DNA of 36,386 nt, taken from a virus. Where the stretch lies: IMG/VR virus record IMGVR_UViG_3300045136_000069, positions 1 through 36,386 of that record, one strand, 5' to 3'. Within the stretch, counting starts at the first letter, position 1. Each line of letters begins with the position of its first letter. Both the position numbers and the translations under genes were made by a program. The notes under the pieces were generated by a model that worked only from the letters and a program-made list of their open reading frames with translations, had not been told where the DNA came from and did no database searches. Of the stretch, positions 1-36,386 are shown one piece after another.

Positions 1-219
1 GCAAGCGACGAAAATCGAAAGATATTTTACGGATGGTGGGTCAAAGGCGCCGCACGTCCAGTCGATGCGGCGGAGGGTGCCGACCGCGCCGCTCGCATTG
101 AGGAATTGCTTGCGCGACTTGATGCCGGTGAATCAGCGGTTGTGGCGAACGGCGTGCAAGTGATTGATGCCGACTCGGCAAAATCAACCGAGGCAGCGGA
201 GTCCGACGATGGCGCCTAA
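1..219 (+). CDS. 3' end of a gene upstream of the large terminase, possibly small terminase subunit (partial)
   Basis: The reading frame is open from the left edge to TAA at 217-219 and gives 72 residues. The visible part starts around ENRKIFYGWWVKGAARP, then has a short acidic/alanine helix (AARIEELLARL) and a polar acidic tail rich in E, D, S and A. It overlaps the next start codon by 11 bases, so the two genes are translationally coupled. Its position just before the large terminase is where tailed phages usually encode the small, DNA-recognising terminase subunit. That is an argument from position only: the DNA-binding N-terminus lies outside the window, and I recognise no motif in what remains. 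Confidence 0.5.
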   Translation, partial: ASDENRKIFYGWWVKGAARPVDAAEGADRAARIEELLARLDAGESAVVANGVQVIDADSAKSTEAAESDDGA

Positions 220-2599
220 TGTCTCGGCCTTGCGCGCGTTACGCGATGACTTGAAGGCCTTCGCCGCTGAGTGTTTGAAAATACGCAATAAGCAAGGCGA
301 TATTGTCCCTTTTCGTTTCAATCGCACGCAAGAGGAAATACATCGCCGCTTAGAAGAACAGCGTGCGCGGTGCGGCTGGGTTCGCGCGCTGATTCTTAAG
401 GGCCGGCAGCAGGGAGCTTGTCTTGATCCTCATACTCGCGTGTTAGGCGCAGACCTTACGTGGCGTGAAATTTCTACGTTGCGACCGGGTGACGAGGTTG
501 TTGCGTGCGACGAAAACATACCCGGTGGCAAAGGGCGCGCACGTCGTATGTGTACGGCTATAGTTGAGGCGATAGCGTTCACAAAAAAGAAAGCCTATCG
601 CATATCGTTTGACGATGGTCGATCAGTTATATGTTCCGGAGATCATCGTTGGCTAACGTGTAAGAGCAATCCGCAGTTGGTGTGGCGTACACTAGACGGT
701 GGACACGGTGGCGCAATTACCGTTGGAACGAAAGTACGGTGGGTAACGAAGCCGTGGGGCACGCCTGATGCTTTTGATGGCTGGTTTGGCGGTATATTAG
801 ACGGCGAAGGTACAATGGCTTCTAAAAAGGAATCCGGAAGCAGTGTATCTATTTCTCAACGTTTAGGTACGGTGTTAGATCGTTGCATGGCTTATGCAGC
901 TATGCGGGGTTTGTATTATTCCTATTGCTCTGATAATTCGCCGAAACGGCGTTCAAAATTTGGCGGTAACCCTGTTGATCGAATTGAGTTTAGTCGTATG
1001 GACGAACTGTTTAAATTGCTGGGGCTGGCTCGTCCTGTACGGTTTTTGCATAGGCGTTTTTGGGAAGGCAAAGAATTACCGGGTAAACGAAATGGCTTCG
1101 GGCTGGCGACAGTTACAAAGATTGAAGCGTTACCGGAGCAAGTGCTAGTTGATTTACAGACCACCACAAAAACTTTTATTGCGGAAGGCTTCGTATCTCA
1201 TAATTCTACCTACGTAGCCGCCCGGTTCTATCACAAAGCCTCGATGCGAAAGGGTGTCAATGTTTTCATTCTGTCGCATGAGCAGTCGGCATCTGATACG
1301 CTTTTTGGTATAGTGGACCGCTACCATCGCAACAATCCTTTGGCGCCGCATATCGGCAAGTCTAACGTCAAGGAATTGGAATTTGATTTGTTGGACAGTT
1401 CTTATGTAGTGTCAACGGCAGGCGCTAAGGCTGGTGGCCGATCTAAGGCCCTATCGCTATTCCACGGTTCTGAGGTTGCGTTTTGGCCAAATGCATCTGA
1501 GCATTTCGCGGCTTCCGTTCAAGGCGTGCCGCTCGCAGCGGGTACAGAAATTATACTCGAATCGACCAGTGCAGGCGCAGGCGGTGAGTTTTTTCACCGT
1601 TACCAGCAGGCGGAAGCCGGGTTGAGCGACTACATTGCGATTTTCTGTCCGTGGTTTTGGGACGACGGTTATCGGCGTCCGGTGCCGGAAGGCTTTTCAC
1701 TCAGTTCCGAGGCTGATGAAGGCGAAATGTCCGAACAAGAGTACATGGAAACCTACGGTCTTACGATGGAACAAATGGTGTGGCGCCGCATGAAGATTGA
1801 AGAATTGCGCTCGGCCACGTTGTTCCGCCGCGAGTATCCGGCAACGGCGGCTGATGCTTGGACCGCGCCGCCCGGCAAAGAACCGTATATTGACCCGATT
1901 CTTGTCATGCGCGCTCGTATTCGCAAAACACCGGGCGTTGGCCCGCTTATCATCGGTGTTGATCCGGCGGCAAATGGCGGTGACCGTTTTTCGGTTGCGT
2001 GGCGGCGCGGAATGCGCTGCGAAAAAGTGCAGTATCGGATGCAGTTGGAATTGCCGGAAGCCGTTGCGTGGCTCAAAGCTATTATCGACGCAGACAATCC
2101 GGCGCGCATGAACATTGATGCGGGTAATACCGGGTCTGGTATCGTAAGCGCACTCAAAGCATTGGGGCCGAAATACGCAAACATCGTTCGAGGCGTTAAT
2201 TTTGGCGGGACCAGCGAATCGAAAATGGCGCGTCCCAAAGTGCCCGGACCCGCGAATCGACGCGCGGAAATGTGGATGCGGATGCGAGAATGGCTGACTA
2301 TGGAGGAAGGCGCCGCCCTCCCGGCTGACGACGCTCTACAGTCCGATTTGACAGGGCCGCGACTAAAGCCTAAGTTAAACAATGATTTTTTGCTGGAAAA
2401 GAAAGAGGACATGAAAAAGCGCGGCATTCGGTCGCCGGACTTAGCCGACGCGCTGGCTCTCACCTTTGCTAGTAATGAGTTTTTCAAGGACTATCATATG
2501 CCTCGCACTGAGACTATAATCGAGCAAGACGCGAGAGCAACTGGTGGCGTCGCCCCACTACCGGACATTCCAATAGGGCGATATAGCTGGATGGCGTGA
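209..2599 (+). CDS. Terminase large subunit (packaging ATPase/nuclease) interrupted by an intein
   Basis: This is the motor that pumps DNA into the procapsid and cuts the concatemer. The product is 796 residues, of which 71-332 are an intein, leaving a normal-sized terminase of 534 residues after splicing. Seen: a P-loop-like LKGRQQGA directly before the intein and STYVAARFY directly after it; a Walker B-like strand ending HGSEVAFW; a coupling motif ILESTSAGAGGEFF; and an RNase H-like nuclease with Asp at 585 (GVDPAANGGDR), 637 (MNIDAGN) and 744/747 (SPDLADAL). The ATG at 209 is preferred over TTG164/ATG167 because GGAG (198-201) sits 7 bases before it and it overlaps the previous stop in the usual phage manner. 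The P-loop lacks the classical GKT order, which is common in this terminase group. It ends one base before the portal start. Confidence 0.95.
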   Translation: MAPNVSALRALRDDLKAFAAECLKIRNKQGDIVPFRFNRTQEEIHRRLEEQRARCGWVRALILKGRQQGACLDPHTRVLGADLTWREISTLRPGDEVVACDENIPGGKGRARRMCTAIVEAIAFTKKKAYRISFDDGRSVICSGDHRWLTCKSNPQLVWRTLDGGHGGAITVGTKVRWVTKPWGTPDAFDGWFGGILDGEGTMASKKESGSSVSISQRLGTVLDRCMAYAAMRGLYYSYCSDNSPKRRSKFGGNPVDRIEFSRMDELFKLLGLARPVRFLHRRFWEGKELPGKRNGFGLATVTKIEALPEQVLVDLQTTTKTFIAEGFVSHNSTYVAARFYHKASMRKGVNVFILSHEQSASDTLFGIVDRYHRNNPLAPHIGKSNVKELEFDLLDSSYVVSTAGAKAGGRSKALSLFHGSEVAFWPNASEHFAASVQGVPLAAGTEIILESTSAGAGGEFFHRYQQAEAGLSDYIAIFCPWFWDDGYRRPVPEGFSLSSEADEGEMSEQEYMETYGLTMEQMVWRRMKIEELRSATLFRREYPATAADAWTAPPGKEPYIDPILVMRARIRKTPGVGPLIIGVDPAANGGDRFSVAWRRGMRCEKVQYRMQLELPEAVAWLKAIIDADNPARMNIDAGNTGSGIVSALKALGPKYANIVRGVNFGGTSESKMARPKVPGPANRRAEMWMRMREWLTMEEGAALPADDALQSDLTGPRLKPKLNNDFLLEKKEDMKKRGIRSPDLADALALTFASNEFFKDYHMPRTETIIEQDARATGGVAPLPDIPIGRYSWMA
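419..1204 (+). mobile_element. Intein with LAGLIDADG-type homing endonuclease domain, inserted in the terminase P-loop
   Basis: This in-frame 262-residue insert begins with Cys (CLDPHTRVL, block A) and ends FVSHN followed by Ser of the host protein, which are the standard class 1 splice junctions (Cys1, His-Asn, Ser+1). Block B is visible as CSGDHRWLT, with Ser where Thr is usual. Block F is VLVDLQTTTKTFIAEGF. A LAGLIDADG-like helix, GWFGGILDGEGTM, lies near intein residue 121; I see only one convincing copy, so the endonuclease may be homodimeric or decayed. Base composition differs from its host gene: hand counts give 43% and 40% G+C for 841-900 and 901-960, against 63% for 2221-2280, which suggests separate ancestry. 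Confidence 0.92.
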
Positions 2600-2600
2600 T

Positions 2601-4655
2601 ATGGCAAAGCGCAAGGATATTTTCCCCGTCGCACGCGACCCGTCCGCGAGGAAGCCCAAAATCAAGTTGCCGGACGGCTATGCAAGCGAAGGTGCGTTTC
2701 TCGAAGAAATGCGAAAATTGTTCGCCGATGACATTGGTGCCGACAAGTTGAATCGCGACGCGGCTCTTGAAGATTTGAAGTTCATGGTCGGCGATCAGTG
2801 GGACGACGCTACGCGCCAACGGCGTGAGGCGGCGAGAAAGCCTGTTCTGACTATCAATCGCATTCCGGCGTTCGTTGCACAAGTGCTTGGTAGCCGTCGT
2901 CTCAACGAAACTGAAATCAAAGTTCGTCCCGATAACGGCGGCACCAAAGAGGTTGCGGCGGTGCGTGAAGGGCTGATTCGCAACATTCAGAAAGTGTCAA
3001 ATGCAAAAGACGCCTATGACAATGCGCTGGCAGGGGCGGTGATCTGCGGCATTGGCAATTTCCAGGTAATGCTCGAATACGAAAGCGAAGATGTTTGGGA
3101 CCAGAAAATTTCCATTGCCAAAATTGCCGATCACATGTCCGTTGTATGGGACCGCCACCTAACGGATTCGACCGGGCGCGACGCGAAGCACTGTTTCGTT
3201 GTAGATACACTGTCCAAAGAGGAATTTTATCGTCTGTATCCGTGGGCACAGCCCGCTGATATGGGTGTCGATGCCGCAACGGTGCGCGGAGATTTGCGCA
3301 TGTCCGGATGGATTTCAGTGGACGATGTGCGAGTCGTAAACTACTGGCGAATGCGCACACGTCGGCGGGTATTGGCGTTGTTTACGGATGGGTCCACCCG
3401 TGAAATTACGGAGCAGACGCCGGACGAAGATTTGGCAAACATTGTTGAAGATGCCGAAGGACGCCCGATTATTCGTGAGGTCGATAGTAAGTATGCGCAG
3501 CTTTACATTTGCAGTGGCTTGGACATTCTGGAAGGCCCGTACAATCTAAACATTTCCCGCATTCCTGTGTTCCGCGTGCCCGGATGGGAAATACGTGTCG
3601 GCGACAATAAACAGCGGTGGGGCCTTGTTCGATTCTTGAAGGACCCTCAGCGTTTGCATAACTATTGGCGATCGACGATTGCGGAAAAGTTGATGCAGAC
3701 GCCGCGCGCCGTCTGGGCGGCCGCTGATACGGCCGTTGCCGGACGCGAAATGCAGTGGCGTAATTCACACTTGTCCGACGATCCGTTGTTGATTTGGAAC
3801 GCCGAAAGTGGGCAAAAGCCTGAACGTGTCCCGCCTGCACAACTTGAACCGGCGCTTATTTCGGAAGCGGCGACAACTTCGCAGGACATTAAAGACGTTT
3901 CCAACATTCACGAAGCCAACCTGGGGATGCCTTCAAATGAAGTTAGTGGCGCTGCAATTCTGGCTCGTCAGCGTGTGTCTGATACTGGTACTATCTTGTA
4001 TCATGACAATTTGGCTGCTGCGATTGCTGAGGCGGGCCGTGTCATCAACGAATTGATTCCGATTGTGTACGACACACCGCGCGTTATTAAAGTCATGGGA
4101 ACGGACAGTTCCGAGTACATGCAAGTCATCAATCAGGCCAACAATCCCGAATCGGTGGACGTGACGTTAGGAAAGTACTCCATAACGGTGGAGGTGGGGC
4201 CGTCTTATAATACCAAGCGTATCGAATCCGCACAGAACATGCTTGGTCTTGCGACGGCAATGCCGCAAGTGCTCAGTGTTGCGGCGGACCTTATTGTGGA
4301 AGCTCAAGATTGGCCCGGTTCCGAAAAAATTGCGGCTCGTATTAAAAATACGCTTCCGCCGCAAATCCTTGGTCCGACGGAACAGACGCCGCAAACTATG
4401 GCGCGCTTGCAAGCTGAATCGGAAGCGCAGTCACAAATTGCTGAGTTGGCGGCCCGCAAAGCAATCGCGGAGTTTATGGAGCTACAGTCCAAAACGGTAC
4501 TCAACTACGCCAAGGCGCAGGCTGCGTCGGCTGAGGCGACCGCACGTCCAATCGAGACACATACGGAAGCGATCAAGGTCGCGACTGATGCTGCGATTAA
4601 GGCAGACGCGAACGATGTTGCTAAATTGAAAGCTGTAAAACCGAAGGGAGCATAA
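2601..4655 (+). CDS. Portal protein, P22 gp1-like
   Basis: This forms the dodecameric ring at the packaging vertex through which DNA enters and leaves the head. The 684-residue length is close to the 725 of P22 gp1. Typical P22-portal segments can be read: FMVGDQWDD near residue 62, then RKPVLTINRIPAFVAQVLG and an RRLNETEIKVRP segment, later VSGAAILARQR and a HDNLAAA helix of the stem region. The C-terminus is a long Ala/Glu/Lys helix (LNYAKAQAASAEATA), matching the barrel helix of P22-type portals. It starts one base after the terminase stop and ends one base before the scaffold start. The Shine-Dalgarno is weak (GGATGG within the terminase end), so coupling is likely. Confidence 0.93.
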   Translation: MAKRKDIFPVARDPSARKPKIKLPDGYASEGAFLEEMRKLFADDIGADKLNRDAALEDLKFMVGDQWDDATRQRREAARKPVLTINRIPAFVAQVLGSRRLNETEIKVRPDNGGTKEVAAVREGLIRNIQKVSNAKDAYDNALAGAVICGIGNFQVMLEYESEDVWDQKISIAKIADHMSVVWDRHLTDSTGRDAKHCFVVDTLSKEEFYRLYPWAQPADMGVDAATVRGDLRMSGWISVDDVRVVNYWRMRTRRRVLALFTDGSTREITEQTPDEDLANIVEDAEGRPIIREVDSKYAQLYICSGLDILEGPYNLNISRIPVFRVPGWEIRVGDNKQRWGLVRFLKDPQRLHNYWRSTIAEKLMQTPRAVWAAADTAVAGREMQWRNSHLSDDPLLIWNAESGQKPERVPPAQLEPALISEAATTSQDIKDVSNIHEANLGMPSNEVSGAAILARQRVSDTGTILYHDNLAAAIAEAGRVINELIPIVYDTPRVIKVMGTDSSEYMQVINQANNPESVDVTLGKYSITVEVGPSYNTKRIESAQNMLGLATAMPQVLSVAADLIVEAQDWPGSEKIAARIKNTLPPQILGPTEQTPQTMARLQAESEAQSQIAELAARKAIAEFMELQSKTVLNYAKAQAASAEATARPIETHTEAIKVATDAAIKADANDVAKLKAVKPKGA

Positions 4656-4656
4656 C

Positions 4657-5706
4657 ATGGCAACGAAAGACGACACGACGACGGGGGACGGTCCGAATAC
4701 CCTGAATCCGACGCCGCCCGAATTGAACCCTGCTCGGTTCTTGGGCATGTCCACAAAAGACGGCGAGATTGTTCCGCCTGTTACGGCTGATGGTCCCAAG
4801 CCGTCAAAGGAAGCTACCAAAGATACCAACGGCAAACGCCCCGCCACATCGGCGCCGAAGGTGTCGGCGAAGGTCAACGTCGGCGAGGAAGAATCCGACG
4901 AAGATGACGAAGAAAAACAACCTAGTAAGCCAAGCAGTCGCGTCCAAAAGCGTATTGACCAAGCAACGGCGCGTCAACGTGCCGCCGAACGTCGGGCGGA
5001 CCTCGCCGAAGCGAATTTGTTGCAGCTTGAGCGGCGTTTGGCAGCAATGGAAGCCGAAATGCGGTCGTTACGTACCGGGGGAGTTGACACCGCCGGGAAA
5101 AGTACTACATCAGACCCGAATGCACCGCAGCCCAGCTCGTATGAGTATGGCGAGTTGGATGCCCGGTACATTCGCGACTTGGCAAAGTACGAGGCTCGAA
5201 AAGAACTCGAAGCCGAACGTGCCAAGACACAGAGCGAAGCAGCAAGGCAAAGTGCCGAAGCGGCTGCTCGTGAGCGCGCCACTAAAATCGACGCTTGGGC
5301 GCAAGCCGAAGGGGCGAAAAAGTATGACGACTTTGACGAGGTCGTTATTCAAGGCGCGAAGGATGGCCTGTGGCCCCTGTCAGCAACTCTAGGTCAGTTA
5401 ATCCTAGAGTCCGAGTTTGGGCATGACATTGCCTACTCGCTGGCTTCCAATCCGAAGGAAGCGGCTCGTATCGCGCGCATGGCGCCCGAAAAGCAAGCCG
5501 CATGGTTCGGCAAAGAGGAAGCCCGTCTGGCGGCGGGCGCCGCGTCACCCGGCGAAACGCACGACGATATTCAACAGAAACCCAAGGTGACACAAGCGCC
5601 GATTCCTCCCGTCCATCGGGCGAAGGGGTCGGGTGAGTCCAATCCTGTGTCGCCAGACACAACCGACTTTGCCGCTTTCGAGCGGCTGGCGATGCAAAAC
5701 AAGTGA
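4657..5706 (+). CDS. Scaffolding protein (P22 gp8-like position)
   Basis: Scaffolding proteins template the procapsid and leave before or during packaging. The 349-residue product has the expected make-up: a disordered Pro/Thr/Lys N-terminus, an acidic patch (EEESDEDDEE, about 76-85), a long Arg/Ala/Glu coiled coil (about 93-140, SSRVQKRIDQATARQR onward) and a second helical stretch about 165-215 rich in Ala, Glu and Arg. It lies between portal and coat exactly as in P22. A good Shine-Dalgarno, GGGAG at 4646-4650, precedes the ATG. The call rests on composition and position because scaffolds diverge too fast for motif recognition. No protease motif is visible. Confidence 0.82.
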   Translation: MATKDDTTTGDGPNTLNPTPPELNPARFLGMSTKDGEIVPPVTADGPKPSKEATKDTNGKRPATSAPKVSAKVNVGEEESDEDDEEKQPSKPSSRVQKRIDQATARQRAAERRADLAEANLLQLERRLAAMEAEMRSLRTGGVDTAGKSTTSDPNAPQPSSYEYGELDARYIRDLAKYEARKELEAERAKTQSEAARQSAEAAARERATKIDAWAQAEGAKKYDDFDEVVIQGAKDGLWPLSATLGQLILESEFGHDIAYSLASNPKEAARIARMAPEKQAAWFGKEEARLAAGAASPGETHDDIQQKPKVTQAPIPPVHRAKGSGESNPVSPDTTDFAAFERLAMQNK

Positions 5707-5749
5707 CCGTTGCCGAATGGCGGCGGTCCAGTGAGAAGGAGCCGCCGTC

Positions 5750-7054
5750 ATGGCGAACCAGTTTCTTAATGCGCAAGAGTATGCGAACGTCATGCTCTTG
5801 CTTCTCAAAAACCAGCTTGTCTTTGGACGGCTGGTGGACGGCCAATTCAAGGATCAGGTCACGGATGAGAACGGCCTGACCATCAACGTCAAGCGGCCGC
5901 CTCGGTTTATCGACAAGAAAGACGGTACTGCCGCTCTTTCGCCTCAGGACATTGTGACCGGCTCGGCGCCGGTCACGGTGGATCAGTATTCCAAGGTGCA
6001 TATCAGCGTCGGCGACATTGAGTACGTCACGTCGTTCAATGCGCTGATGCAGAATGAGACGATGAAATCGGCTGCGTCCACCCTGGCGCACTCGGTGGAC
6101 AGCTTCATTGCAAAGCTCACGCTGAAATTCCACTCATGGGTCGCGGGCACGGCTAATGGCGGCGTCAACGCTGTCGATCCGACAAAGAAGATTCATTCGG
6201 CTGCGCAAGCCATGGCGGCTCACACACGGCTGATGTCACAAGGCGTGCCAAATGCGGACCTGTGTGGCGTTGTCGGCTTCGACGATGCCGAATTGATTCG
6301 CGGCGCTCTGCTTTCCAGCTTCACGCCGACCTTGAATCGCACGGCGTTGGAGAAGGTCAAAATTCCGCTTATCAGCGAGATTGACTGGTATGCGACGCAG
6401 CAGAACCCGTCTTTCACGACCGGTACGCGGACCAGCGCAATGACCGTTTCCGGCGCAAACCAGAACGTCAACTACCGCGACGTGAAAGGCTCGGCCGGGA
6501 CCGTTGGCATGACGCAGCAATTTGTGGTCGCCGGAACCGACGGCGAGACGATCAAAGCCGGTGAAGTGTTCACGATTGATAACGTCTTTTCGTGGGACTG
6601 GCGTGCGCAGAAGGCAAATGACTATCTGCAACAGTTCACCGTGCTTGCTGACGCAACTTTCTCCGGCGGCGAGGCAACGCTGACGATTTCGCCGCCGATT
6701 ATCGTGCAGGGCACGAATGACGGTACGGGCAACGCCAACGCGAATACGGCGTTTGCGACCGTCGATTCCGTCCCGGCAGACGGCGCTACAGTGACTTTTG
6801 TTGGCTCTCCTTCGACCAAGGTTACCGTCAAATCGGCGTTCCACAAGCGCGCAATTTCGCTTGTGTCCGCGCGGCTCCAAATGCCGTTTACCGGCGTTGC
6901 AAGCTACGCGGTGGACCCGGATACTGGTATCGCAATTCGGTACTGGCGAGGTTCGGACATTTCGACCGGCGCGCACGTCCATCGTTGGGATATGATGTAC
7001 GGCGGCGCGGTCCTCGATCCGTTCCTGGGAACGCGCATTTGCGGAAGCACTTAA
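5750..7054 (+). CDS. Major capsid (coat) protein, P22 gp5-like
   Basis: This is the main shell protein; its 434 residues are almost the same length as P22 coat (430). It resembles the P22 coat family by eye: an N-terminal helix (NAQEYANVMLLLL), a substituted E-loop-like strand (TINVKRPPRFID), the spine-helix region (VDSFIAKLTLKF), then MTVSGANQNVNY and an inserted beta domain holding GEVFTIDNVFSWDWRAQ. The C-terminal part reads HKRAISLVSARLQMPF and then RYWRGSDISTGAHVHRWDMMYG. It has one of the strongest Shine-Dalgarno sequences in the window (AAGGAG, 5736-5741), as expected for the most abundant product. A structured 93-base gap follows it. Codon use looks more optimised (many GGC, GCG, ACC) than in its neighbours. 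Confidence 0.93.
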   Translation: MANQFLNAQEYANVMLLLLKNQLVFGRLVDGQFKDQVTDENGLTINVKRPPRFIDKKDGTAALSPQDIVTGSAPVTVDQYSKVHISVGDIEYVTSFNALMQNETMKSAASTLAHSVDSFIAKLTLKFHSWVAGTANGGVNAVDPTKKIHSAAQAMAAHTRLMSQGVPNADLCGVVGFDDAELIRGALLSSFTPTLNRTALEKVKIPLISEIDWYATQQNPSFTTGTRTSAMTVSGANQNVNYRDVKGSAGTVGMTQQFVVAGTDGETIKAGEVFTIDNVFSWDWRAQKANDYLQQFTVLADATFSGGEATLTISPPIIVQGTNDGTGNANANTAFATVDSVPADGATVTFVGSPSTKVTVKSAFHKRAISLVSARLQMPFTGVASYAVDPDTGIAIRYWRGSDISTGAHVHRWDMMYGGAVLDPFLGTRICGST

Positions 7055-7147
7055 TATACGGCCGTTAGGCCGTGTGCCGCTCGGGGGATAACCTCTCCCC
7101 TCAGCCCCGGACCCCCGGGCGGCTCCGTTTCGCAAAGGCGGTGTTCC
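7055..7147 (+). promoter_or_regulatory. Hairpin-rich intergenic region after the coat gene
   Basis: This is one of the few real gaps in the + arm. Three successive foldable elements can be read: a perfect 6-bp stem ACGGCC/GGCCGT with loop GTTA (7058-7073), a GGGGA/TCCCC stem with a 7-base loop (7084-7100), and a GCCCCGG/CCGGGC stem with one bulge (about 7104-7120). None is followed by a T-run, so this is not a classical intrinsic terminator. It could stabilise the upstream coat mRNA or reduce downstream readthrough. It ends in AAGGCGGTG, the Shine-Dalgarno of the next gene. Confidence 0.55.
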
Positions 7148-7933
7148 ATGACTACGGCTCGCGCACTGATTACGGCCGCTTTCCGTGAGGGAAACCTTAT
7201 CCCCATCGGCACGACGCCCAACAGTGATGAATTGTCTGAGGCGCTGCCGCGCCTCAATCGTTATGTACGCGGCGTGTTCGGGTATGAAATGGGCGAAGAA
7301 TTGAGGGATTGGCCCGTGCCACAACCGCAGCGCACGGCGCCAATAGCCGCCAATTTTCCACAAGCCCCGTACCCTACTAGCGTTGATGCCAGCCTATTGT
7401 CGTTCCCACTTGCCGGTGACCCGTCGCTTTCCATCACGCCCTATCCGCCTAAGAACAGTCGAATTGTGTGGGGCGGTAAGAATGATATGCGCGTGTTCTT
7501 TCCCGAACAGCCGGATGACGGTTCGCGTATGTCCGTCGTTGCCGGTGCTGGTGCGGATGCGACGAAAGTGCTCACACTGGACGGTAACGGTCGCTTGATT
7601 GAAAATGCACCCGAACAAGTTCAGCCTACACCCGTCGTTCCGCGCGAATGGCTGTATCGTGCAGACCTTGGTAATTGGTTGCGCGTACAAGATATGGCGA
7701 TTGACGACGAATGCCCGTTTCCACCGGAGCATGATGATTTGTGGATTTGTCTGCTCGCCATTCGTCTCGCGCCTCGATATAACAAAACAATCGCAGCGGA
7801 AACGCAGGCGATTGCTGCCGCCGCAATGAAGCGTCTCAAAACACGATATCGGCAATCTGCTGATACAGTGTATCGCTCGTTTGACACGCCGCGCTCGTTG
7901 CAATCTTACATTTCTGGCCAGTGGTGGTGGTGA
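7148..7933 (+). CDS. Head-completion / head-to-tail adaptor, P22 gp4-like
   Basis: Proteins of this type bind beneath the portal after packaging and connect it to the tail hub. The product is 261 residues, longer than P22 gp4 (166). The C-terminal part carries the family's recognisable helical pattern (DDLWICLLAIRLAPRYN, then an Ala-rich helix ending KRLKTRYRQSAD) followed by a short tail ending in WWW. The N-terminal helix (TTARALITAAFREGNL...SDELSEALPRLNRYV) is also typical. A central insert of beta-type sequence (about 60-180) accounts for the extra length. The stop TGA overlaps the next ATG (TGATG at 7931-7935). Gene order after coat supports the call. Confidence 0.8.
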   Translation: MTTARALITAAFREGNLIPIGTTPNSDELSEALPRLNRYVRGVFGYEMGEELRDWPVPQPQRTAPIAANFPQAPYPTSVDASLLSFPLAGDPSLSITPYPPKNSRIVWGGKNDMRVFFPEQPDDGSRMSVVAGAGADATKVLTLDGNGRLIENAPEQVQPTPVVPREWLYRADLGNWLRVQDMAIDDECPFPPEHDDLWICLLAIRLAPRYNKTIAAETQAIAAAAMKRLKTRYRQSADTVYRSFDTPRSLQSYISGQWWW

Positions 7934-9216
7934 TGGCAACTCTTCCGCTCGGCGTAGGGGCCTATAAGCGAGAATCGGCTGGCGCACCAGAGGTTCGGCT
8001 CGTTAATCGCTTTTTTGAACAGGCGCCCGTGAACCTTCGCGAACGGTATGCGCTTATTGCGCGTCCCGGTACACGGTTATTGCGCGCGTTCCTACCGGAT
8101 ACAGCCAGCGGAACGCTGCGAGGACTATACAGCAAGGTCGGAGTGTTTAATAGTGACTTGTTCGTTGTCAGCGGCAAAAACCTGTATCGGTATAAGCCGG
8201 ATGGTACGACCATTCATATTCTAGGCGAAATTCGCGGAACCGGGCGACCGTCCGTTACCTATGCCAAAGGCATAGGATACGAGCGTCTATTTATTGCCGA
8301 TGGCCTGCTGTTGAATCGTTATGACGGTGGGACACATGCTCAAGGCACATTGACGGCGACTGGCACGATCAACACGCAAAAAGTGGAAATCGGCGGAACA
8401 TGGTACGCTTGGAACGCCGATGTGAATTTTGGGCCGCCGGACGGCACGATGGCGACACCATGGCTCGCCAATCCCGGGACTGACCCGCTGACCGCGCTTG
8501 CCAACTTGCTAAATTTCAATGGCGTGCCGGGCGTAGATTTCAGTAGCACACTCGCTGGCCCGTCCACTCTCGTTACGGCGTTGGCACAAGGTGGCCCGCC
8601 CGCTACGTCGCTCACAGTTACTGCGATTTCGGACGGGACCGATGGCAACTTGATTACGACAACGGTGGACGGTTCCGACTTGGGATGGGGAAACCCTACG
8701 CTGGAAAGCGGCGGCTCTCATAATCTGCACGGTGTTCCGATGCCGAACGGCGACCCGGCTGGCGTTTGTTGCACGCTGAACGAATATGTGCTTGTCTCAA
8801 AGGCAGGCTCACCAAAATTCTATTTCATCCGTCCGGGCGAAACGTCGATTGACGCGCTTTCGTTTATGACCAAGGAAAGCAATCCTGATGCTATTTCAGA
8901 CATGATTACGGTAGGGGACGTAGTATTAATTATGGGGCGCGCGTCCAGTGAGACATGGTATGCTACCGGCGACGCTAATACCCCGTTCGCTCCGTTGCAA
9001 GGCCGGACGCTGCCCCGAGGAATTATTAATGGCACCGCCGCGTTAGTTGAGGATACTGTCTTGCTTGTTGGCTCAGATGGTATAGTTTATACCGTTACAG
9101 GGTCGAATTACGGCGCCGGGCAGTATCAAAGGACCGCCATTGCCCGCGTGAGTAATCACGGCATCGAGGAACGTATTCGCCGTCAGTTGCGGCGTGAAGC
9201 AGGACTATCACCATGA
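7933..9216 (+). CDS. N-terminal half of a P22 gp10-like tail hub / DNA stabilisation protein, with an inserted domain
   Basis: The gp10 family forms the hub that plugs the packaged head. Residues 1-135 (PLGVGAYKRES..., LYSKVGVFNSDLFVVSGKNLY, YERLFIADGLLLNRYDGG) and 265-412 (NEYVLVSKAGSPKFYFIRPGE, ESNPDAISDMITVGDVV, SSETWYATGDANTPF, SNHGIEERIR) follow the family. They stop exactly where the usual single-chain protein would continue into its C-terminal blades; that part is found at 11450-12331. Residues about 138-262 are an extra domain ending SLTVTAISDGTDGNLI...WGNPTLESGG, which resembles part of the adhesin encoded next. The ATG at 7933 (TGATG overlap) is preferred over GTG at 7921. The stop overlaps the adhesin start by ATGA. 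Confidence 0.85.
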   Translation: MATLPLGVGAYKRESAGAPEVRLVNRFFEQAPVNLRERYALIARPGTRLLRAFLPDTASGTLRGLYSKVGVFNSDLFVVSGKNLYRYKPDGTTIHILGEIRGTGRPSVTYAKGIGYERLFIADGLLLNRYDGGTHAQGTLTATGTINTQKVEIGGTWYAWNADVNFGPPDGTMATPWLANPGTDPLTALANLLNFNGVPGVDFSSTLAGPSTLVTALAQGGPPATSLTVTAISDGTDGNLITTTVDGSDLGWGNPTLESGGSHNLHGVPMPNGDPAGVCCTLNEYVLVSKAGSPKFYFIRPGETSIDALSFMTKESNPDAISDMITVGDVVLIMGRASSETWYATGDANTPFAPLQGRTLPRGIINGTAALVEDTVLLVGSDGIVYTVTGSNYGAGQYQRTAIARVSNHGIEERIRRQLRREAGLSP

Positions 9217-11441
9217 GCAACCTTATTGTTGACGGATTTGCCCACTATGGTCGCGGCCTTGATTCGACCAGTGTTGGCGCGACACGATTGGCGATGTTGT
9301 CCGGCGCATGGGCAGAGGTTCCCTCGGTTGGTTTTAACGGCATTACAAAGTTGCCGTGGGACTTGTCGAACGATGATTTGTACGCTTCGACACGTTTTGC
9401 AGGCGGCACGATGTTGCGACGCGTGCTCCCGAGTCCACTCAGCACGATCATTGCGTCATTCTATGTGGCATTGTCCAACTTGCCGACACAGAATTTTTCC
9501 AAGAATCTGATTGAGTTTCGCGACAACGCAAACGCGCAAATTGCGGTGCTCGGTGTTCAATCGACGGGTTCATTATATGTCGGCACAAATCAAACGCTTA
9601 ATACAGTTGAGCTTGCGTCCAGCAACGGCCCGGTCATTGTCGCCGAAACTGCGACGCATATTGAAATCAAATTTACGCCCGGTACAGGCGCGGACGGCAC
9701 CGTCACAGTGAATGCCAATGGCGCGACGGTTATCAACGCGACGGGCCTAGTGCTGTCCAATCATAATAACGTGGCACAATTCTGCCTTGGTTCTGACCGT
9801 GTGAATCCTGGCGCTACCTTCTATTTCGCAAATCTGATTGTTCGTGATACGTCAGGCGATTTCAACAACGATATTGTCGGCGACCGGCGTGTGGCAACAC
9901 TTATTGTCAATGCCGACGACCCGGAACATCAGGGATGGACAGCACGTCCATTGCGCCGGTTTGGGAACGGTATCCTGAATAACGGTACGGCTCCGTCGCC
10001 CGGCGGAACGGCATCGCACAACGCAGGCGTGTTCTGTGGCGTTACCACGGACACCGACATGGGCAACCTCGACTTTACAATCGAAGGACAGTTTCGGTTC
10101 CAGCGCCTTCCGACCGGCTCGAACAAAGCGGTGTTTTTCGGCAAATGGGATGAAGCTGCAAATCAACGGAGCTATCAACTTTATCTCGGCGGACCGTCGC
10201 TCAACAGCGGCAATCTTGTGTGGCGCATTTCGACGGACGGCACCAACGGGACAGTACAGACCCTATTTTCCTATCCATGGAAGCCCGTGGTGGGCCAGTG
10301 GTATCACGTCGCGGTGTGTCGCCAGTCAGGCGTCACCAACGTCTACATTGACGGTGTTCCGCTAGGAACCGGCTTTGCCGACGCGAACATTTACTTTGCC
10401 GGTTCATCGCGTACCGCGCTCATGGTCGAAACGTCCGGTGGCGGCGGCGTTGCTAATACGGCGCTTGACGGATGGAACGACGAGTTCCGCATTACCAAAG
10501 CTTTCGCGCGGTATACCGGAACGTTTACACCGCCCTCTGCGGCATTCCCGCGTGGTCCGACTAACGATCCACAATGGTCCAGCGTGGTGTGGTTGTCCGG
10601 ATGGGACCAAGCCAGCGTTGCCGATGATTCAGGCTTTGCCCGGCCGCTCAGCGCAATCAACGGTGCCGCCGCTCTTACTCCCGATGACGGCGGTGCGGCC
10701 TATCAGACTATCAACAAAAACATTGCCAAGGATGACAATTTCATCGAAGCATCGTTGTTGTTCGCGTCGGGCATTCTTACACAAACTGCCCTTCCGACCA
10801 ACAATAAGACAGTCACCGTGGGCACAAAGGACGGTACAAATCCCGCCGTCTATACGTGGAAAACGACACTGACTGGTGGAGGCAGTACACCATTTGAGGT
10901 TCTTATCGGCGCAGACGTGTTTTCCAGTTTGACCAATCTGATGAACGCCATCCTCGCCGGACCCGGCGAAGGTACAACCTACGGCACCGGAACGACCGCC
11001 AATTTCGATGTGACTGCCGAACAACTGCCGATCAATCAGTTGTTCGTACAGGCGTTGACGGCTGGCACAGTTGGAAACTCCATCGCGGTTGCTACCGATG
11101 ACCCAAATGGTTCGTGGGGTGTGAGTGTCACTACGCTGTTGGGTGGCGCGGACATTCCACCTTTCAGTCAGTTCACGACGCAGCATTTGCCGCCCGGCGC
11201 TTCGGTTGTCGATAGTCTCACCATCGTTCGACGGTCATGGAAAACGGATGCCGGGACGTGTACGGTTCGTGCATCGTTCGTCGGTCCAGACGGCGGCGTG
11301 GAGAACGGCGCCGTGGTTCCTGAATCTACCACTCCAACGCTGCATCACGACACGTTTGAAACGGACCCGGACAATCCAGGCGGTGCGCTTACCCCAACAG
11401 CCATTCTATTAGGTAAACTGCGCATCAACCGCACGGCGTGA
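9213..11441 (+). CDS. Large virion adhesin with concanavalin/LamG-type jelly-roll domains
   Basis: The 742-residue product is almost all beta-sandwich and very likely sits on the tail to bind the cell surface. Domain reading: residues 1-235 form a first concanavalin-like fold ending in the phage-typical segment RDTSGDFNNDIVGDRRVATL; about 245-450 is a classic LamG domain (FTIEGQFRF, VGQWYHVAVCRQSG, NVYIDGVPLG, DEFRITKAFARYTGTFTPP). Residues about 523-646 are a small beta module (NKTVTVGTKDGTNPAVYTWK ... AGTVGNSIAV), and 650-742 is a terminal domain ending LLGKLRINRTA. It starts by ATGA overlap with the first gp10-like half and is followed 8 bases later by the second half. No enzymatic motif is visible. 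Confidence 0.8.
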   Translation: MSNLIVDGFAHYGRGLDSTSVGATRLAMLSGAWAEVPSVGFNGITKLPWDLSNDDLYASTRFAGGTMLRRVLPSPLSTIIASFYVALSNLPTQNFSKNLIEFRDNANAQIAVLGVQSTGSLYVGTNQTLNTVELASSNGPVIVAETATHIEIKFTPGTGADGTVTVNANGATVINATGLVLSNHNNVAQFCLGSDRVNPGATFYFANLIVRDTSGDFNNDIVGDRRVATLIVNADDPEHQGWTARPLRRFGNGILNNGTAPSPGGTASHNAGVFCGVTTDTDMGNLDFTIEGQFRFQRLPTGSNKAVFFGKWDEAANQRSYQLYLGGPSLNSGNLVWRISTDGTNGTVQTLFSYPWKPVVGQWYHVAVCRQSGVTNVYIDGVPLGTGFADANIYFAGSSRTALMVETSGGGGVANTALDGWNDEFRITKAFARYTGTFTPPSAAFPRGPTNDPQWSSVVWLSGWDQASVADDSGFARPLSAINGAAALTPDDGGAAYQTINKNIAKDDNFIEASLLFASGILTQTALPTNNKTVTVGTKDGTNPAVYTWKTTLTGGGSTPFEVLIGADVFSSLTNLMNAILAGPGEGTTYGTGTTANFDVTAEQLPINQLFVQALTAGTVGNSIAVATDDPNGSWGVSVTTLLGGADIPPFSQFTTQHLPPGASVVDSLTIVRRSWKTDAGTCTVRASFVGPDGGVENGAVVPESTTPTLHHDTFETDPDNPGGALTPTAILLGKLRINRTA

Positions 11442-11449
11442 GGGAAGCC

Positions 11450-12331
11450 ATGACGACGGCGCTCGCGGGTCGCGTATCACAAGGGGCCGCGCTGGTCGCT
11501 CGCGCCGGTCAAGGCGATTTGTCGCCTCACGCTCGTGTTTCTAGCATGATCGCGATGGTGACGTATGCACCGCCGCCTGCGCGTTCCGCGCGTTCCAGTC
11601 AAATACTTGGGTTGGTGCCGTATGCTATCGGCAATCATCAGCAAAAAGTTCCGCGCGCTTCACAATTTCTACAGCTTGTCGTGTGGGGCGCGGAAATTCC
11701 TGTCGAAGCACGTTCGCGTGCATGGGGTTTTGTGCTGGACGGTCATCCTATGTACGTACTCGATTTGGGTCAGGAAGGTACATTCATCTATGACCTTGTG
11801 ACCCAACAATGGTCGAATTTCGTCACACAGGGACACGTCGGATGGAATATGCGGAACGGAACCATGTGGGGAGAAACTAATCGTATTGTGGGCGCTGATG
11901 CCGCGTTCCCTTATGTCTGGGAAATGGTCCCGGATGAACCGTTGGACGAAGGCTTCCGTCCAATCGACCACGTTGTTACTGGCGGTATCGCACTCCGTTC
12001 GCGCGTGTTCGTCAGCATGTCGGCGCTGCGCGTAGCCGCCTCATCCGGCAAACTACAAAGTGGCGCTGTTCCCGTGTTCAACATGCGTTTCAGCGACGAT
12101 AACGGCAATACATGGAGTAAGTATTACGCAATCGACTTGCAGCCGGGAAATTACAAACAGGACTTGGCGTGGCGCTCGCTCGGGTCTTTCATGGCGCCGG
12201 GGCGTATCATTGAGTTGTCCGATCAGGGTGGGCTACTCCGAATTGATGGCGCCGACGTATTTCTTGACGGCTTCGATTTGGAGAGCGCGGAAGCGCCGCC
12301 GCCGTCGCAGGGGCGTCCCAATGGCACCTAA
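11450..12331 (+). CDS. C-terminal half of the P22 gp10-like tail hub protein, with an N-terminal repeat leader
   Basis: From about residue 87 onward the 293-residue product matches the C-terminal half expected of gp10-family hubs: ARSRAWGFVLDGHPMYVLDL, EGTFIYDLVTQQWSNF, MWGETNRIVGAD, VFNMRFSDDNGNTWSKYY, APGRIIELSDQGGLLRIDG. The first 80 residues are something else: four units of about 20 residues with the core R(V/S/A)S(Q/S)..., at 8, 29, 48 and 69, each ending in a hydrophobic strand such as MIAMVTYA or ILGLVPYA. The ATG at 11450 has GAGGGAA 5 bases upstream and is preferred to GTG 11438. The last 11 bases overlap the fibre start. Confidence 0.82.
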   Translation: MTTALAGRVSQGAALVARAGQGDLSPHARVSSMIAMVTYAPPPARSARSSQILGLVPYAIGNHQQKVPRASQFLQLVVWGAEIPVEARSRAWGFVLDGHPMYVLDLGQEGTFIYDLVTQQWSNFVTQGHVGWNMRNGTMWGETNRIVGADAAFPYVWEMVPDEPLDEGFRPIDHVVTGGIALRSRVFVSMSALRVAASSGKLQSGAVPVFNMRFSDDNGNTWSKYYAIDLQPGNYKQDLAWRSLGSFMAPGRIIELSDQGGLLRIDGADVFLDGFDLESAEAPPPSQGRPNGT

Positions 12332-14393
12332 CATTGTCAACCCGCTCAATCAGTTAGTGCCCATCGTTGACAGCTTTGGCCGTCCGACGCTGGAATTTAT
12401 GCTCAAATGGGCACAGCAAGCCCGGCAGAACAGCGAAGGCGGCAGCAGCATAGTCGGCCCAGGCGATGCGACCAAGTTTCTCAATGGCGAGGTTACACCC
12501 GTATTCGCCCAGGTGAAGGATTCAGACCTGGCAATGTCCGATACCGTCGCGAACAATGTAAGCACGTCTAAACATGGCTTCGCGCCTAAAGCGCCGAACG
12601 ATGCGACCCAATTTCTTGACGGAACCGGCGCGTATGACACCGTTAAAGACACGGACTTGTCAACGTCGGACAATACAACCAACAATGTTTCGACGTCGAA
12701 GCACGGCTTTGCGCCTAAAGCGCCGAACGACGCGACCCAATTTCTTGACGGAACCGGCGCTTATGACACGGTGAAGGACACGGACTTGTCAACGTCGGAC
12801 AACACCGCAAACAACGTAAGCACAAGCAAACATGGTTTTGCGCCTAAAGCGCCGAACGACGCAACAATGTTTCTTGACGGGACCGGTAACTACAGCAAGC
12901 CAGCGGCGAAACAGTATGCGAGTGTGCAGCCGCTTGGAACCAATACAAACACGCGTAAGTTTGCAACACAGGGTGTAATCATTCGCCCGTTGTCGGACAT
13001 TAAGGTTACGCAATTGACTGCCGTTCTCAATGTTAATTCATCCTCTCCGACGTACAAATTCTCAATCGTGTCGCTCAACTACACGCCCGGTTCGGCGTTG
13101 TTCGCGGTAGTGAGCAGCGACAATATCGCCACAGCCATGTCAAGCACGAACGGTACGAGCTATACAGACCGCTCCATCCCCGGCAATACGCGCTATTCTG
13201 CCGTGGCGTATTGTGATTCGCTCGGCAAATTCATTGCCGTGTGCAGCGGCGGCACCGTGACTCAGTGGGCGTATAGTGGCGATGCAATTAACTGGACAGC
13301 AATTGCATCCCCACCATTTACGAATGCTCAAAACGTTGCTTGGTCGAAAGATTTGAACATCGCTGTCGCGTGGAGCAGTTCCGCCACTAACGGTATGGCG
13401 TGGTCAACAGACCTTACCACTTGGACCGTCGTTAGCAATGCAGGCTGTATCTCGTCCATATCATCGCCGGGCGGTCATGCCATCTGTTGGTCGCCGGAGT
13501 TAGGGATTTTCTGTGCCGCAGGACAGGCGACGGGCACGAATCAATATGCCACTAGTCCGGACGGCAAGACCTGGACCGGTAATACGACGGGTACGCTCGT
13601 GAACCTTTGCGGCATTGCGTGGGGCGGCGACGGTCACGGCGGCGGTGCTCAACGCTTTATCGCGGTAGGGACCGGCAACGTTGTGCGGACCAGCACAAAT
13701 GGTACATCTTGGACAAGTGAAACGTTTGCTACAACGCCGGGTACGGTTGCCGTTGACATTGCCTATTCGCCGTTACTCGACCGTTTCGTGGTCGTCGGCA
13801 ACAACGGTACGTGCCAAACACGCGAAGGCGGAAGCGCGACATGGACGCAGCGCACGATTTCAAATCATACATGGCGTTCTATCGTATGGTCCGCTGGTGT
13901 GCGTCTGTTCGTGGTGGTTGCCGACGACGGTTCCGTGGCAACATCGCCGGACGGCATTACATGGACCGACCGTACTGCGTCCAGCGTTCACGCCTGGAGA
14001 TCGATTGCGGTCGCCGATATTGACACAACCTTCACGATCAACTCTCAGCTTGCTGTATCGGCTGCCAACGTGACGGCAACAGGGTCACAGCTAGTTGACA
14101 ACATTACGGACAACCTCACGGCTACATTGTCGGCAGGCAACTACTACGCCTTGCTCGTGACGGGTACGAGTTTGGCGACCGGCACGACGAATCTTCCCAT
14201 TCGGCAAGGGCCGAGTTCGCCAAATACCGCCTACGCCAATCTGCCGCTTGAGCCGATGAATTGGAGCACCGTTGAGACATGCGCGCTTAACGCGCTATTG
14301 CCACAGAACACGCCGCCGACTAGCGGGACCTTCATCATCGAAAATGAGCCCGCCGCCCATAAGTGCATTGGCCTATTTTACACGTTGTTATGA
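12321..14393 (+). CDS. Tail fibre with 43-residue tandem repeats and a seven-bladed Asp-box beta-propeller
   Basis: The 690-residue fibre starts with an attachment-like segment (MAPNIVNPLNQLVPIVD, LEFMLKWAQQAR). Residues 65-193 are three near-identical 43-residue repeats of the fibre-shaft type (VSTSKHGFAPKAPNDATQFL). Residues about 260-570 contain seven sialidase-like Asp-box units: STNGTSYTD, SGDAINWTA, STDLTTWT, SPDGKTWTG, STNGTSWTS, EGGSATWTQ and SPDGITWTD. Each is preceded by a hydrophobic strand such as FIAVGTGN or FVVVADDG, which predicts a seven-bladed propeller. A C-terminal beta domain ends FYTLL. The ATG at 12321 has AGGGG upstream and an 11-base overlap with the previous gene; a longer frame extending upstream to 12060 is antagonistic to the real hub gene. 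No catalytic sialidase residues are obvious, so binding is more likely than cleavage. Confidence 0.85.
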   Translation: MAPNIVNPLNQLVPIVDSFGRPTLEFMLKWAQQARQNSEGGSSIVGPGDATKFLNGEVTPVFAQVKDSDLAMSDTVANNVSTSKHGFAPKAPNDATQFLDGTGAYDTVKDTDLSTSDNTTNNVSTSKHGFAPKAPNDATQFLDGTGAYDTVKDTDLSTSDNTANNVSTSKHGFAPKAPNDATMFLDGTGNYSKPAAKQYASVQPLGTNTNTRKFATQGVIIRPLSDIKVTQLTAVLNVNSSSPTYKFSIVSLNYTPGSALFAVVSSDNIATAMSSTNGTSYTDRSIPGNTRYSAVAYCDSLGKFIAVCSGGTVTQWAYSGDAINWTAIASPPFTNAQNVAWSKDLNIAVAWSSSATNGMAWSTDLTTWTVVSNAGCISSISSPGGHAICWSPELGIFCAAGQATGTNQYATSPDGKTWTGNTTGTLVNLCGIAWGGDGHGGGAQRFIAVGTGNVVRTSTNGTSWTSETFATTPGTVAVDIAYSPLLDRFVVVGNNGTCQTREGGSATWTQRTISNHTWRSIVWSAGVRLFVVVADDGSVATSPDGITWTDRTASSVHAWRSIAVADIDTTFTINSQLAVSAANVTATGSQLVDNITDNLTATLSAGNYYALLVTGTSLATGTTNLPIRQGPSSPNTAYANLPLEPMNWSTVETCALNALLPQNTPPTSGTFIIENEPAAHKCIGLFYTLL
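12513..12899 (+). repeat. Three direct tandem repeats of 129 bp in the fibre gene
   Basis: Units begin at 12513, 12642 and 12771 and each encodes 43 residues starting VKD(S/T)DL. Units 2 and 3 are nearly identical in DNA and unit 1 is more diverged, so the array probably grew by recent duplication of the distal unit. A shorter partial unit (PGDATKFLNG) precedes the array. Confidence 0.93.
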
Positions 14394-14848
14394 TGACCGT
14401 GACTAGACAGGAAGCTATTCTTAATTTTTGGCTCAACCAACCGGCCATTCTGGACGCCGTAGCGCCGGGATTCGAGACAATCGACGCATCGGCTTTCTTC
14501 GACAATCCGCGAAACGTGATGCTTGAGCATCCTCATGGAATTGCTGTATTTTTCTATAAAGGGGCAGGGGTATATGACGGGCATTATCTGTTTGGTCCGA
14601 ACCTGCGCGGAAAAGCGGCCATCGAAGTAGCCAAATCCATGCTTTCCACTCTCTTTACATCTTACGGTGCATTAACTATCTTAGGACAGACACCGCGTGA
14701 GAATCGCCCCGCTCGCATGGTGACCCGTGCCCTTGGCTTCCTGCCTTACGGGAACGGCTCGGTCGATACTTTCAACCGCCCTTGTGTGGACTATGTGCTG
14801 ACGCGCGAGCGTTGGGAACAGCTTCCGTGGGCGGAAAAGAAGGCGTGA
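14390..14848 (+). CDS. GNAT-like head/ejection accessory protein, P22 gp14-like position
   Basis: The 152-residue product has a GNAT-like layout: strand HGIAVFFYKGAG, strand GHYLFGP, a helix with a pyrophosphate-loop-like start (NLRGKAAIEVAK), then LTILGQTPRENRPARMVTRALGF, which resembles the acyl-CoA-binding motif B helix, and a final DYVLTRERW strand. Between gp10-like hub and gp7-like gene it occupies the place of P22 gene 14, whose family is also GNAT-like as far as I remember. The fibre stop and the double ATG (14390, 14393) overlap as ATGATGA, so translation is coupled and no clear Shine-Dalgarno is needed. Whether it acetylates anything is unknown; many phage members appear to be structural. 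Confidence 0.6.
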   Translation: MMTVTRQEAILNFWLNQPAILDAVAPGFETIDASAFFDNPRNVMLEHPHGIAVFFYKGAGVYDGHYLFGPNLRGKAAIEVAKSMLSTLFTSYGALTILGQTPRENRPARMVTRALGFLPYGNGSVDTFNRPCVDYVLTRERWEQLPWAEKKA

Positions 14849-14849
14849 C

Positions 14850-15515
14850 ATGGGTGACATTGTTGGCGGCATCTTTGGTTACATGGGCGCCAAATCGGCG
14901 GCCAAGGCACAGGTTCAAGCGGCTCAGATTGCGGCACAAGCCGCGCTTACCGGGTTCAACTGGTTGACGGGACCGGGCTTCAAGTACGAGGAGCCGTATC
15001 TGGACACTGGAATCGCCGGTCTGCAAAATGTCCAGGGCGCGAACAACGCTATTGCACAGCTTCTCGGCGTACAGCCGATTACCGATCAGACCAATAATGC
15101 GTTCACGAATTATCTCAACAGCACCGGCTACAACTTCCAACTCAACCAAGGCATCAACGCGATCAACGCATCCGCTGCGGCAAAAGGGCTGCTACAGTCC
15201 GGCGGCACTGCAAAAGCATTGTCACAATACGGGCAAAATCTCGCCAGTACGACATTCGGAAACTATCTACAGCAGCTTACCAATCTCGCCGGTTCGTCAC
15301 AGAACCAAGCTGCGATGGGACAGACAGCACTTGCTCAAATCGGCGGCGCCGGTTCTATGGGCGGCGGCAACGCGTCCGCTGCGCTGCTGCAAGGCGGATT
15401 GTCCGCCGCCAACTCCAACATGGCGGCCTATACAAACCTTGGGCGCGCCATCGGCGGCGGCATCAACTTTCTCACTAGCGGCGGCTTTGGCGGCGTCGGC
15501 GGTTTTGGATGGTAA
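14850..15515 (+). CDS. Internal virion / DNA ejection protein, P22 gp7-like
   Basis: These proteins ride inside the head and leave with the DNA to build a conduit across the envelope. The length (221) is close to P22 gp7 (229). The sequence is typical: a Gly/Ala-rich hydrophobic N-terminus (DIVGGIFGYMGAKSAAKAQ), a central YNFQLNQGINAINASAAAKG...QSGGTAKALSQYGQNLASTTFGNYL block characteristic of this family, and a very Gly-rich end (GGINFLTSGGFGGVGGFGW). AAGAAGG lies about 7 bases upstream, and the start is one base after the previous stop. P22 gp7 is processed at its N-terminus; I cannot tell whether that happens here. Confidence 0.82.
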   Translation: MGDIVGGIFGYMGAKSAAKAQVQAAQIAAQAALTGFNWLTGPGFKYEEPYLDTGIAGLQNVQGANNAIAQLLGVQPITDQTNNAFTNYLNSTGYNFQLNQGINAINASAAAKGLLQSGGTAKALSQYGQNLASTTFGNYLQQLTNLAGSSQNQAAMGQTALAQIGGAGSMGGGNASAALLQGGLSAANSNMAAYTNLGRAIGGGINFLTSGGFGGVGGFGW

Positions 15516-15518
15516 GTC

Positions 15519-15827
15519 ATGGAAAACTGGTTCTCGAACATCGGCGGATATGTTGGCGGCGGATATTACGGCAAGCCGGAAGCCGTATCGCCTGAATACG
15601 GTTCCGGCGTGATCGTGCGCGGCCTGCCGGATGATAGTCGCGCAGTAGAGCAGCTTAATGATATTCGCCGACGTATCTTCGGAACACAGACGCGCGGTCC
15701 GGAAGCGCAGACGCTCGGAATCGACAAACTGTACAGGCGCCGCATGATGTATAACAACTGGTTCCAGACGCCCGGCATGATAGAGGCCGGTGCCAATATG
15801 TACGCCGGTCCCGGCACGGACATTTGA
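15519..15827 (+). CDS. Small virion-operon protein of unknown function
   Basis: The 102-residue product is not recognised. It has a Gly/Tyr-rich start (MENWFSNIGGYVGGGYYG), a short charged helix (DDSRAVEQLNDIRRRIFG) and an aromatic C-terminal half (LYRRRMMYNNWFQTPG). It follows the gp7-like stop by 3 bases and precedes the peptidase start by 2 bases, so it belongs to the ejection-protein block. P22 has no counterpart here. A small internal virion protein or a partner of the adjacent peptidase is plausible but unproven. Confidence 0.6.
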   Translation: MENWFSNIGGYVGGGYYGKPEAVSPEYGSGVIVRGLPDDSRAVEQLNDIRRRIFGTQTRGPEAQTLGIDKLYRRRMMYNNWFQTPGMIEAGANMYAGPGTDI

Positions 15828-15829
15828 CA

Positions 15830-16915
15830 ATGGACGACATTCTTTCAGGGTTTTGGAGTCGGCTTTCGTCGCCCTTTACCGGCGGCATCGGCAATGCTTT
15901 GTTTGAGCCGTATCGTATGACGCCGACCGGGCCTAACTACATGCCGACCGGCGGCACAACCGAGGAAGGCGGTGCGCCGCGCTGGACGCCTATGACCGAC
16001 GAACAGCGGGCGCAGATGTTCCCGCAGCCGGTTACGCCGACCGGGCAGATGGGCGTGCAAGCCTCCCCGGAAATGGGTCGCTCACCAGTTAACGCTTTGG
16101 CTCCGGCGCCTTCCGAACCGCTCGCGCCGGTTAACATGCGTGTGTCCGAACCGCTTGCGCCGGTTAACATGCGTGTGTCCGAACCGGCTCCATTCACCAC
16201 GCCCAAGGCTCCTACGTCAATGGACCTCATGTCGGCCAGCCTGCGTCGTCCGGTTAACGCATTGGTGCCGCCTACGGCCCCGGCACCGGCCCCGTTCATC
16301 ACGCCCCAGGCTCCTACGTCACTAGACCGAATGTCGGCCAGCCTGCGTCGTCCGGTTAACGCATTGGTGCCGCCTACGGCCCCGGCGCCGCCTCTTTCCC
16401 AGGCTCCTGGACGCGCCGCAGCCGACGTGCCCGGCTCCATGCCTAGCCGGACGAGTTTTAACGCACCAGTGACCGCCGCTGTGGCTTCCTACCAAGCCCC
16501 GGTCCAGGCTAAGGCCGGTCCGGTCACGGAAATCCCTAAAGAGCGCATCGCGTATCTTAACGAACGGCGGAAAGGGACAAATGTTAACATTGCTGGCCTT
16601 AATCCGGTATTTGCCGACCGGCTGGTTAACGCCATCCGGGATGCCGAGGCCGCCACTGGCGAGCGCGCGGTGTTTACGTCAGCCCATCGTACCCGCGAGG
16701 AACAGGCGGCTGCCTATAATCGCTTTCTGCAAGGCAAGACAGCCTTGGCTGCCCCGCCCGGACGCTCACGTCATGAACGCGGCGATGCGGTTGATCTTCG
16801 CCCCGGCAAGGTACTGGACTGGCTTCACCAAAATGCGCACAAGTACGGCCTTGAATTTCTGTCGGGGAACGCATTCGCCCGCGACCCGATTCATCTTCAA
16901 CTGAGGTATGAGTGA
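15830..16915 (+). CDS. Virion-associated M15-type peptidoglycan peptidase with Pro-rich repeat linker
   Basis: The C-terminal 100 residues are an M15/VanY-type zinc peptidase: TSAHRTREEQAAAYNRF, then the metal motif SRHERGDAVD (His315, Asp322) and the last ligand in DPIHLQL (His355). Such enzymes cut D-Ala-D-Ala or L-Ala-D-Glu bonds in the cell wall. Residues 1-230 are low complexity, rich in Pro, Ala, Val and Thr, with two kinds of tandem repeat. Its place between the gp7-like and gp20-like ejection genes suggests it is packed in the particle to open the wall at infection rather than to lyse at release. The ATG at 15830 follows the previous stop by 2 bases; an in-frame TTG at 15824 is less likely. 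The end overlaps the next start. Confidence 0.82.
   Translation: MDDILSGFWSRLSSPFTGGIGNALFEPYRMTPTGPNYMPTGGTTEEGGAPRWTPMTDEQRAQMFPQPVTPTGQMGVQASPEMGRSPVNALAPAPSEPLAPVNMRVSEPLAPVNMRVSEPAPFTTPKAPTSMDLMSASLRRPVNALVPPTAPAPAPFITPQAPTSLDRMSASLRRPVNALVPPTAPAPPLSQAPGRAAADVPGSMPSRTSFNAPVTAAVASYQAPVQAKAGPVTEIPKERIAYLNERRKGTNVNIAGLNPVFADRLVNAIRDAEAATGERAVFTSAHRTREEQAAAYNRFLQGKTALAAPPGRSRHERGDAVDLRPGKVLDWLHQNAHKYGLEFLSGNAFARDPIHLQLRYE
16112..16177 (+). repeat. 33-bp tandem repeat (two copies plus a partial third) in the peptidase linker
   Basis: Copies start at 16112 and 16145, with a truncated one at 16178. Each encodes SEPLAPVNMRV. The copies are almost identical in DNA, which suggests recent slippage or duplication. 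Confidence 0.88.
16187..16390 (+). repeat. 102-bp tandem duplication in the peptidase linker
   Basis: Two units of 34 residues start at 16187 and 16289 with APF(T/I)TP(K/Q)APTS(M/L)D and continue SASLRRPVNALVPPTAPAP. The second half of each unit is nearly identical at the DNA level. It lengthens the flexible linker before the catalytic domain. Confidence 0.9.
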
Positions 16916-18371
16916 CATGGCCGAAAATGTCGGCGCCGTCCAATACGCGGTCGAACAGGCGCTAAATGCCGCGAACGAAAACTGGTTCAACACACGCTCG
17001 CGTTTGGCGTTAATGAACCAGTACGGTCCCGCATATGCGAATCCGCAGTATGCGTTGCAGACGCAGCAAGCCGAACATCAGCGGCAGATGACGCCACTTC
17101 AAGTCTCGGGCGAACAGCAACGGCAGAATTTCCTCGCGCAGTATTATCCGCTGCAAATTCAAGCTCAGCAGACACAGAACGTGCTTGCTGGTGAGCAAGC
17201 GGCGCAAGCCGGTATGACAACGGAACAGATGCGTGGTGCGCAGCAACGTCAGCAGCTTATTTCTCTTATTGCCAACGTCGAGGAAGCAGTAAATCAGGGT
17301 CACGACCCGGCACAGGTGTTCGATAGCGCCGTACAGTCCGCGTCGCAGCTTACAGGTGTTCCACCGGAAAAGTTTGCACAGTACCGTGAGCAGTTCATAC
17401 GCGATCCGAAAGGGACCATTGCAGGCTGGCGCCGTTCGATCCCGGCGACGGAAATGGGCATACTTACGCCGACACAGCGCGTCCAGTTGGGTCAGCAGGC
17501 GTTGGGAACGCAAAAGCTGCAAGGGGAGATATCGGCTCAAGAGCAGGCGAAGCATCAAAAATTCCTTGAGATGTATGGCTTGAAATCGCCGCAAGAAGCG
17601 CATCAGCGCGTGGTCGGCGAAACAACTGTGCAACAGCGCGTCGGTGCTCTTACAGACGACGTTGAAAAGGCACTACAGCAAGCAAAAGCGTTGCGAGGAA
17701 ACGCTGTCATACGTTCCGCCGCTGCGCATGTGCCCGGTACGCCGGAATACGAGTTCGCGCAGACCATCGAACGTATCAAATCGAACACAGGCTTGCAGGA
17801 CTTGATGGGCATGAAGGCCAGCGGCTTCTCGTTCGGTCGTGTTGCCGTGGCGGAAATGCAAGCCGCCGCAGACGCCTTCACGAACATCAAGCCCGGCATG
17901 AAGCTGAGTGAGATTCGCAACCAGCTTGAACGTATGAAAGACATGTTCAAGCCGATAAAGTCCGGCATTGACGAAAGCGTTGAACGCGCCCGGAGCACGG
18001 CCAAGGTCGTTGACGATTATTTCAAAAAAGTGCAGCCCCCGGCAGCGGCACAGCCGGTCAACGTACAGGAAATGGCGTCGCCGTTCCGATTCAATCCCCC
18101 GGCTGCGCAACAGCAGACGCAGGTACCGAATCCTGTCCAACAGGAAGCGATTCGTCAGGCCGTCACGGGCCAGCCGACCGGCACAGGAACCGTTGTTATC
18201 CCGCCGCAGACGCCCGCGCAAATGTTGCCCGGAGGTAATACTGCGCCCGGCACGCCTCCCGCCGGTCCCATTCCAGGCGGACAGAACGTCCAAGTCCCTC
18301 GCTCGGGCGCGAATACCCGGACATTGAGTGACCGGGAATTGCTTGAACTGTATCTGCCGCGAGGTCGTTAA
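16908..18371 (+). CDS. Internal virion / DNA ejection protein, P22 gp20-like
   Basis: The 487-residue product is close to P22 gp20 (471) and has the same character: a Gln-rich helical N-terminal half (YALQTQQAEHQRQMTPLQ, QIQAQQTQNVLAGEQAAQ, QQRQQLISL), a Gln/Ala/Lys middle, and a Pro/Gln/Gly-rich low-complexity tail (about 395-470). It lies in the gp7-gp20-gp16 order. Two starts are possible: ATG 16908, with GAGG only 2 bases upstream, and ATG 16917, with the same GAGG 10 bases upstream. The difference is three residues. It overlaps the peptidase end. Confidence 0.8.
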   Translation: MSDMAENVGAVQYAVEQALNAANENWFNTRSRLALMNQYGPAYANPQYALQTQQAEHQRQMTPLQVSGEQQRQNFLAQYYPLQIQAQQTQNVLAGEQAAQAGMTTEQMRGAQQRQQLISLIANVEEAVNQGHDPAQVFDSAVQSASQLTGVPPEKFAQYREQFIRDPKGTIAGWRRSIPATEMGILTPTQRVQLGQQALGTQKLQGEISAQEQAKHQKFLEMYGLKSPQEAHQRVVGETTVQQRVGALTDDVEKALQQAKALRGNAVIRSAAAHVPGTPEYEFAQTIERIKSNTGLQDLMGMKASGFSFGRVAVAEMQAAADAFTNIKPGMKLSEIRNQLERMKDMFKPIKSGIDESVERARSTAKVVDDYFKKVQPPAAAQPVNVQEMASPFRFNPPAAQQQTQVPNPVQQEAIRQAVTGQPTGTGTVVIPPQTPAQMLPGGNTAPGTPPAGPIPGGQNVQVPRSGANTRTLSDRELLELYLPRGR

Positions 18372-18373
18372 CA

Positions 18374-20353
18374 ATGTCCGCTACATCACCGCCGACCGAA
18401 CCGCAGTTGTTCGCTGCGTTGCGAAATGCCCACGCTGCCGGTGACACGGACGGCGCACGTCGCATTGCACAGATGATTCAATCCAGTCGCGATCAGGCGG
18501 CGTCGCGGGCAGGCGCACCGGCCCCGGCTGGTATGGCATTTACCGCTGCAACCAATTTTGCCGAATCCGCGTCGTTCGGTGCGTCGCGGTATCTTGCCGC
18601 ACTCGTTCGCAGCATCGCGCATAACAAATCGTATAGCGAAGCCCTAGGCGAGATACAGCATGAGAATGAGGCTAATTACGCCGCCAATCCGGCATCGTCG
18701 TGGATTGGCTGGGGCGCAGGGCTTGCGGCTGGTGCCGGTGCGATCAATCTCGCCGGAAAAGGCGTGAAGGCGCTCGGCGCCGCTGATCGTTTCAATCCGT
18801 TCGTCTTTGAAAAAGGGGCTAAAGCGATGAACGCCGCAAAAATGGCGGCGTTCGGCGGTACTCTTGCAGGGACGGAAGCGGCGATAGAAGGACGCGATGT
18901 GCCGGAAGCCGCCGTGATCGGCGGTGTCGGTTCGGCGGTGCTTGGCGGCATTGCCGGAAAAATCGGCGAACGTGTCGGTGAGAAAATCGCGCCCTATGTT
19001 GAAAAAGCCAAGACGTTCATGGGTATGCCCGGCTATGAGGCGACCGCCGACGCGATCAGTCAGCGTTTCTCAGCCCCGGCCTGGAAACGTATAGGCGATA
19101 TTCTCGGCTATGATGTTAACACGCTGAAAGCCGCCGCTTTGCGGTTCAAGCAGCAGTCCGGTAGTGACCCCACGTTGGCCGATCTTGTTGCCCTCCATAA
19201 GCAAGGCACATTGCAGGAAATGGCGTCCCAGGCGCCGACGATTGGCAATGCGATGCGTGACCGGCAAATCCTTGAGTCGCTACGTGCGCCCCAGACGCTT
19301 AGAGGTACGATTGAACGGGTGAATGGCGGTCCGCTGCCTACTGAGGAAGGCTTGGCCGTCGCGCGTAAAACCGAGGCCGACGCGCTCATGGAGCCGATTC
19401 GCAACAATCTTGTCCGCGTCTCGAAGGATGATTTGGACATGATGACCGATAATATCCTGCTAGGCAGCGTCCGTAAGGGCCGCGATTTGCTGAATCGGCT
19501 AAATCAGGCTATGGCAAGCGCCGCCGAAACCGGCTCCGCAGAACTGACTCTCGGCGACATTGATACGCTGCGCAAAGCTGCAAACAATATCTGGAAAGCG
19601 GAGCGCACTAAAAATCCCAGCATCGCCGTCAAGTTTGGTGAGCTTGCTGAAACAATCGGACAGATTGGCCGCAACGCCGATTCGGCGTATGGGGCAATGC
19701 TGGACCAGTACGCGGCGCGCTCGCGTCACTTGGAAGGCTTCAAATACGGCAAGACGTTGCAGCTTCGCGAGAAGATTGACGACGTTCGCAAAGCTGACGT
19801 GCTCCGAAGCGCCGAAGGTTCCCAAGGCTACCGTGAAGGCTTGCTCGCCGGTTTGTATGAACAAGCCGGTTCCGGCGAAGCGGGCGCACTCGGCGTTGCG
19901 AAAAAGTTGACGACGGATTTGAATCTACAGCGTGCGTTGAACGAGGTTATGCCGGGTCGCTGGCAAGAGTTGGCGGTTCACGGACAACACATTTTGTCCA
20001 GTGCCGAACGGACGGCGGCAACCACGCCCAGGCGTTTTGGTGAGGCTGAAGGCGTCGGGCGCGGTGAGGCCGGTCACTTGGTCGGTGCTGTCGGTTCCGG
20101 CTTCCTTCATTCAATCGGCTCAATGATCTATCACGTCACTCGCGCTATTGCTCACCTTGAATTGCCGATGTCCGAAGGCGTACAGAAACGGGTTGCGCAG
20201 CTTCTAACGGACCCAAAGACGACGGACAAAGGCATCGCCATCCTTGAAAGGGCTGGCGCCACCCGCGCCCAAGTCCAGAACATCCTACGGCTTGTCGGAA
20301 CTGGCCATGCCGGTCCTACGCTTGGCGTAGCTACCGCCGAATCACGGGAGTAA
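18374..20353 (+). CDS. Internal virion / DNA ejection protein, P22 gp16-like
   Basis: At 659 residues this is the last and largest of the three ejection proteins (P22 gp16 is 609). The N-terminal third has long small-residue hydrophobic stretches able to enter membranes (SSWIGWGAGLAAGAGAINLA; AVIGGVGSAVLGGIAGKIG), which fits a conduit-forming role. The rest is amphipathic helix rich in Ala, Arg, Glu and Lys. GAGGT lies 8 bases upstream of the ATG, 2 bases after the gp20-like stop. No lytic transglycosylase motif is seen; the M15 peptidase upstream may supply the wall-cutting activity instead. Confidence 0.82.
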   Translation: MSATSPPTEPQLFAALRNAHAAGDTDGARRIAQMIQSSRDQAASRAGAPAPAGMAFTAATNFAESASFGASRYLAALVRSIAHNKSYSEALGEIQHENEANYAANPASSWIGWGAGLAAGAGAINLAGKGVKALGAADRFNPFVFEKGAKAMNAAKMAAFGGTLAGTEAAIEGRDVPEAAVIGGVGSAVLGGIAGKIGERVGEKIAPYVEKAKTFMGMPGYEATADAISQRFSAPAWKRIGDILGYDVNTLKAAALRFKQQSGSDPTLADLVALHKQGTLQEMASQAPTIGNAMRDRQILESLRAPQTLRGTIERVNGGPLPTEEGLAVARKTEADALMEPIRNNLVRVSKDDLDMMTDNILLGSVRKGRDLLNRLNQAMASAAETGSAELTLGDIDTLRKAANNIWKAERTKNPSIAVKFGELAETIGQIGRNADSAYGAMLDQYAARSRHLEGFKYGKTLQLREKIDDVRKADVLRSAEGSQGYREGLLAGLYEQAGSGEAGALGVAKKLTTDLNLQRALNEVMPGRWQELAVHGQHILSSAERTAATTPRRFGEAEGVGRGEAGHLVGAVGSGFLHSIGSMIYHVTRAIAHLELPMSEGVQKRVAQLLTDPKTTDKGIAILERAGATRAQVQNILRLVGTGHAGPTLGVATAESRE

Positions 20354-20358
20354 GTATC

Positions 20359-20523
20359 GTGTCAGTACAAAACACAATCAGCTACGTCGCAGCGCCAGTT
20401 ATCGTCGCGACCGAGTTCGTCGTTACGTTGCCCGTAGTGCTGCAAAGCGTTATGTACATCGTCGCCATCATCTGGTACGGCGTGCAGATATACGGTTGGT
20501 ATCTAAAACGGAAAGGAAAATGA
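20359..20523 (+). CDS. 54-residue membrane protein (holin-like candidate)
   Basis: This short gene starts at GTG 20359 with GGGAG 8 bases upstream and ends one base before the protease ATG. The product has a polar N-terminus (SVQNTISY), a continuous hydrophobic stretch from about residue 9 to 46 that could form one long or two short membrane segments (VAAPVIVATEFVV, then VLQSVMYIVAIIWYGVQIYGW), and a basic end LKRKGK that should stay cytoplasmic. Size and shape fit small holins or pinholins, but no family is recognised. Its tight coupling to an exported protease suggests a joint envelope function. Confidence 0.7.
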   Translation: MSVQNTISYVAAPVIVATEFVVTLPVVLQSVMYIVAIIWYGVQIYGWYLKRKGK

Positions 20524-20524
20524 C

Positions 20525-21190
20525 ATGCGTGCGTTTCTTCTCGGCATAATCGCGTCTCTCGCCCTCGCCCTCGGCGCCGCCGTCCTTTTTCCCGGCCTTG
20601 CGCGTTCCTCGCCTGTCTATGTAATGTCGTGTTCTGGCACGTATCTTGGCAAAGGTTACGTGCTTACCGCCGGTCATTGCGTCCAGGGTGAGACGGAAAC
20701 CATTCTGCGCCAGGACGCACCCACTGACGCCGACGATAAGAGTGGGTGGACGGCGAAGGTCGTTCTGACCGATCACCTACACGATATTGCCATTGTAAAA
20801 TTCGACAAGGTGAGGGTGAAGAACATGAAGCCGAACGGCACGGTGGAATGGAACGACGAACCGATCACAGAAACGCTGCCGTTCGCCGTCACCAAAGTCG
20901 GCTGCACCTTTCCGAAGATGCGTCAGCATTACGTGATGAAAGGCTGGCCTGCCGGTATGTACGCCGAGACGATTGGTTACATCGCGGGCGACCGTAAAAA
21001 ACGCGCCTACTGGCCTGAATCCTATCTTATTGCTGTCGCGGGCTTTTTTGGTAGCTCCGGGTCCGGCGTGTATAATCAAATCACGGATACGGTTGACGGC
21101 GTGATGGTGGGCATGATTCCCGGCTCCGGCCTGATGATTATGGTCCCCACGGCAGTCGTGTGTAACATCATTCCGCGTGAGATTCCATGA
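20525..21190 (+). CDS. Exported trypsin-like (S1 family) serine protease
   Basis: The 221-residue product begins with a signal peptide or N-terminal anchor (MRAFLLGIIASLALALGAAVLFPGLA) and then shows a chymotrypsin-fold catalytic triad: His51 in VLTAGHC, Asp87 in HDIAIVKFD, and Ser178 in FGSSGSGV. Cys36/Cys52 flank the His strand as in the usual disulphide, and Cys127/Cys213 could form a second. The protein should therefore act outside the cytoplasm. AAAGGAAAA precedes the ATG. It is the last gene of the late arm. Possible roles are cleavage of a virion adhesin, of an envelope protein during lysis, or of outer defences; the sequence does not decide. Phage trypsin-like proteases with leaders are uncommon. 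Confidence 0.88.
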   Translation: MRAFLLGIIASLALALGAAVLFPGLARSSPVYVMSCSGTYLGKGYVLTAGHCVQGETETILRQDAPTDADDKSGWTAKVVLTDHLHDIAIVKFDKVRVKNMKPNGTVEWNDEPITETLPFAVTKVGCTFPKMRQHYVMKGWPAGMYAETIGYIAGDRKKRAYWPESYLIAVAGFFGSSGSGVYNQITDTVDGVMVGMIPGSGLMIMVPTAVVCNIIPREIP

Positions 21191-21202
21191 CCGGGTCCCA
21201 CG

Positions 21203-22324
21203 TCACGATTTCGCGCGACGGTCGTTCCATCGCACCCATTCCTCAGCCGGAGCAAACTTGCGTTTGCCTTCCAAGAACACGGCCCATTGTGCCGTCAGTC
21301 CATACTTGGGATGAACGAATACGAGCATCTGCGTAGGCCGCGAGAAGGGCACCCGCAGTTGCAGGCGCGCGTAGGTATCGTACCCGCAAACGCAACCATT
21401 GACGATGACCGGCAGCATCGCGCCAGCCGGTTGATGCGCGTGCCAATGTCCGATCAGCAACGTGTCAAAGTCGCGCCCAATTTCCTTTTCCGCGCGTCCT
21501 ATTTTGAGATTGCCACGAGCAATTGGCCCTAGTGCTCCAATCATCCCATCGCCGCCCTTCACGCCCAACGTGTCGCCGTGAGTTTGCATGAAGCGGTGTC
21601 CGTACACGGAAAAGAATGCGTCCGGTTCGTCAGGAATGAGAAAGGTGAAACGCGCGTCGTTTTTGAAATACTCCCGCAAATTCATGTAGATGCCCCACTC
21701 ATAGTTTTCGTGGGTCCGGTTGATGAAGCGCGGCTTGATGCTGTTGCGCCCGTGATTGCCGACGACACAGGGAACGAATACACGCTTGAAATGATCGGCC
21801 AGCACCGTCAATGCGCGAGCAATTTCGGACTGCGCTTCCATGACACTGACCATAACCGGCCCTTCGTTTGTCTCGCGCAATTCCTCATGAATGTTGCCGC
21901 TGATAATATCGCCCATGAGCGGCACGATGATGCCGGGATAGTGCGGGTGCGTCATGTGATTGTAGCACAAGTCAATGACGTTGGCCGTCCAGCGGCGCAG
22001 ACGAATCTTGGCAATAGCGCGGTTGAATGTATTCATTCCGCCAGTCTGTTCGGCGGCGATTTGCTGGCCCCAATGTATGTCGCCCAATGGAGCAATCGGG
22101 ATACCGGACGATTTAGGTGCCGTCAGACGCACCGTCCAGTCCGGCACATTCATCGGCGCTTCCTTGATTTGGTAGATAACTTTTCGTGTTTCTTCGACGG
22201 TATCGTTATGGCGCTTGACCTCGCGTAGCTCACGTTCGAGCAGCGCTATGCGTGCATTCTTGGCACGAAGAATATCTTCGGCATCTTTCAGACGTTCGAG
22301 GTCCGTTTTCGCTTTCGCGCCCAT
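21203..22324 (-). CDS. Calcineurin-like metallophosphoesterase with N-terminal coiled coil
   Basis: The 373-residue enzyme carries all five metal motifs of the family in order: GDIHWG (Asp82, His84), GDI (Asp139), GNHGR (Asn190, His191), THGD (His249) and GHWHA (His293, His295). Residues 5-50 are a charged coiled coil. The family hydrolyses phosphoester bonds in nucleotides, nucleic acids or proteins; the substrate here is unknown. AGGAGA lies a few bases upstream of the ATG. It is the last gene of the - arm and converges with the protease gene. Its start overlaps the end of the basic repeat gene by 37 bases. It could be a DNA-end processing enzyme related to the replication set or a cyclic nucleotide phosphodiesterase. 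Confidence 0.88.
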   Translation of the reverse strand: MGAKAKTDLERLKDAEDILRAKNARIALLERELREVKRHNDTVEETRKVIYQIKEAPMNVPDWTVRLTAPKSSGIPIAPLGDIHWGQQIAAEQTGGMNTFNRAIAKIRLRRWTANVIDLCYNHMTHPHYPGIIVPLMGDIISGNIHEELRETNEGPVMVSVMEAQSEIARALTVLADHFKRVFVPCVVGNHGRNSIKPRFINRTHENYEWGIYMNLREYFKNDARFTFLIPDEPDAFFSVYGHRFMQTHGDTLGVKGGDGMIGALGPIARGNLKIGRAEKEIGRDFDTLLIGHWHAHQPAGAMLPVIVNGCVCGYDTYARLQLRVPFSRPTQMLVFVHPKYGLTAQWAVFLEGKRKFAPAEEWVRWNDRRAKS

Positions 22325-22635
22325 GCGTATCTCCTATGTCGTAAGCGCCCTTTCGAGCTTTGGTCATAGCGTCGATGGCGTTCCAGCCCTTTCGGGCTAT
22401 GACCATAGCATCGAGAGCGTTCCCGCCCTTTCGCGCTTTTGTCATAACGTCGATAGCGTTCCAGCCCTTTCGGGCTATGGTCATAGCGTCGTTCCGTCGC
22501 ACGACCTTTTGGCGTCCGACGATAGCGACGCTGACATTCCCGGTGTTTAGCGGACCGATTGTAGCGTGTATATTGTTCCCTGCCCGCGTCCGTCTGACGA
22601 TAGCGGCGCTGCCATTCTCTCTTGCGCGGCGTCAT
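22288..22635 (-). CDS. Very basic protein made of seven 13-residue tandem repeats
   Basis: The 115-residue product is almost entirely repeat. After a leader (MTPRKREWQR) come seven units of 13 residues with consensus RYxxSxKGRxRxR (for example RYRRTPKGRATER, RYDHSPKGLERYR, RYDKSAKGRERSR), then a tail RYAWARKRKRTSNV. Arg and Lys make up more than a third of it, so nucleic acid or another polyanion is the likely partner; this is inference. The ATG at 22635 overlaps the previous stop as ATGA; an in-frame ATG at 22647 is possible. Its place between a holin-like gene and the phosphoesterase gives no direct clue to its job. Confidence 0.72.
   Translation of the reverse strand: MTPRKREWQRRYRQTDAGREQYTRYNRSAKHRECQRRYRRTPKGRATERRYDHSPKGLERYRRYDKSAKGRERSRCYGHSPKGLERHRRYDQSSKGRLRHRRYAWARKRKRTSNV
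22333..22605 (-). repeat. 39-bp coding tandem repeat, seven units
   Basis: The period is 39 bp, measured between the near-identical GCGTTCCAGCCCTTTCGGGC blocks at 22378 and 22456, two units apart. Inner units are very similar at the DNA level and outer ones more diverged. The + strand sight of CCCTTTCG every 39 bp is this protein repeat and not a spacer array. Confidence 0.9.
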
Positions 22636-23018
22636 CGCATCCGCCATCGCTGAATTGCGCGCAAGCCGAAAAAATACGTTATGACCAGCCCCGCCCAAAT
22701 CCCGACATCGCCGCGCACCGCGTCAGTCGTGCCCATATGCAGCGCCGCGTCCCATATCAACACCTTGGAGTAATAAAACAACGTGACATAGCCGAATACA
22801 TTCTCAACAGCATACCACGTGCCCGTCTGTGCAATGCGCTGTTCGACGCGCAACTGTTCAAGTTTGACATCGGCTTCCATTGCTTGAGCGGCGAGTCGCG
22901 CCTGCAATGTGTCTTTGTTGGTTTCAGTGGCGAGTTTCGCCTGATACGCCTTGAGCGCGGCAGTGATAAACGGCCCGCCGAGCAACGACCCAAGCCATGT
23001 AAGCAGCGTCGCAAACAT
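22632..23018 (-). CDS. Membrane protein of the lysis block (holin candidate)
   Basis: The 128-residue product has a hydrophobic N-terminus (ATLLTWLGSLLGGPFITAAL), a charged helix rich in Lys, Glu and Ala (about 25-62), and two C-terminal membrane segments (VENVFGYVTLFYYSKVLIW and VGIWAGLVITYFFGLRAI) followed by a basic end QRWRMR. This matches a common phage protein next to endolysins that is often called a holin, without experimental proof here. Its ATG overlaps the preceding stop as TAATG and its own stop overlaps the next ATG, so it is embedded in a coupled lysis segment. Confidence 0.7.
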   Translation of the reverse strand: MFATLLTWLGSLLGGPFITAALKAYQAKLATETNKDTLQARLAAQAMEADVKLEQLRVEQRIAQTGTWYAVENVFGYVTLFYYSKVLIWDAALHMGTTDAVRGDVGIWAGLVITYFFGLRAIQRWRMR

Positions 23019-23257
23019 TATTTTCCCCGTTCATCATTACGCGGCAGTGTCCGCCGTCGCGCCAATTCAGTTAGGAGTCCCATACCTATCATGTAATAGG
23101 GCAGATAATAGTCTGGCAGTAGTTGACTTACGCCCGACGAAACAGATGGGTCGCTTAGCAAAGCTACCGCTTCGACGAGAACGCCTGCAACCACCGACAG
23201 CCGTGCGACGAAAATAGTCATGCTATAGCGAAAAAGTTTTTTGAGGCGATTCCACAC
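23018..23257 (-). CDS. Small membrane protein of the lysis block
   Basis: The 79-residue product starts at GTG 23257, with AAGG about 8 bases upstream. A basic N-terminus (WNRLKKLFRYS) precedes a first membrane segment (TIFVARLSVVAGVLVEAVALL) and, after a polar loop, a second short one (LPYYMIGMGLLTEL) ending in ARRRTLPRNDERGK. Small proteins with the LLTELARRR end are frequent beside phage endolysins. A holin or antiholin role with the next gene is plausible. It lies 9 bases after the endolysin stop. Confidence 0.68.
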   Translation of the reverse strand: MWNRLKKLFRYSMTIFVARLSVVAGVLVEAVALLSDPSVSSGVSQLLPDYYLPYYMIGMGLLTELARRRTLPRNDERGK

Positions 23258-23266
23258 GGCGCACCT

Positions 23267-24019
23267 TCATTTCCCCCGTTTCATGAAAGCATATATGGCG
23301 ATGCCGACGACGATCAAGGCAACCAATCCGGCGACCGCCCATAACGGCCAGCCGATACTGTGTGATGCCAACCCGGTAGCGGCAGCGGCGGTTCCGCCCG
23401 CGATTGCCGTTCCAAGTCCGGGTTTGACGGCACGAGGCGGCATCGGCAGTTTTGAGGGTGCCGAATAGACGTTCATCGCGTCGAACAGCACGGCACAGCC
23501 GAGTTGCTGGTCAACATAGTCTGGGGCAAACACACCGTCTTTTACGTACTTGCCCTTCACGTACTGATCGGTGCCGGACCAAATATACGGTGACGGCAGC
23601 CCACGGCGCGCATAGCCGAGTCCGTTGTATTGCTCTAACAGTGTAAGTGCGCCGCCCGGTGTCCAGTCGGTCCACCGTGCAGCGTATGGCGGACAGTTGA
23701 CAAGAGCGTCATAGGCGGCATCCTCGAAATTTTTGAATGGACCTCGCCCTTTCGGTACGAGCCGCGTCACGCGATTGAACGGCTCGCCATTAGCGATATT
23801 GGCGCTCCATTTCCCGCCTGCCTCCCGCTCATGTATGACGGCAATCACAAACCATGGCACGCCTGTACGAGATTCGATGCGTTTGTAGATCGCTTGGGCG
23901 TCAGGAGAGCAAAGTCGCTTCGCAACGACGTTTGCGGTGCGCAAAGCAGACGGCTTTGCCTGATGCTTGCGCCATCTTTCAGTGTTTGCGGCAAGCAGCT
24001 TTGCAATTCTCGGCGTCAT
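23267..24019 (-). CDS. Endolysin of the phage lysozyme family (COG5526-like) with C-terminal membrane anchor
   Basis: The 250-residue enzyme should cleave peptidoglycan at the end of infection. The segment VIAVIHEREAGGKWSANIANGEPF carries the likely catalytic Glu (64 or 66), and the rest of the family pattern follows: LVPKGRGPF, LLEQYNGLGYARRGLPSPYIWSGTDQY, KGKYVKDG and DQQLGCAVLFDAM. After residue 195 a Pro/Gly/Ala linker leads to a single strong transmembrane segment (WPLWAVAGLVALIVVGIAIYAFM) and a basic end KRGK. There is no N-terminal signal, so the enzyme appears tail-anchored. GAAGG lies just upstream of the ATG, which follows the helicase stop by one base. Confidence 0.83.
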   Translation of the reverse strand: MTPRIAKLLAANTERWRKHQAKPSALRTANVVAKRLCSPDAQAIYKRIESRTGVPWFVIAVIHEREAGGKWSANIANGEPFNRVTRLVPKGRGPFKNFEDAAYDALVNCPPYAARWTDWTPGGALTLLEQYNGLGYARRGLPSPYIWSGTDQYVKGKYVKDGVFAPDYVDQQLGCAVLFDAMNVYSAPSKLPMPPRAVKPGLGTAIAGGTAAAATGLASHSIGWPLWAVAGLVALIVVGIAIYAFMKRGK

Positions 24020-24020
24020 G

Positions 24021-24446
24021 TCAGACCTTCGTTGCCAGCGTCAGCAGCCGCGACGTAAGCGTGACAAGGCGCGCCTGCAACTGCGCAACTTGCGCCGAAA
24101 TGTTCGCCAACTCATGATGTAGGTCGCCCGCAAATACGGGTGAGATGTTTGCCGGAGTCGGCTCCGATACGGTCGTCGGAGGCGTTACACTTGATGCCTT
24201 GGCGACCTCCGTGTACTGCGCATCGACAAACGCGCTGATACTTTCACGGATTTTCTGCCGCTGCGACTGTTGCTGCAGTGCGTCCGACGCAAGCTGCGCA
24301 GGCGCGGCAGACGGCGCGGCAGACGGCGCGGCAGACGGCGCGGCAGACGGCGCGGCAGACGGCGGTTGCTGCGCACCATTATTATCGCTTCGCGTGATCG
24401 GACGCGTCCAGCCGGGCGGCAAAGTCTGTTGAGTCTGGTTCGTCAT
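24021..24446 (-). CDS. Probable in-frame internal gene: Pro/Ala-rich coiled-coil protein at the helicase C-terminus
   Basis: Within the helicase frame, ATG 24446 is preceded by GGAAGGGAG about 8 bases upstream, one of the better ribosome-binding sites on this strand. The 141 residues it would give do not belong to the helicase fold: MTNQTQQTLPPGWTRPI, a Pro-Ser-Ala-Ala repeat (five copies), a Gln-rich helix and a C-terminal heptad helix (LANISAQVAQLQARLVTLTSRLLTLATKV). Either it is a separate protein fused to the helicase by loss of a stop, or both fused and free forms are made. Function unknown; the heptads suggest oligomerisation. Confidence 0.6.
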   Translation of the reverse strand: MTNQTQQTLPPGWTRPITRSDNNGAQQPPSAAPSAAPSAAPSAAPSAAPAQLASDALQQQSQRQKIRESISAFVDAQYTEVAKASSVTPPTTVSEPTPANISPVFAGDLHHELANISAQVAQLQARLVTLTSRLLTLATKV

Positions 24447-25844
24447 TGTCGTATCTCCCTTCCTGATGTAAGAGGCCAGCAGCCTCATAAATTCTGAGTG
24501 TGTCTTAAACTTGTTTCGCACGGCTGTCAACTTGAGGTCGTCAATCGTGTTAGGGACTCTCAGAATGTGGTTAAAGACGCGCTCGGCGGTATTGCCGGAC
24601 CGCCGAATCCGTCTGATGAATTGGTCATATAGCTCCCACGACCACGGCAGTCCGAACCATGCAACATGTTTCGCACTTGCGCCCTGCAAGTTAAGGCCGT
24701 GTCCTGCCGACTGCGGATGAGCGGCGAGTAACGGTAGCTCGCCACGATTCCAAGCATCTTTCCAAGCTTCCTCTTGCGATGCGGTGTGGCCGCCGCCGAA
24801 GCATGGCAGCACGCCACCCGGTAGCCGCGCCGCAAACCGTTCGCGAATGCGCTCAAGGTCATGCTGAAACTCGTAACCGACTAACAACGGCGCTCCGTTC
24901 AATTCCTCGAATAATTCTTCGAGCGCGTCCAGCTTCGCATCGTGAATTTTTATCGGCTCACGGTTTTCATCGTACACGGCGCCGTTTGCAAGCTGCGACA
25001 GTTTCGTATAGCACGCCGCCGCGTTTGCCGCTGTTATCGTTCCTTCCGGCAAGGCCAAAATATATGATTTTTCAAGGCTTTCGTACATTTTTTGTTCCTT
25101 CGGCTCAAGCCATACATCACGTATATCATCGACGATTTCCGGCAACTGCACATACTCAGCCGGATCGACCTCGAACCAGTAAGGGGAGATTTTGTTTGCT
25201 ATCAGCTTATCGGCTCCCGGTCGCAGTGTCCATACAAAGCCGGTATAGTCCACCGTAAAATACTGGTCACGGTAGCGCGTGATGAATCGGCCCAGCGCCG
25301 CGCCATCGTCCAGAATAAGTTGCTGTCCAAACACGTCCAAATAACCGTTTGCCGTAAGCGACCCGGTTAAGCCCCAACGGCGTTTTGCTTGTTTAAGGAA
25401 CGGACGCAGCATCTTGCTACGCTGCGATTGCGGGTTTTTGAATTTTGTCAATTCATCAATACATACCACGTCAAACGGCCATGGCTTTCCCACCAGCACA
25501 TCACACAACCATGCGACGCTTTCAGGATTGATAAGGTACACGTCCGCGTCCGCCGCCAAGCCCTTCTCCCGCTTCGCCCGGTCGCCGATAATTTTGCTGA
25601 CGCGCAAATGCTCGAATTGTGTCCATCTGGCGATTTCGGACGGCCACGTAAGATGACAGACGCGCAGCGGAGCAATAACCAGCATCTTTTTAGCCTTGCC
25701 TTCCGCCAACAGCCGTGCGAACGCCGACAATGTAATCGACGTTTTCCGCGCGCCCGGCTCAAGCGGAAGCCCGCCCGCCGTCGTTCCGTACAAAAACTCA
25801 GCCGCGCGAATCATGTACGGCAGAGGTTGCCATATTTCGCTCAT
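24021..25844 (-). CDS. SNF2/DEAD-like superfamily 2 helicase with an unusual C-terminal extension
   Basis: Phage helicases of this kind act in replication or recombination. The first about 460 of 607 residues are the helicase: P-loop region GLPLEPGARKTSITL (29-36), motif Ia VIAPLRVCHLTWPSE, DELT box at 130-133, motif III GLTGSLTANG, and in the second domain LLVGYEFQHDLERI, HPQSAGHGLNLQG (motif V) and FIRRIRRSGN (motif VI). The P-loop reads ARKT where GLGKT is usual. After residue 466 comes an in-frame extension of 141 residues that begins with Met and has its own Shine-Dalgarno, annotated separately. The start has AGGAAA upstream and overlaps the 60-residue gene by 47 bases. Confidence 0.87.
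   Translation of the reverse strand: MSEIWQPLPYMIRAAEFLYGTTAGGLPLEPGARKTSITLSAFARLLAEGKAKKMLVIAPLRVCHLTWPSEIARWTQFEHLRVSKIIGDRAKREKGLAADADVYLINPESVAWLCDVLVGKPWPFDVVCIDELTKFKNPQSQRSKMLRPFLKQAKRRWGLTGSLTANGYLDVFGQQLILDDGAALGRFITRYRDQYFTVDYTGFVWTLRPGADKLIANKISPYWFEVDPAEYVQLPEIVDDIRDVWLEPKEQKMYESLEKSYILALPEGTITAANAAACYTKLSQLANGAVYDENREPIKIHDAKLDALEELFEELNGAPLLVGYEFQHDLERIRERFAARLPGGVLPCFGGGHTASQEEAWKDAWNRGELPLLAAHPQSAGHGLNLQGASAKHVAWFGLPWSWELYDQFIRRIRRSGNTAERVFNHILRVPNTIDDLKLTAVRNKFKTHSEFMRLLASYIRKGDTTMTNQTQQTLPPGWTRPITRSDNNGAQQPPSAAPSAAPSAAPSAAPSAAPAQLASDALQQQSQRQKIRESISAFVDAQYTEVAKASSVTPPTTVSEPTPANISPVFAGDLHHELANISAQVAQLQARLVTLTSRLLTLATKV
24301..24360 (-). repeat. 12-bp microsatellite, five perfect copies
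   Basis: The + strand reads GGCGCGGCAGAC five times without error; the - strand frame gives SAAP-type repeats. Perfect identity indicates recent slippage and probably copy-number variation between relatives. Confidence 0.97.
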
Positions 25845-25980
25845 GTTTTTCCTGCATTACCTGTTCCCACGACCGCAGACGGGCGTAGTAACTTTCGTAA
25901 TAGGCGCGCCGTGCCTCGCGTTCGGAAACCGCCCGCGTCATTTTCTCTTGATACGATAACTCTCGCGGCAGACTACTCAT
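25798..25980 (-). CDS. Small charged helical protein of unknown function
   Basis: The 60-residue product (LPRELSYQEKMTRAVSERE..., then ARLRSWEQVMQEKHERN) is rich in Arg, Glu and Tyr and is probably all helix. The ATG overlaps the VRR-NUC stop (ATGA), and its 3' end overlaps the helicase by 47 bases. The exact coupling at its start is the main evidence that it is real. No family is recognised. Confidence 0.55.
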   Translation of the reverse strand: MSSLPRELSYQEKMTRAVSEREARRAYYESYYARLRSWEQVMQEKHERNMATSAVHDSRG

Positions 25981-26273
25981 GCCTCAGGTATCCCCTCTAA
26001 CAGCACGACAAACTCCCTGAAACTACGCACAACGTCAGCGTACATTCCAATATCTTGCAGCAGCATGATACGCTGCCACTGTAATGGCGACACGACGCCC
26101 TTCGGTCCCTTAAACTCAACAAATACGGGCTTACGATTGAAACCCAGAAACAAATCATCCGGCCAGCCACGCGCCGCGCCGGGTCCAAAGTGCAGCCGGA
26201 TATGAACCCACCCACGTTCTTTTGCATATAGGATACATTTACGTCGAACCTGTTGTTCCGTTTGTTTAGCCAT
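25977..26273 (-). CDS. VRR-NUC domain nuclease
   Basis: This 98-residue stand-alone nuclease of the PD-(D/E)XK superfamily shows the VRR-NUC signature: a conserved early Glu (Glu7 in TEQQVRR), GPGAARGWPDDLFLG (Asp39) and VFVEFKGPKG (Glu53, Lys55), then a Gln helix SPLQWQRIMLL. Such proteins resolve branched DNA or trim ends in phage replication. The ATG at 26273 is chosen because it starts directly at the domain and overlaps the upstream nuclease stop by 8 bases, with GGAGG about 11 bases upstream. A longer frame upstream reads antisense-like sequence inside the neighbouring gene. Confidence 0.88.
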   Translation of the reverse strand: MAKQTEQQVRRKCILYAKERGWVHIRLHFGPGAARGWPDDLFLGFNRKPVFVEFKGPKGVVSPLQWQRIMLLQDIGMYADVVRSFREFVVLLEGIPEA

Positions 26274-26928
26274 AGCGGCATTTCCCTCCGTTGCTGGCCG
26301 CGAACGGGCACCATTGGCAGAACGCATTAGGCTTCGGTGCAAAGTCGCGCTCCGTTTCCATAGCGGTTGCGCGCTCAATCCACTTGTCTTTCGACGCCAG
26401 TGCGTCCGCCCGTTCGGCTTCGGTTGCAACAACCTTACCGTCATCCAGATTGACAATGGCGACCCGGATGCGCGGCGCCGTCCAGATACTTGCAGCCGTC
26501 AGCCGATACAAGTCCAGTTGTTCGCTATAGGACTCGGCGCGCGTCTTGCCGGTTTTCCAATCAATAATATGCAGTAGGCCACCGTCGTCGGTTTGATATG
26601 CCACGTCCATTTTGACCGTCAGCCATACATTTGGGCCGCCCGGCTTGACCATCTGCCAGTCGCGGTTGAGTGTGATTTTATGCTCGATCAGCCGATCTTC
26701 GTGTGCAACGACTTCACTCATAACCCGCGCCGCAGCCGGATGCAGTTTGAGCGTTTCCGGCCACGGCGTACCGGCCAATAGCTTCTCAGCCGCAGCGTGC
26801 ATTTCCCGTCCGTGTAGTAGTTGTGGCGACGGTTTCCCTTCCGGCTCACGCAACACGTAACGATAGTGATAGCGCGCCGGGCACTGGTCGAAAAATGACC
26901 ACTTGGTATAGTCCCAACGGAAAGTCAT
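26266..26928 (-). CDS. RecB/Cas4-type PD-(D/E)XK exonuclease with Cys cluster
   Basis: The 220-residue product has the RecB-family pattern: WSFFDQCPARYHYRYV (with Cys16), LHGREMHAAAE (His44), Asp108, IIDWKTGK (Asp123, Lys125) and QLDLYRL. Three more Cys (204, 207, 217) near the end, together with Cys16, form the spacing expected for the iron-sulphur cluster of Cas4/AddB-type nucleases. It probably resects or processes DNA ends during replication or recombination. It starts by TGATG overlap with the polymerase stop and overlaps the VRR-NUC gene. Confidence 0.88.
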   Translation of the reverse strand: MTFRWDYTKWSFFDQCPARYHYRYVLREPEGKPSPQLLHGREMHAAAEKLLAGTPWPETLKLHPAAARVMSEVVAHEDRLIEHKITLNRDWQMVKPGGPNVWLTVKMDVAYQTDDGGLLHIIDWKTGKTRAESYSEQLDLYRLTAASIWTAPRIRVAIVNLDDGKVVATEAERADALASKDKWIERATAMETERDFAPKPNAFCQWCPFAASNGGKCRYG

Positions 26929-28751
26929 CAGTCATATCCTCCGTTGCCGGTCGGCGTCAATTCGCCCCACGTCGGGCCGATTTTGCCCTTGCTTATCATC
27001 GGCGTTCGGATACGGTCGGCTTCCATCGCTTCCTTGAGAACACCCATTTCAGTACTTGCCTCATCCTCTGGTGCGCTAATGTTGATTTCATCATAGACTG
27101 TTGTAAGCAACCGCGAATGTCTCCCACGACGTCCATCCCAATCAATGATAGCTTCCTTCGTCAGATCGGCGCTCGAACCTTGTACCAGATAGTTTAGCAG
27201 CATGTAGCTGTTATCCTCGCCCGGCGCACCCGGCGGCATCCCGTACAGTCGTCCGCCCCATGTCCGTATCTTTCCGCCACGGCGGATGATGCGAACAATT
27301 TCTTCGTTGAGGATGACGCGGCCCGGCAGCGCCCGATTATGAATGCGGCGAAACTCCATAGCCTCTAGTTTCGAAATTCGCAACCGCGCAGCAATCGCCG
27401 GAAGCCCGCCGCCGTACAATGCGGTGAAATTCAGTATCTTGACCTTGGTGCGGTCCAAGTCGCGCCCACTAAGCCGATCACAGACGGACTTGATGTATGA
27501 ATGTACGTCCAGTTTTGGATTTTTCCTATACTGCGCGAGCAAGTCTCCGTTCTCAAAATGTGCGAACACGCGCAACTCTTGTCCGTCGAAGTCACGATGC
27601 AGAAAGACATGCCCCGGGTCGGCTTTGATATACTTGCGGCACAGCGGCAGCGGCGGCACTCCGAGAAATGTAGGATGCTTATAGCCGTCGTCACGATCAT
27701 CGAAACTTTTTGGCAGATTGAGAAAGTTGTGTGCGCTTGATGCGATGCGTCCAGTGCGCGTCCCACCTTCGCCGCGTGTCTGATGCCATTGTGTCGATAT
27801 GCGACCGCCCCAATACTGCGACTGCTCAAACCACGGACGCATGAACGTATTGAGACACGTTGATAACCGATTGCGGTAGCCGATGGCATACGCCGTTTCC
27901 GCCGTTCGGAACTTAGCCGGATGCAGCGCCTCTTTGTCGGCTTTTATTTTGCCAGTAGGTGTCTTAGGCAAGTCTGCCTCGCGAACCTCATTGGCGCGCA
28001 GTAGAGCATCAATCAATTCGGCGTTAGAATCGAGATTCAATTCTGCGGCATCAAGTCGTTCACGCAGCCAGCGGTCCGTTGCTTCGAGAGCGACACTATA
28101 ATGTGCAATGTCCGTCGCCAACGCCTCTTGATTGACATACAGCCCACGACGCGCATTCGCCATCAAAATCGGCATCAGTTGTAATTCGCGAATGTACGCA
28201 GAACGCATACCCGCGTCGATGACGCGCGGATGCAGATAGTTGAACAGCCGGTATGTGCGTTCTACGTCACCGATAGCGTATCGTCGTCGTATCGGCTCCG
28301 GCACCGCGCAGATGTAGGCGCCCACGGTTTTTGTTGTTACTTTGCCACCATACTCACGCTCGATAGCGCCTTTGTTGGCGAAAATCCATGCGTGCAAGTC
28401 GCTCACGTCCTCGTTTGGCATTCCCAGATACATAGCGGCGAGCGGTTTAAGCCCTAGGCTAGACTCATACGGATTATTGAGAAACGCGAGTATCTGTGTG
28501 TCATGCACCCGCGTCCAAGGAAGCGGTTCCATCATGTCGCGTTCGATTGCCACGGCAAGATCAAACGGTGCATTGTGAAAAATGAGTGGCTGTCCGCTTG
28601 CCCACACGCGCCGCAATTCCTCGCGCGCAGCATCGCCGCTGTAGTAGCGCCCCGGTTCATCACCCCATTTTGTCGCGACGCCCACCGGCTTCGGCGGATA
28701 GTAGGGCCGAAAGTTGTTGATCGGAAATGTCTCGTAATCAACGACGATCAT
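26928..28751 (-). CDS. Family A DNA polymerase with 3'-5' exonuclease domain
   Basis: This is the replicative polymerase (607 residues). Exonuclease: VVDYETFP (Asp5, Glu7), LIFHNAPFD (Asp64) and YAIGDVERTYRL (Asp162). Polymerase: the TRTGRIASSAHNFLNLPK template-binding segment (332-349), motif A RDFDGQELR (Asp387), motif B KVKILNFTALYGG (about 436-448) and motif C VYDEINIS (Asp554, Glu555). Motif C has Tyr where His is usual (HDE), and motif A has DFDGQ where DYSQI is typical of bacterial Pol I. GGGAG lies about 7 bases upstream of the ATG. It heads the polymerase-nuclease-nuclease-helicase block. Confidence 0.95.
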   Translation of the reverse strand: MIVVDYETFPINNFRPYYPPKPVGVATKWGDEPGRYYSGDAAREELRRVWASGQPLIFHNAPFDLAVAIERDMMEPLPWTRVHDTQILAFLNNPYESSLGLKPLAAMYLGMPNEDVSDLHAWIFANKGAIEREYGGKVTTKTVGAYICAVPEPIRRRYAIGDVERTYRLFNYLHPRVIDAGMRSAYIRELQLMPILMANARRGLYVNQEALATDIAHYSVALEATDRWLRERLDAAELNLDSNAELIDALLRANEVREADLPKTPTGKIKADKEALHPAKFRTAETAYAIGYRNRLSTCLNTFMRPWFEQSQYWGGRISTQWHQTRGEGGTRTGRIASSAHNFLNLPKSFDDRDDGYKHPTFLGVPPLPLCRKYIKADPGHVFLHRDFDGQELRVFAHFENGDLLAQYRKNPKLDVHSYIKSVCDRLSGRDLDRTKVKILNFTALYGGGLPAIAARLRISKLEAMEFRRIHNRALPGRVILNEEIVRIIRRGGKIRTWGGRLYGMPPGAPGEDNSYMLLNYLVQGSSADLTKEAIIDWDGRRGRHSRLLTTVYDEINISAPEDEASTEMGVLKEAMEADRIRTPMISKGKIGPTWGELTPTGNGGYD

Positions 28752-28861
28752 ACCCTACTCCCGCCCCTACTATTCCTGCCGGGCGGATGCCTCAAACGCC
28801 CAGCCTGACTGTCCAGCATTGCCTTTCGGCGGCGCGTACTCGGCGAACAGGACAGATCGCT
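28752..28861 (-). other. Intergenic gap before the polymerase gene with an unexplained open frame
   Basis: The stretch holds the polymerase ribosome-binding site and otherwise no gene with a normal start. A - strand frame, offset by -1 from the upstream gene, stays open from about 28960 through its stop codon to TAG at about 28779 and reads LFAEYAPPKGNAGQSGW. I see no ATG, GTG or TTG in it. Confidence 0.4.
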
Positions 28862-29620
28862 TTAGAAAGGCGCCGCTTGGTCGGACGGCGGCGCGAAACC
28901 CTGAATTGGCTGTGACAGCAAGGCGTTTCGACGCGCGACAATCGGCCCTGCCAGTTCATCCGGCAGCACAGCGAACAAATCAAAGTTGATATGGAATTGG
29001 TGCTTCGGATGCGGCGACACGCTGATACGAGTCGCCACGCCGAACGGTGGACGTTGAACGGTGCTTGCCAATTTGTGAACGTAATCTGACCATGCCCGCA
29101 CCGATGTCACGGGGAGCGACATTTGCACAATATCCGCAGCGGTGTAGTATTTCGCTTGGTCGAACACCTTCCATTGTCCGTCCGCTTCCAGGCGCCCGGC
29201 TGCGAGCATGTATAGGCGACGGCGGTTCTGGCACGCCTTGCCTTTGCGATTGCCGGTGGTAGACGATCCCCACTCGTTCTTTGGGCATCCCTGACAGAGT
29301 GCCGACTGCGGCTGGAAATAGTGCAGCGCGTCTTGCATCGTCGGATGTGGCCCCATGGACTCGCCGTCACGGCTGATGGCATAGCAGCGCGGCGCTTGTG
29401 GCACATCCGGGTCATATGGACCGTCGAAATACGTATTCACCCGCAGACTGTCGATAATGATAGCGAGTGCCTGATTGCCGACGACCGGCTCACCCTCGTA
29501 CAGCATTTGCCCGGCGCGCACCGTTAGACTCGGCATCACGCCAAGCGGTTCCGTCGTTGCGACCGAGCGCGACTGTTCGCGCCAAAAGTCGGCTGAGAAC
29601 GTCTGTAAGTCCTGTCCCAT
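28862..29620 (-). CDS. Conserved phage replication-block protein with four Cys (possible ssDNA-binding protein)
   Basis: The 252-residue product is not assigned with certainty. It has Cys79, then ALCQGCPKNEWGS (Cys109, Cys112) and GKACQNRRRLYML (Cys130), a set that could hold a zinc ion. Beta-rich segments flank it (ALAIIIDSLRVNTYF; TRISVSPHPKHQFHINFDLFAVLP). It lies between the primase-helicase and the polymerase, where phages often carry a single-strand DNA-binding protein, and the mixed-beta build with a central zinc site would fit. This remains inference. AGGA lies about 9 bases upstream of the ATG. It follows the preceding gene by 10 bases. Confidence 0.72.
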   Translation of the reverse strand: MGQDLQTFSADFWREQSRSVATTEPLGVMPSLTVRAGQMLYEGEPVVGNQALAIIIDSLRVNTYFDGPYDPDVPQAPRCYAISRDGESMGPHPTMQDALHYFQPQSALCQGCPKNEWGSSTTGNRKGKACQNRRRLYMLAAGRLEADGQWKVFDQAKYYTAADIVQMSLPVTSVRAWSDYVHKLASTVQRPPFGVATRISVSPHPKHQFHINFDLFAVLPDELAGPIVARRNALLSQPIQGFAPPSDQAAPF

Positions 29621-29630
29621 GATACTTGTC

Positions 29631-30056
29631 CTATGCTTTCGTCAGTGAGAGTTTCTTGTCAACCTTCATTCCAACGCCGTCCGGAATCGGCTGTTTCGCT
29701 TCCTCCATCTCGGCGACGGCTTTGGCGTTGACACGCTTGTACAGCACTTGCGTCTGGCCCGTCTTGATAACCCACGCAGTAAAGCTGTTCCAGTCGTCGA
29801 TGACCGGCGTGCGAACCTCTTTGATTTGTGCCTTGTATCGTAGTCCAACTACGCCTGTCGTGCCCGGCGTTGCTTCAATGGACGCGATGATGTGCTCCTG
29901 AATCTCATCCTCGCGCTTTTTGACAGCTTCAGCCTTGTGCTCCAATTCCAAGCGCAGCGCACGAATCTCCGCAAGCGCATCCGCGCAGTCCCCGAGACTG
30001 ATAGGCAACGGCGCGCCCAATTCGAGTGATACGGCAGTCGGCATACTCTCAGCCAT
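29631..30056 (-). CDS. Conserved replication-block protein of unknown function
   Basis: The product is 141 residues. A Leu/Ala/Glu helix with heptad character (ADALAEIRALRLELEHKAEAVKKREDEIQEHIIASIE) is followed by a compact mixed domain (VVGLRYKAQIKEVRTPVIDDWNSFTAWVIKTG, QVLYKRVNAKAVAEM). The ATG at 30056 is chosen because TTTGGAGG lies directly upstream; the frame continues to a TTG that is itself part of that ribosome-binding site. It sits with the Cys-containing gene between primase and polymerase, so a role at the replication fork is plausible. No named family is recognised. Confidence 0.68.
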   Translation of the reverse strand: MAESMPTAVSLELGAPLPISLGDCADALAEIRALRLELEHKAEAVKKREDEIQEHIIASIEATPGTTGVVGLRYKAQIKEVRTPVIDDWNSFTAWVIKTGQTQVLYKRVNAKAVAEMEEAKQPIPDGVGMKVDKKLSLTKA

Positions 30057-30103
30057 GGTAACCTCCAAAGAGTGTCCGCTTGTAACTCGGCGCAGTTATG
30101 CCG

Positions 30104-32254
30104 TCAACCGCGTTGTTGCGGTGTGGTTAAGATTTGACCATACGTCGGCCACGACCGCATATATTCATCAAACTCCGCTTGGCTGATCGCTTCCCGCCAG
30201 CGGTCAAATTGCGCGACCACGAGGAATTGCACGATGCGTCCACGGTACCGGAAGCCTCGCGGGTCGTTTTGATTAATCAGATACGGAATGCCGTTCTCGC
30301 GTAGCTCTTGACTCATGCGCCCCGGCGACGGTTGCCCGGCTTCGGCGCCCATGAACTGCACTGCGATAGCAGGGAACATCGTCGTTAATTCTTCGGGCAT
30401 GTACCACGGGCGAATCTGATATTGGCGAATGTTGTTAACAATCGCCGACGCCATACCGGCCAATTTTGCATTCTGTGAGACTTCCATACTTTCGGCCCAC
30501 GCAAGCGCCTTGTCAAGCCACGCCTTCACGACGGTCGTACTCTCCGTGTTACGCATATCCTCGGCAAGACGCTGCACCGGCGTCAGCGATTCGACATAGG
30601 CCATATATTTTTCCGGCGTCATCGGCGCAGAACTTGGCGGCGTCCATCCCTGCAAGTCCATGTTCATTAGATAAGCGTACAAGAATTTGGCCCCGCCGTT
30701 CTGGCGCCATCGCTTCACGTCGTCGTAAAACTCCGGCTCACGCTTTGGCGGCGTATCAATAACAATCATGCGCCGGTCATCAAACTCATACGCTCCTACA
30801 CCGCGTTTGTTTGACGTAATGATATACAGTGTATAGCTATTCACGTCTCGCACTTGCCGGTATTTTTCATTCATCGGCTGACGCAAATCCGAGATGAGCG
30901 TTTTTAGTTTCTCACGCACCGGCGCTAATTCCTTTGGCGCAATCTCATTGATGGTCGCAATCAATGCAGTTTCCAGCCAGCCTTGAAACTCCGACGCGAG
31001 AGATTTCGGCGTTACCGGCACGCCATACGGCCCAAACGCCTCGCGAACAATCTCACTCCAAAGCGTCTTGCCGCTACCCTGACCACCGACAAAGACCAGC
31101 GCCAGCGGCGGCTTGGACTGTGGATTTTGTGTCTTGTACGCCAGCAGCTTCAACGGTAACTCGCGATCTTTTGGCGGCATTGCCGCAACAAGATGCTCCG
31201 TCAGGCGCAGGAACGGCTCTACCGGACCCTCAACAATCGGCAGCGGCTCCCATAGGTTCATCGCCACGCGCATATTTTCGCCTTGGACATACGGACCCTC
31301 ACCCGGTCGAAACAAAACCTCGTCAACGCGGCGCGCCAACGGATGCGTCAGCCACGCTTTTGCGAGCGATTTTTTTGTCATCGTCCGACCATCGGCGCTC
31401 GGCGACGCAATTGTTTCCGCGCTGTATTTTGAACCCACGACCAGCGCATCTTTGGGAATCCACATGCGCGACTTTACGTCGTACACCATGCGCTCATATT
31501 CGACCCATACAATGTTGGCATTGAGACTTAGGATTTTGCCGTCCAGCGCCAGCAATGTCGGCGTGGCTCGCACAAGCGTTTGCAACGCTTCCGCGCCGAA
31601 CAAACGCAGATAATCATCGAGTCCTACCTTGGACTCATTCGGCCCGCTCGGTAGACGGATGATTTTGAGTTTGGCACGCAGTTTGTAGAACAATTCATCC
31701 GCGAGTCGCGATTCGGCGACCGCAACTTGCGTGTTATAAGCCGCGTCGCTATCGTAGATCACGTACACGTCGCGGCCAGTCCAGTTAATCGCAGCAAGCG
31801 ACGGGTGCAAGCGCCCGTTCGTGTCCGTAAACGAATATACGCCACCAAGCGCAATCGTCGGCGCGTAACGCAATGATGATGCAAGCGCCTTTGCCTCACC
31901 TTCGGTTATCACAATCGGGATTGACACGTTATTGGCAACGTCGCGCCAGTTACCGCCGACGCGCGGGAAATATATTTGCACGCCTGTATTCGGCGGCTGG
32001 AGATATTTGGCGACGCGCTGCGCGCGAAAGCCTTCAATTACCGCAGGCGCCGTGAGACGCCGAATGCGCGTGAACGGTACTCCATTCACAATCAACGGCT
32101 CCCCGTCCAATGTGTAGTACGGCAGCACAACGGCAGGCTCCGCAGGATACGACGGGTCAACTGTACTAGCGTCGTCAACGCCGTATATGCCCGCGCGCTC
32201 CGCTTCTTCCGGCGTAATGCCCCACCGGGCGAATGTTTCATTCAACTCCGGCAT
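30104..32254 (-). CDS. TOPRIM primase fused to a superfamily 3-like helicase (DUF3854/DUF5906 type)
   Basis: This 716-residue protein probably primes and unwinds DNA for the phage polymerase. N-terminal half: TOPRIM-like motifs IVITEGEAKALAS (Glu118, Glu120) and DVYVIYDSDAAYN (Asp168, Asp170), as in DUF3854 primase-like domains. C-terminal half: ATPase with Walker A FVGGQGSGKT (Lys396, Thr397), strand ALIATINEIAP, a sensor-like TLYIITSNKRG and DDRRMIVIDTPP, typical of phage/plasmid primase-helicases. It overlaps the upstream gene by 17 bases, and its own Shine-Dalgarno is weak (GGAAC). No separate N-terminal zinc finger is seen. Confidence 0.88.
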   Translation of the reverse strand: MPELNETFARWGITPEEAERAGIYGVDDASTVDPSYPAEPAVVLPYYTLDGEPLIVNGVPFTRIRRLTAPAVIEGFRAQRVAKYLQPPNTGVQIYFPRVGGNWRDVANNVSIPIVITEGEAKALASSLRYAPTIALGGVYSFTDTNGRLHPSLAAINWTGRDVYVIYDSDAAYNTQVAVAESRLADELFYKLRAKLKIIRLPSGPNESKVGLDDYLRLFGAEALQTLVRATPTLLALDGKILSLNANIVWVEYERMVYDVKSRMWIPKDALVVGSKYSAETIASPSADGRTMTKKSLAKAWLTHPLARRVDEVLFRPGEGPYVQGENMRVAMNLWEPLPIVEGPVEPFLRLTEHLVAAMPPKDRELPLKLLAYKTQNPQSKPPLALVFVGGQGSGKTLWSEIVREAFGPYGVPVTPKSLASEFQGWLETALIATINEIAPKELAPVREKLKTLISDLRQPMNEKYRQVRDVNSYTLYIITSNKRGVGAYEFDDRRMIVIDTPPKREPEFYDDVKRWRQNGGAKFLYAYLMNMDLQGWTPPSSAPMTPEKYMAYVESLTPVQRLAEDMRNTESTTVVKAWLDKALAWAESMEVSQNAKLAGMASAIVNNIRQYQIRPWYMPEELTTMFPAIAVQFMGAEAGQPSPGRMSQELRENGIPYLINQNDPRGFRYRGRIVQFLVVAQFDRWREAISQAEFDEYMRSWPTYGQILTTPQQRG

Positions 32255-32846
32255 GACGTTCCATGCTGATTTTTACGATGTATGCAGTGCCTCGGCTGAG
32301 GCACACCACTTGAATTTGACTTTGTCCATTGCGCAGCGCGCGGCGCAGTTTCGATACGAGATACCGGATTGACCAGTCCGGCATTGCGCCGATGTTCAGA
32401 CCAACCATTCCTTTCAGCCACCCTAGCATGGCGTGCAAATCGGCGCCCTTGCCGAGTTTCCATTCTTCTAATGTAGCTGCCGGGTCGTCGTGATAGTGCA
32501 ACGTCGCGGTGATGGTGAAATGCGGCGCAGGTTGTTTGCGCGCAGCAAAGACGCGCAGTGTATATTGCTGGCCTTCTGCCGTAATTACAGGAAAACTCGT
32601 AACGCCATGCTCGCCGTCATGATAGGAGAGTGAATTGCGCAGCATGGGGAGTCTGTTTTTGCGCCACGTTAGAAGCACACTAGACGCAAGCGGCCCACTA
32701 AGAAATGATGAAACATGATGATAGAGAACATCCGGCAACGTGTTTAGACCATCAACGTCAAAATTCCATTCCTGCCAATGCGTCTCGGCATTGTCGGGAT
32801 GAAAGAGAAACGCCTTAATGACATACGCTTTACGCGTGCCCGGCAT
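32238..32846 (-). CDS. Unknown protein upstream of the primase-helicase
   Basis: The 202-residue product has mixed alpha/beta character with many aromatic and His residues (AYVIKAFLFHPDNAETHWQEW, SFLSGPLASSVLLTW, FTITATLHYHDDPAATLEEW). Its end is basic (IRYLVSKLRRALRNGQSQIQ). It overlaps both neighbours (17 bases on each side), so its translation is tied to theirs. I recognise no family. Position suggests a helper in replication initiation. Confidence 0.65.
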   Translation of the reverse strand: MPGTRKAYVIKAFLFHPDNAETHWQEWNFDVDGLNTLPDVLYHHVSSFLSGPLASSVLLTWRKNRLPMLRNSLSYHDGEHGVTSFPVITAEGQQYTLRVFAARKQPAPHFTITATLHYHDDPAATLEEWKLGKGADLHAMLGWLKGMVGLNIGAMPDWSIRYLVSKLRRALRNGQSQIQVVCLSRGTAYIVKISMERHAGVE

Positions 32847-33111
32847 TTGAGTCGTCCATGTAATCGTCGCCGAATAATTGTTTCAGCTTGTCAACTTCCT
32901 CTTGACGCAGTAGACGCGCGACCGGCACTAAATACTGTGCGTCGTCATTCTCGCCCAATAGGATACAGACTAGATCAGTGTGGCCGTCGTCCATTTCAAT
33001 GCCCAACACATACAGCGAAGCCTTTTTTGCCGCCGTGACTAACGCGCGCAGTATTTGCGACGCGGCTTTGGCGTTGTCAGCGTCAGTCGGATTGCCCGGT
33101 TGGTCGCTCAT
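32830..33111 (-). CDS. Small acidic protein of unknown function
   Basis: The product is 93 residues: a helix (AKAASQILRALVTAAKKA), a short beta pair (LYVLGIEMDDGHTDLVCILLGE), another helix (VARLLRQEEVDKLKQLF) and an acidic end (GDDYMDDSN). The ATG at 33111 (AGGGA about 5 bases upstream) is preferred over an in-frame ATG 60 bases earlier that has no ribosome-binding site. It overlaps the upstream gene by 29 bases and the downstream one by 17. No family is recognised. Confidence 0.6.
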   Translation of the reverse strand: MSDQPGNPTDADNAKAASQILRALVTAAKKASLYVLGIEMDDGHTDLVCILLGENDDAQYLVPVARLLRQEEVDKLKQLFGDDYMDDSNAGHA

Positions 33112-33325
33112 GTGTCCCTGCCAGTCCCATGTCAGGAACATAGCCACGATTTTCTGACAGCGCAAGCTCAAATAACGCCAACTTTAATTCGGTCAGTGGC
33201 GAATAGCTACCGGACACCACAGTTTCGGCATGATGGCATGGCCAGCAAAGCAATAGATGCTGAGCCTTTGGACCGCCGCACCGAACGCATGTGTATTGAT
33301 TGCGAACACGCCGTAGATCGCTCAT
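33083..33325 (-). CDS. Small zinc-finger-like protein
   Basis: The 80-residue product has Cys-X2-Cys...Cys-X2-Cys/His in YTCVRCGGPKAQHLLLCWPCHH, a likely treble-clef or ribbon-type zinc site, followed by a helix (SPLTELKLALFELAL) and a polar tail. GGGAG lies 7 bases upstream of the ATG. Such mini zinc proteins in early phage operons often bind nucleic acid or host enzymes; nothing here is specific. Its 3' end overlaps the next gene. Confidence 0.65.
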   Translation of the reverse strand: MSDLRRVRNQYTCVRCGGPKAQHLLLCWPCHHAETVVSGSYSPLTELKLALFELALSENRGYVPDMGLAGTHERPTGQSD

Positions 33326-33337
33326 TTGAGACTCCCG

Positions 33338-33514
33338 TTAGTTTTCCAACTCGCGCAGTAGAGACTCGCGCGCAGTACGCGCAGCATGAGCGGCGCGTTC
33401 CGTGGCATCGGCAGCGTCCCGCGCCTCGCGCGTTAAGATTAATTCCGGGTGACACTGGCGACACAGAAATTCCGGTAAATCGCCGGGTTCGGTATGCCTA
33501 CATTGTGCAATCAT
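33338..33514 (-). CDS. Small zinc-binding-like protein with basic helix
   Basis: The 58-residue product has CRHTEPGDLPEFLCRQCHPEL, with Cys/His spacing that could bind one zinc, then an Ala/Arg helix (REARDAADATERAAHAARTARESLLREL). The ATG at 33514 is preferred because GGAG lies 8 bases upstream; ATG 33526 has no visible site. It lies 15 bases after the preceding stop. No family is recognised. Confidence 0.58.
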   Translation of the reverse strand: MIAQCRHTEPGDLPEFLCRQCHPELILTREARDAADATERAAHAARTARESLLRELEN

Positions 33515-33529
33515 GCGCGACTCCATCGG

Positions 33530-33775
33530 TTAAGACAACGCGTCAATATATTGGAGCGCCTGAGCACGCGACGCGAAACACTGTGACGCGGTATCGCCCG
33601 GCCCACGCCTCGGTTCGATAGTCACGCCAAACAACGGGCGCCGCTCAAGCCCGTATCCCTCAGACAATTCGGCATATCGTCCGTCGCGCAGGCGATAATA
33701 GCCTATCACCTCGGGCGTGATAATATTCATGCCTACAAACAATCCTTGCGGTCTGCTAACGCTTTTGCGTGCCAT
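33530..33775 (-). CDS. Unknown small early protein
   Basis: The 81-residue product reads as a small beta-type domain (IGYYRLRDGRYAELSEGYGLERRPLFGVTI) with a final helix (SRAQALQYIDAL). The purine run GAGGGAGAGAG directly upstream of the ATG is a strong ribosome-binding site. It follows the 19-codon frame by 12 bases. Not recognised. Confidence 0.62.
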   Translation of the reverse strand: MARKSVSRPQGLFVGMNIITPEVIGYYRLRDGRYAELSEGYGLERRPLFGVTIEPRRGPGDTASQCFASRAQALQYIDALS

Positions 33776-33787
33776 TGTCTCTCTCCC

Positions 33788-33847
33788 TCAATCAAAAATC
33801 AGCCACGCGAAAACCATTAGAAGCACAAGCACAATCGCCCATTCCAT
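33788..33847 (-). CDS. 19-residue hydrophobic microprotein (candidate)
   Basis: The frame starts with ATG overlapping the previous stop as TAATG and encodes MEWAIVLVLLMVFAWLIFD, which is a single membrane span with an acidic end. It is followed 12 bases later by the next gene. The overlap and the perfect membrane-helix composition support translation, but so short a frame can arise by chance. Confidence 0.4.
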   Translation of the reverse strand: MEWAIVLVLLMVFAWLIFD

Positions 33848-34014
33848 TACACGGACTCCCGTTCCTGTATTGGGCGACCGTTGGCGCGCCGTTGCCAACG
33901 GAACCATGCCCGATAGTCTTGGGAATAAAGATATTCCCGTTTCCGATGGAAACTGTACGGGCTCCCGTGGCCTATCACGCGGTCGCGCCGTTTTTTCGGT
34001 TTAGTGCGTTTCAT
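33847..34014 (-). CDS. 55-residue basic protein
   Basis: The ATG at 34014 overlaps the upstream stop as ATGA, and its own stop TAA overlaps the next ATG, so it fits the coupled chain exactly. The product starts MKRTKPKKRRDRV and is rich in Arg, Lys and Tyr throughout (SFHRKREYLYSQDYRAWFRW). A nucleic-acid or ribosome-directed early protein is possible. Not recognised. Confidence 0.6.
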   Translation of the reverse strand: MKRTKPKKRRDRVIGHGSPYSFHRKREYLYSQDYRAWFRWQRRANGRPIQERESV

Positions 34015-34262
34015 GACTCGCCTCGCCTAAGTTTGCACGTTCTTGCGCGTGCGTCACGCATTAGCGTAACCCATACATCAAAAAATTCATCCGACATGCC
34101 AGCGTGTACGGAAAACGTTCCGACGAGGTATTGCAACGTTAGTGCGACAAGCGTGTTGCGATCTTCCGGATGGACTAAACTAGCCGTTCGGTGAAACGCA
34201 ATCAATGCGTCATCCGCCATTTTTGCTGCAAGGTCGTGCGCCATCTTTTCTGAGAGACTCAT
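34011..34262 (-). CDS. Unknown small helical early protein
   Basis: The 83-residue product appears all-helical: SEKMAHDLAAKMADDALIAF, DRNTLVALTLQYLVGTF, SDEFFDVWVTLMRDARA. Its start is part of an exact 22-bp linker (stop, AAGGAG, ATG) also found before the preceding gene. Not recognised. Confidence 0.6.
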   Translation of the reverse strand: MSLSEKMAHDLAAKMADDALIAFHRTASLVHPEDRNTLVALTLQYLVGTFSVHAGMSDEFFDVWVTLMRDARARTCKLRRGES

Positions 34263-34281
34263 AGCAGACTCCTTGGGTTAG
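34260..34281 (-). repeat. Intergenic linker repeat, copy 1 (stop codon + Shine-Dalgarno + start codon)
   Basis: On the - strand it reads CTAACCCAAGGAGTC followed by TGCTATG: the upstream TAA, an ideal AAGGAG and the downstream ATG. It is identical over 22 bp to 34545-34566. Confidence 0.9.
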
Positions 34282-34547
34282 CGTTGCGGTTTGACATAGG
34301 GCATTGCTGGACCAACGCGACGATTCCCGTAAGCAGGCATTTGCCCGTTACACGCCGCGCGGAATCGGTCCGCCTTAAAATGTGGATTGTCTTGAGCGAA
34401 AAGAGACGCGAATGCCGACACCAGACGTTGCCATTGTTCAGCGCGCGACTCGCGTTGCGGCAGGCGTATAAGGTCGTGTTCGCAAAGTATACCCGCAATT
34501 GCCTCATAGTGGCGTTGCTGGAATTTTGGACGCTGAGACGTGTGCAT
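34278..34547 (-). CDS. Unknown small early protein
   Basis: The 89-residue product has a helix-rich first part (FQQRHYEAIAGILCEHDLIRL, QWQRLVSAFASLFAQDN) and a basic Pro/Gly tail ending YVKPQR. The pattern F(Q/A)xxHYExIAxIL occurs, as I recall, in small uncharacterised phage and plasmid proteins, without known function. The start lies in the 22-bp linker, with AAGGAG 6 bases upstream. Confidence 0.62.
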   Translation of the reverse strand: MHTSQRPKFQQRHYEAIAGILCEHDLIRLPQRESRAEQWQRLVSAFASLFAQDNPHFKADRFRAACNGQMPAYGNRRVGPAMPYVKPQR

Positions 34548-34566
34548 AGCAGACTCCTTGGGTTAG
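34545..34566 (-). repeat. Intergenic linker repeat, copy 2
   Basis: Identical to 34260-34281, again spanning the stop codon of one gene, AAGGAG and the start codon of the next. A shorter 13-bp relative (AACCCAAGGAGTT) precedes the gene starting at 35940. Confidence 0.9.
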
Positions 34567-34796
34567 TGAATCCGAAACACTTTTGTTTCGGGGTCATAGT
34601 AGAAAACCACATATTGCGGATTCCGGTTGCGAACGACTGCCAGCACTAAGTCAACCGGCGCACGTTCCGTAAATAGCGTCGGCGTGGCGCCGGTCGCGGG
34701 GAATGTGCCGTCACCTTCCGGGACAGTGTAGTAATAACCGCGCGCGCGCACAATCGCAAGGCGCGATTTGTGTTCCGTTAGTGTCCGTTGTGCCAC
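34563..34796 (-). CDS. Unknown small early protein
   Basis: The 77-residue product looks like a small beta domain (RGYYYTVPEGDGTF, LVLAVVRNRNPQYVVFYYDPETKVFRIH). It starts at GTG 34796, with GGAGG about 7 bases upstream, and overlaps the end of the previous gene by 19 bases. Its stop lies inside the 22-bp linker. Not recognised. Confidence 0.6.
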   Translation of the reverse strand: MAQRTLTEHKSRLAIVRARGYYYTVPEGDGTFPATGATPTLFTERAPVDLVLAVVRNRNPQYVVFYYDPETKVFRIH

Positions 34797-35119
34797 GTGT
34801 TGCCTCCATCGTGCGAGTGAATACCTTGCGCCAACGCGGCGCGATTTACAGTGCGTCCGGCGCGCGCCTCAGCGCGGGCAATTTCCGCCTTTGCGAGTGG
34901 CGAACCCGTCGCCATGATGCGACGATACAAACACGCGTCCGTTACACCGTCGCGGTCTGTTTCAGTGAGCCCGGCAAACGCGATTGCGCCGTTCGCGCCG
35001 ACAACTGGGCGTACCTTGCCTTGTGCCATGAGTTTCGTTACGCGCGCGACCGCATCGCGTATTTCTTGCGCGCGTTGCTGAATGGTTTGCTTGGGCTTTA
35101 GTTTCGTGTCGCAAGGCAT
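34778..35119 (-). CDS. Unknown small early protein
   Basis: The 113-residue product has a charged helix (QQRAQEIRDAVARVTKLMAQG), a short variable middle and a basic helix (PLAKAEIARAEARAGRTVNRAALAQ), with a His/Gly-rich end. The start overlaps the previous stop as TAATG. Not recognised. Confidence 0.6.
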   Translation of the reverse strand: MPCDTKLKPKQTIQQRAQEIRDAVARVTKLMAQGKVRPVVGANGAIAFAGLTETDRDGVTDACLYRRIMATGSPLAKAEIARAEARAGRTVNRAALAQGIHSHDGGNTWHNGH

Positions 35120-35940
35120 TAGTCTGTCTCCGATTCGTCGGCGAATTGTACGTCCGTTTCAATTTGCGGCGAGAAAACGGATGCCGTTTGTGACGGAACG
35201 GATTCATTGGATTGTTCAAATTCCACGGCGCGCGCTTCTACCATGGGCGCGGCAACGTCCGCTTGCGGCATGTCCACCTCTAAAAACGCTGTCCGTGAAT
35301 GCGCCAGCGCCGACACAACGGACGAGTCCACGGTCAGCGCCGCCGTTTCCGCCGCTTTCACGATACGCCGCGCTTCTTTGCGTGCCAAATCAATTGCCGC
35401 CGCGACGCGCTCACGCGCGGAATCCGTCAGCATCATTGATACGGCGCGCGCCTTGTTTGCTGCTTCTCGAATTGCGGCGGCATCAAGATTCGCGGCGCCT
35501 TGTTGCATGCGTTCGATCAATTCTGCCATTTCTGAATTGATTGCCCTAATAGCTTGTTCGTCATCGGCGGCAACGCGACCCGTGATAACAAACACGCCGA
35601 CGCGGGTTAGTTTCGCCGACGAATTGAACGCCGCGACGATACGTTGTGCTTCCCGCACCATAAGCGCCAGTTTGTCCGCGCCACGTTCCGGGCATAACAG
35701 GCCGAACGCGGACGGGATACACGCCGACGTTATCAGCGACCGCGCCTTGCTGCGCACCTTTTTTGCGGCTTCATATTCCACCGGGTCGGCGATTGTGCGT
35801 TCCGTTTCCCATACAGCGACTTGCGCGTTGCTATCGGTCACGCGTCGATCAACGTCGGTCACGCGGTATGAGACATTGCCTGTTAGTGTCGTTTTGAGAC
35901 TCACCAACAGGCCGGGGATAAGAGTTTGTTCGGGCTTCAT
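35119..35940 (-). CDS. Unknown Ala-rich helical protein paired with the AAA+ ATPase gene
   Basis: The 273-residue product begins with a beta-type domain (IPGLLVSLKTTLTGNVSYRVTDVDRRV) and continues as long Ala/Arg/Glu helices (about 70-210: KKVRSKARSLI, LMVREAQRIVAAF, IREAANKARAVSMM, VAAAIDLARKEARRIVKAAE). The tail is acidic and disordered (about 215-273). AAGGAG lies 9 bases upstream of the ATG. It directly follows the AAA+ gene (24 bases), so it may be a partner or substrate adaptor of that ATPase. No family is recognised. Confidence 0.68.
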   Translation of the reverse strand: MKPEQTLIPGLLVSLKTTLTGNVSYRVTDVDRRVTDSNAQVAVWETERTIADPVEYEAAKKVRSKARSLITSACIPSAFGLLCPERGADKLALMVREAQRIVAAFNSSAKLTRVGVFVITGRVAADDEQAIRAINSEMAELIERMQQGAANLDAAAIREAANKARAVSMMLTDSARERVAAAIDLARKEARRIVKAAETAALTVDSSVVSALAHSRTAFLEVDMPQADVAAPMVEARAVEFEQSNESVPSQTASVFSPQIETDVQFADESETD

Positions 35941-35964
35941 TGTGTTAACTCCTTGGGTTGAAGG

Positions 35965-36386
35965 TTACGCTATATCGAGGCGACGCGCGCCGTCCGTCGC
36001 CGCGTTTTCCGCTTGACTCGCCGGACGCGCCCGCGCCGTTGCCCACTCTCGCAACGCGCGAATCTTCTCACTCGCGGTTTTTGAGAGTGGCACAACGGTT
36101 TTTGCGGCATTCACTAAATCATCCGCGCGAATCTCACGCGCGCCGTCCGCAAAAGCCGCAAATAGTGCGTCAGGGACAAGCGCGGCAATTTCCGCGCCAG
36201 TAAAGCCTTCCGTTGCAGCCGCAACGGCGCTCAAAAGCGATTCGTCGCCTGTACGGCCATGCGCCTTCAACGCCGCCGACACAATCGCGGCGCGCTCGAC
36301 GCGCGTTGGCAAGTCAACAAACCACAATTCATCGAACCTGCCTTTGCGCAACAATTCAGGCGGCAGGCTCGAAACGTCATTCGACG
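35965..36386 (-). CDS. C-terminal part of an AAA+ ATPase (partial, runs off the right edge)
   Basis: The visible 140 codons hold the end of a classical AAA module: SNDVSSLPPELLRKGRFDELWFVDLP (sensor 1 and arginine-finger region, RKGRFDE), then the small helical lid with ATEGFTGAEIAALVPDALFAAF (sensor 2-like) and a basic end. This matches the FtsH/Cdc48-like AAA class, notably the Ycf46-type ATPases as I recall them. The Walker A and B motifs lie outside the window. The stop TAA is followed 24 bases later by the unknown partner gene. Phage AAA proteins of this kind may remodel host or phage complexes; the target is unknown. Confidence 0.87.
   Translation of the reverse strand, partial: SNDVSSLPPELLRKGRFDELWFVDLPTRVERAAIVSAALKAHGRTGDESLLSAVAAATEGFTGAEIAALVPDALFAAFADGAREIRADDLVNAAKTVVPLSKTASEKIRALREWATARARPASQAENAATDGARRLDIA

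Follow-up and report, generated by a model that had tools for sequence, protein, structure and literature searches.

The gp10-type hub, also termed tubeB or nozzle, closes the DNA-filled head and gates ejection. In the SU10 nozzle, a single chain carries three repeated tryptophans, to which the three chains of a short fibre attach in pseudo-threefold symmetry; Ig-like domains are located between blades 2 and 3 (PMC9509320). The Sulfitobacter phage PhiGT1, according to the portions of its description consulted, has a dual tubeA hub, with the adaptor duplicated (PMC10386132). A split gp10 with an adhesin between its halves was not reported in the open-access literature searched, most subscription journals and bioRxiv lying outside that scope. 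A tblastn search with the halves (N parts and C parts) from several clades also found no isolated phage with a split hub; the matches inspected were each one annotated hub chain, e.g., in Pam1, Pan3, Vibrio phages, Rhodoferax phage P26218 and DSL-LC05. Here we describe such a locus in the IMG/VR virus record IMGVR_UViG_3300045136_000069, analysed whole (36,386 bases, referred to as the window), a single metagenomic record with unclosed ends. Related loci carry labels such as L046.

The window encodes a portal (PF16510, 2.1e-149) and a coat protein (PF11651, 2.8e-32) of the P22 type, and its gene order is adaptor, hub, GNAT and ejection genes (Table 1). The genome context is that of the P22 gp10/PHROG 578 hub, with P22-type portal and coat and an upstream adaptor, the match of the adaptor to a PHROG connector being weak (Ad3, E 0.08). 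The adaptor occupies the equal position in Pam1 and Pan3, and a similar protein precedes the single-chain hub of L046. Downstream, the next ORF overlaps the 3' end of the hub C part. Its product has no Pfam or PHROG match, and shows near-identical repeats (KDTDLSTSDN..KHGFAPKAPNDATQFLDGTGAYDTV) together with several SPDGxTWT-like motifs. It is noted that the large terminase ORF (164-2599, +, 811 aa) seems to contain an intein, from ...GACLDPHTRVLGADLTWREISTLRPGDEV... to ...IAEGFVSHNS, with a Pfam Intein_splicing signal of 20.7 bits that is under the cut-off of 35.8. At the end of the structural gene block, a trypsin-like serine protease is encoded whose N-terminus has a hydrophobic stretch (20525-21190, +; PF13365, 4.6e-10).

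Table 1. Features of the split hub locus and its flanks, in positions of the window.
Feature	Position	Strand	Basis
Probable head-tail adaptor (gp4/tubeA position)	7148..7933	+	directly upstream of hub N part
Hub N part (gp10-N), predicted propeller blades, 427 aa	7933..9216	+	PHROG 578 and structure model
Inserted module, ~125 aa, in hub N part (residues ~138-267)	8344..8733	+	alignments, profile
Adhesin (predicted), 742 aa	9213..11441	+	PF13385; homologous adhesins at equivalent site
Module copy within adhesin	10770..11150	+	hub-insert profile, residues 525-651, 1.4e-18
Hub C part (gp10-C), predicted last blade and beta-sandwich platform after repeat extension, 293 aa	11450..12331	+	PHROG 578 and structure model
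N-terminal extension of C part, proposed adhesin dock	11450..11707	+	~18-residue periodicity, 58 three-gene relatives
Next gene, 689 aa, tail-fibre-like by repeats (KDTDLSTSDN...KHGFAPKAPNDATQFLDGTG)	12324..14393	+	direct reading

The hub N part, the adhesin and the hub C part are encoded in three different frames, and the N part terminates 11 residues past a conserved SNHGIEERIR. Both products match PHROG 578, which is the gp10 family (head closure Hc3): the N part over profile positions 3-280 of 486 (2.2e-30), the C part over positions 288-446 (8.5e-14), and the two jointly over 3-446. A profile built from single-chain gp10s and the halves matches the window at exactly two places, over model positions 2-265 and 245-452 of 455, and with this profile no other gp10 was found in the 36,386 bases. 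Among solved structures, the hubs of Pan3, Pam1, Sf6 and P22 are closest in sequence. A preliminary description of this DNA, made from the letters alone, had read the region as a gp10-like hub split into two coupled genes around a complete 742-residue adhesin gene with an ATGA overlap. The coordinates and frames were right, the intervening ORF is read as such a gene, and the coverage of PHROG 578 and of the profile by the two halves is complementary. The hub was also said to continue from 11450; the C part does start there, but the motif AWGFVLDGHPMYVLDL expected at that point sits ~90 codons in, behind a repeat region.

The two products were modelled with AlphaFold, using an alignment of 47 N parts for the one and of 61 C parts for the other. 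The model of the N part (pLDDT 85) superimposes on residues 46-288 of P22 gp10 (8eap) with a Z of 21.5 and an rmsd of 2.2 over 217 residues, and residues 87-273 of the C-part model superimpose on gp10 289-472 with a Z of 13.6 and an rmsd of 2.8 over 175 residues, which is the complementary coverage of a single-chain gp10 that the split predicts. The alignment to Sf6 gp8 (53-288 for the N part, 284-472 for the C part) agrees with this division. The models align to 8eap, 8u10, 7sg7, 7eeq and 9vyg, and Foldseek puts the same hubs at the top of the ranking for both. The gp10 fold of propeller and beta-sandwich is covered by the two models jointly and by neither chain alone. Since the models align to gp10 46-288 and 289-472, the break falls at one point of the fold; all isolated members examined are one polypeptide, whereas here the chain is split at gp10 288/289. 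From counting predicted strands, we infer that the break lies between two propeller blades, in a short inter-blade linker, with the N chain forming the greater part of the propeller, and the last blade and the beta-sandwich coming from the C chain.

The same arrangement recurs in uncultured phages. Related loci were not found when single proteins of the record were used as queries; a search with a degenerate DNA pattern encoding the C-part motif DGHxFYVLxLG succeeded. This C-keyed scan of IMG/VR gave 68 loci with both parts: 55 with three genes, in which ~1.0 to 2.9 kb separate the N part from the C part; 10 fused, whose N part adjoins a C part that carries a long fused domain; and 3 single-chain. 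To offset this choice of starting point, an N-keyed scan was run as well, covering the best 80 of 517 confirmed relatives and one locus from a genome scan. Both parts were present in 69 loci (60 three-gene, 8 fused and 1 single-chain, the last being L207 from a bacterial genome), and 12 more loci have no C part in the stretch examined, in 11 cases because the contig ends. Recurrence in >100 other loci, the two scans partly overlapping, excludes chance, frameshift error and misassembly, and the return of one gene order, with the adhesin between N part and C part, in a large family of short-tailed, uncultured phages indicates a stable tail design rather than a one-off accident. Twenty relatives have records of 37 to 51 kb, each with one N part and one C part, and no second gp10 was found in any of them. 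Neither a full-length gp10 elsewhere nor a pair of independent families with overlapping coverage, either of which would have spoken against the preliminary description, appeared in the window or in these long relatives. Among ~85,000 bacterial and archaeal species genomes, one relative was found, itself single-chain, compared to >500 in viral contigs, where different queries were used. This near-absence suggests that the phages are mostly non-integrating, or that their hosts are unsampled.

The start codon of the adhesin overlaps the stop codon of the N part as ATGA. Fusion of the N part to the adhesin by frameshifting was considered and rejected, no slippery heptamer being seen at this overlap. 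The adhesin is composed of an N-terminal DGFxHYG domain, a LamG domain (residues 279-427; PF13385, 41.7 bits against a curated cut-off of 27.6), a module common to the hub N part, and a C-terminal domain. Homologous adhesins that match it from end to end (E below 1e-90) occupy the equivalent site in ~25 loci. Shorter adhesins of ~360 residues keep the first ~250 and the last ~100 residues, the middle with LamG and the common module being absent; LamG (PF13385) was detected in 28 of the 58 insert regions scanned. In the N-keyed scan, the gene between the parts belongs to a single adhesin family in each of the 60 three-gene loci. L135, L132 and L137 had been taken as exceptions, which did not hold: the adhesin is present in L135 after all, and in L132 and L137 it is present along with further fibre-like genes. 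In these two loci (L132 4052-8677, L137 2337-6951), the adhesin is followed by fibre-like genes with QPVSAASLPLPTGAAT repeats; in L132, two fibre-like genes besides the adhesin lie between the hub parts, and a Gly-rich protein is also seen. The break can hold multi-gene cargo, and tandem adhesin copies occur in L012, L013, L161 and L189. The short adhesin core is also found elsewhere: in Tetraselmis viridis virus S20 it follows the tape measure gene, and in the 131-kb Mesorhizobium phage Cp1R7A-A1 it lies next to tail-fibre genes. Its presence in other kinds of phages speaks for a role in receptor binding and for the adhesin gene having come from outside, and the product is predicted to be a receptor-binding protein of the LamG type, a concanavalin-like, sugar-binding kind of domain.

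The hub of the record carries two additions. The inserted module of the N part is absent from Pam1, Pan3, the Vibrio phage and the other single-chain phage hubs aligned. By profile, the N part of the record has one copy, and those of L084, L057, L188 and L011 have two to four. The N-part ORF of L011 (4406-6973, 855 aa) carries four copies, forming a length ladder of the module within one family. The second addition, the N-terminal extension of the C part, consists of about four RxSQ-type repeats (GRVSQ, ARVSS, ARSSQ, PRASQ) of ~18 residues each. The extension is typically ~76 residues, and its periodicity is seen across 58 three-gene relatives, with an identity at lag 18 of 0.135 vs ~0.075 elsewhere. 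Modelled alone, it is of low confidence, with pLDDT about 50 or below. The repeat profile gave no match in the fused or single-chain hubs tested. It should be mentioned that this profile is not perfectly sensitive, since L081 was not matched although its repeats are visible by eye. The extension is a new gain on the C chain and the predicted dock of the adhesin.

In the fused hubs (L015, L025, L030, L035, L045, L059, L077, L136 and L188), the two parts are adjacent and split at the same linker. There is no separate adhesin gene; another domain is carried on the C part, and the repeat profile finds no match. L059 has a LamG domain, and L081 an F5/8-type domain, in frame with the C part. The C parts of seven fused hubs (L015, L025, L035, L077, L030, L136 and L188) are extended at the N-terminus by ~370 to 460 residues, which on inspection by eye resemble a propeller and have weak Pfam propeller-type matches at most. 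In L030 (oriented to match, TGA at 8381-8383) and in L072, the N and C ORFs share a frame and are separated by a single TGA, and a readthrough product would be a fused hub.

A tree was calculated from the joined core regions of the hubs. The split hubs cluster (SH-aLRT 97); nested among them is a single-chain hub on a long branch, L046. A tree that keeps the split hubs together in a single clade explains the data equally well (AU p 0.53), and the split forms fit one ancient origin on this tree; the fused forms take two separate positions. Judged from these relationships, the split is old and shared by the clade and did not arise recently in the phage of the record; a recent insertion confined to the record was considered and rejected. 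L046 is one chain of 685 aa, with a ~20-residue linker where the split forms break and with the inserted module already present. Read by eye, its gene order of adaptor, hub, GNAT and ejection genes is as in the record, and an adhesin of the record's family was not found in the L046 stretch examined. L046 looks like the best candidate for the pre-split state; alternatively, it may be a re-fused hub. The adhesin may have entered the hub gene, or the gene may have split first, with the site then collecting binding genes.

The N and C parts are co-inherited, more tightly than either is with the adhesin, as their distances correlate at 0.91, compared to 0.79 and 0.81 for the N or C part against the adhesin. 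The spacing of the three genes is tight as well. The adhesin starts -3 to +18 nt from the N-part stop in 53 of 54 loci, with 17 ATGA-type overlaps, and the C part starts -3 to +21 nt from the adhesin stop, again in 53 of 54. The complementary coverage in sequence and structure, the lack of a second gp10 and the co-inheritance of the parts strongly support the two-chain hub of the preliminary description, that is, two polypeptides that would together be a variant of the known P22 gp10 family and not independent families.

We consider it likely, as the best explanation of these data, that the gp10 hub of this P22-like podovirus is made of two chains, with the adhesin coded between them and most likely docked by the C-chain repeats. 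The N part, adhesin and C part would be translated in series with tight coupling, such that the N chain, adhesin and C chain appear together. The N and C chains would then close the propeller, giving a hub ring below the adaptor, presumably with six copies of each, and the repeat extension at the break would hold the adhesin on the hub beside its site of synthesis. The domains in frame with the C part at the break, LamG in L059 and F5/8-type in L081, point the same way as docking. A wider proposal is possible, and we offer it tentatively: in a large podovirus lineage, the two-chain propeller would have taken the place of the single-chain nozzle for good, its broken linker would serve for docking, with the RxSQ repeats of the C chain holding a LamG adhesin, and the break would be a hot spot for adding, doubling and fusing binding genes or domains. 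That the hub has two chains and the adhesin does not dock on it appears rather unlikely. The adhesin gene would then merely sit at a permissive operon break, and its product would attach to the adaptor or a fibre, or remain free. The short-core homologues in virus S20 and in the Mesorhizobium phage do indicate a family independent of this hub. However, the adhesin is between the parts in every three-gene locus of the N-keyed scan, in other loci a different binding-type domain is joined in frame to the C part at this very point, and the repeat extension accompanies the separate adhesin gene.

The remaining alternatives concern the split itself. The N part alone could be a functional hub, with the C part being an independent adhesin-anchor that merely resembles the gp10 C-terminus, and the C part does have its own N-terminal region and start site. 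This is improbable, since the N part is without the last part of the gp10 fold, the gp10 core is kept in the C part of every split locus, no other gp10 C-terminal region was found in the 20 long relatives, and the N and C parts covary more tightly than either does with the adhesin. We regard as highly improbable a split that is only apparent, with a single chain restored by frameshifting, splicing or readthrough: the one-frame ORFs of L030, with TGA between, would be compatible with it, but the record has three different frames with a complete 2.2-kb gene between the parts, each part has its own start, and most relatives also differ in frame. An assembly error, a chimera or a decaying gene in this contig alone might be suspected in a single metagenomic record with unclosed ends; the recurrence of the gene order, with all frames open, in numerous independent contigs and metagenomes refutes it and leaves it practically no probability. 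The split itself is confirmed, and its reading as a two-chain hub is well supported; it marks a large uncultured clade and comes with the repeat extension and the inserted module.

If the hub consists of two chains without a covalent link, the break would be a natural, evolution-tested place for receptor-binding modules, beside the ejection gate, which has to open once binding occurs. The results give a likely function to hundreds of uncultured-podovirus ORFs, whose halves match the known hub partially, so that annotation easily misses them. The syntenic, single-chain L046 makes the origin of the split directly testable.

Compared to P22 gp10, Sf6 gp8 and the needle-head protein of Pam1 and Pan3 (PHROG 578, Hc3, tubeB), the hub of the record is alike in profile, fold, position after the adaptor and portal/coat context. 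The known members of the P22 gp10 type are one chain, whereas the record has two, with a gene between them, an inserted module and a repeat extension. PhiGT1 likewise departs from the standard podovirus hub gene set; a split gp10/tubeB with an adhesin is not described in the portions of that account consulted (PMC10386132). The SU10 nozzle resembles the predicted hub in being a propeller with Ig-like domains between blades, and in SU10 a repeated segment of the hub chain holds the fibre, as the repeats may do here. Tandem repeats within one hub chain are present in the record as in the SU10 dock (~four, of ~18 residues). However, the SU10 nozzle is one chain, and its three-tryptophan dock is located elsewhere and is not of the RxSQ type, the record's repeats having no tryptophan repeats. 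By structural ranges, the break maps near SU10 770/772, while the SU10 dock loop, 839-857, is placed deeper in the hub than the repeats are.
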